Shown here: positions 1 to 64,000 of the stretch, in pieces
How the letters are laid out: every line of letters begins with the position of its first letter
Position numbering within the stretch: position 1 is the stretch's first letter
Assembly (NCBI RefSeq): GCF_000373245.1
Contig: NZ_KB890750.1
Location: 424,930-488,929, forward strand
Direction: 5' to 3'
Length of the DNA stretch: 64,000 nucleotides
From: Echinicola pacifica DSM 19836
GTDB taxonomy: Bacteria > Bacteroidota > Bacteroidia > Cytophagales > Cyclobacteriaceae
Position numbers and translations under genes: made by a program
The notes under the pieces: model-generated
Databases searched by the model: none
What the model was told of the DNA's origin: nothing
Seen by the model: only the letters and a program-made list of their open reading frames with translations

Positions 1-509
1 CTTCTTCCATCTCCTTCCTTCATCGCTGATAATTTCGCCAAATCCTGCTGCAATTGGACAATTAATGACTGCGCCTTATCCTGCTCATTTAATAATAGGC
101 CTAAGTCTGTTATCAATTGTACTGCTTCTTCGGGATTTTGTGGCTTATGTTTTTCATGAATGGATTTCCCACTATTCTTAAGCTGACTCACCACATCATT
201 ATTTAGATAGCCTTCCTCTATGATGACCTGATCTGGGCTTAGGGAAAGAATACCCTCGGCTTGAATCTGATTCCGGTAGCCTATGGAAGGAAGCTCCTGC
301 ATGCTATTAGGATAGGTGCTGGTACGGTCTGTTGCGATGATATCTCCACCGTGCCCCAGTGCATAGACTATCTCCGTGAGCGTGCCTCCCGCGGTGATGA
401 TTTTCTGGGAGCTGTTACTGGCTTCCTTTTCGGCCTGCTCCTCTTGAGGCTTATTTGTACAGCTGATGAAAGCGATGATGATCAAAAATAGGCTAAGTGC
501 TCGATTCAT
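1..509 (-). CDS. Haem/iron ABC transporter substrate-binding lipoprotein, N-terminal part (HmuT/BtuF-like), cut by window edge
   Basis: The reverse strand is open from an ATG at 509 to the window edge, giving about 169 residues. It begins with a short hydrophobic signal ending in a lipobox (FISC), so the protein is probably anchored on the periplasmic face. The following segment (TAGGTLTEIVYALGHGGDI, then ATDRTSTYP and LSPDQVIIEEG) is characteristic of TroA/BtuF-fold periplasmic binding proteins of haem transporters (HmuT type). Such proteins hand haem or a related iron ligand to an inner-membrane permease. The C-terminal half and any permease and ATPase genes would lie to the left. The promoter carries a palindromic operator (see 537-567), which suggests iron-responsive control. 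Ligand identity (haem, cobalamin or siderophore) is inferred from family resemblance only. Confidence 0.85.
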   Translation of the reverse strand, partial: MNRALSLFLIIIAFISCTNKPQEEQAEKEASNSSQKIITAGGTLTEIVYALGHGGDIIATDRTSTYPNSMQELPSIGYRNQIQAEGILSLSPDQVIIEEGYLNNDVVSQLKNSGKSIHEKHKPQNPEEAVQLITDLGLLLNEQDKAQSLIVQLQQDLAKLSAMKEGDGR

Positions 510-536
510 TATTTAGATTAATTAAAGATAACTCTA

Positions 537-567
537 CAAAAGTATATCTATTTAGATTTAATCCAAA
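537..567 (-). promoter_or_regulatory. Bacteroidota-type promoter of the haem-binding lipoprotein gene
   Basis: Read on the reverse strand, TTTG (564-567) is followed after exactly 19 bp by TACTTTTG (537-544), an exact match to the Bacteroidota -33 TTTG / -7 TAnnTTTG consensus. The -7 element lies 28 bp before the start codon at 509, so the leader is very short. The operator at 550-568 fills the spacer between the two elements. Confidence 0.7.
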
Positions 568-568
568 T
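550..568. promoter_or_regulatory. Palindromic operator in the haem-uptake promoter
   Basis: This is a 19-bp dyad, ATTTAGATT-T-AATCCAAAT, with one mismatched position. That mismatch is what creates the -33 TTTG on the reverse strand. A perfect version of the same sequence occurs at 58316-58334 near the suf operon. Half-sites (TCTAAATAA in the sense direction) also occur in both leaders, at about 510-518 here and 58549-58557 by sufB. The regulator is not in the window. A DtxR-family or Fur-type iron regulator is inferred from the target genes. Confidence 0.6.
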
Positions 569-595
569 AAATTCTAATTGATATAATTTATCGAA

Positions 596-787
596 ATGCA
601 GATCTCATTTACCGATCATGAAAATGAAATATTCATAGGCAATATCAATGAAGTACGAATGTGGCAGACCGTAAATAAATTAGGCGAAATCCTAAAGGAA
701 CACAATGAAAAAATGGTGGTTATGAAAAATGGTCATGGAATCCAACCATACTTTCAATCATTAATTATCGGTGCGACGCAATTTTAG
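596..787 (+). CDS. Possible small hypothetical protein (63 aa)
   Basis: This short open frame runs divergently from the haem-binding gene and overlaps the 3' end of the WYL regulator gene by 27 bp. The product would be 63 residues, soluble, with no signal peptide or recognisable motif. The upstream region is AT-rich with no clear ribosome binding site. Base composition is like that of neighbouring genes, but nothing else supports it. It may be a chance frame in the space between two genes. Confidence 0.3.
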   Translation: MQISFTDHENEIFIGNINEVRMWQTVNKLGEILKEHNEKMVVMKNGHGIQPYFQSLIIGATQF

Positions 788-1708
788 AAGGATTTTTTCC
801 TTTACGTATTTCCTTAGGTGAGATGGAGAAATCAAATCTGCGTATTCAGCCACCATAATAAACCATCTTGCGAAGTCATCCTCCCTACTCACTAAAAAGG
901 TCATTTGGATTTTATCATCAATGGTGGTTTCATCGACCAGACCATAATCGTATTTCTCTTTGGCCAGGTAGGGCCAAACTTCCTGATCCACCCTACACAC
1001 AATTTTACTCAGTTGACCATTTTCCTTGATCCTATCCAGGTATTCCTGCAAATTGAAATGATTGGGTTCGAAGCATTCCTGAAGAATGCTAAGGCCTACA
1101 AAGCGGTCAATTCTGAAAGTCCGGTAATCCGCTCTAAGCTGGCAAAAAGCAACCAGGTACCATTGGTCAAAATGGTAATACACTCCAAGCGGCTCAATGA
1201 GCCTTTCCGACACCTCATTTCCCCTTGCGGCATAGTGCAGTTGACATAGCTTCTTTTGGGTGATGGCTTCCAGCAGGACGGGAATAGATTGGGGTTTGGA
1301 GGCATTGGAGGTGGAATAAGGGGTTTTTCGAATGGAGATGACATTATCCATTTGATCTGTAAGGTCCTTTTCCTTCTGTGGCAATACGGAGCGCAGTTTG
1401 ATCATGGCATTTCGGAAATGGATCATGGTGGACGGATCGGAGATATTTTCCACGATCTTCTCAGCCAATACAAAAGCGGTAGCCTCCTCAGAAGTAAACA
1501 TCACCGGAGGCAGACGATAGCCATCCACCAGGGAATAGCCTTGCCCCGCTTCACCAATTATGGGCACTCCAGCCTCTTCGAGAGATCGAATATCTCTATA
1601 AATGGTCCGCAACGAAACCTGAAACCGATCGGAAAGGGTTTGCGCCTTTACTGTGCGCTTGCTTTGCAGATGAGTAAGTATGGCCGTCAGGCGGTCTATT
1701 CTATTCAT
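761..1708 (-). CDS. YafY-type transcriptional regulator with HTH and WYL domains
   Basis: The 315-residue product starts with a winged helix-turn-helix (about residues 1-60, with SLRTIYRDIRSLEEAGVPI as recognition segment), as in DeoR/HTH_11 regulators. This is followed by a WYL domain (about 135-210; the stretch around GVYYHFDQWYLVAFCQLR holds the family's aromatic core) and a C-terminal WCX-type extension. WYL domains are thought to sense nucleic-acid or small-molecule ligands, and family members act as cytoplasmic repressors or activators. It stands alone between the haem-binding gene and a 317-bp gap, so its target is not evident from context. The ATG at 1708 places the HTH at the usual distance from the N-terminus. 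Confidence 0.9.
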   Translation of the reverse strand: MNRIDRLTAILTHLQSKRTVKAQTLSDRFQVSLRTIYRDIRSLEEAGVPIIGEAGQGYSLVDGYRLPPVMFTSEEATAFVLAEKIVENISDPSTMIHFRNAMIKLRSVLPQKEKDLTDQMDNVISIRKTPYSTSNASKPQSIPVLLEAITQKKLCQLHYAARGNEVSERLIEPLGVYYHFDQWYLVAFCQLRADYRTFRIDRFVGLSILQECFEPNHFNLQEYLDRIKENGQLSKIVCRVDQEVWPYLAKEKYDYGLVDETTIDDKIQMTFLVSREDDFARWFIMVAEYADLISPSHLRKYVKEKILLKLRRTDN

Positions 1709-2025
1709 ATTGGTCCATTTATACCTCTAAATTTACCATTTAAAAATTGAAGACGTAAGCTAAACCCAAGTCGAAAAGTTAATTCTTAAAAGCCTATTCT
1801 AGCTATATGCCCTCTCCTTCCGATCGAAAGCCCTCTTATATAGCCTATTAAGAGGCTTCAAGTCCATTTAGACTGGCGAGATCCTTTGATACCTATAAGA
1901 AATACTACTTCTATTAACTATAATAATTATTTGTCTAAGCTTAGCTTAGTCCTTATATTAGGAAGCTTTTGTTAATTCTCAAAAAAGCCAAATAACCTAC
2001 AATTAAAAAACCCAACTTAAAAACA
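1709..2025. other. Intergenic region between divergent genes
   Basis: This 317-bp AT-rich stretch separates the WYL gene from the TIM-barrel gene. I see no open frame of note. It holds a candidate promoter for the downstream gene (see 1930-1961) that overlaps a short inverted repeat, CTAAGCTTAG. No operator of the hexuronate type was seen. Confidence 0.6.
1930..1961 (+). promoter_or_regulatory. Candidate promoter of the TIM-barrel gene
   Basis: TTTG at 1930-1933 is followed after 20 bp by TATATTAG at 1954-1961, close to the Bacteroidota TAnnTTTG -7 box (one mismatch). The element lies about 65 bp before the start codon at 2026. Confidence 0.4.
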
Positions 2026-2955
2026 ATGGAACATCAAAACAACCCAAGAAGAAGTTTTTTAAAAAAAGCTGCAGCTAGCGGCGCCTTAGCCACTTTTACG
2101 GGGGGAATTAGCTTCGCCCAAAGCCAATCTGAACCTATTAGGCGGGATTTTAACCTCAATTATGCACCACACTTTGGGATGTTTAAGCATCATGCTGGGG
2201 ATGACTATGTAGATCAAATCAATTTTATGGCCGAGCAAGGATTCCCAGCGCTGGAGGACAATGGATTAATGAAGCGTAGCCCAGAGGATCAAAAGCGAAT
2301 CGGTGCAGCCTTGGAAAAAAACGGGATGCAGATGGGAGTATTTGTCATTGACCCCGGATTCAATTGGAAAGTCGCCCTGACCACTGGAAAGCAGGAATAC
2401 ATCGATGCCTTCGTCCAGGAGTGCGAAAAAGCTGCTGAGCTAGCCAAAGTAGTCAATGCCAAATGGATGACGGTGGTACCTGGATACTTCGAAAGAAAAC
2501 TACCTATGGACCAGCAGACCTCTAATATCATCGAGGCCTACCGCCGTGGTGCCGAGGTACTAGAGCCACATGGCCTGACCATGGTTATGGAGCCATTGAG
2601 CGATAATCCTGACCTTTATCTGCGCCATTCTAACCAATCCTATATGATCTGTAAGGCTGTCGATAGCCCTGCGGTAAAGATCCTATATGATATCTATCAT
2701 ATGCAGCGAAATGAAGGCAACCTAATCGCCAATATGGAACTCTGCTGGGATGAAATAGCCTATATCCAAATCGGCGATAATCCGGGAAGAAAAGAACCCG
2801 GAACAGGAGAAATAAATTATTTGAATGTATTCAAATGGATCGACGAAAAAGGCTTTAAAGGGATCTGTGGCATGGAACATGGAAATGCCCAGCCTGGAAA
2901 AGAGGGAGAAGCTGCTTTAATAGAAGCCTATCATACTGCTGACAAATTCAAATAA
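2026..2955 (+). CDS. Tat-exported hydroxypyruvate isomerase-like TIM-barrel protein
   Basis: The 309-residue protein starts with a twin-arginine signal (RRSFLKKAAASG, then a small-residue hydrophobic stretch to about residue 31), so it should be exported folded to the periplasm. The rest matches the xylose-isomerase-like TIM-barrel family (AP_endonuc_2 fold). It most resembles hydroxypyruvate isomerases, with the segments YAPHFGMF, MAEQGFPALEDNG, VMEPLSDNPD, YDIYHMQ and MEHGN. The Glu and His residues in these motifs are the usual metal and substrate ligands. Beside a hexuronate transporter it probably acts on a sugar acid or ketose, but the periplasmic location is odd for a hydroxypyruvate isomerase and the true substrate is unknown. 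It ends 58 bp from the convergent ExuT-like gene. Confidence 0.85.
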   Translation: MEHQNNPRRSFLKKAAASGALATFTGGISFAQSQSEPIRRDFNLNYAPHFGMFKHHAGDDYVDQINFMAEQGFPALEDNGLMKRSPEDQKRIGAALEKNGMQMGVFVIDPGFNWKVALTTGKQEYIDAFVQECEKAAELAKVVNAKWMTVVPGYFERKLPMDQQTSNIIEAYRRGAEVLEPHGLTMVMEPLSDNPDLYLRHSNQSYMICKAVDSPAVKILYDIYHMQRNEGNLIANMELCWDEIAYIQIGDNPGRKEPGTGEINYLNVFKWIDEKGFKGICGMEHGNAQPGKEGEAALIEAYHTADKFK

Positions 2956-2961
2956 TCAACC

Positions 2962-3016
2962 TAAAGTCAATCATTTTAAACCTTGGTTAATACTGAGTTT
3001 AAGGTGATTGACTTTA
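2962..3016. terminator. Inverted repeat between convergent genes
   Basis: TAAAGTCAATCA (2962-2973) pairs perfectly with TGATTGACTTTA (3005-3016), and an inner TTAAAC/GTTTAA extends the stem. The right arm covers the stop codon of the ExuT-like gene. There is no T-run, so termination in either direction is only likely from position and stem strength. Confidence 0.5.
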
Positions 3017-4327
3017 CCCCTTCTGCCTTTGGATGGTGGGCACTAACAGATGCACCGCCAGGAAGGCCAAAAGGTAAGCCGAAGAAGCAAAAACAAATAG
3101 TGGGAAGTACCCATATATCACAATTATCCAGCCGGCCAAGGCCGCAAAGATAGTCCCCCCTATTGCCCCGACCATTCCGGCAATGCCCACCACGGAGCCC
3201 ACGACCGCTTTGGGGAAAATATCAGAAGAGAGTGTCAGGATAGTCGCAGACCAGCCTTGATGTGCGGCTGCAGCAAGGGCCACCAGAGGGATAGCAATAT
3301 ATATATTAGAGGTCAATGCCGCCAGCATTAGCGGAATCACTAATAGAGCACAAATCAATAAGGTGGTTTTTCGACTTTTATTCACCGACCATCCCATCGC
3401 CAAAAACTTACCTGAAAGCCATCCAAAGAATATACTCCCTATATCCGAGCTCAGATAAATAACTATAAAAGGTAAAGCTAGCCCCGTTAATTCTAATTTG
3501 GTATCTAATGCCTCATTGCTATTGAAGAAATCGGGCAGCCAGGTCAGGTAAAACCACCAGATAGGATCCGTGAGGAATTTACCAATAGCCACCGCCCAGG
3601 CTCCTCGATGTTTTATGAATTCCCTCCATCTCAAGGTCCTTTTTGCAGCCATATCCTGATCAGAATGAATATGATCCAATTCCTCTTGACGAATATATGG
3701 ATGCTGATTTGGTTCGTAATAGACCCAACGCCATAGCGTCAATAAGATTAATCCAAGAAATCCAGTCATGAGAAAGCTGGCTTTCCATCCGAAATTGCTA
3801 ATCATGAAAGGGACAAGGAATACGGTGGCCAGTATCCCCATATTGGCGCCAGCATTATAAATACCTGTGGCTAAACCACGTTCTTTTTTAGGAAACCATT
3901 CAGCGATGGTCTTTATGGCCGCAGGAAAATTGGCCGATTCCCCAAAGCCGAAGCCAAAGCGGGCGATAGATAAACTCCTGAAATTTCCCACAAAAGCAGT
4001 AGCCAAAGCGGCTAAACTCCAAAGGCCAATGGCTAGCGAATAACCTTTGCGCACACGCAAGCGATCCATCAGGTATCCCATGATGACAAAACCCAGCGCA
4101 TATGCCGCCTTGAAACTGGCATCCACATAGCCCATTTTGATTTTAAATGAATTAATTAAAGCGCTAGTCAAAGGCTCATCTATCGGAAGGCCAAGCAGTT
4201 CTCTTCGAAAACTTTCATCAATCATTGTGAAAGAAAGGACATTCCTATCGATATACTTTATGGCAGTCGCCAGGAACAATACCGCCACCACCTGCCATCT
4301 ATACCCTCCAAAAATCCTATTTTTCAT
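3014..4327 (-). CDS. MFS hexuronate transporter, ACS family (ExuT-like)
   Basis: This 437-residue protein has about 12 hydrophobic segments and the anion:cation symporter signature of the major facilitator superfamily. Visible features are the N-terminal KYIDRNVLSFTMI segment, the loop GYLMDRLRVRKGY between helices 2 and 3, and RFGFGFGESANFPAAIKTI in helix 4. These are typical of ExuT-type glucuronate/galacturonate:proton symporters in the inner membrane. It is divergent from the first SusC/SusD pair and close to uxaC-uxuB-uxuA, which fits import of hexuronates released in the periplasm. The shared 267-bp upstream region has a LacI-type operator at 4443-4458. The substrate is inferred from family and context. 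Confidence 0.88.
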   Translation of the reverse strand: MKNRIFGGYRWQVVAVLFLATAIKYIDRNVLSFTMIDESFRRELLGLPIDEPLTSALINSFKIKMGYVDASFKAAYALGFVIMGYLMDRLRVRKGYSLAIGLWSLAALATAFVGNFRSLSIARFGFGFGESANFPAAIKTIAEWFPKKERGLATGIYNAGANMGILATVFLVPFMISNFGWKASFLMTGFLGLILLTLWRWVYYEPNQHPYIRQEELDHIHSDQDMAAKRTLRWREFIKHRGAWAVAIGKFLTDPIWWFYLTWLPDFFNSNEALDTKLELTGLALPFIVIYLSSDIGSIFFGWLSGKFLAMGWSVNKSRKTTLLICALLVIPLMLAALTSNIYIAIPLVALAAAAHQGWSATILTLSSDIFPKAVVGSVVGIAGMVGAIGGTIFAALAGWIIVIYGYFPLFVFASSAYLLAFLAVHLLVPTIQRQKG

Positions 4328-4442
4328 AGACTCGCTATTATTCTAATTCCTTTACACTATATTCGACAAAACATTCATCTACATTATTATCCAATTATAT
4401 CAATTTATTACCGCTAGCTATTACCCCTGCCAAATATAAATC

Positions 4443-4458
4443 ACGGAATCGATTGCGT
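4443..4458. promoter_or_regulatory. LacI-type operator between exuT-like and susC genes
   Basis: ACGGAATC|GATTGCGT is a 16-bp dyad with one mismatched pair, centred on CG as in LacI-family operators. It lies 116 bp before the ExuT-like start (4327) and 137 bp before the SusC start (4595), so it could serve both. It shares ATCACGGAATCG with the site next to the first lacI gene (10617-10638) and AATCGATTGCGT with the site at 39038-39053. Confidence 0.6.
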
Positions 4459-4594
4459 AAATAAATTCAAAATCCTCCTTGAAAAGGTACATTAGAGTAC
4501 CTAATTTAATCCACGGAAAAGTATAATATTACCCATAGGTGGTAGTATTTGCACTTTTCAGAACCCTTATAATTAACAATAAACCAAATAACTT

Positions 4595-7500
4595 ATGCGA
4601 GTAAAGAACTACAAAAGTGTAGGAATTCTTATGTTCCTGGTGCTTATGAGTTTCTATTCCTTTGGACAGAACGTCCAGGTGAAAGGAACCATAAATGACG
4701 AGAATGGACAACCCATTCCAGGAGCAGCAGTCCTGGTAAAAGGTACCACTACTGGTACAGCCGCCGACCTAGATGGTAATTTCACCATCTCTGCCAGTCC
4801 GGAAAACACCCTTCAGTTTTCTTTTATTGGCTATAAGACCCATGAAGTAAAAGTGGGCAACCAATCAACTATTACCGTTTCCCTTGATCCCGATGTTTCT
4901 GATTTGGATGAAATCGTGGTGGTAGGTTATGGTAGTGTAAAGAAGAGCCAATTGACCGGAGCCATCTCCTCAGTCAGCTCCAAGGACATCACTGATCAGC
5001 CGATCACAGATGCTCGACAAGCACTCCAAGGTCGCTCCTCTGGTGTGGATGTCACCTCTCCAGGAAGTAAGCCAGGTGCATCTCCGCAAGTAAGGATCAG
5101 AGGTAGAAGATCCTTCAATGCAAGCAACGAACCACTCTATGTGGTGGATGGTATCCCTACGGTAGGAGGTATTAGCGATATTAACCCAAATGACATTACC
5201 TCCATGGAAATCCTAAAAGATGCCTCTGCAACGGCCATTTATGGATCCAGAGGTGCCAATGGCGTGGTATTAGTAACTACCAAACGCGGTAAATCTGGCA
5301 AAACAGAAGTTTCCATCAACTCTTATTATGGGTTTAATAAGTCACTGGGAACCATTCAGGTATTTGATGGGCCAGGTTTTGCAGAATACAAAAGAGAGTC
5401 CAGAAGAGCCACAGGAAACTATCCTGAAGGCCCTGCCACGGCCGCAGCTGATGAGGCCCTCTTCGAACCTGTCGAATTGGATGGTATCGCTCAAGGCCGA
5501 ACCACCGACTATGTGGATCAATTATTACGCACAGGCATCATCCAAAACCAACAAGTATCGGTATCTGGAGGAAATGAAAAAACTCAGTTTTTTGTGTCTG
5601 GTGGATTCTTTCAAGACAAAGGAGTCGTGAAAAGCCAGGATTATACACGGTATAATTTCCGCGCTAATATTGATCATAAGATCAATGATAAAGTAAGATT
5701 TGGTACTTCCACCTTGATTTCTTACAGTGAGAGAAATGGTGAAAATTTCAACCCTATCGGAGGAGCTATGCAGGAGAATCCTTTGGGCAAGGCCTACGAT
5801 GAAGAGGGTAATCTTATCTTCCTTCCTACTTCTGATGGATTGAGAACTAACCCTCTCGCCGAAATAGTGCCAGGTGCTAATATCGATCTTACCAAGCGAT
5901 ATAGAATTTTCAATAGTGTCTATGGTGAGTGGAAGATTGTAAAAGGATTGACTTATAGAGTGAATTTTGGCCCTGATATCACCATTGATAGAAACGGCAG
6001 ATTTACAGGTTCCCAAACCAATGCTCGTAGAGGTGGCGATCCAACAGGAAGTATTGATGAAAATTTCATATTCAACTATACTTTAGAGAACGTAATTACC
6101 TATGAGCGCTCCATCGCTGATGACCATAATCTGAAATTCACAGGACTTCAGTCTATACAAAAAGACAACCTTGAAGAAACCATGCTAAATGTACAGGGTA
6201 TCCCTGCCGAATCTCAATCTTATAATCGCTTAGGCGATGCAAGCCAGATCACACTTGCCAATACTTATCTTGAGCAATGGTCATTATTATCTTTTATGGG
6301 TAGATTAAACTATGATTACAAAGGAAAGATCCTCGTAACTGGAACAGTAAGAGCTGATGGTTCTTCGAAGTTTGGAGCAAACAATAAGTTCGCTTACTTC
6401 CCTTCAGTGGCTGTAGGATGGAATATTACTGATGAGCCTTTCTTCAAGTCCAATAAAACCTTTGATCAGCTGAAGCTGCGTGTGAGTTATGGTTCTATTG
6501 GAAACCAAGCCATCGATCCTTATCAGACCCAGGCACTTTTAGGACGAACCACTTATGCCTATGACAATACCCCGGCATTCGGATATGGTCCAAATACTAT
6601 CGGTAATCCTGATCTTCGTTGGGAAACTTCCACCACCTTCAATGCTGGATTGGACTTCTCATTAGTTGCCGGTCGAATCTCTGGTAGCATGGAGTATTAT
6701 ATTACCACTACGAAAGATCTATTGGCTCCACAGCCTTTGCCAAATTCCACAGGTTTCAGTGGCTATACCACCAATATCGGTGAAACACAGAACCGCGGGA
6801 TAGAATTGACGATCAATACCACCAATATTGACAATGGTAATTTTACTTGGACCACCGATTTTATCTTTAATAGAAACAGAGAAGAAATCCTCTCACTGCC
6901 AAATGGTGATGATATTACCAATGGACGATTTGTAGGGCAAGCTTTGACTGTTTTCTATGATTATAAAAAAATAGGCATCTGGCAGACTGATCAGAAGGAC
7001 CTCGCTAATTCATTTGAGGATGAAGTGGGTGAAATACGTGTGGAGGATTACAATGGTGATGGACAGATCAATGCGGATGACCGTCAGATTCTTGGCTCGG
7101 CAGTTCCAGACTTCGTGATGGGAATGACCAACCGATTCAATTATAAAAACTTTGATTTCTCCTTCTTTATTTACGGGAGATTCGGTTCCATGATTCGTAG
7201 TAGATTCCACGACCAGTTCAATAGCTTATTTGGTCGATATAATAACTTAGCGGTGGACTACTGGACTCCAGACAACCCTACCAATGAATTCCCAAGACCT
7301 AATCAAAATCAGGAAAGTCCTAAGTATGCGTCCTCCATGTCTTATTTTGATGGTTCATTCATCAAGGTGAGAAATATTAACATTGGATATAATTTTGATA
7401 AGAGCATTGCTTCTAAATTGGGAATGAGCAGTTTGAGAGTGTATTCTAGCATTCAGCAGCCCTTCATCTTTTCAAGCTACAGAAGCAAGCATCAAGGGAT

Positions 7501-7612
7501 AGACCCTGAGGTTTACCTGGATGGTGAGCAAGGTGCAGGAGCTGGAGAAGTAAATGCAAACATCTCCCCTGCGGTAACCTCGTTTACCTTTGGTATCAAT
7601 GCTAAATTTTAA
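4595..7612 (+). CDS. SusC/RagA-family TonB-dependent outer-membrane transporter
   Basis: The 1005-residue product has a signal peptide (about 1-24), then a CarboxypepD_reg-like domain (about 27-105, with GTINDENGQPIPGAAVLVKG). A TonB box (DEIVVVGYG) follows, then a plug domain with the SusC signature (LYVVDGIPTVGGISDINPND and ASATAIYGSRGANGVVLVTT), and a C-terminal beta-barrel ending in phenylalanine. It forms the TonB-powered channel through which SusD-bound oligosaccharides enter the periplasm. It is translated just ahead of its SusD partner. No polysaccharide-cleaving enzyme is adjacent; the neighbours are hexuronate catabolic genes, so a uronic-acid-containing ligand is likely. Control probably runs through the operator at 4443-4458. 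Confidence 0.95.
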   Translation: MRVKNYKSVGILMFLVLMSFYSFGQNVQVKGTINDENGQPIPGAAVLVKGTTTGTAADLDGNFTISASPENTLQFSFIGYKTHEVKVGNQSTITVSLDPDVSDLDEIVVVGYGSVKKSQLTGAISSVSSKDITDQPITDARQALQGRSSGVDVTSPGSKPGASPQVRIRGRRSFNASNEPLYVVDGIPTVGGISDINPNDITSMEILKDASATAIYGSRGANGVVLVTTKRGKSGKTEVSINSYYGFNKSLGTIQVFDGPGFAEYKRESRRATGNYPEGPATAAADEALFEPVELDGIAQGRTTDYVDQLLRTGIIQNQQVSVSGGNEKTQFFVSGGFFQDKGVVKSQDYTRYNFRANIDHKINDKVRFGTSTLISYSERNGENFNPIGGAMQENPLGKAYDEEGNLIFLPTSDGLRTNPLAEIVPGANIDLTKRYRIFNSVYGEWKIVKGLTYRVNFGPDITIDRNGRFTGSQTNARRGGDPTGSIDENFIFNYTLENVITYERSIADDHNLKFTGLQSIQKDNLEETMLNVQGIPAESQSYNRLGDASQITLANTYLEQWSLLSFMGRLNYDYKGKILVTGTVRADGSSKFGANNKFAYFPSVAVGWNITDEPFFKSNKTFDQLKLRVSYGSIGNQAIDPYQTQALLGRTTYAYDNTPAFGYGPNTIGNPDLRWETSTTFNAGLDFSLVAGRISGSMEYYITTTKDLLAPQPLPNSTGFSGYTTNIGETQNRGIELTINTTNIDNGNFTWTTDFIFNRNREEILSLPNGDDITNGRFVGQALTVFYDYKKIGIWQTDQKDLANSFEDEVGEIRVEDYNGDGQINADDRQILGSAVPDFVMGMTNRFNYKNFDFSFFIYGRFGSMIRSRFHDQFNSLFGRYNNLAVDYWTPDNPTNEFPRPNQNQESPKYASSMSYFDGSFIKVRNINIGYNFDKSIASKLGMSSLRVYSSIQQPFIFSSYRSKHQGIDPEVYLDGEQGAGAGEVNANISPAVTSFTFGINAKF

Positions 7613-7638
7613 TTGTGGGATTTAAAAATTATAGAAAT

Positions 7639-9315
7639 ATGAATATCAATAGATTCAAACATAAATTTTCACATTTACTAATAGGCTGTTCCATTGGACT
7701 TGGGCTTATGAGTCTCCCCGCTTGCGAAGGCGTGCTGGATGAAGATGTGATATCGAATATAGGTAACGATTATATGAATACCCCTAGTGGGCTAAAAGAC
7801 GGGCTAAATGCTGCTTACAGCACCTTCAGAACGTTTTATGGTACCGAAAGTGGTAATAATTTCACCGTTTTTGGTACCGATACCTATACCAATGGAGCGG
7901 ATGGAAGCTGGAAATTCATGAACCAGTACACTTCGCAATTTGATTCCAGAACAGGCCATGTGGCTAATGTCTGGGATAACTTCTATAGAGGGATTAATAC
8001 CTGTAATGCGGTAATTGACAGAGCCCCAATCGTGGTTGGATTGGATGAGTCCACGAAAGCTAAATATGTGGCGGAAGCAAAATTTATCCGTGCGCATCTT
8101 TATTTCCTGCTCACCCAGCATTTCGGAGGGGTAGATCTTCAGCTTACCGAAACCATCATCCCTTCCACGGATGTGACTCGTTCCACCGTACCCCAAATGT
8201 ATCAGGCGATCATTTCCGACTTGGAATCAGCTATTCCTGATTTAGAGGCAACTATGAAATCAACTGATTATGGTCGTGCTACGCGTCCAGCAGCAGAGCA
8301 CCTTATGGGTTGGGTATATCTCACCAAAGGATACTCTGAGGCCAGTGAAAGTACTGACTTTGCCAATGCAGAGACCTATTTCGAAGCTGTAATCGATGGC
8401 TATGGCTTCCAGTTACTGCCTGATTTTGCAGATGTCTATGCCTTCGGCAATGAGATCAATGATGAAGTGATCTTTAGTGTGCAATATACTCGTGACCCAC
8501 TAACCAACGGGGGCGGTAATAATACCCACCTGTATTTCCTAATGGAGTATGATATCCAGCCAGGTATGCAGCGGGACGTGGAAAATGGCCGTCCATGGAA
8601 AAGATTCAGACCTACCAATTATACCTTAAATGAGGCATTTGTAAATAGGGATATTGATAGCAGGTATCAGAAGTCTTTCAAGGATGTATTTTATTCTAAT
8701 ACTCCAGGTGCATATAATACCACTTTCGATTTGAGTAAGACTTCCTTGAATTTTGCACTAGGTGATACCACAATCTATATTCCTGGATATGAAATTTCGG
8801 AAGCTGAAAGGGCGAAGAAGCCTTATCAGATCCTGACTCCAAGTATGTACACTGATAAGCTATATCCTACCCTAACCAAGCATCTGGATCCGGGAAGACT
8901 GGACAAGACTCAAGCTGCTGGTGGACGTGATTATATCGTATTCAGGTTAGCGGATACTTACCTGCTATTGGCAGAAGCTCAGTTTCAGCAGAATAAGCTC
9001 AGCGAAGCCACTGAGACCATCAATATGGTACGTCGCAGAGCCGCTTGGCCAGGTGCTGAAGCCAGCATGGAAATTGCCGCTTCTGACCTTAGCCTGACTT
9101 TCATCATGGATGAGAGAGCTAGAGAATTATTAGGTGAGCAGAAGCGCTGGATGGACCTCGTAAGATGGGGTACGCTAGTGGAGAGAGTGAAGCTATACAA
9201 TACTCAAGGAGCTCCTAATATTAAGGATACGCACGTATTGCGACCTATTCCTCAAAATCAAATTGACCGGATTCCTGGTGGCAAAGATGCCTTCCCACAA
9301 AACCCTGGTTATTAA
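7639..9315 (+). CDS. SusD/RagB-family nutrient-binding lipoprotein
   Basis: The ATG at 7639, 26 bp after the SusC stop, gives a lipoprotein signal with lipobox LPAC. An upstream GTG at 7615 would add eight residues and spoil the signal, so I prefer 7639. The mature protein shows the SusD N-terminal region (NVWDNFYRGINTCNAVIDRAP), TPR-like helices (AKYVAEAKFIRAHLYFLL), and the C-terminal SusD/RagB domain (RLADTYLLLAEAQ, then FIMDERARELLGEQKRWMDL). It caps the SusC barrel on the cell surface and captures the glycan. A strong terminator follows at 9341, so the pair forms a two-gene unit. Confidence 0.95.
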   Translation: MNINRFKHKFSHLLIGCSIGLGLMSLPACEGVLDEDVISNIGNDYMNTPSGLKDGLNAAYSTFRTFYGTESGNNFTVFGTDTYTNGADGSWKFMNQYTSQFDSRTGHVANVWDNFYRGINTCNAVIDRAPIVVGLDESTKAKYVAEAKFIRAHLYFLLTQHFGGVDLQLTETIIPSTDVTRSTVPQMYQAIISDLESAIPDLEATMKSTDYGRATRPAAEHLMGWVYLTKGYSEASESTDFANAETYFEAVIDGYGFQLLPDFADVYAFGNEINDEVIFSVQYTRDPLTNGGGNNTHLYFLMEYDIQPGMQRDVENGRPWKRFRPTNYTLNEAFVNRDIDSRYQKSFKDVFYSNTPGAYNTTFDLSKTSLNFALGDTTIYIPGYEISEAERAKKPYQILTPSMYTDKLYPTLTKHLDPGRLDKTQAAGGRDYIVFRLADTYLLLAEAQFQQNKLSEATETINMVRRRAAWPGAEASMEIAASDLSLTFIMDERARELLGEQKRWMDLVRWGTLVERVKLYNTQGAPNIKDTHVLRPIPQNQIDRIPGGKDAFPQNPGY

Positions 9316-9340
9316 TTCACCATTATCCTAAACTAAGTAA

Positions 9341-9369
9341 GGCCACCTTTCATCAGGTGGCCTTTTTTT
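9341..9369 (+). terminator. Rho-independent terminator of the first susCD unit
   Basis: GGCCACCT (9341-9348) pairs with AGGTGGCC (9355-9362) over a 6-nt loop and is followed by seven Ts. It lies 25 bp after the SusD stop. Confidence 0.9.
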
Positions 9370-9454
9370 ATGCGTTCGCTTCATTAGGCTATTTAAGAAG
9401 TGCTAGTCAAGCCTCTAATTCATTAGCCTTCTCTCCTTTTGATCCCTCTTACTG

Positions 9455-9490
9455 AGTATTAATACTTTGCCCTAGGGCAAAAATAATACT
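9455..9490. repeat. Palindrome at the 3' end of the lacI gene
   Basis: A perfect 16-bp palindrome, TTTGCCCTAGGGCAAA (9466-9481), is flanked by an outer inverted pair AGTATT (9455-9460) and AATACT (9485-9490). It lies directly downstream of the stop codon of the lacI gene at 9492, in the space between two convergent genes. It may act as a terminator for lacI or as a protein-binding site. There is no T-run after the stem in the lacI direction. Confidence 0.4.
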
Positions 9491-9491
9491 T

Positions 9492-10511
9492 CTAAGCCTT
9501 GGAAGAGGACCTACGGATATGGAGTTTAGAGGGCAGGATCACTAATTCATCCCTGAAGTCAGGGGCATTCTTTTTAGTAAGTTTGTTCATCAATAAAGCG
9601 GCAGCCTTACGGCCAAATTCATGCGTAGGTTGAGAAATTGTAGTTAAGCTGGGGTTGAGCAAGTCAGCAATTTTCATATTAGAAAATGTCGCCAACTTCA
9701 GATCACGAGGTATATTCATCTCCAGATCTCTCACCACATAGTAAGTGCTAATCGCCAGTTTTTCCACTGCCGCTAAAATCCCGTCAGGCGCCTGCTTATC
9801 GGTAAGCAGCTTATTAATAATATGGTAGTTTTCATCATCTGAGTTTTCACACTTGATGACCAAGCCCTCATCCATCGCCAACCCTGACTCCTCCAATGCA
9901 TCCATATATCCCTTCAAGCGCTGTTGACTAATGGATATTTCGCGGGACAGCAGCAGAAAAGCGATTCTTTTACAGCCTTGGGCTATCAGGTGTTTGGTCA
10001 CCTCATAGCCACTTTCATACCCATTGGTTACAAACTTGGTGGTGGGGATGCTCTCACATACTCGGTCAAAGAAAATCAAAGGAATGCCTTTTTCGAAAAT
10101 CGTCATGAGATGCTCCGTTTCCCTGGTCTGATGCGAGACAGACATCATGATGCCATCCACACGCCCATTGAGCAGGTGAGCCACGATTTCCTTCTCCCGC
10201 TCGAGGTTCTCATGCGTATGATATACCAATAGATGATAACCATGCTCCTGAGTAATCTCTTCTACTCCCTCGATCACCTGAGCAAAAAAATTATTGACAA
10301 GATCAGGGATGATCATGGCGATGGTTTTACTCTTATGCTCCCGCAATCCTCTGGCAAAAGGATTGGGCTGATAATTCATTTTTTTGGCCATATCCAGCAC
10401 CCGTTTCTTGGTTTTGTCACTGATTTCATAACTATCATTCAGTGCTCTGGAAACCGTGGACGGGGCTAAATTTAAAATTTCAGCTAGTTTTTTTATATTA
10501 ACTCCACTCAT
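9492..10511 (-). CDS. LacI-family transcriptional regulator of the hexuronate locus
   Basis: The 339-residue protein has an N-terminal LacI helix-turn-helix (about 3-50, with LAPSTVSRALNDSYEISDKT and the hinge NPFARGLREHKSKTI). A periplasmic-binding-protein-like sensor domain follows (about 60-330; NNFFAQVIEGVEEI, GRVDGIMMSVS and FFDRV are typical). It should bind a sugar acid or pathway intermediate in the cytoplasm and release DNA. It is divergent from uxaC-uxuB-uxuA, with a LacI-type dyad at 10617-10638 in the shared region, so autoregulation and control of the uxa/uxu operon are likely. A second related regulator is at 48158. The inducer is unknown. Confidence 0.93.
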   Translation of the reverse strand: MSGVNIKKLAEILNLAPSTVSRALNDSYEISDKTKKRVLDMAKKMNYQPNPFARGLREHKSKTIAMIIPDLVNNFFAQVIEGVEEITQEHGYHLLVYHTHENLEREKEIVAHLLNGRVDGIMMSVSHQTRETEHLMTIFEKGIPLIFFDRVCESIPTTKFVTNGYESGYEVTKHLIAQGCKRIAFLLLSREISISQQRLKGYMDALEESGLAMDEGLVIKCENSDDENYHIINKLLTDKQAPDGILAAVEKLAISTYYVVRDLEMNIPRDLKLATFSNMKIADLLNPSLTTISQPTHEFGRKAAALLMNKLTKKNAPDFRDELVILPSKLHIRRSSSKA

Positions 10512-10863
10512 GAAAATATTCCTCTCCGGTTATTTAATATCAAATTTAATTTTTTTAGCCATTAATCCCTTCACACTACCCAATAAATCCATTTTTTCAT
10601 TGATTCCGGGCTGCTTATCACGAAAACGATTCCGTGATTAAAGTGCTTAGATTCCTTATATAATAGGCTAATATTCCCTATTATTACTTAGCGAGAATCG
10701 ATCTTAGAGCGGCTTATACTCTCACTATCTCGATTTAATACAATAAATTATTTTGGTGCAGCCTCACTAAAATTCGCAGTGACAGAACCTTTAATTGTAA
10801 CCTAAACCTTTGGCGAAGCTCAACAATTCTTTTTTGATGCTTCAAAAAAAATTGAATACCCAT
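10512..10863. other. Divergent control region between lacI and uxaC
   Basis: This 352-bp AT-rich region holds the operator at 10617-10638. It also contains alternative upstream starts for uxaC: TTG at 10810 and ATG at 10837. I see no clear TTTG/TAnnTTTG promoter and no further gene. Confidence 0.5.
10617..10638. promoter_or_regulatory. LacI-type operator upstream of lacI and uxaC
   Basis: This is a 22-bp dyad: left arm ATCACGAAAAC, right arm GATTCCGTGAT, centred on CG with two mismatched pairs. Its reverse complement shares ATCACGGAATCG with the site at 4443-4458. It sits 106 bp before the lacI start at 10511 and about 225 bp before uxaC. Confidence 0.55.
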
Positions 10864-12291
10864 ATGACTCATTCTGCATTAAGCTCTTCTAAAACCTTCA
10901 TTACAGACCAGTTTCTCTTACAATCGGATTTTGCAGCTACCCTTTACCATGATTATGCGAAGGAGATGCCTATCATCGATTATCATTGTCATCTCTCTCC
11001 CGAGGCCCTGGCTTCCAATAAGAAATTCTCCACTATCTCCGATATCTGGCTCGCCGGTGATCACTATAAGTGGAGAGCCATGAGAACCTTAGGCATCAAT
11101 GAAAAATACATCACCGGAGAAGCTAGCGATCAGGAGAAATTTGATAAGTGGGCTTTCACAGTGCCTTATACCATGAGGAATCCCCTTTATCATTGGACGC
11201 ATTTAGAATTATTACGCTATTTTGGCATAGATGAATTGCTCTCCGAAAGGAACGCTGCTGAGGTATATTCCGCCACCAACGCCCAACTATCACAGGATGC
11301 CTTCAGCACCCAGTCCCTCCTAAACCAGATGAAAGTGGAGACGGTCTGCACCACCGATGATCCTGCGGATGATCTCGAGCACCATATACTAGCCGCAAAA
11401 AACAATATGTCCATTGGGCTATTCCCTACTTTCAGACCTGACAAATCCTTTGCAGTGGAAAACCCCGCTGTCTATAAAGCCTATATCGAAAAGCTAGGCC
11501 ATGCCGCCGGCACCAGCATCTCCAACTATGATGACTTGCTCACCGCCTTATCGAATAGGGTAGATTTCTTCCATCTGCATGGCGGAAGATTAGCCGATCA
11601 TGGCTTAGAGAAACTCTTTTATTTCCCTTCGGGCAAATACAATGTCCACACACTATTCGATCAGGTTTTACAAGGCAAGTCCCTGAATACTGACCAGATA
11701 GGTTATTTCAAATATGAAACGCTCTTGGCTCTGTGTAAGATGTACCATGCCAAAGGCTGGGCTCAGCAGTTTCACCTAGGGGGACTTCGTAATACCAATG
11801 AAAGAATGTTGACCAAATTAGGTCCAGACACAGGATTTGACTCCATGGGAGACTATAGCCAAGCCGAGTCACTTTCCAAATTCCTAAACGAATTGGACAA
11901 GTCCGACCAGCTTTGCAAGACCATCCTTTATAATCTAAATCCTCGCGACAATGAGGTAATGGCCACTATGACGGGCAATTTCAATGATGGATCCTACCGG
12001 GGTAAGGTGCAGTTTGGATCTGGATGGTGGTTTTTGGATCAAAAAGATGGGATGGAGAAGCAGATGAATGCCCTATCAAATATGGGATTACTGAGCTGCT
12101 TCGTGGGCATGCTCACCGATTCAAGGAGCTTCCTGAGCTTCCCCCGTCATGAGTATTTCCGCAGAACCCTCTGTAATCTCATCGCTCGCGATGTGGTCAA
12201 TGGAGAACTACCCGCAGATGAGCAGTGGCTTGGCAAAATGGTCCAAGACATCTGTTATAATAATGCCAAAAGTTATTTTAATTTTCAATAA
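10864..12291 (+). CDS. uxaC: Glucuronate/galacturonate isomerase UxaC (copy 1)
   Basis: UxaC interconverts glucuronate and fructuronate, and galacturonate and tagaturonate. It is an amidohydrolase-fold enzyme of the cytoplasm. The product shows the family landmarks YDYHCHLSP-like metal-binding motif (seen here as IDYHCHLSPEAL), IWLAGDHYKWRAMRTLGINE, NPLYHWTHLEL, TTDDPADDLEHH, RPDKSF, GPDTGFDSMGDYS and FGSGWWFLDQKDG. I chose the ATG at 10864 because homology to known UxaC begins shortly after it (FITDQFLLQSDFA). Earlier starts at 10837 and 10810 add unrelated residues. It heads an operon with uxuB and uxuA (14 and 47 bp gaps), so this copy probably serves the glucuronate branch. A second copy is at 49245. 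Confidence 0.95.
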   Translation: MTHSALSSSKTFITDQFLLQSDFAATLYHDYAKEMPIIDYHCHLSPEALASNKKFSTISDIWLAGDHYKWRAMRTLGINEKYITGEASDQEKFDKWAFTVPYTMRNPLYHWTHLELLRYFGIDELLSERNAAEVYSATNAQLSQDAFSTQSLLNQMKVETVCTTDDPADDLEHHILAAKNNMSIGLFPTFRPDKSFAVENPAVYKAYIEKLGHAAGTSISNYDDLLTALSNRVDFFHLHGGRLADHGLEKLFYFPSGKYNVHTLFDQVLQGKSLNTDQIGYFKYETLLALCKMYHAKGWAQQFHLGGLRNTNERMLTKLGPDTGFDSMGDYSQAESLSKFLNELDKSDQLCKTILYNLNPRDNEVMATMTGNFNDGSYRGKVQFGSGWWFLDQKDGMEKQMNALSNMGLLSCFVGMLTDSRSFLSFPRHEYFRRTLCNLIARDVVNGELPADEQWLGKMVQDICYNNAKSYFNFQ

Positions 12292-12304
12292 AAAATAAGC
12301 CAAG

Positions 12305-13120
12305 ATGTCGTCTTTATTTTCATTACAAGACAAAATAATATTAATCAGTGGAGCCACTGGAGTACTAGGCAATAGCATTACACAGTTTTTGGCAGGAGAA
12401 GGTGCCAGTGTAATTATATTAGGCCGAAACCCAAACAAAGTAAGGGATCTAGTGGAACAAATCGAGTCTGCTGGTGGCAAAGCCAATCCCCTGATAGCGG
12501 ATGTCACCAATGAAGAGGCCTTAATAAATGCCCGCGAACAAGTGGAAAAGAAATTCGGTCAGCTGGATGTATTGATTAATGCGGCCGGCGGAAATATGCC
12601 GGGGGCTATCGTAACTCCTGATCAGAAAATCACCGACCTGGATATAGAAGAAGTAAAGAAAGTGATGGAGCTGAATTATTTAGGGACGCTATTACCCATT
12701 CAGATCTTTACCCCTTTATTGATCAAAAACCCTCAAGCTAGTATTGTCAATATTTCCTCTATGGCAGCTTCCCGCCCTCTCACCAGAGTCATGGGATATG
12801 CCTCTGCCAAAGCGGCCATTGATAACCTTACCAAGTGGCTATCTGTGGAGTACTGCCAGAAATACGGCAAAAACTTCCGGGTAAATGCCGTTGCGCCGGG
12901 ATTCTTCCTTACGGATCAAAACCGTGCCCTGCTTACCAAAGAAGGTGGAGAACTTACCGACCGTGGCAATCAGATCATCAGCCATACTCCTATGGACCGC
13001 TTTGGTAATCCAGAGGATTTATTTGGCGCATTAGCCTTTTTGTGTAGCGATGCTTCACAGTTTGTGACAGGGACCATAATCCCTGTGGACGGAGGATTCA
13101 GTGCTTTCTCTGGCGTGTAA
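12305..13120 (+). CDS. uxuB: D-mannonate oxidoreductase (fructuronate reductase), short-chain dehydrogenase type
   Basis: This 271-residue classical short-chain dehydrogenase should reduce fructuronate to D-mannonate with NAD(P)H in the cytoplasm. It has the cofactor motif SGATGVLGNS near the N-terminus, NAAGG in the middle, and the catalytic Ser-Tyr-Lys set (NISSM, then YASAKAA). The C-terminal NAVAPGFFLT and VDGGFSAFSGV are also typical. The assignment as the SDR-type UxuB, unrelated to the E. coli long-chain enzyme, follows from strong similarity to the Gram-positive and Bacteroidota proteins and from its position between uxaC and uxuA. An ATG start 14 bp after uxaC suggests co-translation. 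Confidence 0.88.
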   Translation: MSSLFSLQDKIILISGATGVLGNSITQFLAGEGASVIILGRNPNKVRDLVEQIESAGGKANPLIADVTNEEALINAREQVEKKFGQLDVLINAAGGNMPGAIVTPDQKITDLDIEEVKKVMELNYLGTLLPIQIFTPLLIKNPQASIVNISSMAASRPLTRVMGYASAKAAIDNLTKWLSVEYCQKYGKNFRVNAVAPGFFLTDQNRALLTKEGGELTDRGNQIISHTPMDRFGNPEDLFGALAFLCSDASQFVTGTIIPVDGGFSAFSGV

Positions 13121-13167
13121 GCAGTTAGTAGAAAAGAAATTACAGCATAGTATATAAATATTTCAGT

Positions 13168-14349
13168 ATGAAAAATACATTATACATGGAACAGACCATG
13201 CGTTGGTATGGTCCAAAAGACCCCGTTAGTCTAGCTGACATTCGTCAGGCTGGAGCTACGGGGATCGTTTCTGCCCTGCATCATATTCCTAATGGGGAGG
13301 TATGGCCACGAGAAGAGATCCAAAAAAGAAAGGCGATAATCGAAGAGGCTGGCCTTACCTGGTCTGTCGTCGAGAGCATCCCTGTACACGAAAATATCAA
13401 AACCAGATCGGGTAAATTTTTGGAATATATAGCCAATTATAAACAGTCCATTCAAAATTTGGCAGCTGAGGGTATTTATACCGTCTGCTATAATTTCATG
13501 CCGGTATTGGACTGGACCAGAACAGACCTTTCCTATGAATTGCCTAATGGTGCTCGAGCCCTGAGATTTGAACTTCAAGCTTTAGCAGCCTTTGACATTT
13601 ATATCCTGAAGAGACCCAATGCCGAAAAGGATTATTCTCCAGCAGTAATCGAGCGTGCAAAAAAATTCCTTGACAATGCCTCTGAGCAGGATAAAAACCT
13701 TCTGATTAATAATATTATTGCAGGACTTCCAGGAGCTGAAGAAGGTTATTCTTTGACAGCCTTCCAAAAAGTTTTGGATACCTATAAGGATATTGATACC
13801 GAAAAACTCGCAGAGCATCTTCAGCTATTTCTGGATGATATCGTCCCTGTCGCTGCGGAGAACGGACTGGTATTAGCCATTCACCCGGATGACCCACCCT
13901 TCCCCATGTTTGGTCTTCCAAGAGTGGTCAGTACTGCCTCCGATGTGAAGCGGATCGTTAGCCAGACCCCTTCCCCATCCAATGGGCTTACCTTTTGCAC
14001 AGGTTCCTTTGGGGTCAGAGCAGATAATGACCTTCCTGGTATGGTACGCCAGTTTGGAGAGAATATTCATTTTATCCATTTGAGAAGTACCTTGAGAGAT
14101 GAAGAAGGGAATTTCCACGAAGCAGATCACCTCGCTGGTGATGTACCGATGGCCGAGGTAATAGAAGCTTTGATCGAGGTACAGCAAGAAAGGGGAATAA
14201 ACCTCCCGATGAGACCAGATCATGGTCATCAGATGCTGGACGACCTCAGGAAAAACACCAATCCGGGATATACTGGCATTGGACGATTAAAAGGCCTTGC
14301 AGAAATACGAGGCGTGGAAGTAGGAATAATCTATAGCAAGGGGAAATAA
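13168..14349 (+). CDS. uxuA: Mannonate dehydratase UxuA
   Basis: UxuA removes water from D-mannonate to give 2-keto-3-deoxy-D-gluconate, the meeting point of both hexuronate branches. The 393-residue protein contains the family signatures [89 protein letters not shown] and [12 protein letters not shown]. His, Cys and Asp residues in these segments bind the catalytic metal. The start at 13168 adds six residues to the ATG at 13186, which aligns exactly with the E. coli start; either is possible. It closes the uxaC-uxuB-uxuA operon, and a terminator follows at 14404. Confidence 0.97.
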
Positions 14350-14403
14350 TTTAGAAGATGCTAGCCATCCGATAGAGTCCCAGGACATAACCACCAATAC
14401 CAA

Positions 14404-14452
14404 CAACCTGTGATAAGCAAAGTTATTTTTTGCACGTCACAGGTTGACTTTT
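14404..14452 (+). terminator. Terminator after uxuA
   Basis: CAACCTGTGA (14404-14413) pairs with TCACAGGTTG (14437-14446) and is followed by a T-rich run (ACTTTTTT). It lies 55 bp past the uxuA stop and ends the uxa/uxu operon. Confidence 0.8.
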
Positions 14453-14615
14453 TTATACGTCAACAAATAGCCAAATAGCTGCTAAGGTCTCGAACCTTTT
14501 GACTGATACTTTAACAATGGAGTTATTGAGAAGATGGTCAGGAAATAATGTTAAAGAGCGAGTATTAAGTCCAAATCCTTTCATCAGATACAGGATCAAT
14601 TCATCCCTTTAAGGC

Positions 14616-15644
14616 TTAGTTCAAATCGATAGTGCTTCCCTTTTTAGAGCTTTCATAGATTGCTTCGATAAGCCTGAGTGACTTCATACCTTCTCGTCCA
14701 TCTATTTTAGGTACGGTATTATTTTCTATGGCTGATAGGAATTCGGAGATTTGTTCCTGATGCAATAGATGACCAATGGCCATAGGATCTGAAGTCCCTT
14801 TTTGGGATTCAGCGCTGCTGTAACCTATGTTTAAAGAGGATATTTTGGAATGAAAGGCGATCAATTTCCCTCCCTCCAGGATGGCACTTCCTTCTGAGCC
14901 AAAGATCTCCAGGCGCTCAGGGTAACCGGGATATAAGGCCGTGGAAGCGGTGATATTGCCCATGGCACCATTATCAAATTCTACCACCGCGGCACCAATA
15001 TCCTCCCCTTCAATAGGATGTAAAGTCGTCTTGACTTTGCCAAAAACTGAGCGAGGCGCACCCATGATGGCAAGTAATAAATCTATGGTATGGATGCCTT
15101 GATTAATAAAAGCACCTCCCCCATCACCTTTAAGTGTTCCCTTCCAGGGGCTGCTGGTATAATACTCCTTCTTTCGAAACCAATTGATATGTGCATTACC
15201 CATGAGCAGTCGGCCTAAGCTGCCTTTTTCCAACTCAGATAGCAGGGTTTGAAAGCCTTCGTTGAGGCGGTTTTGAAAGATTACCCCTAGTTTTACGCTA
15301 TTATCTTCGCAGCTTTCTACAATCATCTTTGCACGCTCCGTGCTGATCTCAATAGGCTTCTCTATCAATACATGGATTCCTGCCTGGGCGGCTGCTATGG
15401 AGGGCTCCATATGATGGCCACTCGCCGTACATACGATGATCATATCCAAGTGGGGATGATTTAGGAACTCACTCATTTCATGGTAGGCCTTGACCCCAAA
15501 GTCCTGTTCGGCAGCGGAGGCTCGCTGAGCATCGGAGCTGCATACCGCCACTAGCTGGGCATTAGGAAGGTCATGTATCGCTTTGGCATGTTGACGAGCG
15601 ATGGCTCCGGTTCCCACGATTCCAATTGTAAAAATCTTAGACAT
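14616..15644 (-). CDS. Gfo/Idh/MocA-family NAD(P)-dependent oxidoreductase
   Basis: The 342-residue product has the Rossmann nucleotide-binding motif at the N-terminus (GIVGTGAIARQHA) and the family signature with catalytic lysine (VLIEKPIEI). The C-terminal alpha/beta substrate domain contains GGGAFINQGIHTIDLLLAIMG. Members oxidise or reduce sugars and cyclitols in the cytoplasm. No signal peptide is present. It is a single gene on the strand opposite to uxuA, so its sugar substrate cannot be read from context. A hexuronate or its derivative is plausible but unproven. Confidence 0.9.
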   Translation of the reverse strand: MSKIFTIGIVGTGAIARQHAKAIHDLPNAQLVAVCSSDAQRASAAEQDFGVKAYHEMSEFLNHPHLDMIIVCTASGHHMEPSIAAAQAGIHVLIEKPIEISTERAKMIVESCEDNSVKLGVIFQNRLNEGFQTLLSELEKGSLGRLLMGNAHINWFRKKEYYTSSPWKGTLKGDGGGAFINQGIHTIDLLLAIMGAPRSVFGKVKTTLHPIEGEDIGAAVVEFDNGAMGNITASTALYPGYPERLEIFGSEGSAILEGGKLIAFHSKISSLNIGYSSAESQKGTSDPMAIGHLLHQEQISEFLSAIENNTVPKIDGREGMKSLRLIEAIYESSKKGSTIDLN

Positions 15645-16185
15645 GACTTGTATATTTTAGCTGTAAATTCAGGATCTTTTCCATTTTTATAATACCATAA
15701 AACGGGCTTCAACAAGGGCTAATCCTAATTGTTTTCCTAAAGCGCCCTCTCTCAAAGGCGATATAATGCAATATACCAGCCTACAGGCGAAGCTCCAAAG
15801 GCAGTATGCTAGATGGCCAAATTTTAATCCGAAAAACCATGTATGAACTAATTGAGCACATAAGATAAAATTATGGGAATACTCAGCAAGCCTATTTGCC
15901 GCTCTATTATTCCTATAAAAATTATCACTCATAATAATCATTCCCGCTGATTTATTCCGCAATAATACCCCTACAATTATCTCTTCAAAATGTGCATTTC
16001 AGGAAAAGTGGAGGGTCATTATATTATTATTAGTAAAGGAAAACAATGATAAATAGGAGGAATAAAATTCGCGCATTCATTACAATTATAAGGGAATTAA
16101 GGTTTAAAAATGAGCTTATTTCTTTTTGAAATTAAGGGTTATTTAAGCCAAGTAAAAATCGAATAGGCGAGCAAGGTTTTATCAA
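15645..16185. other. Intergenic region with no recognised gene
   Basis: About 540 bp lie between the oxidoreductase start and the aquaporin terminator. A 91-codon reverse-strand frame at 15687-15962 has no recognisable sequence pattern and I do not call it. The rest is AT-rich and I see nothing in it. Confidence 0.5.
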
Positions 16186-16228
16186 AAAAATCACCAACCT
16201 TCAAGGAAAACCTTGTTAGTTGGTGATT
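16184..16228 (-). terminator. Terminator of the aquaporin gene
   Basis: AATCACCAAC (16189-16198) pairs with GTTGGTGATT (16219-16228), with an inner CAAGG/CCTTG stem. On the reverse strand the hairpin is followed by a run of Ts (16184-16190). It lies 23 bp past the aquaporin stop. Confidence 0.88.
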
Positions 16229-16250
16229 TAGCAATAGGTGGAATTAAAAT

Positions 16251-16934
16251 CTATTTTTCAGGAGAGAGGTATTTATATACCCATCCTGCAAGGATGGCAC
16301 CTACAATCGGGGCCACCCAGAATAACCATAGTTGACTGATCGCCCAATCTCCAACGAAAATCGCCTGACTGGTACTTCTTGCGGGATTCACAGAAGTATT
16401 AGTCACTGGGATACTGATCAGGTGGATCAGGGTAAGGCATAGGCCAATGGCTATCCCGGCAAATCCTTTAGGAGCCTTGGAATGGGTAGCTCCTAAAATG
16501 ACAATTAGAAAGCCAAAGGTCATCACTATCTCTGTCACCAAAGCAGCGACTAAGCCAAAACCTCCAGGAGAGTGTTCTCCAAAACCATTGGCAGCAAATC
16601 CTCCCACAACGAAATTCGGATTGTCTGAGGCAATGATATACAGGATACCTGCGGCCAGAATGGCCCCAAGAACCTGGGCGACGATATAAGGCAATAATTC
16701 CTTGGAAGAAAATCTTCCTCCAGCCCACAGGCCAAATGATACAGCAGGGTTCAGGTGACAGCCGGATATATGCCCAATAGCATAAGCCATCGTCAGCACT
16801 GTAAGGCCAAAAGCCAAGGCTACTCCAGCAAAGCCAATCCCTAATTCAGGGAAACCAGCCGCCAAAACAGCACTGCCACAGCCCCCCAATACTAGCCAAA
16901 ATGTACCAATAAATTCTGCAATTAACTTTTTCAT
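16251..16934 (-). CDS. aqpZ: Aquaporin Z-type water channel
   Basis: This 227-residue inner-membrane protein has six hydrophobic segments and both aquaporin NPA loops: [11 protein letters not shown] in the first half and [13 protein letters not shown] in the second. The arginine of the selectivity filter follows the second NPA. The early [26 protein letters not shown] is typical of AqpZ. I place the start at 16934 ([12 protein letters not shown]) rather than at 16967, because the first helix then begins at the usual position. It has its own terminator and is not part of an evident operon. It would pass water during osmotic change. Confidence 0.93.
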
Positions 16935-17055
16935 ATTATGGTTGTTTACGTGTTGAAACAAAGTCAAAAGCAGAAATTCACCGCACTTATTTAACTATCC
17001 ACCAAAATTTTCGTGGAATGCCTGCTGTAAAAATTGTAAAAGGGTATTGCCCCTT

Positions 17056-17709
17056 TTACTTTAGTTTGAATACCAAGCCACCGCCTAGTCCAAACTGATA
17101 AATCGAAGAGTAACTGCTCAGACCAGCTCCACCGCCGCCTGTGCCAAAATAGAAGCCACCACCGACAGACTGCACAGCAGACATCAATTCTGCCTGTAAT
17201 TTTACGCCCATACGGTCAGAAGCCCAATATATTCCTCCTCCTTTAATTCCCCAAGCTAGCTTGGTTACAGTGTTTTTATGTCCATTGTCTGGATTGTTGA
17301 GGCTCGCAATAAGCATCCCACCCATCATACCTACAAATCCTTCCACTGGACTTCCCGGTGCACGGAAATAGCGTGTAGGAGCCACCATGATATAATTAAG
17401 ACCCAAGTCAAAATTAGTGAACTGGTCTGGTCCAACCACGTATCGGTAACGTGTAGGGCTATTGGTGTCCTGACGGAGGTAAGATACTTCTATACCCAGC
17501 ATATCATTTACCATATATTCAAATCCACCACCCCACTGGAGTCCTTCTTCTAGTTTTCCGTTATAGTAATAATTGTTTCCCGCGTCCCAATAAGAATCAA
17601 ATTGGTCAGCAAACATAAATGAACTATACGCGTTGAATCGGATCTCCTGAGCGCTTGAGCTCAAAGAACAAAAGGCGAAAATTGCTACTACTAATAGATA
17701 TTTTTTCAT
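17056..17709 (-). CDS. Small outer-membrane beta-barrel protein of unknown function
   Basis: From the ATG at 17709 the product has a cleavable signal peptide (MKKYLLVVAIFAFCSLSSSAQ) and about 195 mature residues. It is rich in Gly and aromatic residues in alternating patterns, ending GLGGGLVFKLK, as in eight-stranded outer-membrane barrels (OmpX/OmpW-like or porin-family small barrels). The stretch GGGFEYMVNDMLGIEVSYLR resembles barrel strands. It stands alone, 89 bp past the aquaporin leader on the same strand. The function cannot be named. Confidence 0.75.
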   Translation of the reverse strand: MKKYLLVVAIFAFCSLSSSAQEIRFNAYSSFMFADQFDSYWDAGNNYYYNGKLEEGLQWGGGFEYMVNDMLGIEVSYLRQDTNSPTRYRYVVGPDQFTNFDLGLNYIMVAPTRYFRAPGSPVEGFVGMMGGMLIASLNNPDNGHKNTVTKLAWGIKGGGIYWASDRMGVKLQAELMSAVQSVGGGFYFGTGGGGAGLSSYSSIYQFGLGGGLVFKLK

Positions 17710-18011
17710 AAAATAATTGGTAAAGGAGACCATGCTTTGCTTTTACTCTAAAGCATCACAATAATCTCTAAGATTGATTTTTGTGTGTTTAATTATTATC
17801 GATTTTCATCTACCTTAAACAATCTTCTATATCTATATAATTAAAGAATACGCACAAAACCGAAATACTTTTCAATTTTATGAATAAATTCAGATTATAC
17901 TAAATAAAACAAAGAGTAATTAGGTAAATTTTATAATTCTTGGCATATAATTTTTTGGCAAAGTTTTCGAATGGAAACTATTTAATAGTACCATTTCTTG
18001 TCACTTATCCC

Positions 18012-20213
18012 CTATTTAACCCCAAATTTCACTACAAATCCACTACTGGTCACAGGAAACTCAGGAATTTCTTCCAGCTTCTTCACCTGGACCGAAGAGG
18101 CTAGCGCACTGTCTTTTTCTGCAAAAGCCTGCGTCAATTCCTGCGTTCGGGTCTCCTCAATACTTAAGGCCTGGCTTAGAAGATGCTGCTGATCCACCAA
18201 TAACATCGCCAGACTATCCGACCCCACTTCCAAGGACGCACTGTCCAAATTTGGCTGCTGAATGGCTAAGGTGGACTTCATATAAGAAATGAAATGCACA
18301 TCATTATCGGCAATCTCCGGAACCTGGCTAGAACTCAATTCCTTATTCAGCTGAGCTTTCATATACTTGACTTTCGCCTCTCTCATGGCCAGTGCTTTCA
18401 CTTCTATATTATCAGGCACATAATACTCTAAGTCCACGGTCAAGCCTGATTTCTTCTGCATCAGCTCGATTAGCTGCTGGACGGACTTTTCCTGACTCGC
18501 CCCAACGAGGGTATCCAAAGGTTGGAATTCAATATATTGTATATCTTTTTCCTTTACGCCAAATACAGAGGCCAGCAATTTGCCCGGTGCAGAAACTACC
18601 TTATCTAGATTTTGCTTAACCACCTGCCATACAATGGGCCAAACCGCAAACTGCGGATCATATAGACTTCCTTCCACCGGTACGTCCAGATTTACCACTC
18701 CGTTCTTGTCTTTCATCAGGAACACGCCAAACTTCAGTGGCAGAGCATATAATACATTTTTGCTCACCCTATCCCCTACTTCCAGGTTATTTATGGTGAA
18801 TTTATTTTGACTCTCCATTTTACCATCCAGCACGGTGGTCTTTCCGCTATAAATTAGCTCTCCTTCGAATATAGGATGGCCTGCATACATCAAACTAAAA
18901 GGGCTCAAATCACCCATTTGGAATCCTTTGACCGCAAAGTCAATGGAGAAATCCAGGGGATTTTGGGGATTTACACTGACATTCGCATTATACTTCCCCT
19001 TTTCGTTCAGCAGACCGGTACTGGAAATCACCGCAAGCTCACTATCCGACCTGATCTTCTCTGAGGTCGCCGTAATCGCACTAATATTATATTCGAAATA
19101 ATCTTCAAAAGTATAATCTCTGTACAGCACACTGCTATTGATGATCATAAAGGTATCCAGGGAATAAAACAGGTCCGATTGATCTGCTATCGACTGTACG
19201 CTATCTGTCACCACCGCTGCGCTATCTTCCTCCTCTAGCAGAGGCTGGAACATGGCGATCATGCTATTGGTGCTGTCCAGCATATCAAATCGAATATGAA
19301 TGCCATCCGCCAGAACTCTGGAAACCTGATAGGACTGCTTAAGCACATCAATTTTGGCCAGGGAGGCATATATAGAATCTGCCTTCATAGCGGGAATCGC
19401 CGCACTATCCAGCAGGCTCAAGTCAGCCGCCCATACCTGTCCGTCCAGGAGGAGCTCTGGCAAATCCGAAAAATCTCCCGTGATATTAATATTGCCACCG
19501 GCATGTCCCGAAAATTCTGTGAAATTGAGGTACGGCTTGAGGTAGGGCTCTATAAGATCCAAGTCGATCCCTTCCATAGATACATGGGCGATCAGCTTAT
19601 TGGTTTTAGGAAAATAATTGTTTTCAAGTTTTAATTTACCCGTTTGGTTCAGCATCAGTTCCACCTCCATATCTGCCGACTCACTATCATAACCGAAATG
19701 GGGTAAGGCCAGGGACAGGTCCTCCATCTCCACCATATGATCCATCTCCTTATCATAATAAGTCACCAAACCCTTGCTCAATACAAAATCATAAATCTCA
19801 AAGGCAAACTCTGATTCCTCCTCTTCAGAAGCTAGGCTATCCTCCTCAGATTCAGGAATCAAGTCAGAGAAATTAAATGTGTCATAGTCCTTTATGGTAT
19901 GCACATAAGGGCTATCAAGATAAATATGCTCAAATTCGACGGCCCCGGTTAATAGCTTTAAGAAATAAATATCAGCATCCAAACTGCCAAAGCCCGAAAA
20001 CTCCGTGGAATCTTCCTTTTCATAAACAGTAAAATTCTCTACTCTCAGCCGCCCTTGGAATGGATTAAAAGTTAGGGATTCTATCCCGGCCTTGCGACCG
20101 ATAAGCTCCTCAGAATGAGCGTTAAAATACTTTTTTATTATAATTGGAGAGGTGGCCAAAAGTACATAGACTAGAATAATAAGACCACCAAAAATCAATA
20201 AAACCTTTTTCAT
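18012..20213 (-). CDS. AsmA-like/DUF748 family envelope protein
   Basis: The 733-residue protein has one N-terminal membrane anchor (about 5-25). A long beta-rich periplasmic region follows, with the DUF748-type opening (YFNAHSEELIGRKAGIESLTFNPFQGRLRVENFTVYE). Further segments typical of AsmA-like/translocation proteins are LYSLDTFMIINSSVLYRDYT-like repeats and FSLMYAGHPIFEGELIYSGKT. AsmA-like proteins are thought to span the periplasm and carry lipids or influence outer-membrane assembly. The C-terminal 130 residues are charged and contain helical segments. It is a single gene. The role is inferred from the family only. Confidence 0.8.
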   Translation of the reverse strand: MKKVLLIFGGLIILVYVLLATSPIIIKKYFNAHSEELIGRKAGIESLTFNPFQGRLRVENFTVYEKEDSTEFSGFGSLDADIYFLKLLTGAVEFEHIYLDSPYVHTIKDYDTFNFSDLIPESEEDSLASEEEESEFAFEIYDFVLSKGLVTYYDKEMDHMVEMEDLSLALPHFGYDSESADMEVELMLNQTGKLKLENNYFPKTNKLIAHVSMEGIDLDLIEPYLKPYLNFTEFSGHAGGNINITGDFSDLPELLLDGQVWAADLSLLDSAAIPAMKADSIYASLAKIDVLKQSYQVSRVLADGIHIRFDMLDSTNSMIAMFQPLLEEEDSAAVVTDSVQSIADQSDLFYSLDTFMIINSSVLYRDYTFEDYFEYNISAITATSEKIRSDSELAVISSTGLLNEKGKYNANVSVNPQNPLDFSIDFAVKGFQMGDLSPFSLMYAGHPIFEGELIYSGKTTVLDGKMESQNKFTINNLEVGDRVSKNVLYALPLKFGVFLMKDKNGVVNLDVPVEGSLYDPQFAVWPIVWQVVKQNLDKVVSAPGKLLASVFGVKEKDIQYIEFQPLDTLVGASQEKSVQQLIELMQKKSGLTVDLEYYVPDNIEVKALAMREAKVKYMKAQLNKELSSSQVPEIADNDVHFISYMKSTLAIQQPNLDSASLEVGSDSLAMLLVDQQHLLSQALSIEETRTQELTQAFAEKDSALASSVQVKKLEEIPEFPVTSSGFVVKFGVK

Positions 20214-20342
20214 AAAACCTTAAAAAGATTATAAAAACGAATAATACGTCAAATATACTACTTATTGTTTGTGAAGGAAATTTCCAATTAGAGAATAAGT
20301 CCTATCTTCTTGCATAAAAATCTCTACTAGGCTGGCACCTTG

Positions 20343-20384
20343 CAAAAAGAGGCAGTGTCACCTGAATTAGTGCACACTGCCTCT
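20343..20384 (-). terminator. Terminator of the sulfatase gene
   Basis: AGAGGCAGTGT (20348-20358) pairs perfectly with ACACTGCCTCT (20374-20384), an 11-bp stem. On the reverse strand it is followed by a short T-run. It lies about 50 bp beyond the sulfatase stop. Confidence 0.85.
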
Positions 20385-20434
20385 CCGCTGAATCCTGAAA
20401 ATCAGGCCTATTATAGCTTTCTATTTTCCCTAAG

Positions 20435-22039
20435 TTAATTCGTAGGAACCTTCACTTCGTCTTTATATTCATGCATTAATTCTATGAGTTTCTCATGCAT
20501 ATTTTCTCGAACTTCCATATAGGCAGCATCCTCATATACATTATTCATTTCCTGAGGATCCATTTCTAAATCGTACAACTCCCATTCATCCACGTCATAG
20601 TAAAAATGGATAAGCTTATACCGATCTGTCCGAATTCCATTATGTCTTTTTACTGCGTGGATTCCTGGATACTCATAATAATGATAATATAAGGCCTTTC
20701 TCCAATCCACTTTTTCACCTTTTAGAAGAGGTACTAAGCTTCTGCCCTGCATTTCTGCGGGGATTTTCACTTGTGCTGCTTCCAGAATGGTCTCTGCAAA
20801 ATCCAGGTTTTGAACCAGCTGACCATTTACAGATCCAGGCTGGGTCACCCCTGGCCATCTTATCAGCAATGGAGTCCTGAAAGACTCCTCATACATAAAG
20901 CGCTTATCAAACCAACCATGCTCTCCTAAATAAAATCCCTGATCGGAGGTATAGATGACGATCGTGTTTTCTGCTAATCCTTCTTCCTCCAAAAAATCCA
21001 ATAAACGTCCCACATTATCATCCACGGAGGCTATGCTGCCGAGGTAGTCCTGCATATAACGCTGATATTTCCAGGAGGTAAGCGCATCTCCCTGAGGGTT
21101 CATCTGCTCAAACTCCTCATTGATAGGGCCATATACCTCATCCCAAGCTGCCCTTGTGGAAGGGTTCATCCGAGCGAGCATTTCATAATAACCGTTTTTA
21201 TACCAATAGATAAAATCCTTATGGCCCAATTTTTCTGCTATTTCAGGATTAATTTTATTATCATAAGTCACCCCCATATGGCTGGAAATCCTCATCTCAG
21301 CCTCCTTAGCGGCAGTACCGCGACCCGCATAGTCATCAAAGAGCGTTGCAGGCTCCGGAAATTCCTTTTGGGTAAATGCTCTGAAATGTTCTTCCTTAGG
21401 GCTCCATTCACGATGGGGAGCTTTATGCTGATACATAAGCATAAAAGGCTTTTTGGACTCTTTATTATCCTTGATCCATTGGATGGAGCGATCGGTAATG
21501 ATGTCGGTCACATACCCAGAATCGACCACAAGACCCTCAGGAGTTCTGAATTCAGGATTATAATAATGCCCCTGATCCGGCAATACCCTCCAATAGTCAA
21601 AACCTGTCGGTTGGGTCTTAAGATGCCATTTCCCTACTATGGCCGTTTGGTAGCCGTTCTCCTGTAATAACTTCGGAAAAGTCATCTGTGTGCTATCAAA
21701 CCGGACCGAATTATCCATCATCCCATTCAAATGGCTATGCTTTCCAGTCAAAATCACCGCTCTGCTGGGAGCGCAAATAGAATTGGTGACATAAGCATGC
21801 TCGAAAAGCATCCCCTCCTCTGCTAGCCGATCTATATTAGGTGTTTGGATCAACTTATCATCATAGGCACTCAAGGCCTGATATGCATGATCATCCGACA
21901 TGATGAAGATAATATTCGGGCGGGAATCCGCCTTATCTTCTTCCTGTTTGGTTTCTCCACAGCTGCTTAGGGCTATCAGCAAAACCAGTGAGTTAAAGGC
22001 GTAGAGCCCTTGGAACCCAGCTAAAGGTGATTTTTTCAT
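20435..22039 (-). CDS. Type I sulfatase lipoprotein
   Basis: The 534-residue protein begins with a lipoprotein signal (lipobox LSSC) and then the sulfatase N-terminal metal motif (PNIIFIMSDDHA). The active-site motif CAPSR has cysteine at about residue 89, the residue converted to formylglycine by a maturase that is not in this window. Further family segments are VGKWHLK, MLMYQHKAPHREW and TSDQGFYLGEHGWFDKRFMYEESFRTPL, plus a C-terminal DUF4976-like part (YYHYYEYPGIHAVKRHNGIRT). It would remove sulfate esters from polysaccharides or glycans at the envelope. No glycosidase gene is adjacent, so the substrate is not known, though the host clearly uses algal or plant glycans. Confidence 0.92.
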   Translation of the reverse strand: MKKSPLAGFQGLYAFNSLVLLIALSSCGETKQEEDKADSRPNIIFIMSDDHAYQALSAYDDKLIQTPNIDRLAEEGMLFEHAYVTNSICAPSRAVILTGKHSHLNGMMDNSVRFDSTQMTFPKLLQENGYQTAIVGKWHLKTQPTGFDYWRVLPDQGHYYNPEFRTPEGLVVDSGYVTDIITDRSIQWIKDNKESKKPFMLMYQHKAPHREWSPKEEHFRAFTQKEFPEPATLFDDYAGRGTAAKEAEMRISSHMGVTYDNKINPEIAEKLGHKDFIYWYKNGYYEMLARMNPSTRAAWDEVYGPINEEFEQMNPQGDALTSWKYQRYMQDYLGSIASVDDNVGRLLDFLEEEGLAENTIVIYTSDQGFYLGEHGWFDKRFMYEESFRTPLLIRWPGVTQPGSVNGQLVQNLDFAETILEAAQVKIPAEMQGRSLVPLLKGEKVDWRKALYYHYYEYPGIHAVKRHNGIRTDRYKLIHFYYDVDEWELYDLEMDPQEMNNVYEDAAYMEVRENMHEKLIELMHEYKDEVKVPTN

Positions 22040-22122
22040 TTGTCTTAGGGATAAATAAGTATGATGCCCTAAAACTAAGAATTTTCTTTCATATACTATC
22101 CTTAGCTTTTCGAATCAGGAGA

Positions 22123-22157
22123 TAAAAAAGGGGGATAAAAGCTAGTTCTATCCCCCT
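22123..22157 (-). terminator. Terminator of the MuiA-like gene
   Basis: AGGGGGATA (22129-22137) pairs with TATCCCCCT (22149-22157). On the reverse strand the stem runs directly into a run of Ts. It lies 11 bp past the stop codon at 22168. Confidence 0.88.
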
Positions 22158-22167
22158 AATAAGGCTT

Positions 22168-24015
22168 TTAATCCAATTTTACTTTTTCATTTTTCGGATA
22201 TTTCACCGAATAGCTCAGCACAATTTTGCTGCTTTGCTGGGGTGCTAGTTTCATCCTCCAGCTGACTATCCCAGTGGCTGGATCCAGCTGTCCACCAGAA
22301 GTTTCTAGAGCCTCGACCTCTATGGTATTTCGCAGGGCTAGCGGAATCTGATCCTGTATCATGACTGATGCTTCCTTACTTTTTGTGTTTTTGACGGTGA
22401 TCTCTATGGTACGATAATCCGTTTTATTTCCACCAATAATCTTCTTATCCGAGTACTCCTCAGTAATAATCCGATCGATCTGAATGCTAGGATCCTTGCC
22501 TAGGGAAAGGGCTAAGGTATCGGATTCATTTTTGGGGTTAATGATAGACTTACCCACGAAGCTATCACCAAAGTACAGAAATGCCTCACCCTCCAAAAGA
22601 TGAAGTTTGTCCCAGTCAGTGATCCTTGCACTTAAGAAAGCCTCTGGCCCAAGTTTAGGGACGCTTAGGTATTCATATTCCGCGGGCAAGTGATATTCGT
22701 TCAGGTCAACGCTTACGGTGCCGCCCTGAGAAGGGACAGAATAGGGTTCATCCACAGAGAATTTTACTGTAGTGGGATTTTCTACCGCCGTTGCTATCCC
22801 TCTCGCCGGCTCCTGGGCCACTTCAAAGTCGCTATTCGAAATATTAATCCCGCTTACTTTACCTCTTAAGCTAACCTGAACTACTTCCTGGAGGGCTTGA
22901 TTATCTGGGCTCATTTGCAAATTGATTATGGGGGAATTAATAGGTTTATAGGCGGTTTGATAGCCTATAAAATGAAACTCGAGATTTTGGGCCTTGGAGG
23001 GTATAGTAAGGGAGTAATTGCCCTCATAATTCGTGGTGGAAGCCAGGGAGGTGCCCTGAACTCTCACGATCACCCCTGGTAGAGGCATGCCCCCTTCGTC
23101 AGTCACCAGACCAGACACCGTACCTATTCCCCTCACGATTGCAGTACTCCCATATCTGGCAAAATCCAATTTCCAACTCATCAGATCGGGCAGAACGCCT
23201 GACTCATCAGGATTTCCAGAGGAAAAACTGAGCTTTACCTTGTCCCAGTTGACCCCCGTGTTTTGGTACACTTCTGCTTTATAGAGCAAGTTTAAGGGTT
23301 CGTTGATATCCGCGGTGCGAAGGTCATATTTCGGATACCATCCTGCATGATCCACCAGATAAGAGAGTCCGATCGCAGTATTGATGGCAGAGCCCGCCTT
23401 TACTCTGATTTTTACCATGCCGGATGGCAACTGTAGGTTAGCCTGCAATTGGTTAAGTTCCTGTTGCAGCTGATTCCTATTTATGGATAATTGCTCATTC
23501 GATTCGTTTATTTTGATGGCCTCTGTCTTGATAGACCTCAGTTGCTTTTCGAAGAAAGCCATCGCCTGCTCCAGCTGACTTAGATTTAGCCCAGTGGATG
23601 TTCCGCCGAGCTGTTGGTTGGCCATTAATAGATTCTCCTTTTGGATGAGCACCTCCAATTGTGCTTGATTGGCTTTGATCTGGGCATTGATGCTTTTTAA
23701 GGCCGCTTCCAGTTCATTGACCTCCTTATTGTTTTCCAAGGTGCTCAAATGATCCAGTTCGTGGGACACCCCTTGGATGGACACCTGGGCATTGGTCTTG
23801 ATGCGTATGCTGTTTTCATGAATATGTGGAGAGAGCCCCATCAGGATCAAGGTGCTTTCTCCTTTTGGAAGGCTTACGCTACCGCTGCGTTGGATTTGGG
23901 CTGCATTCACGAATACCGTGACTTCCTCTATCGTGCTGCTCACCTTTACTTCCTGCTGCGCAGTCACCGTAAAGGCTATAAAAAGCATCCAGATACTTGT
24001 GATAAGATTTTTCAT
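22168..24015 (-). CDS. MuiA-family (DUF4139) protein with an inserted SusC-like N-terminal segment
   Basis: The 615-residue exported protein has a signal peptide (about 1-19), a DUF4140 domain (about 25-100), a coiled-coil stretch rich in Gln, Asn and Glu (about 95-195), and DUF4139 from about 210 to the end. DUF4139 is interrupted at about 295-395 by a CarboxypepD_reg-like domain (GLVTDEGGMPLPGVIVRVQG and LEFHFIGYQTAY). This runs into a TonB-box/plug-like piece (LQEVVQVSLRGKVSGINIS). The order domain-TonB box-GKVSGI is what SusC transporters have at their N-terminus. The family name comes from a mucoidy inhibitor, but its biochemical role is unknown. It has its own terminator and stands alone. 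Confidence 0.85.
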   Translation of the reverse strand: MKNLITSIWMLFIAFTVTAQQEVKVSSTIEEVTVFVNAAQIQRSGSVSLPKGESTLILMGLSPHIHENSIRIKTNAQVSIQGVSHELDHLSTLENNKEVNELEAALKSINAQIKANQAQLEVLIQKENLLMANQQLGGTSTGLNLSQLEQAMAFFEKQLRSIKTEAIKINESNEQLSINRNQLQQELNQLQANLQLPSGMVKIRVKAGSAINTAIGLSYLVDHAGWYPKYDLRTADINEPLNLLYKAEVYQNTGVNWDKVKLSFSSGNPDESGVLPDLMSWKLDFARYGSTAIVRGIGTVSGLVTDEGGMPLPGVIVRVQGTSLASTTNYEGNYSLTIPSKAQNLEFHFIGYQTAYKPINSPIINLQMSPDNQALQEVVQVSLRGKVSGINISNSDFEVAQEPARGIATAVENPTTVKFSVDEPYSVPSQGGTVSVDLNEYHLPAEYEYLSVPKLGPEAFLSARITDWDKLHLLEGEAFLYFGDSFVGKSIINPKNESDTLALSLGKDPSIQIDRIITEEYSDKKIIGGNKTDYRTIEITVKNTKSKEASVMIQDQIPLALRNTIEVEALETSGGQLDPATGIVSWRMKLAPQQSSKIVLSYSVKYPKNEKVKLD

Positions 24016-24330
24016 CGTTTCTTTTGAGTTTATATAGGGAGTTAATAGTGGGAAAATGGAGAATAATACTGCTCTATTCTCCGGGTGATCGACTCATGGA
24101 AATTATTCTACGCCAGCTCCAGGTTATTACTCTTCGGCTTTCCCGGAAATGTGCGCCAGTTCTAATAATTCTAATACGTAACTTAGATTCTAATTGTCTC
24201 AATCAAAAAAAGTATGAGTCGCTTCCCTTCAGGAAGGATCAAAGATATGGTATAGAAATAAATGTGATCTTCCTCTTTATGACATTAACCGTAAACAAAT
24301 ATAAATCAATAGGTTTTGAACTGCTAATAA
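24016..24330. other. Intergenic region with a leader hairpin
   Basis: 315 bp lie between the MuiA-like start and the DUF3307 stop. GGAGAATA (24058-24065) and TATTCTCC (24075-24082) form an 8-bp hairpin about 45 bp before the MuiA-like start. No promoter consensus or gene was recognised. Confidence 0.45.
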
Positions 24331-25044
24331 TTAGGAGCGTATCAGGGTCATGGTAATCAAGCCCAGAAAAATCGCTATACCAAAACTTAGCAAGGTACCG
24401 ATCAAGACATACTCCGATTTGGAGGCATCTTCATTCTTAAACCTTAGGATAGACTTGGCGGCTATCAAAAAACCTACTGCCTGGAATTCCCCAATAACGA
24501 TAAAAGTAAACACCAATATACGCTCCACCAGTCCGATCAATTTGCCGGCATTGGGAAGGTCCCCGGTTCCGGGCACGCTGATTTCATAGAATTTAAAGAT
24601 CTCTTTGATCAGGATATTGGCAGGTTTCAGGATGAGCATTCCACAGAGAATGACCATGCTCAGCTCCATGGGCCAGATTATAGGAACCCATGGCATCGAA
24701 GGCTTGCCGCTGGCATATATCCAGGTCAGGACTAATATGATCAATAGGTGGAGGTTCTGATCTATAAAGAATGCGTATTTGCCGAGGATACGACTACGAT
24801 TTATATAGGGTTTGGTGCCATCGATTATATAATGAGTGCTGCCTATCAGCAAGGCTACCCACCAAAAAGAGGTCTGAAAGCTCAGCAAAAAAGATAAAGC
24901 GGTAACAATAATAAAGTGGTACTTCAAGAAGGAGCTTCTGAATCCCAGCTGATTTTTCTGATTGGCGAGCCGGTCATTCTGAAAATAATAATCGGCCAGC
25001 GTATGAGCTATAAATTGCGTAATCAACAGGTGTATAAAAGTCAT
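24331..25044 (-). CDS. DUF3307 multi-pass membrane protein
   Basis: The 237-residue protein matches DUF3307, with the N-terminal QFIAHTLADYYFQNDRLANQK segment and STHYIIDGTKPYI. Several hydrophobic segments follow at about 45-75, 90-115, 120-145, 165-190 and 205-235. It belongs in the inner membrane and its function is unknown. Its ATG overlaps the stop of the upstream SatD gene (ATGA, 25041-25044), so the two are translationally coupled. SatD and DUF3307 are neighbours in other Bacteroidota, as I recall. It may be the membrane partner or effector of the SatD protein. Confidence 0.85.
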   Translation of the reverse strand: MTFIHLLITQFIAHTLADYYFQNDRLANQKNQLGFRSSFLKYHFIIVTALSFLLSFQTSFWWVALLIGSTHYIIDGTKPYINRSRILGKYAFFIDQNLHLLIILVLTWIYASGKPSMPWVPIIWPMELSMVILCGMLILKPANILIKEIFKFYEISVPGTGDLPNAGKLIGLVERILVFTFIVIGEFQAVGFLIAAKSILRFKNEDASKSEYVLIGTLLSFGIAIFLGLITMTLIRS

Positions 25045-25736
25045 TTCAGGGCTTGTTTAATTATATTTTTATAGTACTCCACGGACTCCTCAATGGCATT
25101 CCAGCCCAAAGCGGTACTATGTTGGTTGATTACAGACTGGCTTACCCCTAGTTTTTCGGCGATCTCGGTTTCGGTCATTCCCTGCAGCTTAAAATACAAC
25201 ACCTCGGATTGTTTTGCGGTGGCCTTATTGCATAGCACATCCAATAAAGCAAAGTTTGGGGAAAGATGAAAATTTAATTGCTCCTCCTCTGAGACAAAAA
25301 ACGTGGTTTGCTTCAAAACCACTCGTTCCTTATTATGACTTGAATAGGCATTGATCTTCCTGCCAGCCATAAATATCGCTTGGCCATCTATAATATCGTT
25401 TTCTGTATCCAATATCCCCAGCTCCCCATACCCGATGGCCATGCGCAGCCCATGAGTGGAGAAATTCTTCGTTCGTGAATTGTTTTTTTTGACCTTCAGG
25501 TCCAGTGATTTTATATAAGACTTGATTATCAATGCGATCCTCAGAGCCTCAGAAGGTCGCCGACACACACATTCTATATAATCCCCCTTACTGATGCGCG
25601 CATAGCAATCAAAATCCTGCATTAATTTCAATACGAGCTTTTCCAATTGCCCGTAAAGCTCCACTCTTGCCGTCTCGCCTAAACTCGTGGAAGATACAAT
25701 ATCTCCAGAAATCACTGCATATTTTTTCATCCTCAA
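25041..25736 (-). CDS. SatD-family protein: cyclase-like domain plus helix-turn-helix
   Basis: The 231-residue product matches the SatD family: YAVISGDIVSST at the start, KGDYIECVCRRPSEALRIA, HGLRMAIGYGEL and IDGQAIFMAGRKINAYSS. By eye this order copies class III nucleotide cyclases. An Asp in the first strand (D12) and a Gly-Asp (D52) 40 residues later match the two metal Asps, with a G-x-G-E-like strand and then an A-x-R segment (R126). The Asn usually found near that Arg is not present. A C-terminal helix-turn-helix (about 175-215, MTETEIAEKLGVSQSVINQHS) follows. Catalysis is unproven and could be lost. Start ATG 25736 or 25730. Four tandem dyads precede the gene. Confidence 0.85.
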   Translation of the reverse strand: MRMKKYAVISGDIVSSTSLGETARVELYGQLEKLVLKLMQDFDCYARISKGDYIECVCRRPSEALRIALIIKSYIKSLDLKVKKNNSRTKNFSTHGLRMAIGYGELGILDTENDIIDGQAIFMAGRKINAYSSHNKERVVLKQTTFFVSEEEQLNFHLSPNFALLDVLCNKATAKQSEVLYFKLQGMTETEIAEKLGVSQSVINQHSTALGWNAIEESVEYYKNIIKQALK

Positions 25737-25815
25737 TACTAGTTTTGTCCTACACCCATCACAGCTAGAGGTCTGGTAGTCTTATAGGCCTATACCTGTG
25801 CTAATGATGCATAAA

Positions 25816-25922
25816 TATAAGTACTAAAGCTTATATTGACAATATATAAGTTGATAAACTTATAAATAGACATTATAAGCTTTAAAGACTATAAATATAT
25901 ATTATAAGCTAAAGAACTTATA
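25816..25922. repeat. Array of four 20-bp dyads at an exact 29-bp period, upstream of satD
   Basis: Units start at 25816, 25845, 25874 and 25903, each exactly 29 bp apart. Each unit is TATAAG-N8-CTTATA (20 bp); unit three has ACTATA as its right arm. The 9-bp linkers are TTGACAATA, AATAGACAT and AATATATAT and are not conserved. The array ends 80 bp before the SatD start and lies in the 211-bp space between satD and the next gene. The fixed period with dyad symmetry suggests a cooperative operator, perhaps for the SatD helix-turn-helix itself. If transcribed, each unit could also fold as a weak hairpin. Confidence 0.9.
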
Positions 25923-25947
25923 AATCACTAAATTTAAGGAATGAGAG

Positions 25948-26946
25948 TTAGCTAGGGGAGCCGCAGATATCTTCCATGACTTTATTGGTCCGCATTGCTG
26001 ATCGACCGATGGAAGGGCTCAAACCTCTCCCCAGAATATCATCATTAATAAGCTCGATAAGAGGCATTTGAATATGCTTTGGTAAATCAAATTCGAAGAA
26101 TTGGTCTTCTTGGTCGGGCAGACTAAGCACCAACTTCCCTGCACCAAAGGTCTCATAGGAGATAGACCCTTTAGCCCCATAGATGACGGTATGATCGCAG
26201 GCCTCTCCAGCGGAAAAAGACCAGGCGCCAGAACCCATCACTCCGGATTCGAACTGAAAGTGAGCTACCACCATATCTTCTGCGGCATAGGCCCCAGCCT
26301 GATTAGCCACTGCACCGGAAGCAGTGGATATAGGTCCCAGGGCATAATCCAGAAAATCCAACTGATGGGAGGCTAGATCATAAAAATATCCTCCTCCGGC
26401 AAGTGCTGGATTTACGCGCCAATTATCCTGCGGCGCTCCATCTCCCACAGCCGTCATGAGGGGCTGATTCAGAAGAATCTGAACATGGCGGATCTCACCG
26501 ATAACACCTTCCTCGATCAGCTCTTTGATTTTTACAAAATGAGGAAGGGCACGGCGGTAATAGGCCACATAAAGAGGTACATTCGCCTGCTCACAGATAT
26601 GGACCATCTCTAAGCATTCGGCATAGGTCCTCGCCATAGGTTTCTCGACATACACGGGCTTGCCGGCTTCGGCAGCTTTGATCACAAAATCCTTATGCAG
26701 ATGAGGTGGGGTGGCAATATAAATGGCATTCACGCTATCGCTTTGGATCAAGGCATCAGCATCGGTAAACCATTGACTTACACCATGCCTATCGGCATAA
26801 TCTTTCACCTTCGCTTCATCCCTTCGCATCACCGCCACCAGCTCACTATCTGGGAGGAGCTGCATCGCTGGAGCACTCTTCACTTCACAAACATCGCCCA
26901 CGCCGATTACTCCCCAGCGTACAGTATCATCATTTATCTTTTTCAT
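25948..26946 (-). CDS. Gfo/Idh/MocA-family NAD(P)-dependent oxidoreductase
   Basis: The 332-residue protein has the Rossmann motif GVIGVGDVCEVKSAP, the strand segment AIYIATPPHLHKDF, and the catalytic-lysine signature VYVEKPMARTYAE. The C-terminal domain contains GGGYFYDLASHQLDFLDYALG. It lacks a signal peptide and should act in the cytoplasm. It overlaps the upstream dehydrogenase gene by 17 bp and so is co-translated with it. With the YiaK-like enzyme it probably handles a sugar acid released from pectin. Its exact substrate cannot be named. Confidence 0.9.
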   Translation of the reverse strand: MKKINDDTVRWGVIGVGDVCEVKSAPAMQLLPDSELVAVMRRDEAKVKDYADRHGVSQWFTDADALIQSDSVNAIYIATPPHLHKDFVIKAAEAGKPVYVEKPMARTYAECLEMVHICEQANVPLYVAYYRRALPHFVKIKELIEEGVIGEIRHVQILLNQPLMTAVGDGAPQDNWRVNPALAGGGYFYDLASHQLDFLDYALGPISTASGAVANQAGAYAAEDMVVAHFQFESGVMGSGAWSFSAGEACDHTVIYGAKGSISYETFGAGKLVLSLPDQEDQFFEFDLPKHIQMPLIELINDDILGRGLSPSIGRSAMRTNKVMEDICGSPS

Positions 26947-27961
26947 CTGCTAATTGCTGTATTTTTTTCCAAATATCAATTTCTATAGGTACACCCAATC
27001 TCATGTTCTCCTCGCGAGTCTGGAGGGTGTTTTGGCCAGGATACCGGACATTTCCTGAATCTGAAGGTGTCCGACTGCCCAATAAATCTTCGATAATGCG
27101 ATCGAGGTGCTGGTCCCAATCTTCACCAAGCCCCATCACCAGTGGGTCCAGAGAAATAAACACCTGCGACAGGCCCGTTTCCTCACCCAGCTGCCCAATT
27201 TCACTGGTTGAATTGCCTCCGGAAAGCACCACTGTCAGCATATCTATTAAAAGAGAAAGTCCCGCCCCCTTCCAAAGTCCCATGGGCAAGGCAAGTTCGT
27301 CGGCGATGATCTGCCCCGGATTGCGGCTTAGCTGCCCTTCCGGAGTCAAGCCAGCGTCATAAGGCATCTCTTTGCCATTGCGAGCGTAAATGGCCATCTT
27401 TCCATAGGCAAATTGGGACATGGCCATATCCAGGACCACCGGCCCACTGCTGCGTGGGATGCCAATGACCAGGGGATTGTTTCCCAACTTAGGCTCCACC
27501 CCTCCCCAGGCAGGCATATTGGGTTTGGTATTTGTAAAACATAATCCCAAACAGCCATGATCTACCGCCTGCCAGCCATAATTTCCAGCGCGCATCCAAT
27601 GGTTAGTATTCTTTAGTGTGACGCAGCCGATCCCAAACTTCCTACTCAGGTCTATCGCACGATCCATCGCCCCATAGGCATTACAATTGCCAGGACCTGC
27701 ATTCCCATTCCACTGCTCAAAAGCTGAGAATTGGGAGATAAGGCTCGGCTCCGCTTCAGGAATGACTAGGCCTTTACGAATATAATCTACAAAAACCGGA
27801 AACCGGTTGAGCCCATGAGAAGGAACACCATCAAGGCTGGATTTGACAAATAAATCTGCGCTTAAGGCAGCCTTTCGATCCGGAAAACCCATAGAGATCA
27901 AAATCCCTGATAAAAGTGAGGTGATTTGCTCGTAGGAAACTCTAATTTCGTTCATAGCCAA
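26930..27961 (-). CDS. YiaK-like 2,3-diketo-L-gulonate reductase (Ldh family)
   Basis: The 343-residue product belongs to the malate/L-lactate/sulfolactate dehydrogenase family. It looks most like E. coli YiaK (3-dehydro-L-gulonate 2-dehydrogenase): DGVPSHGLNRFPVFVDYI (with catalytic His), IGCVTLKNTNHWMRAGNYGW, GNNPLVIGIPR, VLDMAMSQFAYGK and LPMGLWKGAGLSLLIDML. It would reduce a 2-keto sugar acid with NADH in the cytoplasm. Its 3' end overlaps the Gfo/Idh gene, and it is 54 bp upstream of the PL1 lyase stop region on the same strand. Next to pectin genes the natural substrate may be an L-gulonate or galacturonate-derived keto acid; that is inference. Confidence 0.85.
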   Translation of the reverse strand: MAMNEIRVSYEQITSLLSGILISMGFPDRKAALSADLFVKSSLDGVPSHGLNRFPVFVDYIRKGLVIPEAEPSLISQFSAFEQWNGNAGPGNCNAYGAMDRAIDLSRKFGIGCVTLKNTNHWMRAGNYGWQAVDHGCLGLCFTNTKPNMPAWGGVEPKLGNNPLVIGIPRSSGPVVLDMAMSQFAYGKMAIYARNGKEMPYDAGLTPEGQLSRNPGQIIADELALPMGLWKGAGLSLLIDMLTVVLSGGNSTSEIGQLGEETGLSQVFISLDPLVMGLGEDWDQHLDRIIEDLLGSRTPSDSGNVRYPGQNTLQTREENMRLGVPIEIDIWKKIQQLADEKDK

Positions 27962-28015
27962 AAGATAAGTAATAATCCCCCAGGACCAAAAAAAAATCTA
28001 CCCCATATAAGGCTA

Positions 28016-29362
28016 TTACCAGTCCACAAGCTCATTTAAGTACACTTCCACATTAGTATAATGCAGAGATAAACCTAAGCCACTGTCATCCGGAAGCTGT
28101 GGATCTAAGCCATGTGCCAGCTCCCAATCATCTGGCATACCATCCCCATCCGAATCCTTCACCGGATTTCCTTCAGGCAATAGCGGCCATCCGCCTACAG
28201 AATTTTGACTGTCTATAATCCCATTATTCTTTGGCCCACCAGGACTGTGCCCCAGGAGAACCTCCTCCACCACTCTGCTATCCACAGGATCACGGAAAAA
28301 ATTTGCCCCTGCATTGGCGAGTACTTTAAGGTAAGCTTCTCTGGCTGACTCCCCGGCAAATTCCGCTACGAAAGGGAAGGCAGTGGCTGCCAAAACCTCC
28401 TCGGGATGGTCGGGCCCGTCCAGACCCTTTGCGTTCTCTAAGCTGACTTCCGGAAAACCCTCGACATCGTTATCCATCAAATAATAATTGCCGTAAGGCG
28501 CATAAGCCTCAAAAATCCTGTCACGATTGGAGGAGGTCGCCGGGCCAGCTTTATAATAATTGCCCACCATATTGATCCGAGCTTCCTCTCCTCCATAGCT
28601 GCTATTCTGTTCCCAGTTATAGATTATATTATTCCTGAAATCCACCAGTTCTGTCATAGGACTGCTCTGCGTTCGGGCTCCATTGAACCGGGGGAGTCTG
28701 CTGGAGTGAGAGGCGATCAGGTTATGGTGGAAACTCGCATTGATTCCACCCCAAATCCCCCCATAGCCATGATTGCCTTTTTCATGTACCGAGGCATTTA
28801 GGCTTTCTGATAGTATGCACCATTGCAAGCTGAAATTTTCATTATCATAAAATGAGCCGCATTCATCCGTGGCCCAGCTCAGGGAACAATGATCAATAAT
28901 TATATTCTTGTTCCTCAAACAAGACATCGCATCATCCTGAACTTTCTTTTCATCCCCCAGCCGGGACCGAATATACCGGATGATGATATTGTCCCCTTTA
29001 ACCTTCAAAGGATAGTTCTTCAGCGTGATCCCGCCCCCAGGAGCCGACTGCCCCGCTATGGTGAGATCGCCATGGTTTATATCCAAACTTGACTGCAATT
29101 CGATTGTTCCGGAAACAGCGAAAAGGATGATTCTTGGCTCCTTTTTCCGCAGAGCTTCCCGAAGGCTTCCAGGTCCCTCATCATTTAGATTGGTGACCTT
29201 ATATATCTTACCTCCACGACCTCCAGAGGTATATTTCCCAAAACCATCCGCTCCCGGAAATGCCAGGACCTGGTCTTCCCCGGAAGAGAATGCCTGGCCT
29301 CGGACCAGTCCCGTACCTGGAAGCATAATTGTCAATAGTAGTAATAGTGGATAGATTTTCAT
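28016..29362 (-). CDS. Polysaccharide lyase family 1 pectate lyase
   Basis: From the ATG at 29362 there is a signal peptide (LLLLLTIMLPGTGLVRG), so the enzyme is exported; upstream ATGs at 29386 and 29410 are alternatives. A PL1 right-handed beta-helix follows. It has FPGADGFGKYTSGGRGGKIY, the Ca-site region IIIDHCSLSWATDECGSFY, and HHNLIASHSSRLPRFNG, whose Arg-x-Pro-Arg holds the catalytic arginine. It cuts polygalacturonate by beta-elimination. The C-terminus carries an acidic calcium-binding stretch, DSDGDGMPDDWELAHGLD, as in thrombospondin-3-like repeats. A second PL1 gene (30245) has the same layout. It lies in the pectin locus. Confidence 0.93.
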   Translation of the reverse strand: MKIYPLLLLLTIMLPGTGLVRGQAFSSGEDQVLAFPGADGFGKYTSGGRGGKIYKVTNLNDEGPGSLREALRKKEPRIILFAVSGTIELQSSLDINHGDLTIAGQSAPGGGITLKNYPLKVKGDNIIIRYIRSRLGDEKKVQDDAMSCLRNKNIIIDHCSLSWATDECGSFYDNENFSLQWCILSESLNASVHEKGNHGYGGIWGGINASFHHNLIASHSSRLPRFNGARTQSSPMTELVDFRNNIIYNWEQNSSYGGEEARINMVGNYYKAGPATSSNRDRIFEAYAPYGNYYLMDNDVEGFPEVSLENAKGLDGPDHPEEVLAATAFPFVAEFAGESAREAYLKVLANAGANFFRDPVDSRVVEEVLLGHSPGGPKNNGIIDSQNSVGGWPLLPEGNPVKDSDGDGMPDDWELAHGLDPQLPDDSGLGLSLHYTNVEVYLNELVDW

Positions 29363-29410
29363 TTTTGCAATTGTTTTATACTTCATTTCTTGCGGATCTT
29401 CATTAGGCAT

Positions 29411-29708
29411 AGCCCATGATATAAGCTAGAAACTAAGCGCAATCCGCTTTAATTATAATATTAGGCTTGATTCAACTTAGCTAAATCAGAATCATAGTCT
29501 TCTAGAGGAAGGTCTGGAAGTAGCATTCCAGCCTTCTCACAGAGAGCTATCTATTCGTAATTTCTCCGGGCTATAAGCCAATTTCTGCTATTCTATTTAC
29601 AGCTTTCGCCTCAAAGAAAAAGCAGACCTGAGCAGAACAGAGAAGTAAATGGGGTTTATTAGGATCAATCAAATCTATCCGACTATTATGGCATTACCCA
29701 CCGATGCT
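29411..29708. other. Intergenic region between lyase and VOC genes
   Basis: About 300 bp without a gene. It contains a hairpin (GAAGG-CTGGAA at 29508-29519 with TTCCAG-CCTTC at 29526-29536) without a T-run, and a half-site GCGCAATC near 29439. I see no promoter consensus. Confidence 0.45.
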
Positions 29709-30098
29709 TTAATCCTTGAGCATGGGTTTGGCGCGTTTACATAACTGCAGGGCAAAGCCCCAGGGATCACGCAGCATCACTAAATGCGAACCGTCTTCCA
29801 GCACATCGTCAGAAATCAATTCTGAGCCAGCAGCGATCAGTCGATCTCTATCCATAGCAGGATCCTCCGAAACCAAAGCCAAATGCACCACCAAAGGATG
29901 CTGCTCCTTGAAGTCCATTATTGGAGCAAGGGGATTATTATAGATTTCTATCATCACATTCCCACTATCATCTGCCAGGAAGGTCATATAGGGAGACTTA
30001 TCCTGTTTTTTGACCACCTTAAATCCCAAATGCTTCTCATACCAATCTGACATGGCGCGTGGCTGGGCTACATTAAGAGCAAAATGTTCAATTTTCAT
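29709..30098 (-). CDS. VOC-family (glyoxalase/dioxygenase fold) protein
   Basis: The 129-residue cytoplasmic protein has the vicinal-oxygen-chelate fold: MKIEHFALNVAQPRAMSDWYEKHLGF at the start, MIEIYNN in the middle, and a C-terminal LRDPWGFALQLCKRA with the usual terminal strand. Family members bind a metal and act on various small molecules, including glyoxalase and dioxygenase substrates. It lies between two pectate lyase genes on the same strand, but its role in pectin use is not evident. Function cannot be named beyond the fold. Confidence 0.85.
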   Translation of the reverse strand: MKIEHFALNVAQPRAMSDWYEKHLGFKVVKKQDKSPYMTFLADDSGNVMIEIYNNPLAPIMDFKEQHPLVVHLALVSEDPAMDRDRLIAAGSELISDDVLEDGSHLVMLRDPWGFALQLCKRAKPMLKD

Positions 30099-30244
30099 AA
30101 ATCACTGTGTTTTGATTAGTAATAATGACCAGTACTTTTCGAACCCTACAGGTTCTATTTGCCAATAATATGAATTTTGTACTAAATCACCTTATTGCAA
30201 AATACATTATTGCTTCTGATCAGAATACTAGCCCGCCAGACCTG

Positions 30245-31732
30245 TCAATTCTTAGGGAAATCCTTAACTAAACCATTCAGATAGACCTCTAACTGGGTAT
30301 AGGGAGTACCAGCCTTGAGAGTACTCCCATCAGTCGGGCTGTTTGGGTCCAACTGATGTGCCTCTTCCCAATCGTCGGGCATTCCATCTCCATCGGTATC
30401 CAGTACGGGAGTACCCGGCTCGAGGAACGGCCATCCTCCTACATCTGATGGGCTATCTATGATACCATTGGTGCTTCCCACGCTCCCAGGGGCGCTATAG
30501 TCAGCATTTTGGACATTGGCGATAATCCGGGCATCGACCGCATCTCTTTTTAGACTTGCTCCAGCCTCAGCCATCACCAATTCATAGGCCGCTTCTGCGG
30601 TATGTGTATGAACGGTATAACCCTCAAGCTGATGAGCTAGCTCCATCCTGATACCCTCTTTTTCCGCAGCTGTCAAGGTGCCATAGCTGCTATGAAACTG
30701 ATTGAAAACACCATACTTCCAGTTGTCGCCAGTGGCTTCGGAACTCCCATGTACCACATTTCCATCTACAAAGAACTTTCCCCAAACGCCGAACACTTCG
30801 GTGCCTTCATTCTTGTTTTTGTCAATGGACATGATGCGATTTCGTTTGCTGCCACCGGGAGTCGCAGGTCCGGGTTTATAATAGCAGTTTACGATATTGA
30901 CATTCATGGCCTCGCCACCGTAAGCCGCATTATTTCCCCAATTATAAATCACATTATTTCTCAAATCCACCAAATCCGTCAAAGCAAAAGCCTTCCCGGC
31001 TTCCTCTCCCAGGCGTGGGTTTCTGCTGTCATGATGAGCAAGGAGATTATGATGGAATGAAGCGTACTTGCCACCCCATATTCCTCCATAGCCATGGGAG
31101 CCCTTTCCATGAACAGAATTCTTAAGACTTTCGGAGATAATACACCATTGTAAGGTGAAGTTTTCATTGGCATAAAAAGACACGCATTCATCTGTGGACC
31201 AGCTCATCGAACAATGGTCAATAATTATATTCTTATGGAACCTTCCTCCTAGAGCATCTCCTTCCTGGCCAGCCTCATCGCCCATTCTAAACCTCAGATA
31301 GCGAATGATGATATTATCTGCATCCACCGTCACTGGATAGTTTTTCAGGGTTATACCCCCGCCAGGCGCGGATTGGCCCGCGATGGTGAGATCACCATTG
31401 GAAATATTCAGTTTTGACTTTAGTTCGATAGTCCCACCAATAGAAAATAATATGGTCCTGGCACCAGCCTGATTAATGGCGTGCCTTAGGGTTCCGGGCG
31501 AATTGTCATCCGTCAATTTACTGACGTAATACACCTTGCCCCCTCTGCCTCCTGAGCTCAGTTGCCCATATCCTTCTGCACCAGGGAAGGCGTAATGAGG
31601 TCCTTCATAGACTTCTTCCTCTTCGGGATCCTGAATATCGGGCTCTTCTTCCGCATTGGAACAGGCATATAGAAGAAGAAAAGTCAAGGCAAAAAGCACA
31701 AAATTATATCGACTTGATAGTTTATAATTCAT
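30245..31732 (-). CDS. Polysaccharide lyase family 1 pectate lyase lipoprotein
   Basis: The 495-residue product has a lipoprotein signal (lipobox LYAC) and an acidic linker (EEEPDIQDPEEEEV) typical of Bacteroidota surface lipoproteins, so it probably sits on the outer face. The PL1 domain has FPGAEGYGQLSSGGRGGKVY, IIIDHCSMSWSTDECVSFY and HHNLLAHHDSRNPRLGE with the catalytic arginine region. It ends in a calcium-binding DTDGDGMPDDWEEAHQLD repeat. It cleaves pectate at the surface to feed the SusCD pair. Its ATG is only 20 bp beyond a hairpin terminator (31753) that follows the susCD-DUF5123 genes. Confidence 0.95.
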   Translation of the reverse strand: MNYKLSSRYNFVLFALTFLLLYACSNAEEEPDIQDPEEEEVYEGPHYAFPGAEGYGQLSSGGRGGKVYYVSKLTDDNSPGTLRHAINQAGARTILFSIGGTIELKSKLNISNGDLTIAGQSAPGGGITLKNYPVTVDADNIIIRYLRFRMGDEAGQEGDALGGRFHKNIIIDHCSMSWSTDECVSFYANENFTLQWCIISESLKNSVHGKGSHGYGGIWGGKYASFHHNLLAHHDSRNPRLGEEAGKAFALTDLVDLRNNVIYNWGNNAAYGGEAMNVNIVNCYYKPGPATPGGSKRNRIMSIDKNKNEGTEVFGVWGKFFVDGNVVHGSSEATGDNWKYGVFNQFHSSYGTLTAAEKEGIRMELAHQLEGYTVHTHTAEAAYELVMAEAGASLKRDAVDARIIANVQNADYSAPGSVGSTNGIIDSPSDVGGWPFLEPGTPVLDTDGDGMPDDWEEAHQLDPNSPTDGSTLKAGTPYTQLEVYLNGLVKDFPKN

Positions 31733-31752
31733 AGTGTCATCCGGGGTTTATT

Positions 31753-31781
31753 AAAAAGGTGCGGCAGGATTTGCCACACCT
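31753..31781 (-). terminator. Hairpin between the DUF5123 gene and the lyase gene
   Basis: AGGTGCGGCA (31757-31766) pairs with TGCCACACCT (31772-31781) with one mismatch and a 5-nt loop, and on the reverse strand is followed by five Ts (31753-31757). The lyase start at 31732 lies 20 bp after it, so leaky termination would lower lyase expression relative to susCD. Confidence 0.75.
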
Positions 31782-31880
31782 CAGTTTAAATAATCAAAAG
31801 ATTAGCTTATATAAGTGGGGAGACAAGCAAAAGGAAGCTAAAAACTTCCATTCACTCATCCCATTGCACTTAATGTCAGG

Positions 31881-33527
31881 CTATAATTTCGCTCTCCATC
31901 GAGGATCACCCGAATCGTACCTACCAGCGAATCCTTTATCCTTGAAGTTGAAGTCATTGATATCGGGGTTTACCCATAGGTCCGCTTGAGCTCCTTTATA
32001 GTTGCCCACCGGGAAGCCCGGGATTTCGCCACTAGAGAAGCTAAAGTCGAAGGTAGAATAGACATTTACGATATCGAAATTGGTACTTTCGAGGCCATCA
32101 TAAATCCCCCGAATGGCATAGGCATCATCCAAATCCTCATCCCAGCCGTGACCGAAGATGCTATTATGAATGACGATGCCATTGGTGACATTATCATTTC
32201 CATCACCTCCACGGTACCTGAATATCCCCCCACCTGCATTGATGAAATTGCCAAAGGTGCAGCTTTCGATAAGGAAGGATTCAGAGCTACTTCTGGAGGT
32301 AACACCAAATTGCATTTTGTTGAAAGTGGAGTTTACCAGCTTGATATTCTTGACCATGGAAGTGGCTTCGGAATCTACGGTAAACAAACCATAACCTCCG
32401 AGGCTGTCCACCAAGGTATTGGAGATGATATAATTATCGATCACGGTGGTTCCTCTTGCTCTTAATATTCCTCTGAAGGTCCCTACTTCACAGTTTTCAA
32501 AGCTCAGCTCACCCACGTGCACATTGTCACGATTGGGATTGAACACATAATCTCCGCCGTAATCTTCCCCACGGATTTCCAGGTCTATAAAACGTATAAA
32601 TTCAATATCCGATCCATCGGCTATATCCCAGTTGCCGGTTGTGCTCAGTTTGGCTTTTTGTTCCCCAAAACCGTAAGCCGCACGGATGCTGATGGCTTTG
32701 GTCAGGGGATCTGAAGGCAGATCGTAGGTCATCCCACGCTCCACGAGTATGGTGGATCCCGCTGGGGCAGTAGCTATAGCATCGGCTACAGCGGAGGGAC
32801 TGGTATTGGCACGAATATCAATCACGCCAGGGCCAGTGGGATCAATATCGGGCATAAGAGTGGTATAATTTACCCAGCCTCTCAGCACCGTTTCGCTATA
32901 GATTGCCACCTGATAGGTAGTTTCTGGATCAAGGTTGGCCAGTACCATCTCGCCTGCCGCCTGCTCACTACTAGTCACTTCCTGCTCCACCAGTGGTGTA
33001 CGCAGGTAAAGGTCATCCGCCGCAAAGGCCTTAACACTTGTGACGGCCGCGCCGGCTTTGGTCCAGCTTACCTGTGCCGCTATATCGATCACATCGTAGG
33101 ACTGTGGACTGTTGAGAATGGTCGGGAAGCGCTGTGTCCTTACATTTCCCAGGTCGGATATTTCACTATCATATTCCTCATTATCTGCATGGGCTGTGGC
33201 CCGCACTTGATAGAGCATATTCCAAAATAAAGGCTCACCTAGCAGTTCCTCATCCAAGACTACATAATTAGTATCTGTATCGATGAGGTACTCGGTGGTC
33301 GCAAAGGAGTCCCTGCTGACCTCCAGCGTATAGGACATTGCCTCTTTGAGCTTACCCATATTGACAATGATGGTATTCTCTTCCGAAAATAAGTCCTCTA
33401 TAAGCACGGGACGGAAGAGCCGCGTTCTTTCAAACATCTCTTCGTCTTCCTTACATCCTGCCAGAGCTATCAGGCCGAGGGTAAGGATACAAAGACTCTG
33501 GTATATATTATTTTTTATGATTTTCAT
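31881..33527 (-). CDS. DUF4957/DUF5123 surface lipoprotein of the pectin locus
   Basis: From the ATG at 33527 the product has a lipoprotein signal (lipobox LAGC) and two fibronectin-III-like regions (about 40-240). A right-handed beta-helix region (about 255-520) follows with DUF4957-type start (VIDIRANTSPSAVADAIATAPAG) and the DUF5123-type end (VNPDINDFNFKDKGFAGRYDSGDPRW). The helix resembles pectate lyase folds, but I see no clear catalytic signature, so it may bind glycan. It follows SusD by 31 bp, as in other Bacteroidota pectin loci, and likely acts as a surface glycan-binding protein. A terminator follows at 31753. Confidence 0.85.
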   Translation of the reverse strand: MKIIKNNIYQSLCILTLGLIALAGCKEDEEMFERTRLFRPVLIEDLFSEENTIIVNMGKLKEAMSYTLEVSRDSFATTEYLIDTDTNYVVLDEELLGEPLFWNMLYQVRATAHADNEEYDSEISDLGNVRTQRFPTILNSPQSYDVIDIAAQVSWTKAGAAVTSVKAFAADDLYLRTPLVEQEVTSSEQAAGEMVLANLDPETTYQVAIYSETVLRGWVNYTTLMPDIDPTGPGVIDIRANTSPSAVADAIATAPAGSTILVERGMTYDLPSDPLTKAISIRAAYGFGEQKAKLSTTGNWDIADGSDIEFIRFIDLEIRGEDYGGDYVFNPNRDNVHVGELSFENCEVGTFRGILRARGTTVIDNYIISNTLVDSLGGYGLFTVDSEATSMVKNIKLVNSTFNKMQFGVTSRSSSESFLIESCTFGNFINAGGGIFRYRGGDGNDNVTNGIVIHNSIFGHGWDEDLDDAYAIRGIYDGLESTNFDIVNVYSTFDFSFSSGEIPGFPVGNYKGAQADLWVNPDINDFNFKDKGFAGRYDSGDPRWRAKL

Positions 33528-33558
33528 AAGTTTTGATTTTTGAATTTTAGACGAATTC

Positions 33559-35370
33559 TTAAAATCCATATCCATCATTTAATAGAGTCCCCTGGCTATT
33601 GGCGATGGCCTCTGATGGAATAGGGAAAACATACCGGGCCACTCCAGCTTTTGGGCCACCAGTGATATAGTTTTCCCAGTCCTTGGTGATCCAAGGCTGA
33701 TAACCAAATTCCTCACTGGTAAGGGCCAGCAAGAAAGACTGCTGAGTCCAGGTTTCATCTGGTGGAGCAACGACCCTTTTATAAGGGTTGTAAATCACAA
33801 AATCCCCCTTAGCATCGGTCTTCCAGTACATATAGATGGGATAAGGTGAATTGCCAGATTCAGCCCCGTCGGCTAGCATTTTAAGCTCCTCCACGGTCTC
33901 AGCCATTTTTTGGGAATAAATCCCCCAGCGGATCAACTCGTATTTACGGATCATCTCTCCGCCAAATTCCCACGCTCGCTCATCTACAATCGCCTCAAAG
34001 AAACTCTCCTTACTACCAGACACCTGGTTGGTATAAGCATCCACTTTTGTAGCCCAAAAGCTCTGATCAAATGCTCTTCTACGCACTCTCTTCATCGCTT
34101 CCTGCGCCTGCGCGGTGGGGCCATTGAGCTCATTTTCGGATTCTGCATACATCAGCAGGACATCGGAGTACCGCATCATGGGCCAGTTGATTCCCGTTCC
34201 TTTCGCAGTGGATTTGCCGGGAGGAGTAGGAAGGAAATGTCTGCTCCACTTACCCTGGCCAATATCTAAACCACCATTCACAAATTCATATTCAAAACTC
34301 GTATTGATCTTATATAAAGAACAGGTCACATCACGCCTTACATCCACACTATCAAAAGAGAGGTAGTAGGTGGGCGGGATAGCCATATAATTATTGCCAG
34401 AACCATAATCATGGGAGGCAGTCGCTCCCCCTTCTACTCTCACTCCGATATTCCAACCTACATCTCCATTGCCCAAGGCAAAGGGTACCTCAAACAAAAC
34501 ATCCTGATTCACGGGGGTCTGGAAGGTACATTGGTTCATAAATACCTGTCGGAAATCGGGATTAAGCTCTCGGTCTTTCAGGGAAATCAATTTCTGAGAA
34601 TAGTCATTGGCAATTTTATAATAGTCCAGATAATCGTCCTCGCGATTCATATTCAGGTCAGGAGAAAGGTAATAGCCCCCTCTTTGCAGTGAGAGTCGTG
34701 CGATCATACCCAAGGTATATTCACGGTTGACCTGCTCTATCCCGAAAGGCACCTGGTCTGCCCAAAGCATCTTATCCTCCATGTCTATCATATGTTGGAT
34801 TTCCTGCTCCAATATCTCATTACGATCCATTTTGGGAAGGTTGAAATCATTCCCGGCTCGAGGCGCCTCCACCATATAAGGCACATCTCCAAAGTGAAAA
34901 GTCAGCATGCTATACCAATAGGCCCGGAGGGTATAAGCCTCTCCCAGCAACTGGTTCATGGCATTGGCCTCCGTCACATCATTGGATTCTAGCAAACCAC
35001 TACTTTCCAGGCCTTCTATAGCGATATTGGCATCACGAATCGCCCGATAGGCATAGGTCCAGACGATCTGCAAGTCACGATTACTCTCCAGTGCGTCAAG
35101 ATTCCATATCTGGTACCGATCGGCATTAGAGTTCCACCCACTTTGATGTTCTATATCCGTATTACCGGTCATATTATTGGATAGCCTGGAGCGGAAAGCA
35201 TCCTGGCCAAAATGGGAATATATCGCATTCACCCCTTTGCGGGCATCATCCACATTGGAGTAAATATACTCCAGGTCGAAAGTGGACAGCGAATCCGGCT
35301 CCATAAAGTCCTCACATGAACTCATCAGGACCGAGGTAGCTGCTGCAATTATTATATATTTTAATTTCAT
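33559..35370 (-). CDS. SusD/RagB-family nutrient-binding lipoprotein (pectin locus)
   Basis: The 603-residue protein has a lipoprotein signal (lipobox MSSC), then the SusD N-terminal helices (NVDDARKGVNAIYSHFG and WTYAYRAIRDANIAIEGLES). The TPR core includes AMNQLLGEAYTLRAYWYSMLTFHFGDVPY, and the C-terminal SusD/RagB domain contains MRYSDVLLMYAESENELNGP and EAIVDERAWEFGGEMIRKYELIRWG. It begins 14 bp after the SusC stop and should cap that transporter on the surface to catch galacturonate-containing oligosaccharides. The lengths and layout fit the family. Ligand is inferred from adjacent pectinases. Confidence 0.95.
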   Translation of the reverse strand: MKLKYIIIAAATSVLMSSCEDFMEPDSLSTFDLEYIYSNVDDARKGVNAIYSHFGQDAFRSRLSNNMTGNTDIEHQSGWNSNADRYQIWNLDALESNRDLQIVWTYAYRAIRDANIAIEGLESSGLLESNDVTEANAMNQLLGEAYTLRAYWYSMLTFHFGDVPYMVEAPRAGNDFNLPKMDRNEILEQEIQHMIDMEDKMLWADQVPFGIEQVNREYTLGMIARLSLQRGGYYLSPDLNMNREDDYLDYYKIANDYSQKLISLKDRELNPDFRQVFMNQCTFQTPVNQDVLFEVPFALGNGDVGWNIGVRVEGGATASHDYGSGNNYMAIPPTYYLSFDSVDVRRDVTCSLYKINTSFEYEFVNGGLDIGQGKWSRHFLPTPPGKSTAKGTGINWPMMRYSDVLLMYAESENELNGPTAQAQEAMKRVRRRAFDQSFWATKVDAYTNQVSGSKESFFEAIVDERAWEFGGEMIRKYELIRWGIYSQKMAETVEELKMLADGAESGNSPYPIYMYWKTDAKGDFVIYNPYKRVVAPPDETWTQQSFLLALTSEEFGYQPWITKDWENYITGGPKAGVARYVFPIPSEAIANSQGTLLNDGYGF

Positions 35371-35384
35371 AATGATGGTCTCTT

Positions 35385-38300
35385 TTAGAATGTCACATTG
35401 ATACCTACTGTATAGGACCTGCTGCGAGGGAAGGAGGAATAATCCACCCCCGGAGTCAAGGCAGAATAACTGCTGCTCCTGCTGGTACTTACCTCTGGAT
35501 CATAGCCTGAGTAGTCGGTCCATAACTTTAGATTGTTTCCTGTACCATAGATCCTGAATTGGCTCAAGCCTATGCGGGAAATCAATTCTGTGGGAAGGGA
35601 ATAGCCCAGAGTCAGGTTGTTTAGTCGGATAAACGACCCGTCCTCGATCGCCCAACTATGCACCACCGCACCGGCGATACCATAACTGTTATGCGACCAG
35701 ATATTCTTATCAGCATTCATCTCCTTTAGCTGCGCAAGGTCGGTAACGATCTCCCCGGCAGTGCCAGTATAGGCTCCATCCACATCCAGATAAGTAAACC
35801 TATTGTCCGAAGACATCGTGGTCAGCATATTGCCATAAGTGACTCTCCTGAACTGATTGTACTGGATTTTGCCTGTATTATAGACATCATTCCCATATTG
35901 ATAATTGAAGAATACGGAAGCGTCAAAGCCTTTCCAACGGGCATTTACCCCAAAGCCACCCTGGTTCTTGGGAAGCGTATTTCCTATCACCTTTCGGTCA
36001 TCTGCATTGATCTGACCATCGCCGTTGAGATCCTTTAGTTTTAGGAAGCCAGGGCGAATATTGGTGTTTCCCACCACCGAACTTGAGTTGGGCACATCTC
36101 CTTTGAGGAGGTACTCATCAGCCACAGCATCATAACCCTCAAAGTCATCCGTACTATAATAGCCGTCAGTCACATAGCCGAAGACATCGCCTATTTTCCC
36201 ACCTACTTCTAGGTAAAAATCATTGATATTATTCAAATCCGTACTCGCCCAATTGGACTGGAAAAAACGGGACTCTGTACCATCTAGTTCCTCGACTTTC
36301 CCCTTATTGATCCCTGTATTGAAATTCACAGAAAGTGAAAAGTCTTGCTTATCGATCAGATAGGCGTTGATCCCCAGTTCCACCCCTTGATTGGAGGTGC
36401 TACCGACATTATTCCACTGAGTGGAGAATCCTGTATTAGGCGGAATGGCAGATTGCAGCAACAAGTCATTGGTCGTGTTTTTATAGAAATCCAGACTACC
36501 TTCCACTTTTGCATTGAATAAAGTGAAATCAAGACCAATATTTTTAGTCAGCGTAGTCTCCCATCTGAGGTCCGGATTATACAGCGTGCTGCTGGAAGGC
36601 TCATAGAATACATTATCCGAATTGCCAAATCCTGGTCCCTTATTCGTGGAGGCACTGAAGAGAAACTGGGTAGCGGTGGAGCTAATACGATCATTTCCCG
36701 TCTCTCCAATACTGAGTCTCAACTTCAATTCGTCCAACCATGAAGAGGTTTTCAAGAAATTCTCTTCACTAATCTTCCATCCCACAGCCACTGCTGGGAA
36801 TACCCCTACTCTATTGGATTTGGAGAATTTGCTAGAAGCATCCGACCTCACGGTGGCAGTGAAGAGGTACTTCCCATTGTACTGGTAATTGGCTCTACCA
36901 AATAGTGAAAATCTATTGGACTGGGTGAATTGCTCGGTTTCATGGCGGTCTGCTCGACCGAAGGTCATATTGGCAAACAGCTCCTCAGGAGTGATGGAAG
37001 GTCTAAAATCCTCCGCTCTCAGCATATCTCTGTTGCCTCCGCTGGAGTAAATCTCCTGGCCCAGTAAGAAGTCTAGGTCATGGTCACCTAGGTCGGAAAA
37101 CTTATACGCCACGCTATTCAGCCAGCGATAAGAAAAAGTAGAGCGATCTTCTTTGACTCCTAGGGGTAGGTTATTTCCATTATTAAAAGACTCACCTGTC
37201 AGCGGGCCGTAGAAACGAAGGTTTTCACGGAAGTCCCTTGAGCCGTTGAAGGTGGTTTTGAAATTTAGATTTTTGATGATCTCATAGGTCAAGCCTGCAT
37301 TGAACACATAGTCAAATTCTGTCTGCTTCCTCCAATCCTGCTCTGCCAGCTCCACAGGGCTCACCAAACTTAATAAGAAAGACTGGAAATCATCCTCAGC
37401 ATTGATCTGCGTCATGTCGATATCCAGCTCGTCTGCTATACCATTGGTGGGACGCGTCTGGATCGCATCTTCAATATTTATCTGGGCATTCCCAGAAGTT
37501 CCTGCCCCATCGATCACGGTATGGGTTATCCTGGCTCCGATATCCATGGTAAGACGATCGGAGATCTCATGGTTCAGTTTAAAGTTGATCACATTCCTTC
37601 CATACCCGGAATTCAGCATCAGTCCCTCATCGGTATTATTGGTAAGACTGAGCATAAATTTAGTTTTTTCCGTTCCCCCACTTATGCTTAGGTTATGATA
37701 CTGGCTAAGCTTTGGGTCCCCAAAGAGTTCATCCTGCCAGTCTGTGGAAGGCTTTTGCTGGTATAATTCCAAGTCATCATACACCCCATAGAACTTCTCA
37801 AAATTCCTTACGGCTGCGTCTGATTGGATTTTAGCGTATTCATAGTTTGCTAGCGCAAATTCATATGAATCAAGCACCTCATATTTTCTATCCTTAGGTA
37901 AGCTTTTCCATTGGAAGAAATTATTATAGGATACGGAGGTTTTTCCTGCTTTGGGAGTTTTGGTGGTCACCACGATCACTCCATTTGCGGCTTGTGCGCC
38001 ATAAATAGCGGTGGCGGCGGCGTCCTTTAGCACGGTAATCGCTTCTATGTCAGTGGGAGGAATATCACGAATACTGCTTACAATGAACCCATCCACTACG
38101 TATAGTGGAGAGTTGTCCTGGGTGACAGAGCCACCTCCACGTACACGAATGACAACATCTGCGCCAGGGGAGCCATCGGTGGTGAGCACTCTTACACCTG
38201 GAAGGCGGCCGGTGATCGCCTGTGCAGCACTGGCCACAGGGATTCTCGCCAGTTCTTTTCCAGACATGGAAGCCACAGAGCCCGTCATATCCGATTTTTT

Positions 38301-38672
38301 GATGGTGCCATAGCCATAATCGACCACTTCCACCATGTCCAGCTGCGCAATGTCCATTTCCAAGGTGATATTGATCGTGGAGCGTCCTTCTATTTGGACC
38401 TCCTGCTTGATCATTCCTATGGAACTAAACATCAAAGTCCCCTGGGGATTATTTACAGTTAGGGAATAAGCACCATCCAGGTCAGTGCTGGTACCATTGG
38501 TACTGCCTTTCATTAGGACCGTGACTCCGGGGATGGTTTCCCCTTCAGAACTCTTGACTACACCAGAGATTTGCAGGCTTTGAGCGCGTAGCTCAGTTAC
38601 TGCTATCACCAGCAATGCCAATATCATAGGCAAGCGCCAGGCTTTGCCTGACAAAGGTTTGGTAAATAACAT
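35385..38672 (-). CDS. SusC/RagA-family TonB-dependent transporter (pectin locus)
   Basis: From the ATG at 38672 a signal peptide (LPMILALLVIAVTELRAQ) precedes a CarboxypepD_reg-like domain (GVVKSSEGETIPGVTVLMKG) and a TonB box (VEVVDYGYG). The plug domain has PLYVVDGFIVSSIRDIPPTD and DAAATAIYGAQAANGVIVVTT, and the long barrel ends YTVGINVTF. It imports pectin fragments. An upstream in-frame ATG at 38720 would add residues before the signal peptide and is less likely. Upstream lie a leader hairpin (38774) and two LacI-type sites (38864 and 39038). It heads a unit with SusD and the DUF5123 lipoprotein. Confidence 0.95.
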   Translation of the reverse strand: MLFTKPLSGKAWRLPMILALLVIAVTELRAQSLQISGVVKSSEGETIPGVTVLMKGSTNGTSTDLDGAYSLTVNNPQGTLMFSSIGMIKQEVQIEGRSTINITLEMDIAQLDMVEVVDYGYGTIKKSDMTGSVASMSGKELARIPVASAAQAITGRLPGVRVLTTDGSPGADVVIRVRGGGSVTQDNSPLYVVDGFIVSSIRDIPPTDIEAITVLKDAAATAIYGAQAANGVIVVTTKTPKAGKTSVSYNNFFQWKSLPKDRKYEVLDSYEFALANYEYAKIQSDAAVRNFEKFYGVYDDLELYQQKPSTDWQDELFGDPKLSQYHNLSISGGTEKTKFMLSLTNNTDEGLMLNSGYGRNVINFKLNHEISDRLTMDIGARITHTVIDGAGTSGNAQINIEDAIQTRPTNGIADELDIDMTQINAEDDFQSFLLSLVSPVELAEQDWRKQTEFDYVFNAGLTYEIIKNLNFKTTFNGSRDFRENLRFYGPLTGESFNNGNNLPLGVKEDRSTFSYRWLNSVAYKFSDLGDHDLDFLLGQEIYSSGGNRDMLRAEDFRPSITPEELFANMTFGRADRHETEQFTQSNRFSLFGRANYQYNGKYLFTATVRSDASSKFSKSNRVGVFPAVAVGWKISEENFLKTSSWLDELKLRLSIGETGNDRISSTATQFLFSASTNKGPGFGNSDNVFYEPSSSTLYNPDLRWETTLTKNIGLDFTLFNAKVEGSLDFYKNTTNDLLLQSAIPPNTGFSTQWNNVGSTSNQGVELGINAYLIDKQDFSLSVNFNTGINKGKVEELDGTESRFFQSNWASTDLNNINDFYLEVGGKIGDVFGYVTDGYYSTDDFEGYDAVADEYLLKGDVPNSSSVVGNTNIRPGFLKLKDLNGDGQINADDRKVIGNTLPKNQGGFGVNARWKGFDASVFFNYQYGNDVYNTGKIQYNQFRRVTYGNMLTTMSSDNRFTYLDVDGAYTGTAGEIVTDLAQLKEMNADKNIWSHNSYGIAGAVVHSWAIEDGSFIRLNNLTLGYSLPTELISRIGLSQFRIYGTGNNLKLWTDYSGYDPEVSTSRSSSYSALTPGVDYSSFPRSRSYTVGINVTF

Positions 38673-38773
38673 TTCGATAAGGATTGGGTTTTTGTTAATA
38701 AAATAAATTGAAATGGACATGGCTGTGCTGCCAGGACTTGATCGTTTTCAATTTTGTGTAAGCGGCGAGTAAA

Positions 38774-38794
38774 AGCTCCCGGACATCGGGAGCT
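38774..38794 (-). promoter_or_regulatory. Leader hairpin upstream of the pectin-locus susC
   Basis: AGCTCCCG (38774-38781) pairs perfectly with CGGGAGCT (38787-38794) over 5 nt. On the reverse strand the stem is followed by TTTA. It sits about 100 bp before the susC start and could act as an attenuator or stabilise the leader. Confidence 0.5.
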
Positions 38795-38863
38795 CTGGAA
38801 GGGATATTCATAACTATTCTAATTAAGGGTTTATTAATCAATTCTCGATTGTAGCAATCACTT

Positions 38864-38879
38864 GCGCAATCGATTGCAT
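38864..38879. promoter_or_regulatory. LacI-type operator upstream of the pectin-locus susC
   Basis: The core GCAATCGATTGC (38866-38877) is a perfect 12-bp palindrome, in the context GCGCAATC|GATTGCAT. It lies about 200 bp before the susC start at 38672, above the leader hairpin. The same core recurs at 47816 and 49261. Confidence 0.65.
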
Positions 38880-39037
38880 TTTACGGATATTTTTTTAGTA
38901 ATACAAGTTATTAATACACTTATTTTATTGCTAGTAATAATCTTTTATAACATGAAATACAGATATATAAGCAGGTAAAAGGCAGAAACTATACAATTAA
39001 TCAAGGCTGGTTCAGCCCATCATACCATAGATTTTAG

Positions 39038-39053
39038 GCGAAATCGATTGCGT
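39038..39053. promoter_or_regulatory. Second LacI-type site between susC and the methylesterase fusion
   Basis: GCGAAATC|GATTGCGT is an imperfect dyad sharing AATCGATTGCGT with the site at 4447-4458. It lies 18 bp beyond the stop of the methylesterase fusion gene and about 365 bp before susC, 174 bp from the first site. Confidence 0.5.
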
Positions 39054-39070
39054 AAAAGACTCAAAATAAC

Positions 39071-40972
39071 TTATTTAAAAAGCTGAATAAGGAATTCATC
39101 TACCCAATTTACTGTGCTCCCAAACCAAGGCTCAAACAGCCAAAAAGGATGCGGACTGGAGGAGTATTCCTCCACTTGGGAGTAAATTTCATACCCATCC
39201 AATAGCGCAATTGCATCGTCCTGACCCGCATGAAATCTAGGGTATTGACTATTAATAAATAAACTTGGAACGGCCTTCTCACTGATCTGATGAAGGGCCG
39301 AAGCTGCCTCCCAGATTTCGGGGATCTCTTCATAAGTACCGCCCAGCCACTGAGCCGCCATCTCCCCTTCTTCTGATTCTGAATGATGAAAAGCCATGAC
39401 CCCATCCATATTAATCAAGGCATGGACATCTGTACTCGCCGCTCCTTTCCTTTGGGAATATGCTTCGTACATTTCCATACCATTAGTATAGGCGACCAAA
39501 GCTGCCAACTGGCCGCCAGCCGATCCACCCAAAATAGCGATACGACTGCTATCCAGCCCAAATCTGTCCGCATGCTCCTTCAACCAACGAATGGACTCTT
39601 TCACATCATGGACACCCGCAGGAAATGGCGCCTCTAAGGACAAGCGATAATCCATCACTGCCGTGATATACCCCCTACTTGCCAAAGCCTTAGCCAGGGG
39701 CAATTGTAAGGAGCGGTCACCAGAACGCCATCCACCTCCATGCACCAATAGAATTCCCGGAAGAGCCACGTTGGCTTTGGTTTTTGGCGCAAATACATCC
39801 ATTTTTAATTCACGGTATCCAAGCGATTTGTATTCAATCGCCAAAAAATCATCTATTCCATCGGCCTCCTTGCTTATAGGTTTAAGCTCTGGGAAATTTT
39901 TACGGTATTTATCATAAGAACTAGATAGCGTATAAGTGCTGTCCTTTTGGTAGCCATACCAAGGAAAGCCATAGGCGTTATTGACCGATAGATCTCCCCC
40001 AAAAATCATGGGGGCCGTATAGCCTTCCGCCTCTATAACGCTTAACTGATGCGCCCAATCGGCTCTTTCTGCGCTATTAGCACCAGGCCCTGATGAGCCA
40101 TATTCAGCGTAATAGGTGGTTTCTTTAGCATTTGGACGTCCCCAAAAGTCCCAGCCTGTTTCAACAATATGATCTTCCAATTGGCAATCGATAAAAACCG
40201 TTTTGGCAAAATCTCTCCATGGTCGGCCCAGATACACCTTGTCCACTCCCTCTGCCGCTGTCAGATGGCAATTTTTAAATACATAACCATACTCCACCCA
40301 CTCGGGAGTAGATGCTGCCGTGATGAAGGAATTGCTCTTGCTATAAATCTCGCAATTATCAAATAATGCGGTGGCAGAACCAAAGATAAAGTCGGTTGTC
40401 CCCTCTATATAGCAGTCTCTATATACCTGCCGGCTATTCTCCCCTGAAGCAAACATGGTATCCTGATCCCCTCTAAAATGGCAATTCTCAAATAAAAGCC
40501 TGTCGCCCTCCGCGTGTAACGCAACGGCCTGCCCTACGCTTCCAGCGGTATTTTGGATAGTCATATCCCTAAATATCAAACTATTGCCAAGGACCATAAG
40601 GGTATAAGAATCGAAGGTGTCCATGAAGTTTTTGCCCGTATGATCATCATAACTGATAATGGTCTTCTCTGGTCCATCACCCTTGAAGGTGACATTGCTT
40701 ATAGTTCCCGGAATCAGTAGCTTCTCCTTATAGATTCCCTCCTTGATATAAACAGTAATCGGCTTGGGTAGATATACCCGAATTGCCTCTAAGGCATCTG
40801 CAATAAATAAAAAATCGCCTGAGCCATCTTTTGCCACGACTATATCCTGCTGCAGCTTTCCCTTTAGGTTAATTAGCTTGCCATCTTTTGAATAGGAATG
40901 CACCTGCTGAGCAGTGACTGCTCCTATTGGCAGCAGAAGAATCATCAGTAAGAGATGGATTTTCACCTTCAT
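39071..40972 (-). CDS. Bifunctional pectin methylesterase (CE8) fused to an alpha/beta-hydrolase esterase
   Basis: The 633-residue exported protein has two enzymes. Residues 1-21 are a signal peptide. Residues about 45-330 are a CE8 pectin methylesterase with GQAVA (147-151), catalytic Asp171 in GDQDT, Asp194 in GTTDFIFG, and Arg250/Trp252 in LGRPW. Residues about 380-633 are an alpha/beta hydrolase with oxyanion loop HGGGW (411-415), nucleophile Ser484 in GGSAGG, and a likely His608. The second domain resembles acetyl/feruloyl-type esterases of the BD-FAE group. One chain could thus remove methyl and acetyl groups from pectin. It follows the CE12 gene by 47 bp in a run of pectinase genes. 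Confidence 0.93.
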   Translation of the reverse strand: MKVKIHLLLMILLLPIGAVTAQQVHSYSKDGKLINLKGKLQQDIVVAKDGSGDFLFIADALEAIRVYLPKPITVYIKEGIYKEKLLIPGTISNVTFKGDGPEKTIISYDDHTGKNFMDTFDSYTLMVLGNSLIFRDMTIQNTAGSVGQAVALHAEGDRLLFENCHFRGDQDTMFASGENSRQVYRDCYIEGTTDFIFGSATALFDNCEIYSKSNSFITAASTPEWVEYGYVFKNCHLTAAEGVDKVYLGRPWRDFAKTVFIDCQLEDHIVETGWDFWGRPNAKETTYYAEYGSSGPGANSAERADWAHQLSVIEAEGYTAPMIFGGDLSVNNAYGFPWYGYQKDSTYTLSSSYDKYRKNFPELKPISKEADGIDDFLAIEYKSLGYRELKMDVFAPKTKANVALPGILLVHGGGWRSGDRSLQLPLAKALASRGYITAVMDYRLSLEAPFPAGVHDVKESIRWLKEHADRFGLDSSRIAILGGSAGGQLAALVAYTNGMEMYEAYSQRKGAASTDVHALINMDGVMAFHHSESEEGEMAAQWLGGTYEEIPEIWEAASALHQISEKAVPSLFINSQYPRFHAGQDDAIALLDGYEIYSQVEEYSSSPHPFWLFEPWFGSTVNWVDEFLIQLFK

Positions 40973-41019
40973 GAATGCTATATTTTCTTAGTAATTATTC
41001 CTTAAAGACGCCAATACTT

Positions 41020-41778
41020 CTATTCCTTTAAGAACACCCTTAATTCCGGCACTTCCCGGGAAAGTTCCTCTATGGCGATATCACACACTTTAAAAGCACC
41101 GGTGGGCGAAAGATGGGTATTATCTTCCTTGCCCTCTGCAAATCTCGAATAATCCCCAGGTCGGTAATGTAAAAACAACTCCTTAGACTTCTCCACTCCA
41201 AATTGCTCCAATAGCGCTACCGTCCTTCCATGCATCTCGAGAAGAGGCACTTGATACTCTGCGGCCACCTCTCTTACCACCTCCGAATACCTCCCATGGG
41301 TATCTATTAACACGCCCTTCTCATCAAAACTCCTTCTGGAAATGGGAGTGGCTAATATAGGCTTGGCTCCTTTGGAATAGCTTTCTTCAATATACCGGAT
41401 AAGATTATTACGATAGTCCGTATCTGGAGCCGCGTATCGGTCCGGTGATTTTTCCTTTTGATCATTATGCCCAAATTCAATGATGACATAATCTCCCGGC
41501 TGAAGCTGGTCGAATACCTTTTGCCAGTGGCCTTCATCGCGGAAATTCTTGGTACTGCGGCCATTCAAGGCATAGTTATCGACCAACAGCCCATCATTAA
41601 AATATAAGCCCAACACCTGCCCCCAACCTTTTTCAGGATTGCTTCCTGCATAGGGCTTATTGGCCATAGTGGAATCCCCAATCATAAACAGTGTAATCTG
41701 TCGATCGGCAGGCATAAAGGAAAAGGTCAGGAGAACAACCAGCAAGGCCGGTATCAGCAATAGCTTATTATCTTTCAT
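41020..41778 (-). CDS. Rhamnogalacturonan acetylesterase (CE12, SGNH/GDSL hydrolase)
   Basis: The 252-residue product has a hydrophobic N-terminus (signal or anchor) and the SGNH blocks: GDST with Ser36 as nucleophile, the Gly in NYALNGRSTKNF, the Asn in IEFGHNDQ, and the catalytic Asp/His in DNTHLSPTGA. These are typical of CE12 enzymes that remove acetyl groups from rhamnogalacturonan I. It ends 47 bp upstream of the methylesterase fusion and starts directly beside the GH28 stop (1-bp gap), so the three are one transcript. It clears acetyl groups so lyases and hydrolases can act. Confidence 0.93.
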   Translation of the reverse strand: MKDNKLLLIPALLVVLLTFSFMPADRQITLFMIGDSTMANKPYAGSNPEKGWGQVLGLYFNDGLLVDNYALNGRSTKNFRDEGHWQKVFDQLQPGDYVIIEFGHNDQKEKSPDRYAAPDTDYRNNLIRYIEESYSKGAKPILATPISRRSFDEKGVLIDTHGRYSEVVREVAAEYQVPLLEMHGRTVALLEQFGVEKSKELFLHYRPGDYSRFAEGKEDNTHLSPTGAFKVCDIAIEELSREVPELRVFLKE

Positions 41779-41779
41779 A

Positions 41780-43468
41780 TTATTTGATTTTTACCGCGCC
41801 ATTTGTAAGCTCAGGACTTTGGAAAATTTGGGTTTCGATATTTTTAAAATCACTTTTATTCACCCTGACATTTTCAGTCAATCTGCCAAATATCCTCAGG
41901 GCTGCCTTGGAATCTCCCCCGAATTTAAGCCCCTCCACCTGGATGTTTTGGCTATTATATATGGTCAATGCGGGGCTATTTTTGGTGATAACTGCCACAT
42001 TTTTAATTTTTATTCCTGCTCCATCGATGATGGTCATTCCTTCATTTCCTACCAGATATGAGTCTTCAAGTCGTACATTTTCTAAGCTCTTCTCCGGTAA
42101 TCCCATAAAAAATGCGGTCTTTCCAGCTCCTGACACGGTAATATTTTTCATATAGATATTTCGGAATATGGGAGTTTCCTCAGTCACCGGCATGGGCGTC
42201 TCATCTCTCACCTCCGCTTCCTGATCTTCTTCTAATACTGGCGAGTTGCCACCATAGAACATATTAAAGCGGATCGCCTCAGCGGGAATATCAATCATGT
42301 CTATATTAGAGATATAGATATTCTCCACTATGCCCCCACGCCCACGGGTACTCTTAAAACGGAGGCCAATATCGGTTCCGATAAAAGTACAATTGGAAAC
42401 ATGGACATTGCGAACTCCACCAGACATCTCACTGCCCACCACAAAGCCGCCATGACCATGATACACGGTATTATTTTTTACGATTACATTTTCTGTAGGT
42501 ATTCCTCGATCGCGACCATCCTGATCTTTGCCAGATTTGAAGCATATCGCATCATCACCCACATCAAAAGTATTATTATAGATCAATACATTCTTGCAAG
42601 ACTCCAAGTCTAGCCCATCGCCATTTTGGCTGTACCAGGGATTCCGCACTTCCAAGTTTCTGATGACCACGTTTTCGCTCATAAGGGGATGGATATTCCA
42701 GGCAGGGGAATTCTGAAAAGTAGGTCCATCAAGAAGCACTTTATTGCAATGCACCAAGCTTACCATCACTGGCCTCAGGAAGTCCTTTACCGAAGCCAAA
42801 TCCTCTGGGTCAATCAAATCGGGGACATTGAAATTAGAGCTACTGGTGTATCCCTTTTTGGATTTTTCGGAAGGAAACCACATTTTTTCGTCATCAGAAA
42901 GCACCCCGCCAGATTTCAACAACTTGCTCCACTGATCCGCAGTCATCTTGCCTTTTTTCACCAGTCTCCAAGCATCTCCATTGCCATCAATTACTCCAGA
43001 ACCAGTAATCGCAATATTCTCGGCCTCGTACGCATTGATCGGCGAAATGCAGCGAACCGTATTCAATCCCTCAAAACTAGTATTGACCAATGGGTAATCA
43101 TCAAAATCCCTACTAAAAAGCAATAAGGCCCCCTCCTCCAAATGGAGGTTTATATTGCTCTTTAAGGTAATGGGGCCTGTAAGCCAGATGCCTCGAGGAA
43201 CAGTCACTTTTCCCCCACCCTTAGCTTGCACTGCTTGGATTGCCTCTGCAAAAGCTTCTGTACATTTACTCTGCCCATCACCCTTCGCACCAAAATCTCT
43301 AATATTCACTTCATATTCGCCAAAGGATGGTAGTAGGACTTTGGGCATATTTATTTCTACCCCTTCATAGATACTGGCATCCACGGGAGCTATTTGCCTC
43401 GCAAATCCCTGCCCGAGAAAAAGGCTGCAGGCTAGGGTCATTATTATATTTTTAGAAATGTTTTTCAT
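41780..43468 (-). CDS. Polygalacturonase, glycoside hydrolase family 28
   Basis: The 562-residue exported protein (signal peptide about 1-23) has a Pectate_lyase_3-like start (NIRDFGAKGDGQSKCTEAF) and a GH28 beta-helix. Its catalytic residues are Asp284 in QNGDGLD, Asp305/Asp306 in VGDDAICFKSG, His339 in GHGG, and Arg370/Lys372 in RFK. It hydrolyses alpha-1,4-galacturonan, probably from chain ends in the periplasm given the other enzymes. About 30 residues are inserted around 175-215 (KSGGVLSDDEKMWFP region), which may shape the active-site cleft. It is in the main pectinase run, 1 bp from CE12 and 88 bp from GH43. Confidence 0.95.
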   Translation of the reverse strand: MKNISKNIIMTLACSLFLGQGFARQIAPVDASIYEGVEINMPKVLLPSFGEYEVNIRDFGAKGDGQSKCTEAFAEAIQAVQAKGGGKVTVPRGIWLTGPITLKSNINLHLEEGALLLFSRDFDDYPLVNTSFEGLNTVRCISPINAYEAENIAITGSGVIDGNGDAWRLVKKGKMTADQWSKLLKSGGVLSDDEKMWFPSEKSKKGYTSSSNFNVPDLIDPEDLASVKDFLRPVMVSLVHCNKVLLDGPTFQNSPAWNIHPLMSENVVIRNLEVRNPWYSQNGDGLDLESCKNVLIYNNTFDVGDDAICFKSGKDQDGRDRGIPTENVIVKNNTVYHGHGGFVVGSEMSGGVRNVHVSNCTFIGTDIGLRFKSTRGRGGIVENIYISNIDMIDIPAEAIRFNMFYGGNSPVLEEDQEAEVRDETPMPVTEETPIFRNIYMKNITVSGAGKTAFFMGLPEKSLENVRLEDSYLVGNEGMTIIDGAGIKIKNVAVITKNSPALTIYNSQNIQVEGLKFGGDSKAALRIFGRLTENVRVNKSDFKNIETQIFQSPELTNGAVKIK

Positions 43469-43556
43469 AGTGGTAATCCCTTTTTGGTTGAATGAATTCT
43501 ATTGGATAGGTGAAGAACTAATTATTCGCAGATAATTAATGGGCTGCTCGCATAGC

Positions 43557-45191
43557 TTATTTGTCAAACCTGAACCAATCCACATCAGCATAACCCGAAT
43601 CATTGATTTTGGTGTCTCTGGTAGCAAATAGTCCTACCTTTGCTCCAATCCATTTGCCGGGAACTGCCGTGAAGGTCTCCTCAATGGATGTGAATTTTTT
43701 ACCATCTTCGCTATAGCTAAATTGACATATAGCCCCTTCGCTTACCCTTACCCGAAGGCTGAGGCTGTCGCTGGATAATTTCTTAATCAGCTGCTCTTTT
43801 TCTTCCTTACCATGCTCAGCATCATGGCATATGCTGTATTTCAGATAGATACCATCCTGAGCACTTTCCAGCGCCAGATAGGCATAGCTCATTCCCATGA
43901 CGATCAAGCCTACTTTTTCATTCTCTAAATCTTCATTTGGGTGGAAAGTCAATTTCGTGGTGCTCGTAAACTCCTCTGCGGGAAACTTCTGTAACAGTAG
44001 ATTAGGAGCCGCCCAAAGGTTCGAGACTTCCTCTGGAAGCTGCTCAGTATATAGCCTAAGAGTTCCTGCGGCAGGATTGGCAAATGCCCAAGTAGCCTTA
44101 GGGTTGGCATGCCACTGCCACTGCATTCCGATCTGATCTCCTTCAAATTCGTCGCTATCGTCCGGTGTGGCTATGGGGTAGCTTTGACCTACGTCAGGCT
44201 TTTGGTAATGGAGCACGGGCTGTCCGGTCCCATCGCCATCTGGGTCCTCGCCCATGATTGGCCAATCTTCCTTCCATACCATGGGTTGCAAGTGAAGAAT
44301 CCGCCCATAAGCTTCCTTATCCTGAAAGTGCATAAACCAGTTTTGACCATTTTCTAATGTCACCCAGCCTCCTTGGTGAGGGCCATTGATGGCGGTCTCT
44401 CCCTGGGCGAGTGAAATATGTTCTTCGTAGGGACCATAGGGGTTCTTAGCCCTCAGGATCAGTTGCCAGCCTGTGGATACTCCACCAGCCGGTGCAAAAA
44501 TATAGTAATAGCCATTTCGCTTATAGAACTTACTTCCTTCCACCGTACGGTGGTTTTCATGGCCATCAAAAACCAGTCGGCCTGTGCCAAGGGTTTTGGT
44601 ACCATCCCAGCTCAGTGGCTTTACGACCAGGACACTCTTGATGCCTGCTCTACTGCCTGCATAGGCATGTACGAGATAGGCCTTTCCATTCTCATCCCAA
44701 AGCGGACAGGGGTCAATCAGGCCTTTCCCAGCTTCTACGAGCACTGGCTCATCCCATTTCCCTCTGGGGTCCTTGGTCTTGACCATATATATTCCAAAGT
44801 CAGGATCTCCCCAATAGATATAATATTCGCCCTCATGATAACGGATCGCCGGCGCCCAGACACCATTGCCATGCTGAGGACGACTAAAATGATCCAAGGG
44901 AACCTGTCTATCCAGAGCATAACCAACAATCTCCCAGTTGATCAGGTCCCTGGAATGTAATATCGGCAATCCTGGAGAGGCATTAAAGCTGGATGCGGTC
45001 ATATAAAAGTCCTCTCCCACTCGGCAGAGATCTGGATCAGAATAGTCTGAATGAAGCACGGGATTGATATAGGTGCCATCTCCCTGATCGGAGACCCATA
45101 CCTTACTGGCTTGGTCATCTTGGGCAAATAATGGGCATGACAATCCCAGGACCAGTAGGCTACTGGCCATAATCGATGATATAAAGTTCAT
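43557..45191 (-). CDS. Glycoside hydrolase family 43 (arabinofuranosidase/xylosidase/galactanase type)
   Basis: The 544-residue exported protein has a signal peptide (about 1-23) and a five-bladed propeller (about 35-330). Its GH43 acids are an Asp in HSDYSDPDL (general base), an Asp in GLIDPCPLW, and a Glu in TVEGSKFYKRNGYYY. The C-terminal GH43_C2-like sandwich (about 345-540) contains GLIVMGMSYAYLALE and ends DVDWFRFDK. Such enzymes trim arabinan, galactan or xylosyl side chains, fitting rhamnogalacturonan side-chain removal here. Exact specificity cannot be decided without phylogeny of the subfamily. Confidence 0.93.
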   Translation of the reverse strand: MNFISSIMASSLLVLGLSCPLFAQDDQASKVWVSDQGDGTYINPVLHSDYSDPDLCRVGEDFYMTASSFNASPGLPILHSRDLINWEIVGYALDRQVPLDHFSRPQHGNGVWAPAIRYHEGEYYIYWGDPDFGIYMVKTKDPRGKWDEPVLVEAGKGLIDPCPLWDENGKAYLVHAYAGSRAGIKSVLVVKPLSWDGTKTLGTGRLVFDGHENHRTVEGSKFYKRNGYYYIFAPAGGVSTGWQLILRAKNPYGPYEEHISLAQGETAINGPHQGGWVTLENGQNWFMHFQDKEAYGRILHLQPMVWKEDWPIMGEDPDGDGTGQPVLHYQKPDVGQSYPIATPDDSDEFEGDQIGMQWQWHANPKATWAFANPAAGTLRLYTEQLPEEVSNLWAAPNLLLQKFPAEEFTSTTKLTFHPNEDLENEKVGLIVMGMSYAYLALESAQDGIYLKYSICHDAEHGKEEKEQLIKKLSSDSLSLRVRVSEGAICQFSYSEDGKKFTSIEETFTAVPGKWIGAKVGLFATRDTKINDSGYADVDWFRFDK

Positions 45192-45227
45192 GATTAAGCT
45201 GTATTAGGTTTATTAGTATTTCTCTAC

Positions 45228-46214
45228 TTATTCCAGGTTTAGCTGTGCAGCAGGATCCCACTTATCGTCACCGGCGAGGATATTCTTCAGAGAATAGGCC
45301 TTGGCAATATCTGTAGTCAGCTGCCAGGACCATATCACCCTATCTTCAGGAGCGGCACCAGGTCCTGTGGATTGATATTCGGCATAGAAGCTATTTTCTT
45401 CTGCCTCGGGTTTGCCCCAATTATGCCATCCTTCAGCCTTGATATGCTTACCCATTTCACAGCCTATAAATACAGTCTGCGCATAAGGTCTCCACGGCCG
45501 GCCAAGGTAAACGGAGGCTTCGGGAGCATCTCCAGTGAGCTGGCAGTTTAAGAATACAAAGCCATGTAGATTACCCTTTTCGGTGGATGCAGCCGTTATA
45601 TAGTGGCCACCGGACTTTGAGAATATTTCACATTGATCAAAGACCACCGTGGACCATCCGAAGATAAAATCGGTGGTGCCCTCGATATAGCAGTTCTTAT
45701 AATATTGACGACTGTATTTGCCATGCGGGTACAGGGTATCTTGATTTCCTAAGAACCTACAATTCTCAAATACCACTTTATCTCCATCCACACGTACAGC
45801 AACTGCCTGGCCGACGGGGCCGGAGGAATTTTCGAAAGTGATATTCTTGGCTGTAAACCCATCTCCAAAAACAAAGAAAGTGCTGGAACCAGTGGTCCCC
45901 ATTTCCTCCCCGAAGCTATTTTCCTTAGAGGCATAGTCATCATAAGTAATTTTGGTACTCAGGGGATCCTCACCTATAAGTTGAATATTGGTTTTGGTGC
46001 TGGCCAGCGTCAGTTTTTCCTTATATATACCAGGCTTTAGATGTATCACAGTGACTTTTTTTCTAAAATCTGGCACATGATCAAAGGCTTCCTGAATGGT
46101 TACAAAATCTCCCGAGCCATCTTGAGCCACAGTTATTTCACTAGTTTGTTGAGCCATTGCCGCGCTGATGGATAACCATAGCATCAGACCGAAAACACCA
46201 AAATTAAATTTCAT
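45228..46214 (-). CDS. Pectin methylesterase (CE8)
   Basis: The 328-residue exported protein (signal about 1-21) has the CE8 signatures EITVAQDGSGDFVTIQEAF, GPVGQAVAVRVDGDKVVF, GNQDTLY with one catalytic Asp, YIEGTTDFIFGWSTVVF with the second, and VYLGRPWRPYAQTVFI. It removes methyl groups from homogalacturonan to give pectate for the PL1 and GH28 enzymes. It lacks the extra hydrolase domain of the fused gene at 39071, so the locus has one single-domain and one two-domain methylesterase. It follows GH105 by 9 bp and GH43 follows it by 36 bp. Confidence 0.95.
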   Translation of the reverse strand: MKFNFGVFGLMLWLSISAAMAQQTSEITVAQDGSGDFVTIQEAFDHVPDFRKKVTVIHLKPGIYKEKLTLASTKTNIQLIGEDPLSTKITYDDYASKENSFGEEMGTTGSSTFFVFGDGFTAKNITFENSSGPVGQAVAVRVDGDKVVFENCRFLGNQDTLYPHGKYSRQYYKNCYIEGTTDFIFGWSTVVFDQCEIFSKSGGHYITAASTEKGNLHGFVFLNCQLTGDAPEASVYLGRPWRPYAQTVFIGCEMGKHIKAEGWHNWGKPEAEENSFYAEYQSTGPGAAPEDRVIWSWQLTTDIAKAYSLKNILAGDDKWDPAAQLNLE

Positions 46215-46223
46215 AGGTAAGGG

Positions 46224-47459
46224 TTAATTGATTGATTCATATTCCAGGGAGGCCAAGATAAAAGGCCCCACCCCTTTGGGATCATTATCCCGAATGGGCT
46301 CACTAATATAATATTCATAGGAGCCATCACGATAAGGATCGCCGCCTAATCCCGCTACAGCGCATATATTGGTTAGGCTAATGCCGCCATCACTGTCCTC
46401 ACGGACAAACTCCCTTAGGAGACCTTCATAGGCTGCTATAGCATTTTTTTCATATTTGGCATCAATATATCCCTTTCTCACTGATTTTAATAGAAAATAA
46501 GCAAACATACTTGATCCCGAAGCTTCCAGATAGTTGCCCTCACGCGTTCCTTGGTCCATCACTTGATACCATACTCCGCTTTGATCTTGGTATTTTACTA
46601 TTCCTGCGGCAAGTTTCTTGGCTACTTCCACGACCATCCCACGCTGAGGATGATCCGCTGGCATAAAATCCAGTACGTCCACCACCGCCATGCTAAACCA
46701 ACCTATACTTCTCCCCCAATAATTGGTGGAAAGCCCCGTGGCTGGATCCGCCCATTTCTGAGATTTGCTCTCATCCCAAGCGTGATGATATAAGCCCGTC
46801 TCCTCACTGTAGCCATAGTGGTCCATCAAGAAGATCTGATTGGCCACATCATCAAATAAGGCCGCCTCATTCATTTCTGCGGCATATCGAGCGAGGAAGG
46901 TGGAACCCATATATAGCCCGTCTAGCCACATCTGATGAGGATATCGCTTCTTATGCCAGAAGCCTCCTTCGGAAGTCCGAGGGTGATGACGCATCTGATC
47001 TCTCAGGTCCTCGGCTGCCAATTTATATTTCTCCTCCCCAGTCTCCTCATAGAGGCCGATAAGGAACCTACCGCCGTTGACGCGGTCGATATTATAGTCT
47101 TCTTTCTTATACGTCTTGACTGCTCCACCTTCCTCGACCATAAAATCGGCAAAGTGTAAGATATAGTCCAAATATTTTTGATCACCGGTGCTGTCATATA
47201 CCGCTTCCATGGCGGTCATCATTAGTCCGTGGGTATATTCCCATTTTGGCTTTTCATTAAAATCAAGCGTCCAGCCCTCAGGGTTTCGTTTTATCTCAGA
47301 GTCCGCCATCCATGTAGAATATTGAGGAGTCTCCTCTATGACTTCCGAAGAATTTTCTGTGGTCGATTTTTGGGTATTTGAAGAGCATGCGCCAAATAAA
47401 CACGCGCTGCTCAATAGTAAAAAGGAAGCACCTTTTAGGGATATATTTTTAGCATTCAT
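46224..47459 (-). CDS. Unsaturated rhamnogalacturonyl hydrolase, glycoside hydrolase family 105
   Basis: From the ATG at 47459 the product has a lipoprotein signal (lipobox FGAC) and an (alpha/alpha)6 barrel of the YteR/YesR type. Landmarks are WEYTHGLMMTAMEAVY, GGFWHKKRYPHQMWLDGLYMGS with the catalytic Asp (near residue 180), STNYWGRSIGWFSMAVVDVLDFMP and LEASGSSMFAYFLLKSVRKGYI. It removes the unsaturated uronyl residue that lyases leave at the non-reducing end. As the first gene of the run GH105-CE8-GH43-GH28-CE12-CE8 fusion, it is next to the 689-bp control region with LacI-type sites. Confidence 0.95.
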   Translation of the reverse strand: MNAKNISLKGASFLLLSSACLFGACSSNTQKSTTENSSEVIEETPQYSTWMADSEIKRNPEGWTLDFNEKPKWEYTHGLMMTAMEAVYDSTGDQKYLDYILHFADFMVEEGGAVKTYKKEDYNIDRVNGGRFLIGLYEETGEEKYKLAAEDLRDQMRHHPRTSEGGFWHKKRYPHQMWLDGLYMGSTFLARYAAEMNEAALFDDVANQIFLMDHYGYSEETGLYHHAWDESKSQKWADPATGLSTNYWGRSIGWFSMAVVDVLDFMPADHPQRGMVVEVAKKLAAGIVKYQDQSGVWYQVMDQGTREGNYLEASGSSMFAYFLLKSVRKGYIDAKYEKNAIAAYEGLLREFVREDSDGGISLTNICAVAGLGGDPYRDGSYEYYISEPIRDNDPKGVGPFILASLEYESIN

Positions 47460-47495
47460 AGGAATCAAAGATTTGGGTGGAGATAGAAAAAAAAA

Positions 47496-47639
47496 TTAAT
47501 CTCTGGTTAAGAATAGGCCCTCAGAAACGGGCACCGGTATTTTGATGGTCTTGAATGACTGCACTTGATTATCCCATTTTCCAAGGTATAAAAACTTGAT
47601 TATGAGAGTAAATCGGTCAAAGATGGTAGTAAAATTCAT
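47496..47639 (-). CDS. Possible 47-residue peptide upstream of GH105
   Basis: An ATG at 47639 opens a 47-codon frame that ends with TAA at 47496, 37 bp before the GH105 start. The peptide begins MNFTTIFDRFTLIIKFLY and ends IPVPVSEGLFLTRD. I do not recognise it, and it has no signal peptide. Position in the operon leader suggests a leader peptide or small protein, but a chance frame is possible. Confidence 0.3.
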   Translation of the reverse strand: MNFTTIFDRFTLIIKFLYLGKWDNQVQSFKTIKIPVPVSEGLFLTRD

Positions 47640-47701
47640 GGTATATGGGGGTTTATTGGTAATGTATTACTTGAGATTAGTGTAGTCTAGAATTTTGAAA
47701 G

Positions 47702-47723
47702 GTCCCCCTCAAGCGAAGGGGAC
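47702..47723 (-). promoter_or_regulatory. Leader hairpin upstream of the GH105 operon
   Basis: GTCCCC (47702-47707) pairs with GGGGAC (47718-47723). On the reverse strand it is followed by CTTTC. Like the hairpin at 38774, it lies between the LacI-type site and the first gene of a pectin operon. Confidence 0.4.
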
Positions 47724-47813
47724 ATTTCACATCATTAACCCTAAACTAATTATATCTTCAATAATCAACCAGAAATATAGGCTGATTTTATTTTCTCAAT
47801 CGGCGATCACATT

Positions 47814-47829
47814 GAGCAATCGATTGCAT
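47814..47829. promoter_or_regulatory. LacI-type operator in the GH105/lacI control region
   Basis: The core GCAATCGATTGC (47816-47827) is a perfect palindrome in the context GAGCAATC|GATTGCAT, identical over 16 bp to the site inside uxaC copy 2 (49259-49274). It lies about 355 bp before GH105 and 330 bp before lacI. Confidence 0.65.
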
Positions 47830-48000
47830 ATTTAAATATTTTTTTTGAGGAATTAAAATTTAAGCCTAAAATTTCGTCAAAAAACTTCAAAAAAGTCAAT
47901 GAGCAAAGCAAACAAAGGATAATCAGGAGGTAAAATTCACTTAAGCAGAAAAAAATATAAGTGTTTATTCTTGACAATTAGAGAATAATAAAACTATATT

Positions 48001-48016
48001 GCGCAACCGATTACAT
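48001..48016. promoter_or_regulatory. Weaker LacI-type site upstream of the second lacI gene
   Basis: GCGCAACC|GATTACAT differs from the site at 38864-38879 at two positions. It lies 142 bp before the lacI start and 172 bp from the operator at 47829, a spacing that would allow looping. Confidence 0.45.
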
Positions 48017-48157
48017 TCAATTTGGGCGTGGAATACCCAAATTCAAAACCCAATTTAACCGAGACCTGAAACCAGAAACGAAGCGTAAAAAAAGCACAAG
48101 AATCAAAATATGTTGAGAATTGTGTTAGATTTGTGGTTTTTGGCCACCTGAAGAACA

Positions 48158-49216
48158 ATGAATAAACGAAAGAAAGCGACGATCCATGATATAGCGTCTA
48201 AACTGGGGATCACAGCCAGCACGGTATCCAGGGCCTTAAACAACCACCCTAGAATCAGTGATGCGACCAAAAAACTGGTCACCAAAGCAGCAAAAGACAT
48301 TAATTATCAGCCAAATAATATTGCGGCAGCATTAAGGAATGGAAAAAGTAGATTGATAGGCATTATTGTCCCTACGGTCAATCGTAATTTCTTTTCCTCG
48401 GTAGTCCGTGGCATTGAAGAGATCGCCAATCAGCTCAACTATAAAGTAATCATAAGTCAGTCTTATGAGAACTTCGAACAAGAAGTGCAGATCGTGGACA
48501 CCCTGCTCAGTGCTCGTGTGGATGGGATTATCATGTCCATTAGTAAGAACACTGAAAACTTCGAACACCTGGACCGGGTGAAGGAGAAAAACATCCCTTT
48601 GGTGCTTTTTGACCGGATTACCGATAGTGTAGAGGTAAATCAGGTGGTAATCGATGACTATATGGGAGCCTATAAGACGGTCGAGCATCTCATCGCTAAT
48701 GGATACAAAAGGATCGCGCATTTTACTAATCCACGAAAAATAAATATTTATAGCGAACGTATGCGTGGATATATCGATGCCCTGAAAGCCCATGGCATGG
48801 AATATGACCAAAACCTGGTGATCGAGAGCAATATGCAACTCGAAGATGGACAGCAATGCGTAAAAACCATGCTGGACCAAGGGCTGGAATTTGATGCGAT
48901 ATTCTCCTCCAGTGATTATGCTGCCATGGGTGCCCTCCAAGCGCTCAAAGAACGTGGCATCGCCATCCCTGCACAGGTAGGACTGGCGGGATTTGGGAAT
49001 GAGCCCTTCACCTCGTTTACCACCCCTTCCCTTACCAGCGTGGATCAGGTCAGTATTCCTATGGGAAATGTGGCTGCCGAACTTTTCTTTGAACTCCTTA
49101 AGGCCGACCCAAAAAAATACGTGCCTCAAAAGACCGTTCTAAAACCTGATCTCATCATAAGAGAATCTTCCACCAGAACTCCCTCAAAACCTAATTCAAC
49201 CCCTAATTCAAAATAA
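48158..49216 (+). CDS. LacI-family transcriptional regulator of the pectin locus
   Basis: The 352-residue protein has a LacI helix-turn-helix (ATIHDIASKLGITASTVSRA) and hinge (NNIAAALRNGKSR). A sugar-binding-protein-like sensor domain follows (RNFFSSVVRGIEEIA, RVDGIIMSISKN, VLFDRITDSV and GLAGFGNEPFTSFTTPSLTS). It is divergent from the GH105 operon and followed by uxaC and uxaB on its own strand, with LacI-type sites on both sides and inside uxaC. It likely represses or activates pectin genes in answer to a galacturonate-pathway intermediate. It resembles the regulator at 9492 in layout and in the segments near GRVDGI/ARVDGI. The inducer is unknown. Confidence 0.93.
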   Translation: MNKRKKATIHDIASKLGITASTVSRALNNHPRISDATKKLVTKAAKDINYQPNNIAAALRNGKSRLIGIIVPTVNRNFFSSVVRGIEEIANQLNYKVIISQSYENFEQEVQIVDTLLSARVDGIIMSISKNTENFEHLDRVKEKNIPLVLFDRITDSVEVNQVVIDDYMGAYKTVEHLIANGYKRIAHFTNPRKINIYSERMRGYIDALKAHGMEYDQNLVIESNMQLEDGQQCVKTMLDQGLEFDAIFSSSDYAAMGALQALKERGIAIPAQVGLAGFGNEPFTSFTTPSLTSVDQVSIPMGNVAAELFFELLKADPKKYVPQKTVLKPDLIIRESSTRTPSKPNSTPNSK

Positions 49217-49244
49217 TAATTAACCAAAAAAACAGACACTAATA

Positions 49245-50690
49245 ATGTTGGACCAAGTGAGCAATCGATTGCATCGTGGCAGTAAAGAATTTTTGGATGA
49301 GAACTTCCTTTTGCAAAATGATTTTGCACAGCAGCTCTATCATACTTATGCAAAGGATCTCCCTATCATCGACTACCACTGCCATCTATCCCCTAAGGAT
49401 ATCACGCTAAACAGACCCTTCAATAACCTATCAGAAATATGGCTGGCGGGCGATCATTATAAATGGCGTGCCATGCGTACACTAGGTATAAATGAAGAAT
49501 ATATCACCGGAAAATCCACCAGTGATAAGGATAAATTCCTGAAATGGGCCGAAACAGTGCCCTATACCTTGCGCAACCCCCTATTTCATTGGACACATTT
49601 GGAATTAAAGAGGTATTTTGGAATCAACCAACTCCTGAGCCCTGATACGGCGGAGGAAATCTATGAAGAAGCCACTGCCCAACTTCAGCAGAAAAGCCAC
49701 TTCACGAGAGGTTTATTGGAACAGATGAACGTGGAAACAGTATGCTCTACGGATGACCCCATAGATACGCTTAATTATCATATCCAAGCGAAAAGGGAAG
49801 GGATAAAACCAAATTTGTTTCCGGCATTCCGCCCAGATAAGGCCTATGCCGTAGAAAATCAAGGTAGCTACCTCTCCTACCTTAACCTACTTGGCCAAGC
49901 GAGTGACACCGAAATATCTAGCTATAAGGCACTATTGGACGCTTTAAAAAATCGAGTTGACTATTTCCATGAGCATGGAGGAAGGCTTTCGGATCATGGA
50001 TTGGAGAAATTATATTACTTTAAGAGAGGTACCTATGACTGTGAAAAACTCATGGCCAAATTACTAGGTGGAGCTAAGTTATGTGGAGAGGAGATACATT
50101 ATTTTAAGTTCGAAACACTCTTGCACCTTAGCCATATGTACCATGCCAAGGGCTGGACGCAGCAGTATCACTTAGGGGCACTCAGAAATACCAACCAACG
50201 AATGCTACGCTTATTGGGTCCGGATACAGGATTTGACTCCATCGGTGATTTCTCGCAGGCTAGCGCCATCGCCCAATTCCTCAACGAGCTGGACAGCAGC
50301 GATCAGTTGGCCAAAACTATACTTTATAACCTAAATCCCTCTGATAATGAAGTGCTGGCCACGATGATCGGCAACTTCAATGACGGCTCCATTCGTGGTA
50401 AGGTGCAGTTTGGCTCAGGCTGGTGGTTTCTCGACCAAAAAGATGGGATGGAAAAGCAAATGAACGCACTTTCTAATATGGGTTTGCTGAGCTGCTTTGT
50501 GGGGATGTTGACCGACTCCAGAAGCTTTTTGTCCTTTCCGCGACATGAATATTTCCGAAGGACCCTATGTAACCTCATCGGCAAAGATGTGGCCAATGGA
50601 GAACTACCGAACGATGAAGAATGGCTAGGCAAAATCGTGAGTGATATTTGCTATTATAATGCTAAGAACTATTTTCAATTTGATTATTAA
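49245..50690 (+). CDS. uxaC: Glucuronate/galacturonate isomerase UxaC (copy 2)
   Basis: This is a second UxaC with the same signatures as copy 1: IDYHCHLSPKDI, IWLAGDHYKWRAMRTLGINE, NPLFHWTHLELKRYFGI, CSTDDPIDTLNYH, RPDKAY, GPDTGFDSIGDFS and FGSGWWFLDQKDG. It should convert galacturonate to tagaturonate. The two copies are identical over 61 residues starting at GKVQFGSGWW, while their N-terminal halves differ more. The ATG at 49245 lies 28 bp after lacI; GTG at 49257 and TTG at 49269 are alternatives. A perfect LacI-type operator covers codons 6-10. It is followed by uxaB, so this copy appears dedicated to the galacturonate branch. Confidence 0.95.
   Translation: MLDQVSNRLHRGSKEFLDENFLLQNDFAQQLYHTYAKDLPIIDYHCHLSPKDITLNRPFNNLSEIWLAGDHYKWRAMRTLGINEEYITGKSTSDKDKFLKWAETVPYTLRNPLFHWTHLELKRYFGINQLLSPDTAEEIYEEATAQLQQKSHFTRGLLEQMNVETVCSTDDPIDTLNYHIQAKREGIKPNLFPAFRPDKAYAVENQGSYLSYLNLLGQASDTEISSYKALLDALKNRVDYFHEHGGRLSDHGLEKLYYFKRGTYDCEKLMAKLLGGAKLCGEEIHYFKFETLLHLSHMYHAKGWTQQYHLGALRNTNQRMLRLLGPDTGFDSIGDFSQASAIAQFLNELDSSDQLAKTILYNLNPSDNEVLATMIGNFNDGSIRGKVQFGSGWWFLDQKDGMEKQMNALSNMGLLSCFVGMLTDSRSFLSFPRHEYFRRTLCNLIGKDVANGELPNDEEWLGKIVSDICYYNAKNYFQFDY
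49259..49274. promoter_or_regulatory. LacI-type operator within the start of uxaC copy 2
   Basis: GAGCAATC|GATTGCAT, with the perfect palindrome GCAATCGATTGC at 49261-49272, lies inside the coding sequence just after the ATG at 49245. It matches the site at 47814-47829 over 16 bp. It could act as a roadblock operator between lacI and uxaC or serve a promoter just upstream. Confidence 0.6.
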
Positions 50691-50776
50691 GTTGGTATTT
50701 TGGTACCATTTCTACTGATAAGCCCTGATTTTGAGTAAGTAAAATTTTAAACAACACAAACAAAATCGCATAACTG

Positions 50777-52192
50777 ATGAAAACACTAAACAGACAAAAT
50801 GTTTCTGATCTTCCTCAAAGACCCATCAAAATAATACAATTTGGAGAAGGTAATTTTTTGAGAGGCTTTGTAGATTGGATCATTGAGACCATGAATGATA
50901 AGGCCAATTTCAATGCCGATGTACAGCTCGTGCAGCCGATCGCTCAGGGCCTGGGCGAGATGATCAATAAGCAAGACGGACTATATCATGTACAGCTTAG
51001 CGGCATCCAAAGCGGGGAAGCTCGGGAAGAAACCAAACTTATCACTTGCGTTAGAGGTGTGATAAACCCCTACGAAAACTATTCGGCATATCTTCAATTG
51101 GCAGAAAATCCTGATTTGCGGTTCATCATCAGCAATACTACCGAGGCAGGCATATCCTATAATCCTGAGGATGATAACAAGGACCAATTAGCACAGTCAT
51201 TTCCTGGCAAACTAACCGCCTTGCTGTTCAAAAGATTTGAAGTATTCGGTGCCGATAATAGCAAGGGACTGCATATAATCCCCTGTGAGCTTATCGATAA
51301 AAACGGAGAAAAACTCAAAGAAATCATACTGCAGTATGCCAGCCTATGGAAACTGCCTGAGGCCTTCATCCTTTGGATCAATGAGGCCAACACCTTTTCC
51401 AATACCCTAGTGGATAGAATTGTACCTGGATTTCCGAGAGAAAACATCAAGGAGATTCAAGAGAACATTGGGTATGAGGATAATTTGGTTGTAAAAGCGG
51501 AGCCATTTCACCTATGGGTGATCGAAGGACCTGATGCAGTAAAGGCCGAATTTCCAGCGGAGGAGGCTGGCTTAGATGTCAAATTCGTCAAAGATCAGTC
51601 TCCCTACCGAACCAGAAAAGTAAGAATTCTAAATGGTGCCCATACCTCCCTGGTGCCCGTGGCATACCTTCATGGACTGCGAACGGTAAGGGAATCAGTG
51701 GAAGATCCGATCATCGGCCCCTTCCTCAATGAGACCATCCAAGGAGAAATCATCCCTACCCTGGACCTTCCTAAGGAAGAGCTGGAGCAGTTTGCCAATG
51801 ATGTGATGGACCGCTTCAAAAACCCATTTGTGAAACATCAATTGAGTTCCATCGCCCTGAACTCCATCTCCAAATTTAAAGTGAGGGTTTTGCCTTCTCT
51901 CCTGGAGTATGTGGACCGCAAGGGTCAACTACCACCCAATTTGGTGCGCTCACTGGCGGCATTAATCGTGTTCTATAAGGGTAGCTATAATGGCGAAGCC
52001 ACGCCAGTGCAGGATGATGAAGAAATTATCAATTATTTTAAAGCCATTTGGGAAAGTGATGACCTCGACCACGTGGCTCATGAGGTTCTAAAAAACATCA
52101 ATTTCTGGGACACTGACCTCACCAAGGTGGAAGGCCTCCAAAACGCCGTGGCTCAGGAATTAAGCCAACTGGTAGAAAAGGAAAAAGTATAA
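50777..52192 (+). CDS. uxaB: Tagaturonate reductase (altronate oxidoreductase) UxaB
   Basis: The 471-residue protein is a long-chain polyol dehydrogenase of the mannitol dehydrogenase family with the UxaB layout. It has the N-terminal nucleotide site IIQFGEGNFLRGFVDWII, then FIISNTTEAGISY, ILWINEANTFSNTLVDRIVPG, and the catalytic segment KVRILNGAHTSLVPVAYLHG with Lys, Asn and His. It reduces tagaturonate to altronate with NADH. It follows uxaC copy 2 by 86 bp. The next step, altronate dehydratase (UxaA), is absent from the window. A terminator follows at 52219. Confidence 0.95.
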   Translation: MKTLNRQNVSDLPQRPIKIIQFGEGNFLRGFVDWIIETMNDKANFNADVQLVQPIAQGLGEMINKQDGLYHVQLSGIQSGEAREETKLITCVRGVINPYENYSAYLQLAENPDLRFIISNTTEAGISYNPEDDNKDQLAQSFPGKLTALLFKRFEVFGADNSKGLHIIPCELIDKNGEKLKEIILQYASLWKLPEAFILWINEANTFSNTLVDRIVPGFPRENIKEIQENIGYEDNLVVKAEPFHLWVIEGPDAVKAEFPAEEAGLDVKFVKDQSPYRTRKVRILNGAHTSLVPVAYLHGLRTVRESVEDPIIGPFLNETIQGEIIPTLDLPKEELEQFANDVMDRFKNPFVKHQLSSIALNSISKFKVRVLPSLLEYVDRKGQLPPNLVRSLAALIVFYKGSYNGEATPVQDDEEIINYFKAIWESDDLDHVAHEVLKNINFWDTDLTKVEGLQNAVAQELSQLVEKEKV

Positions 52193-52218
52193 GTCTATAT
52201 AGCTAAATCTAAAGCGAG

Positions 52219-52260
52219 AAGGAATAAGGAAGCCAGTTTGTTTCCTTATTCCTTTTATTT
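52219..52260 (+). terminator. Terminator after uxaB
   Basis: AAGGAATAAGGAA (52219-52231) pairs with TTCCTTATTCCTT (52242-52254), a 13-bp stem, followed by TTATTTT. It lies 27 bp past the uxaB stop. Confidence 0.85.
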
Positions 52261-52463
52261 TCAGACCTGCATTTTTAGCATATCTTACACTTCAGCCTAA
52301 GGGGGGATTGTCTACGAATAATAATATCTATATTCAAGCCTAAGGAATCATGCTAGAGTATAAACCCCAGTCCTGCTCTTACCTAGTGACCGAAGGTGCA
52401 TTTGTACTTTCTAAAGGAGCCTGGCACTTAGAGTAGTGGAGTATTAGGCATAGGGACTGGACT

Positions 52464-52862
52464 TTATTGATTTTGGGATAATTCCTGTAAAACTCTAATC
52501 GCTTTTTTTGAGTCTTTTTTATCGACAAAAATATGGTCGTGAAAATAACCAGCAATCACATTGCAGCTAATACCATGTTTTGCTAATTCACTTGAGAAAA
52601 TAGCGGTCAGACCTACTGCCTCGAGCGATGAATGGATCATAAGAGTAATCCATGAGGCTATATATTCATAGCGCAAACCTATAGCGTCCGCTTTACTTTT
52701 TTCGATTATAATGGTGGTCCCTTCCATTTCTCTGAATTCACCAATCGTATCCTCACGTTCAATCTTGCTAAGATCCTTGACCGTCGAGAAGACGTAATCT
52801 CCCTCATTTAGTTTAGGCGTCATCCCTTTTATTAATTGCGATAAATTTGTTTCTCCAGCCAT
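52464..52862 (-). CDS. ACT-domain protein
   Basis: The 132-residue cytoplasmic protein looks like an ACT-fold protein of the ACT_7 type found in stand-alone proteins: [14 protein letters not shown] in the first half, and a second repeat-like half, [48 protein letters not shown] domains bind amino acids or related small ligands as regulators. The gene is separate from neighbours. Its ligand and function cannot be named from sequence. Confidence 0.85.
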
Positions 52863-52912
52863 TTAGACAATTATTATATCAAATTGAAAATTAGATTATT
52901 ACACCACACCAA

Positions 52913-53256
52913 TTATAGTTTTATAAATGAATTGACCATGTGATTGACCCCTGTAGGGTAAGAGCATGATTTGAAATCAGGAAACCTTTGTCTAAATTTC
53001 TTGTCAGACATGATGTATTTCTGTTCAAACTGATATTCCATTTCTTTAGTTTCGCTTAATACAGGTATAAAAAGCGGTAGTATTTTTTTCATGAATGATG
53101 GCACCATCCTTAATTTAAAATTACTGTGCAGTTTTTTATTAAATAGGGTAAGCATTTCATTTATAGTGATTGGTCTTCCCACCGGCAAATGCCACACCTG
53201 ACCATAGCAATCTTCATTCAAGGCTAATTCCACCAATGCTCGGCCATTATCGCAGA
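52913..53256 (-). pseudogene. Remnant of an NAD-dependent epimerase/dehydratase gene (C-terminal third)
   Basis: This frame encodes only the C-terminal part of an extended short-chain dehydrogenase/epimerase (NGRALVELALNEDCYGQVWH, PVGRPITINEMLTLFNKKL and QKYIMSDKKFRQRFPDF). The Rossmann domain and active site are missing. Upstream it runs into a stop within a different gene's remains. No start codon of the right kind is present. At about 53250-53260 the similarity switches from epimerase to Crp/Fnr regulator, on the same strand. It is best read as the downstream half of a deletion join, and not functional. Confidence 0.75.
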
Positions 53257-53714
53257 CATAGCCTCATACCTTTCCTGAGCGGTTTTTGATTGAAGCATAG
53301 AAATCCATCTTTCTAAAATAATAAATAGGTTCTCGGCAATCACTCTTCTCCATATTTCCATCTTTGGAACCTCCTGGGATAGTTTTTCTAAATTATCCCT
53401 ATTGATCACCATTCAGCTCACCTCATTTACGGCTTCAATATTTTCCTTGCTAGGGCTGTGGGTTAAAAACTGGTAAATGAAGATATGAAGTTGTTTTCAG
53501 GCATGAAGAAACAACTAATTTCTTTCCCATCCGGATCATTATAAAAAATGCGAAATATTCCTTTTTGGATAAAAGCAATTTCGTCACAATATTGTCCTTC
53601 CTTGATCCATAATCCCTCCTTAGGTATTGATAGGGTCCTAAAGTGACTTTCAACTATACCTTTTTCTTCCTAGCTAAGCTTTATGACCTGATCAATATTA
53701 TCTAGAAATGACAT
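53257..53714 (-). pseudogene. Degraded Crp/Fnr-family regulator gene
   Basis: Reading from an ATG at 53714, a Crp/Fnr-like cNMP-binding domain can be followed across frames: WIKEGQYCDEIAFIQKGIFR, then FYNDPDGKEISCFFMPENNF, then LSQEVPKMEIWRRVIAENLF, then SKTAQERYEAM. It is broken by a TAG at 53670-53672, by a frameshift at a five-T run (53465-53469) where one T seems lost, and by a TGA at 53413-53415. The C-terminal DNA-binding domain is gone; similarity ends at about 53257 where the epimerase remnant begins. It is a clear pseudogene. Confidence 0.8.
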
Positions 53715-54169
53715 AGCAGTATCTTTAGTTGGCAGGCAGCGGCCATTCAGAAGATTTCGACTCCTGTTTCAGTCCCTAATCTATGAATTATATACTGTAT
53801 TGGAAACCGGAAGAATAAGAAAACTATGCTAGCCAACACTTAAATGAGGTCCTAAAAACATACACCCTATAACTTCCCCTTTTAGAATACAAAAGTAAGA
53901 TAAGTAGGTCCTTAGTTTTATAACTGCATACTTATCGGATCCTTATAGAAAGGACAACTTCAGACCCCTGCTCCTATTAAAACGCAAGAAATCAATGCTG
54001 GATTAAACATAATCCATTTGGATAGCACCCACTTTTCCGCTCAAAAATAAAGCCACAGAGGCAGGAAGGATACCTTCCGTGCCTCTGGGGCTTTTTATAA
54101 TGAATTCTTACCATCGGCAGAGTCCTTCTTTGTTGGAGGAATTACCTGCTGGCTATTTCTTATAGATTC
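53715..54169. other. Intergenic region around the S9 peptidase terminator
   Basis: 455 bp without a recognisable gene. It contains a reverse-strand TACTTTTG -7-like box (53890-53897) without a matching TTTG at the right spacing, and the terminator at 54051-54092. I see nothing else. Confidence 0.5.
54051..54092 (-). terminator. Terminator of the S9 peptidase gene (bidirectional)
   Basis: AGCCACAGAGGC (54051-54062) pairs with GCCTCTGGGGCT (54081-54092) with one mismatch, and an inner GGAAGG/CCTTCC extends the stem. T-rich tracts follow on both strands. It lies 78 bp past the peptidase stop. Confidence 0.85.
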
Positions 54170-56971
54170 CTATTCGGACAGTTCGTACTTTAAGGTTCTT
54201 CCTTTCTCTACAGCAGGTAATCCCTCAGTCATCCATAGTGGCGCTGGTGCACCTTTGAGGTAATAGTCAAAGAACTGACTCAATCGGATCGAAAGGTCTT
54301 TCCTGTTTTTTCGTAACCTCAGATTATGGTCTTCCCCATTATAGACTAATAGCCATGCAGGAGTTCGATTACGCTTTAGCGCCATAAAAAACTCAATTCC
54401 CTGATACCAAGGCACTGCTCCATCCTCATCATTGTGCATGATCAGCACGGGAGTATGCACCTGATCGGCATAGAATAATGGTGAATTTTCGATGTATTCC
54501 ATAGGCTTTTCCCAAAGCGTGCCGCCTATTCGGGATTGTGTCTGCTCATATTGGAACATTCTGCTCATCCCTGTGCCCCAGCGAATTCCGCCATATGCCG
54601 AAGTCATATTGGCTACCGGCGCACCAGAACCTGCCGCCTTGAACATATCCGTTTGGGTAATCAGGTATGCCACCTGATAGCCTCCCCAGCTTTGGCCTTG
54701 GATAGCCATATTATCCGTGTCAATATAGCCTTTTTCGGCTACAGACAGCACTCCTGGCACTATGCAGTCATAAGCGCTCTTCCCCGGATGGCCAATATCA
54801 TACTTGATATCCGGAACAAATACCACATATCCATTACTCACAAAATAACTGATATTAATGGTCGAGGCACTTGGGGATGGACTAATATATCGATGAAGGC
54901 GATCAGAACTTCTCTCATAAAAATACACCATGAGTGGATACTTTTTGGAAGCATCAAAATCCTCAGGTTTGTAGATCAGCCCTTGCAAAGAATCTCCCTT
55001 CAAGGTTACATACTCCGTCAATTCTACCGTTCCCCAGTTTACTTCCGCCTGTTGTGGGTTGGTTTCTGACACCTTTTCCAGGTTTTCAAAGCCCATATCT
55101 CCAACGTAAACTTCTGGGTATTCTTCAAAAGTGGACCTTCTCAACACAATAGCTTCACTTTCCTCAGCCTTCAATAATTCGAAGTACTGATGGTCCGAAT
55201 ATACTAAAGAAACCGGGGCGCTTTTAGCCTCCAGATCCCCTTTGAAATAGCCGCTTTTTTTAGTTTTGTCATTAAAAGCGCTTAAGATTAAAGGTGCTTT
55301 AGCATTGATATATTCCAGTTCCTCGTCCAGATCCTCTACTCTATAGCTGGTCTCCTCCCTATTCCCTGACCCTAGCGTGATATTTACAGCCTTGTCTGGG
55401 CTACTCGGATCTATCTTCCAAATATCATATTGGCTATACACCAGGAATTCCTCATCTCCCTCGGTCCATCCAGCACTTCCATAAGACCTAGGCATGCTCG
55501 GGCTATCGTGAATCTGATCATAGAAATTATCCTCAATCGCAGCAGTTAGGTTGATCAAGCTGCTTGATTTGGCATCATAGGCTATCCAGGCACTGTCGGG
55601 ATAGCTGTACCAGGTCAGGAATTTCCCTGCTGGGGATAGCTCCGGATAACCCTGCACTTCTTTTGCTACCAGCTTTTTGTCGCCAGACTTCAGATCCACC
55701 CAATATACATCTCTACCGACCTGAATGTCCCAACTATAATTTATCCGATACGGATTATCATCGGTACCATAGGCCACTTCCAGCTTACGCTTGGGATCCA
55801 GCCTGATGCTGGTCACTGTTTTGTCCTCCAGCTGAGTGACTTTACCGTTTTTCAGGTCCATCACCGCCAAATAGCCTTTTTTTGACTCCTTATCTTTATT
55901 AAGCAGTTGCATCGGCTGGATTTCAGCATCTTGCCATCCCCAGATATCCAAGGACACCCTCTCATCCTCTAGAATGGTGCTGTCTTCTTCATAATCAAAC
56001 GTCTTATAGTCATCAGAAACCTCAAAAAATAAGCGCTCTTCATCATAGGAAAAAGAAAGGCTGCCATTTTCGGAAATCCTTGAATCCTCCATCAAGGCCT
56101 TTTTCTGACTTTCTGGGAGTTCGCTGATCTCATTCTTTTTGGAAGAATAAGCATATAATGTATAATAAGGCTTCTTAGACTTAGCCGAATCCGCGGTGGC
56201 GAGATAAGCCAAAGCTTTCCCATTTCTGGATAAGCTTACTTGACTATACTTAGTTTTGCCGGAATCTAATAGTTGTTGCTCCCCCGTCTCTAAGTCCATT
56301 ATTCCCAAAGCGGCATTTTCTAAGGTATCCTGACTTGCCAAAACATAGAAAAGTTTCTGGCCATTTTCGCTAAAGCCGTATTCATCTACTCTGGAGAGGG
56401 TATAGTTGGTCATCCCGTCGTAGGTCCGCACGATAAGGTCCGTTCCATCCGTTTTTAATACGGCTTTCTTGGTGCTATCTGCTGCAGTGGTATCCTTTTT
56501 TTCCTTGGTTTTCTCCATTAAGATAGCCAACCAATCTCCCGATTTCTTAGGAGTCTTAAAGGATTTGACCTGAGGGATAGTTTCGATTGTTCCTGAAGCG
56601 AGTGACAAGATAAACAAGGAGTCTTTAGGTAAATCCTTGGATTTTTTACCTTTCAGTTTGAGCATGCGAACCGTATCGTATTCAGCATTGATCTTGCCAA
56701 CGGCCCATTTATTATTATGAGAAAAGCTCAGGTGAGCTCCTCTAGGAATAATTATTTTGGAGGCGGGCTGATCATGGTTTGCCACCTCTATCCTTCCATC
56801 CCCCTCCTGGGGACTGATTTCATAGCCGACCCACTGACCGTCTTTACTTAATTGAACAGATGACAGGGAATTCCACCGGTCATAGTCTTCATGTACCAAG
56901 CTTGGTTTTTGCTGCGCCAATACTGATCCAACCAGGAACAGAAGCAGCAATGTAAATTTTAATCTCCTCAT
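54170..56971 (-). CDS. S9-family serine peptidase (prolyl oligopeptidase type), exported
   Basis: The 933-residue protein has a signal peptide (about 1-19), a beta-propeller-like N-terminal region (about 30-640), and a C-terminal S9 alpha/beta-hydrolase domain. The catalytic triad is visible as Ser in AIQGQSWGGYQ, Asp in HNDEDGAVPWYQG and His in YNGEDHNLR. SVNG-type oxyanion segment YFYERSSDRLHRY precedes it. Such peptidases remove or cut short peptides in the periplasm. It is a single gene with its own terminator. Its length is on the long side for the family, as in other Bacteroidota S9 proteins. Confidence 0.93.
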   Translation of the reverse strand: MRRLKFTLLLLFLVGSVLAQQKPSLVHEDYDRWNSLSSVQLSKDGQWVGYEISPQEGDGRIEVANHDQPASKIIIPRGAHLSFSHNNKWAVGKINAEYDTVRMLKLKGKKSKDLPKDSLFILSLASGTIETIPQVKSFKTPKKSGDWLAILMEKTKEKKDTTAADSTKKAVLKTDGTDLIVRTYDGMTNYTLSRVDEYGFSENGQKLFYVLASQDTLENAALGIMDLETGEQQLLDSGKTKYSQVSLSRNGKALAYLATADSAKSKKPYYTLYAYSSKKNEISELPESQKKALMEDSRISENGSLSFSYDEERLFFEVSDDYKTFDYEEDSTILEDERVSLDIWGWQDAEIQPMQLLNKDKESKKGYLAVMDLKNGKVTQLEDKTVTSIRLDPKRKLEVAYGTDDNPYRINYSWDIQVGRDVYWVDLKSGDKKLVAKEVQGYPELSPAGKFLTWYSYPDSAWIAYDAKSSSLINLTAAIEDNFYDQIHDSPSMPRSYGSAGWTEGDEEFLVYSQYDIWKIDPSSPDKAVNITLGSGNREETSYRVEDLDEELEYINAKAPLILSAFNDKTKKSGYFKGDLEAKSAPVSLVYSDHQYFELLKAEESEAIVLRRSTFEEYPEVYVGDMGFENLEKVSETNPQQAEVNWGTVELTEYVTLKGDSLQGLIYKPEDFDASKKYPLMVYFYERSSDRLHRYISPSPSASTINISYFVSNGYVVFVPDIKYDIGHPGKSAYDCIVPGVLSVAEKGYIDTDNMAIQGQSWGGYQVAYLITQTDMFKAAGSGAPVANMTSAYGGIRWGTGMSRMFQYEQTQSRIGGTLWEKPMEYIENSPLFYADQVHTPVLIMHNDEDGAVPWYQGIEFFMALKRNRTPAWLLVYNGEDHNLRLRKNRKDLSIRLSQFFDYYLKGAPAPLWMTEGLPAVEKGRTLKYELSE

Positions 56972-57818
56972 AAAATACGAGCTTATATCAAATTAAATTT
57001 GGTTTAATCCTGAAAAATTAAGGATTTATATCCAGACCAATAGCCTTTCTATGACCAATGGTCTAAAAGGTTTTTGAAATGCCACATAGATACAAGAATC
57101 ATCTTGGAAATTCCATGCTTGATTGATCTTTTTGAAAGATGGAACCAAAATAGGCTGCTAAGATGAGTCCGAAAACCATGTCCTTTAAATGCCCACGCGT
57201 CATACCCTTCAGCGCTTATTAATTGGACTTAAACCAACAATTCTAAAACTCCGCTCCAGCAGCATAGGAATGCCACAGGATCGATGCTGTGTTCCAGATC
57301 AGAGGATAAGGTAATCGTGGAATGAACACTGGATAGGAAGGTGGGATATAAAAACTGGATTTGAGTCTACTAATGCTCAAAAAGCGAGGAAAATGCCTTT
57401 AGAGGCTAATTTGTAAGTTTTAGGGAAGTTATATCTCAGGAATATTAAAAAAGGCAAGGATACTTCAGCGCTTTTAAGACCAAGAACTGGTCGAATATTG
57501 GCGAAGTGGAAAGGGCTAAAATCAAAAAAGTCTCGCCAGTAGCAAGACCCTTTTCAGAATATAAACCCAAATATAACTTTAGAGATTAAAAGTTTCACGT
57601 TCAAAACCATTGTAAAATAAAGAATTACACTAATAATCAAAAGATTATTCCAAGCCTCACTAATTCATCCCGAATTATAATTCCCTTTCACTATGTAATC
57701 CCAAAGTAAATACATTTTTATGTATTTTGCAAATCAAAAAAAATGTTCCCGTAAATTTTGACAATTCAACAATTTAAATGCATCTTTATTCAAATAAAGA
57801 CAAGCAAATAAATAAATA
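56972..57818. other. Long intergenic region with an orphan terminator-like hairpin
   Basis: 847 bp without a recognisable gene. At 57531-57556 GTCTCGC pairs with GCAAGAC (with one G-T pair), with a T-run after it on the reverse strand, although no reverse-strand gene ends there. The remainder shows no long frame or strong repeat. Confidence 0.5.
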
Positions 57819-58295
57819 ATGGACAAAAATTTAGATATTGACAATGTTGATTTAAAGATCATCTCCTTACTAAATGAAGATGCCAAAACGCCATACACAG
57901 AAATTGCCAAAAAAGTGTACGTTTCTTCCGGTACTGTTCATGTAAGAATGCGAAAGCTAGAGGATATGGGCATTGTAAAAAGCGCCACCCTCAACATTGA
58001 TTTTTCGAAATTAGGCTATGATATCTCTGCCTACCTGGGGATTTACCTTGAAAAAAGCTCCTTATACGATAATGTAATTGAGAAATTGAAAGAAATTGCC
58101 GAGGTGGTAAATGCCTATTATACCACGGGTAATTATAGCATTTTTGCAAAAATAATCTGTAAGGATACTAACCATTTGAGAGATGTGCTTAATAAGATAC
58201 AAAAGGTGGATGGAATCGATAGAACAGAAACCCTTATTGTACTTGAAGAAAGCATCAACCGTCCTATCCAGCTTTTTGAGCAAGATGCTAAATAA
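57819..58295 (+). CDS. Lrp/AsnC-family transcriptional regulator
   Basis: The 158-residue protein has an N-terminal AsnC-type helix-turn-helix (LDIDNVDLKIISLLNEDAKT, then PYTEIAKKVYVSSGTVHVRM) and a C-terminal RAM/ligand-binding domain (YLGIYLEKSS and AYYTTGNYSIFAKIICKDTNHL). Family members bind amino acids and form octamers that regulate metabolic genes. It lies 270 bp before sufB on the same strand, an arrangement seen in other Bacteroidota. Whether it controls suf is unknown. A palindrome and a hairpin separate it from sufB. Confidence 0.93.
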   Translation: MDKNLDIDNVDLKIISLLNEDAKTPYTEIAKKVYVSSGTVHVRMRKLEDMGIVKSATLNIDFSKLGYDISAYLGIYLEKSSLYDNVIEKLKEIAEVVNAYYTTGNYSIFAKIICKDTNHLRDVLNKIQKVDGIDRTETLIVLEESINRPIQLFEQDAK

Positions 58296-58313
58296 TATTG
58301 TAGAGAAAGTTAA

Positions 58314-58336
58314 TTATTTAGATTAAATCTAAATAA
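58314..58336. promoter_or_regulatory. Perfect 23-bp palindrome between lrp and suf
   Basis: The two arms are TTATTTAGATT (58314-58324) and AATCTAAATAA (58326-58336) around a single A. The inner 19 bp are the perfect form of the operator in the haem-uptake promoter at 550-568. It lies 18 bp after the lrp stop and about 230 bp before sufB, upstream of the hairpin at 58385. It probably binds the same iron regulator, though its distance from the sufB start is unusual. Confidence 0.65.
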
Positions 58337-58384
58337 AAAAAATATATAATTAAATACAGATATTCTTATCTTAAACACATAAAA

Positions 58385-58410
58385 CCAAAAGCGCAAGAAA
58401 GCGCTTTTGG
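58385..58410 (+). terminator. Hairpin after lrp
   Basis: CCAAAAGCGC (58385-58394) pairs perfectly with GCGCTTTTGG (58401-58410) over a 6-nt loop. There is no T-run directly after. It likely ends the lrp transcript or processes the lrp-suf leader. Confidence 0.6.
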
Positions 58411-58521
58411 TGCATTAAACTTTTGCTATCAAGTACCTTAGAATCATTTTTTAATTGTTTTTCTCAATTTATCATAGAGAATTTTAATCCAATCGGAACA
58501 ATAAATTTTAGATAAATGTTA

Positions 58522-58557
58522 TATCTTTGCGCTACAAAATATAATTAGTCTAAATAA
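58522..58557 (+). promoter_or_regulatory. Candidate sufB promoter with operator half-site
   Basis: TATCTTTG (58522-58529) matches the Bacteroidota TAnnTTTG -7 box exactly, but no TTTG lies at the usual -33 position. A half operator TCTAAATAA (58549-58557) follows in the leader just before the sufB ATG at 58566. The haem-binding gene leader has the same TCTAAATAA just before its ATG. Confidence 0.5.
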
Positions 58558-58565
58558 CTCACTTT

Positions 58566-60011
58566 ATGAGCAAAGACAATCAGATTTTAGAGGAGTTCAC
58601 CTCGAAGGAATATGAACACGGTTGGTCTGTGGATTTTGAAGCTGACGAGGCTCCAGCCGGATTGAATGAAACCATTATCAGATGGATCTCCGCTAAAAAG
58701 GAAGAACCAAAATGGCTGTTGGAATGGAGGTTGAAGGCATTTCAGACCTGGCAAAAAATGACCGAGCCTGAATGGGCCAATGTTCATTACCCTAAAATAG
58801 ACTTACAAGCCTTAAAATATTATTCTGCACCTAAGCAAAAATCCAAGCCTAAGAACCTGGATGAGGTGGATCCTGAATTGCTTCAAATCTATGAGCGATT
58901 GGGTATCAGCCTTAACGAGCAGAAAAAACTCCAAGGCATAGCCGTGGATGCAGTATTGGACTCTGTTTCTGTAGGAACCACTTTTAAGGAAACTTTGGGC
59001 AAATTAGGAATTGTATTTAGCTCCTTCAGTGAGGCGGTACATGAGCACCCTGAATTGGTCAAGAAGTACTTAGGTTCTGTGGTACCGATGACAGACAACT
59101 ATTATGCTGCCCTTAACTCAGCAGTTTTCTCTGACGGCTCATTCTGCTATATTCCAAAAGGCGTAAGATGCCCAATGGAGCTTTCTACTTATTTCAGAAT
59201 CAATGCTGCCAACACAGGACAGTTCGAAAGAACCTTGATTGTGGCGGAGGATGATGCTTATGTATCCTACCTGGAAGGCTGCACCGCTCCTCAAAGAGAC
59301 GAAAATCAGCTTCACGCTGCTGTGGTAGAGATTTATGCTGCCACCAACGCTGAGGTAAAATACTCCACCGTTCAAAACTGGTATCCAGGAGATAAAAACG
59401 GTAAAGGTGGTATATATAATTTTGTAACTAAGCGAGGCATCTGTGCCGGTAATCACTCCAAGATTTCCTGGACACAGGTGGAGACCGGTTCTGCAGTCAC
59501 TTGGAAGTACCCATCATGTATCCTCAAAGGGGATAATTCTATTGGAGAATTCTATTCTGTGGCGGTAACTAATAATTACCAGCAAGCTGATACCGGAACG
59601 AAGATGATTCATATTGGGAAAAACACCAAGTCAAGAATCGTATCCAAAGGTATCTCTGCGGGCAAATCTCAGAACTCCTATCGTGGACAGGTGCAGGTGA
59701 TGAAGCGTGCGGATAATTCCCGTAACTTCTCTCAGTGTGATTCCTTGCTGATGGGAGACCGATGTGGCGCCCATACCTTCCCTTATATTGATATTCAAAA
59801 TTCCAGTGCCAAGGTAGAGCATGAGGCCACCACCTCAAAAATTGGCGAGGACCAAATTTTCTATTGTAACCAACGTGGTATCGCCACCGAGGATGCCGTA
59901 GCATTGATTGTCAACGGATACGCCAAAGAAGTGCTAAACCAGTTGCCAATGGAATTTGCGGTAGAAGCTCAAAAGCTCCTGGCACTTACCTTAGAAGGAA
60001 GTGTAGGTTAA
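58566..60011 (+). CDS. sufB: Fe-S cluster assembly protein SufB
   Basis: The 481-residue product is SufB, part of the cytoplasmic SufBC2D scaffold that builds Fe-S clusters. Landmarks are [100 protein letters not shown] and [21 protein letters not shown]. It begins the operon sufB-sufC-sufD-sufS-sufE-sufT. The start follows a candidate promoter at 58522. Fe-S demand and iron probably control expression through the operator half-site at 58549-58557. Confidence 0.97.
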
Positions 60012-60037
60012 CCCTACGCTTACTAATAATTCCCACA

Positions 60038-60079
60038 CAGAAACATGGATTTTTGGCTAGCTAATTCTCCATGTTTCTG
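60038..60079 (+). promoter_or_regulatory. Hairpin in the sufB-sufC spacer
   Basis: CAGAAACATGGA (60038-60049) pairs perfectly with TCCATGTTTCTG (60068-60079), a 12-bp stem over an 18-nt loop that itself contains GCTAGC. The hairpin ends 38 bp before sufC, and no T-run follows, so it may stabilise or process the mRNA and set SufB:SufC ratios. Confidence 0.6.
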
Positions 60080-60117
60080 AGTATAATACCAATCCTGAAC
60101 AGAAATACATACAAATC

Positions 60118-60879
60118 ATGTTATCCATAAAGAATTTACACGCATCTATTGAAGGGACGCCAATACTTAAAGGCATCAACCTGGAAATCAAAGCAGGAGA
60201 AGTCCACGCTATCATGGGTCCAAACGGTTCTGGAAAATCCACTTTGGCCTCAGTACTCGCAGGTCGTGAAGAATATGAAGTGACAGAAGGAGAAGTTACT
60301 TTCAAAGGCAAGGATCTTTTAGAATTGAGCCCTGAAGACCGCGCTAGAGAAGGCGTATTCCTTGCTTTCCAGTATCCTGTTGAAATCCCTGGCGTAAGCA
60401 CCACTAATTTCCTTAGAACTGCCGTAAATCAAGTTCGTGAATATAGAGGTCAGGAAGCGTTGGATGCTGTTAAGTTTCTTTCTTTGATGAAGGAAAAAAT
60501 GAAGTTGGTAGAGATCGACCAAAAGCTGATGAGCAGAGCCCTCAATGAAGGCTTCTCTGGCGGGGAGAAAAAGAGAAATGAGATTTTTCAGATGGCCATG
60601 TTGGAGCCTACCCTTTCCGTATTGGATGAGACGGACTCAGGCCTTGACATTGACGCTTTGAGAATCGTCTCCAATGGAGTGAATAAATTAAAATCTAAGG
60701 ACAATGCTACCGTGGTGGTGACTCACTACCAGCGACTGCTGGACTATATTGTCCCTGATTTTGTACATGTATTGTACAAAGGCCAAATCGTAAAGTCAGG
60801 CACCAAGGAGCTGGCTATGGAGCTGGAAGAGAAAGGATATGACTGGATCAAAGCTGAGGTGGACGGAGCTTCTGTCTAA
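60118..60879 (+). CDS. sufC: Fe-S cluster assembly ATPase SufC
   Basis: The 253-residue ABC-type ATPase has Walker A (MGPNGSGKSTLAS), Q-loop region FLAFQYPVEIPGVSTTNF, the ABC signature (FSGGEKKRNEIFQ), Walker B (SVLDETDSGLDIDAL) and an H-loop (VVVTHYQR). It powers the SufBC2D scaffold in the cytoplasm. The ATG start is 106 bp after sufB, with the hairpin at 60038 in the gap. Spacing to sufD is 44 bp. Confidence 0.97.
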   Translation: MLSIKNLHASIEGTPILKGINLEIKAGEVHAIMGPNGSGKSTLASVLAGREEYEVTEGEVTFKGKDLLELSPEDRAREGVFLAFQYPVEIPGVSTTNFLRTAVNQVREYRGQEALDAVKFLSLMKEKMKLVEIDQKLMSRALNEGFSGGEKKRNEIFQMAMLEPTLSVLDETDSGLDIDALRIVSNGVNKLKSKDNATVVVTHYQRLLDYIVPDFVHVLYKGQIVKSGTKELAMELEEKGYDWIKAEVDGASV

Positions 60880-60923
60880 GTCATTAGATCAATACATGTC
60901 ACACCTTATTATTAAGTAATTCC

Positions 60924-62207
60924 ATGACTACCCTTACGCATAACAAAATCACTGGTTCTATCCTAGACCTCGCCAAGGCCCAAACGAGCTTTGGTACCTT
61001 AAGACAATCAGCTATCAAGTTTATAGAAGAAAATGGACTTCCTGCCCAAAAAGCGGAGGAGTATAAATTCACACCTATAGTAAAGAAGCTTGAGAGTAAA
61101 CTTAGCAATTTCCACTTGGCAGCAGCCACATCTATTAGCCAATCTGATGTGGAGCAGGCGATGATTCCTGGATTAGAAGCAGACGTACTGGTATTTGACA
61201 ATGGTCATTTCAGCCCTGCCCTATCCAGCTATACCCAAGACAATTATACCGTTAGTTTATTTTCTGAACTGGATGAGCAAGGACAATCCACTATTGGCCA
61301 AGTGGCAAAAATAGAGAAGGATCCTTTCACAGCGCTTAACTCTGCGATATTTGCGGATGGAATCTCCATAGAAGTTCAGAAAAATAAAGCGGTAACCAAG
61401 CCTATCGTTTTCATGCATTTTATGCAGGCAAACCAAGGTGATATCATTGCTCCCAGGATTTATATTCATGGTGCAGAAGGGACCGAAGCTTCCTTCCTGG
61501 AGCAGATCATCAGCACAGATGACAAGGCTTATTTCTTCAACCCAGTGGTTGAGGTGAAGGTAGAGCGTAACGCCCACCTGAGGTATTATAAGCTTCAGGA
61601 TGAGAATCCGGAAGCTTTGGGAGTGAATAACCTGGAGGCGGACATCCATCGCGATGCCACTTTCACTACGGTGACACTTTCCCTTCGAGGTGATATGCTG
61701 AGAAACAACCTCAACCTAAACTTATTAGACAGTGGTTGTGAAGGCAATATGTATGGATTGTACCTATTGGGTGAAACCACTCATGTGGACAACCACACCA
61801 ATGTGGATCATACCATGCCGCATTCCGAATCAAATGAGCTCTATAAAGGCATCCTGGCGGACAAGTCCCGAGGCGTCTTCAATGGCAAAATTTTCGTAAG
61901 ACAGGATGCGCAGAAAACCAATGCTTTTCAGCAAAATAATAATATCCTATTATCCAATGAAGCGATCATCAATACCAAACCCCAGTTGGAGATTTGGGCA
62001 GATGATGTGAAGTGCTCCCATGGATGCACCACGGGCCAGTTGGATGAAGAGGCATTATTTTACCTACAAGCCAGAGGAATAGGAAAAGATCAGGCAAAAG
62101 CCTTATTGCTTTATGCCTTTGCTGGTGAAGTAATGGATCATATAAAAATTGACGTGCTCAAAGAGCACTTTATAGGCTTAGTTCAGGCAAGATTAGAAAA
62201 ATTCTAA
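60924..62207 (+). CDS. sufD: Fe-S cluster assembly protein SufD
   Basis: The 427-residue protein is the SufB paralogue SufD that completes the scaffold. It shows EYKFTPIVKKL near the start, a central beta-helix with AEGTEASFLEQIIS, and the conserved C-terminal block KCSHGCTTGQLDEEALFYLQ, then GIGKDQAKALLLYAFAGEV. It lies between sufC and sufS, with a 10-bp gap to sufS, and so is likely translated in step with it. The catalytic cysteine of the SufB type is not expected here. Confidence 0.96.
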   Translation: MTTLTHNKITGSILDLAKAQTSFGTLRQSAIKFIEENGLPAQKAEEYKFTPIVKKLESKLSNFHLAAATSISQSDVEQAMIPGLEADVLVFDNGHFSPALSSYTQDNYTVSLFSELDEQGQSTIGQVAKIEKDPFTALNSAIFADGISIEVQKNKAVTKPIVFMHFMQANQGDIIAPRIYIHGAEGTEASFLEQIISTDDKAYFFNPVVEVKVERNAHLRYYKLQDENPEALGVNNLEADIHRDATFTTVTLSLRGDMLRNNLNLNLLDSGCEGNMYGLYLLGETTHVDNHTNVDHTMPHSESNELYKGILADKSRGVFNGKIFVRQDAQKTNAFQQNNNILLSNEAIINTKPQLEIWADDVKCSHGCTTGQLDEEALFYLQARGIGKDQAKALLLYAFAGEVMDHIKIDVLKEHFIGLVQARLEKF

Positions 62208-62217
62208 AACATCTTTC

Positions 62218-63441
62218 ATGACCTTAGATATCCAAAATATCCGAGGGGAATTCCCGGTACTTCACCAAGAAGTCAACGGAAAACCCCTCATCTACTTAGA
62301 CAATGCCGCCACTACGCAGAAGCCTTCTGCCGTACTGGAGGCATTGTCTGCTTATTATACCCAAGACAATTCCAATATTCATCGCGGTGCTCACACCTTA
62401 GCGGATCGGGCCACCCGATCTTATGAGAAGACCAGAGCGATGGTGCGGGAGTTTCTGAATGCCAAGGAGGAGGAGGAAATCATCTTCACCAAGGGCACCA
62501 CCGAAGGCATCAACCTGGTGGCAGCCACTTACGGCAGGAAATTCCTTCAAGAAGGAGATGAAATCATTATATCAACTCTTGAGCATCACTCCAATATTGT
62601 TCCCTGGCAATTGCTTTGTGAAGAAAAAGGAGCCATTCTTAGGGTGATCCCAATCAATGATCAGGGGGAACTCCTGATGGAAGAGTATGATAAAATGCTC
62701 AGTTCCAAAACAAAGATCGTATCAGTCGTACACGCCTCCAATGCCCTTGGGACGATCAATCCCGTTCGGGAGATCATCGAGAAGGCACATAAAGTGGGAG
62801 CAAAAGTCCTGCTCGATGGAGCTCAATCCAGCGCACATTTGGATATCGACGTGCAAGCCTTGGATTGTGACTTCTTCGTGATGTCTGCGCATAAGCTCTA
62901 TGGTCCCACAGGCCTAGGCATCCTTTACGGGAAGCGGGAGATTCTGGAAGCTATGCCTCCTTACCAGGGAGGCGGAGAGATGATCAAAGAGGTGACTTTT
63001 GAAAAAACCACCTTCAATGATATCCCCTTCAAATTTGAAGCTGGCACACCTAATATTGCTGATGTGATAGCTTTCCAGAAGGCCTTAGAATTCATTAATG
63101 CCATTGGAAAACCTGCGATCAGGGCCCATGAGGAGGAACTGATGGCGTATGCGGAGGAAAAACTCGCACAGATCAAAGGATTCATTCCAGTGGGGACTGC
63201 GGATCAGAAGGTGAGCGTTATCTCCTTTTTGATCAATGGCATGCATCCATTTGATATTGGAATGATGCTTGATGCAAATGGTATAGCGGTTCGTACCGGT
63301 CATCACTGTACCCAACCTTTAATGGGTAGATTTAATATTGAGGGAACTGTCAGGGCCTCTTTTTCTGTTTACAACACCAAAGAAGAAGTGGATCGCTTAT
63401 GCGAAAGTATAAGTAAAATAGCCAAATTGAAGAATAAATGA
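62218..63441 (+). CDS. sufS: Cysteine desulfurase SufS
   Basis: The 407-residue PLP enzyme takes sulfur from L-cysteine for Fe-S assembly. It has the PLP lysine in MSAHKLYGPTGLGILYG (K226), upstream LLDGAQSSAH, and the desulfurase cysteine in RTGHHCTQPLMG (C364), as in group II enzymes that need SufE. The N-terminal LDNAATTQKP is also typical. Its stop overlaps the SufE start by four bases (63438-63441), so the two are translationally coupled. Confidence 0.97.
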   Translation: MTLDIQNIRGEFPVLHQEVNGKPLIYLDNAATTQKPSAVLEALSAYYTQDNSNIHRGAHTLADRATRSYEKTRAMVREFLNAKEEEEIIFTKGTTEGINLVAATYGRKFLQEGDEIIISTLEHHSNIVPWQLLCEEKGAILRVIPINDQGELLMEEYDKMLSSKTKIVSVVHASNALGTINPVREIIEKAHKVGAKVLLDGAQSSAHLDIDVQALDCDFFVMSAHKLYGPTGLGILYGKREILEAMPPYQGGGEMIKEVTFEKTTFNDIPFKFEAGTPNIADVIAFQKALEFINAIGKPAIRAHEEELMAYAEEKLAQIKGFIPVGTADQKVSVISFLINGMHPFDIGMMLDANGIAVRTGHHCTQPLMGRFNIEGTVRASFSVYNTKEEVDRLCESISKIAKLKNK

Positions 63442-63869
63442 GTGATATAAAGCAAGTTCAAGATGAGATCATCGATGAATTTACCATACTTGAAGGGGAT
63501 CGGGAATCCACCATATACTATATAATGGAGCTAGGAAATAGGCTGGATCCATTTCCCGAGGAGGCTAGATTGGACGAAAACCTCATCAAAGGTTGTCAGT
63601 CCAAAGTTTGGCTGAGCACGGGGGAAAAGGATGGTAAGGTGATTTTCAAGGCAGACTCTAATACAGATATTACCAAAGGACTAATAAGTTTATTGATCCG
63701 TGTCTTATCTGATCGCAGTCCAAAGGAGATCATCGATGCTGATCTTTATTTCATAGAAAAAATAGGTATGGGCAATATCATTGGATCTCAGCGATCCAAT
63801 GGGCTATCGTCCATGATCAAGCAAATGAAGCTTTATGCAATTGCCTATCAAACCAAACTTAAGGTATAA
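63438..63869 (+). CDS. sufE: Sulfur acceptor protein SufE
   Basis: The 143-residue product is SufE, which takes persulfide from SufS and passes it to SufB. The active cysteine (C53) lies in LIKGCQSKVWL, and the C-terminal GLISLLIRVLSDRSPKEI and GLSSMIKQMKLYA are typical. It overlaps sufS by four bases and is followed seven bases later by the next operon gene. Confidence 0.96.
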   Translation: MSDIKQVQDEIIDEFTILEGDRESTIYYIMELGNRLDPFPEEARLDENLIKGCQSKVWLSTGEKDGKVIFKADSNTDITKGLISLLIRVLSDRSPKEIIDADLYFIEKIGMGNIIGSQRSNGLSSMIKQMKLYAIAYQTKLKV

Positions 63870-63875
63870 CCAATA

Positions 63876-64000
63876 ATGGCTGAAGATACTTCCAATACTC
63901 AAGCAGCAAATATTCCCGATCTAAGGGAAAAAGTCGTTCAGGCTATCAAGCTAGTGTACGATCCAGAGATTCCTGTGGACGTATATGAGCTAGGGCTGAT
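63876..64000 (+). CDS. SufT/MIP18-family Fe-S maturation protein, N-terminal part, cut by window edge
   Basis: An ATG at 63876, 6 bp after the sufE stop, opens a frame to the window edge (41 residues and the start of the next codon). The segment AIKLVYDPEIPVDVYELGL is the beginning of a DUF59/MIP18 domain, as in SufT and PaaD-like Fe-S maturation factors. In Bacteroidota this gene commonly closes the suf operon. It would help to insert or transfer Fe-S clusters in the cytoplasm. Confidence 0.85.
   Translation, partial: MAEDTSNTQAANIPDLREKVVQAIKLVYDPEIPVDVYELGL

Follow-up and report, generated by a model that had tools for sequence, protein, structure and literature searches.

An array of dyads with a 28- or 29-bp period upstream of satD-like genes, and the co-variation of its arms with the SatD recognition helix

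The array and the satD–DUF3307 gene pair

We analyzed a stretch of 64,000 nucleotides from Echinicola pacifica DSM 19836 (hereafter, the window), in which an array of inverted-repeat dyads precedes a satD-like gene and its neighbor, a gene for a DUF3307 protein. The features, in window coordinates, are as follows.

24331 to 25044, minus strand: DUF3307 gene, apparently encoding a membrane protein; its start overlaps the satD stop by 4 nt
25041 to 25730, minus strand: satD-like gene (open reading frame, model and structure comparison)
25812 to 25819, minus strand: candidate -7 box TATATTTA (consensus TAnnTTTG), read from sequence, with TTTA joined to the outer end of dyad 1
25816 to 25835, minus strand: dyad 1, closest to satD, TATAAG-N8-CTTATA, mismatch-free (sequence, with relatives compared)
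25840 to 25842, minus strand: candidate -33 element TTG, read from sequence, within the first linker and 20 bp upstream of the -7 box
25845 to 25864, minus strand: dyad 2, arms exact (sequence)
25874 to 25893, minus strand: dyad 3, one arm changed, TATAAG-N8-ACTATA, two mismatches (sequence)
25903 to 25922, minus strand: dyad 4, most distant from satD, arms exact (sequence)
25948 to 26946, minus strand: Gfo/Idh/MocA-type oxidoreductase gene, on the other side of the gap that holds the array

A pattern search placed the whole array at 25816-25922, with the starts of its four 20-bp dyads exactly 29 bp apart. The initial annotation had described four dyads at an exact 29-bp period with unrelated linkers all 9 bp long, and both statements held: the units at 25816, 25845 and 25903 are mismatch-free and that at 25874 has two mismatches, while each of the three linkers is 9 bp and their sequences differ. 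Its further claim that neighboring units face different sides of the helix also held, given 10.5 bp per turn of DNA, at which 29 bp corresponds to 2.76 turns. Every exact TATAAG-N8-CTTATA in the window (three of three) belongs to the array, which sits in the 217-bp gap between the oxidoreductase gene and the satD-like gene, 85 bp from the satD start codon. The genes on both sides of this gap have the same orientation, and the satD-DUF3307 pair is therefore the natural target of the array. Translations, which were only read, indicate a sulfatase-like gene at 20435-22039 and a pectate-lyase-like gene at 28016-31732 in the surroundings.

Elsewhere in the 5.44-Mb genome such dyads are scarce. The exact dyad occurs at five places, three of them inside the array, and dyads with at most one mismatch are not enriched genome-wide (33, versus 52 for a reversed control pattern). 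Mismatch-free TATAAG-N23-TATAAG was found three times consecutively in the array and once elsewhere in the whole genome, at a place (L001) consisting of one exact dyad and a single TATAAG 29 bp before it, without a multi-unit array. No second array was found in a search limited to TATAAG arms. We considered and rejected a genome-wide TATAAG-dyad regulon, given that isolated dyads are unenriched and that the only other exact 29-bp pair is not multi-unit.

The protein encoded by the satD-like gene gave no match to the Pfam SatD model PF16264 (29-bit cut-off) at E values up to 1; it is called SatD-like because it nevertheless aligned with proteins that do match. A simple search that used only the window protein as query found relatives in genomes G035 (2.5e-16), G031 (1.9e-6) and G011 (4.8e-6). 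Two of these three proteins, L017 and L019, pass the PF16264 cut-off, as do L150 and the haloarchaeal L252 and L275; the remaining one, L018, scores 24.2 versus 29. With the PF16264 family the protein shares the order of an N-terminal domain followed by a helix-turn-helix. The SatD name reportedly derives from an operon of Streptococcus mutans called sat, for secretion and acid tolerance, and a Fusobacterium SatD has merely been annotated as acid-tolerance related (PMC10326533). Neither a SatD operator nor DNA binding by SatD was described in the titles and abstract openings of the open-access literature that we searched.

In a predicted model (pLDDT 88.7), approximately residues 1-165 adopt a class III cyclase-like fold and the C-terminal part a helix-turn-helix, whose recognition helix comprises residues 197-207 (the start Met is not counted in our numbering). 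Foldseek with residues ~1-165 returned 24 PDB chains at E ≤0.001, all described as cyclases, the best being guanylyl/adenylyl cyclases. VIA-align gave Z scores of 9.1-10.4 for the 50 top-ranking entries; a type III-B CRISPR effector complex came first, and cyclases, Cmr2 and GTP cyclohydrolase III reached comparable scores. A search of the PDB with a SatD profile at E up to 1 yielded matches confined to the helix-turn-helix region, the best being RhlR (E 0.007). The N-terminal domain is thus predicted to have a class III nucleotidyl-cyclase fold; its activity is untested. By motif, without superposition, the candidate metal aspartates are D9 (kept in 132 of 133 proteins) and D49 (133 of 133). 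Arg123 is conserved in 94 of 133, whereas position 119, where the transition-state Asn would be expected, holds no Asn among the 132 of 133 residues listed. Because the Asp pair is conserved and the catalytic Asn is not at its expected place, nucleotide sensing appears as likely as catalysis.

Two other affiliations of SatD were tried and not upheld. For membership in a defense system, PADLOC gave only weak matches, between the helix-turn-helix part (residues 165-207) and CARF-linked models, the best at E 1.6e-4. For a phage or viral origin, 50,697 phage records contained no relative when queried with the SatD of L019 (not the window protein), and among viral_contigs 66 pattern matches gave 0 confirmed relatives.

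The DUF3307 protein is modeled as all-helical (pLDDT 92), and its membrane nature is inferred from the sequence and the model. It had no Foldseek match below E 1 and no sequence match in the PDB. In 24 chosen sequences its invariant residues include H14, D18, H43, H71, D75, D95 and H99 (window numbering). These His and Asp residues suggest a possible intramembrane metal site.

Conservation of the array and its relation to the promoter

The initial annotation named as refuting its reading a lack of conservation of period or arms before satD in close relatives, together with an absence of protein binding. The comparative part was carried out with a free search for three dyads with common arms, over periods of 20-40 and unit lengths of 14-26, at a threshold of 31/36. 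Loci came from the search with the window protein, from the best 80 of 264 relatives in another search, from two more searches, one with matches in 136 of 295 genomes and the other in 106 of 395 (at most 30 loci were taken from each), and from 80 more places hand-picked for diversity and two-copy genomes. The 231 usable satD loci reduced to 211 distinct proteins after removal of 20 loci whose protein was identical to that of another, and 210 of these had enough upstream DNA; the rows left out were L066 and L178 (start codon not found) and L219 (97 bp upstream). Start codons were picked by rule. Many loci are closely related, which we countered by using distinct proteins, matching on N-terminal identity, random-column controls and a tree.

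All ten other genomes of the genus have satD (53-60% identity), and nine of them carry a three-unit array of at least 31/36 before it with 20-bp units; the tenth locus (L013) scores 29 with 20-bp units and 33 with another unit length. The genus arrays hold 29 bp, and their arms vary among TATAAG, TATAGG and TATATG. Genome G002 of this genus also carries extra satD-like copies with identical proteins at two places (L212 and L213), possibly a duplicated element; L212 has neither an adjacent DUF3307 gene nor an array. Across the survey, 158 of the 210 distinct upstream regions reach at least 31/36, every one at 28 or 29 bp, as compared with 0/210 dinucleotide shuffles and 2/205 real stretches taken 301-520 bp upstream. 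Without a threshold, 28 or 29 bp was the preferred period in 190 of 210 regions; among the shuffles this held for 22 of 210, and among the control stretches for 10 of 205. About a quarter of the regions (52/210) fall below 31 in the free search, and 61/210 do so when the unit is fixed at 20 bp. Three units are present in 106 of 149 arrays and four in 40; upstream of one satD (L145), seven units follow in a row at exactly 29 bp, the longest among 133 loci.

The gene pair is conserved as well. DUF3307 follows satD in 203 of 209 loci, and also in the Vibrio, Segatella, Salinivibrio, Sphingomonas, Halorientalis and Haloplanus records; for the Natronosalvus satD no partner was identified. The two genes are likely to form one operon. 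Six satD loci lack DUF3307; two of them carry an array, L086 and, solely at a different unit length, L085. In each of four genomes, the first satD copy has both DUF3307 and an array (scores 33-34), and a second copy has neither (22-24). Three of these genomes belong to one genus, and hence only two cases are independent. In another two-copy genome both satD copies are accompanied by DUF3307, with scores of 36 and 29.

Arrays also occur beyond Bacteroidota. In plasmid records, satD is preceded by arms TTAGCC at 28 bp in Vibrio lentus (36/36 with three units), GTAACC at 28 bp in Pseudoalteromonas, and TACAAC at 29 bp in Natronosalvus, while Halorientalis and its near twin Haloplanus have GTTCGC dyads in two pairs at 29 bp, partly identified by reading. 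In Vibrio, Pseudoalteromonas and the two haloarchaeal lineages the centre-to-centre spacing is kept, with 0/100 shuffles as good for each, and the best unit length is tied among 18, 20 and 22 bp in several of these plasmid-record arrays. The Salinivibrio array (L249) is borderline, with 6/100 shuffles as good; the shuffle test did not include L250 and L253, which are related to L249 and L248 and were inspected by reading. A Fusobacterium copy has two weak dyads by eye that are indistinct from shuffles (86/100 as good), and no array was detected before satD in Segatella or Sphingomonas (87/100 and 99/100 shuffles as good). In a Sphingomonas insulae plasmid (L251 1186-2991), the arrayless satD-like and DUF3307 genes lie beside a gene annotated as belonging to the Pycsar system effector family. 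Among Verrucomicrobiota, where 18 of 240 genomes matched and L256-L273 alone were analyzed, two copies have 29-bp TATCG arrays (L085, the same as L256, and L097, the same as L257) and a third (L270) falls just short, with 30/36 at 29 bp. A divergent verrucomicrobial SatD branch (L258-L269), all with DUF3307, has 0/12 loci that reach 31. The period is thus conserved within the genus and across and beyond the phylum; the arms are not conserved and drift within the genus as well.

These data bear on two alternative explanations. The first is that the array represents chance or low-complexity A+T-rich repeats, or RNA hairpins. The arms are indeed A+T-rich in most loci, but no shuffle reached the threshold (0/210), the haloarchaeal arms contain G and C, and the candidate promoter box lies downstream of most of the array. 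We consider this explanation all but excluded. The second is that the array is primarily a platform, that is, a centromere-like site or one that tethers SatD, DNA and DUF3307 to the membrane, with regulation being secondary. Regular dyad arrays are typical of partition sites; moreover, the partner is all-helical and apparently a membrane protein, and some satD copies are on plasmids, where in two cases an 'AAA family ATPase' gene is located nearby. However, the array is located at the satD promoter, the main-survey loci all come from genome assemblies, and no annotated partition gene was present in the annotated plasmid stretches examined. A platform role therefore appears very unlikely.

With respect to the promoter, the Bacteroidota -7 box is TAnnTTTG (PMC9723704). 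The outer end of dyad 1 forms part of the window's candidate box, which deviates from this consensus at its final base. As for a multi-site operator, the array lies just upstream of the gene of its putative regulator and near this box: TAnnTTTG starts at -4 to +8 of the end of the proximal dyad in 53 of 149 arrays (background expectation ~1.8), at -4 or -2 in 28 and at +5 to +8 in 25. No mapped transcripts support these placements. The looser TAnnTTT[AG] occurs at the proximal dyad in 67 of 149 arrays, and the strict box is absent from the examined range in 86 of 149. In 9 of the 53 relatives with the -7 box, a TTG precedes the box at a distance of 20 bp, as compared with ~1.3 expected from background. 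The distance from proximal dyad to start codon has a median of 25 bp and is at most 45 bp in 130 of 149 loci, so the window's 85 bp is unusually far. At four 28-bp loci (L019, L118, L121 and L124) 8-11 bp separate the array from the start codon; their messages may be very short or leaderless, a possibility inferred only from the sequence.

Repression is our leading reading because binding at the proximal dyad would place a protein directly at the core promoter or next to it. Alternatively, SatD on the array could activate, or switch between activation and repression, acting from the distal dyads in the manner of a class II activator. The distal dyads do lie upstream of the core promoter, and arrays of three units (106 of 149) or four (40) are common. 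Against this, the proximal dyad and the -7 box overlap or adjoin each other (53/149 strict, 67/149 with the looser form), and a protein bound at a -7 box usually blocks polymerase. Activation is thus unlikely, although it is the strongest of the alternatives that we considered.

Arm letters and the recognition helix of SatD

Co-variation was examined only with arrays scoring at least 31 (149 of 210), or at least 30 (157) for mutual information. The 149 arrays contain 32 distinct arms, with a near-constant TAT at positions 1-3 and variable letters at positions 4-6. The choice of phase slightly favors arms that start with T followed by A, G or T, so the near-constancy of TAT stems in part from the method, which exerts no such pull on positions 4-6. 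When changes were counted on a tree built from the N-terminal domains of the 149 loci, at least 62 arm changes contrasted with 7 period changes, and the period of the array is therefore steadier than its letters.

Mutual information between SatD residues and arm letters peaks for residue 202 with arm positions 6 and 4, followed by residue 199 with positions 5 and 4. All of these peaks exceed the highest value among 156 N-terminal residues (0.50); for the last two, at 0.52 and 0.51, the margin is narrow. After relatedness was removed by partial correlation, residue 202 ranked first of 197 columns in the complete set of 149 arrays and in both period subsets (78 arrays at 29 bp and 71 at 28 bp). 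In all three sets, the triplet of residues 198, 199 and 202 beat 2000 of 2000 random triplets from outside residues 195-207. In the 29-bp subset the lead of the triplet is small (0.308 versus a random maximum of 0.282), and residue 198 ranks 50th. The three residues were chosen from the same data, and the random triplets and two period subsets serve as controls. Given N-terminal identity, the partial correlation of the triplet with arm identity is 0.41 (0/500 permutations); when all three predictors are entered, the rest of the helix-turn-helix region contributes 0.001 and the N-terminal domain 0.06. Among pairs with 20-30% N-terminal identity, arm positions 3-6 agree at 85% when all three residues are shared (54 pairs), as compared with 39% when none is (3095 pairs).

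Individual pairings follow the same pattern. At residue 202, Lys goes with C at arm position 6 (8/8), Glu with C at position 4 (25/27) and Gln with G at position 6 (56/61). Flavobacterial relatives with an identical GIGQSAVN-x-HSTSVGWNAI helix have TATTAG arms when the x is Q (TATAAG in L047 and L059) and TATGTG when it is R (L028, L029, L031 and L032). As an exception, L016, with R at 202 and a weak TATACC array, does not follow the simple rule. A sign test on the tree, pairing R or K at 202 with C at 6 or G at 4, gave a mean of 4.8 of 5 pairs in favor and none opposed (p ~0.06); two other codings were weak (2.7 for and 0.7 against of 5; 2.5 for and 1.2 against of 7). The tree-based tests agree in direction, but the independent pairs are too few for significance.

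Because the arm letters follow residue 202 in the recognition helix of the neighboring SatD, binding of the array by SatD itself is very likely, although this is inferred from co-variation without physical binding data. It remains conceivable that some other conserved regulator binds the array, since the link to SatD rests on sequence evidence alone. However, the arms follow the recognition-helix residues of SatD, and array and satD co-occur across phyla, making a different regulator very unlikely. The initial annotation had suggested cooperative binding by a dimer, most simply through the helix-turn-helix of SatD or a related regulator. For SatD itself, this is supported by the co-variation with residues 202, 199 and 198. 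That binding is dimeric and cooperative remains an inference, with no physical data on either binding or cooperativity.

Proposed mechanism and comparison with known systems

We propose that the array is likely to be the self-operator of an autorepressing satD-DUF3307 operon, a proposal made without binding or transcript data. Also weighing against it are the upstream regions below threshold, the small number of independent pairs in the tree-based tests, the small lead of the triplet in the 29-bp subset, the satD loci with an array and no DUF3307, the arrays lacking a strict -7 box, the long distance to the start codon and the non-consensus box in the window, and the arrayless verrucomicrobial branch. 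The array, its conservation, its co-variation with SatD, the gene pair and the promoter overlap are shown by sequence, whereas dimer binding, cooperativity, repression and ligand control are inferred. Each 20-bp dyad would be bound by one SatD dimer, with residues 198, 199 and 202 of the recognition helix reading arm positions 4-6 within the near-constant TAT frame. Half-sites lie 14 bp apart within a unit and the next unit follows at +28 or +29 bp, giving half-site steps of 14/14 or 14/15 bp. With a helical repeat of 10.5 bp, 14 bp is a full turn plus one third, so successive SatD subunits would wind around the DNA. Adjacent dimers on successive faces would then form a nucleoprotein coil over the promoter. 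In such a coil, protein-protein contacts would set the spacing and helix residues the letters, which would leave a constant lattice with changing arms. An occupied proximal dyad would block RNA polymerase, resulting in negative autoregulation with a steep, cooperative response, and the cyclase-fold domain would probably act as the sensor through which the complex is loosened or tightened.

A bolder reading, which we consider possible but less likely than not, joins three ideas. The two genes would be an ancient signaling unit of bacteria and haloarchaea built on a SatD coil with a fixed 28/29-bp lattice; binding or turnover of a nucleotide at the cyclase-like interface would open or close the coil and so set the level of the membrane enzyme; and lineages would re-key the lattice through the three recognition residues, producing many mutually non-reacting regulator-operator pairs.

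The proposed self-operator offers a first testable role for a widespread, uncharacterized gene pair, with SatD as a putative autoregulator that has a cyclase-like sensor and controls DUF3307. Constant spacing with changing letters makes it a clean case of operator-regulator co-evolution: the 149 pairs of operator and recognition helix make a recognition code readable, and cooperation at a spacing of non-integral turns can be tested. The array also marks promoters, making operon regulation predictable in many genomes.

Comparison with known systems shows partial resemblances. With class III cyclases and palm folds such as Cmr2 and GTP cyclohydrolase III, SatD shares the predicted fold, which in SatD is fused to a DNA-binding part. 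We also compared SatD with the mclx cyclase and LuxR-type regulators of Mycobacterium tuberculosis (PMC4452763). The mclx proteins, like SatD, have a cyclase-homology domain and a helix-turn-helix in one chain; they are much larger and have an ATPase part, and to our knowledge no operator array is common to them and SatD. The AbiEi antitoxin binds an inverted-repeat self-operator cooperatively (PMC7319586), and an inverted-repeat operator is common to both systems. Unlike AbiEi, SatD contains a cyclase-like domain and is paired with what appears to be a membrane protein, and its array keeps a centre-to-centre spacing of 28 or 29 bp across phyla while the arms change.
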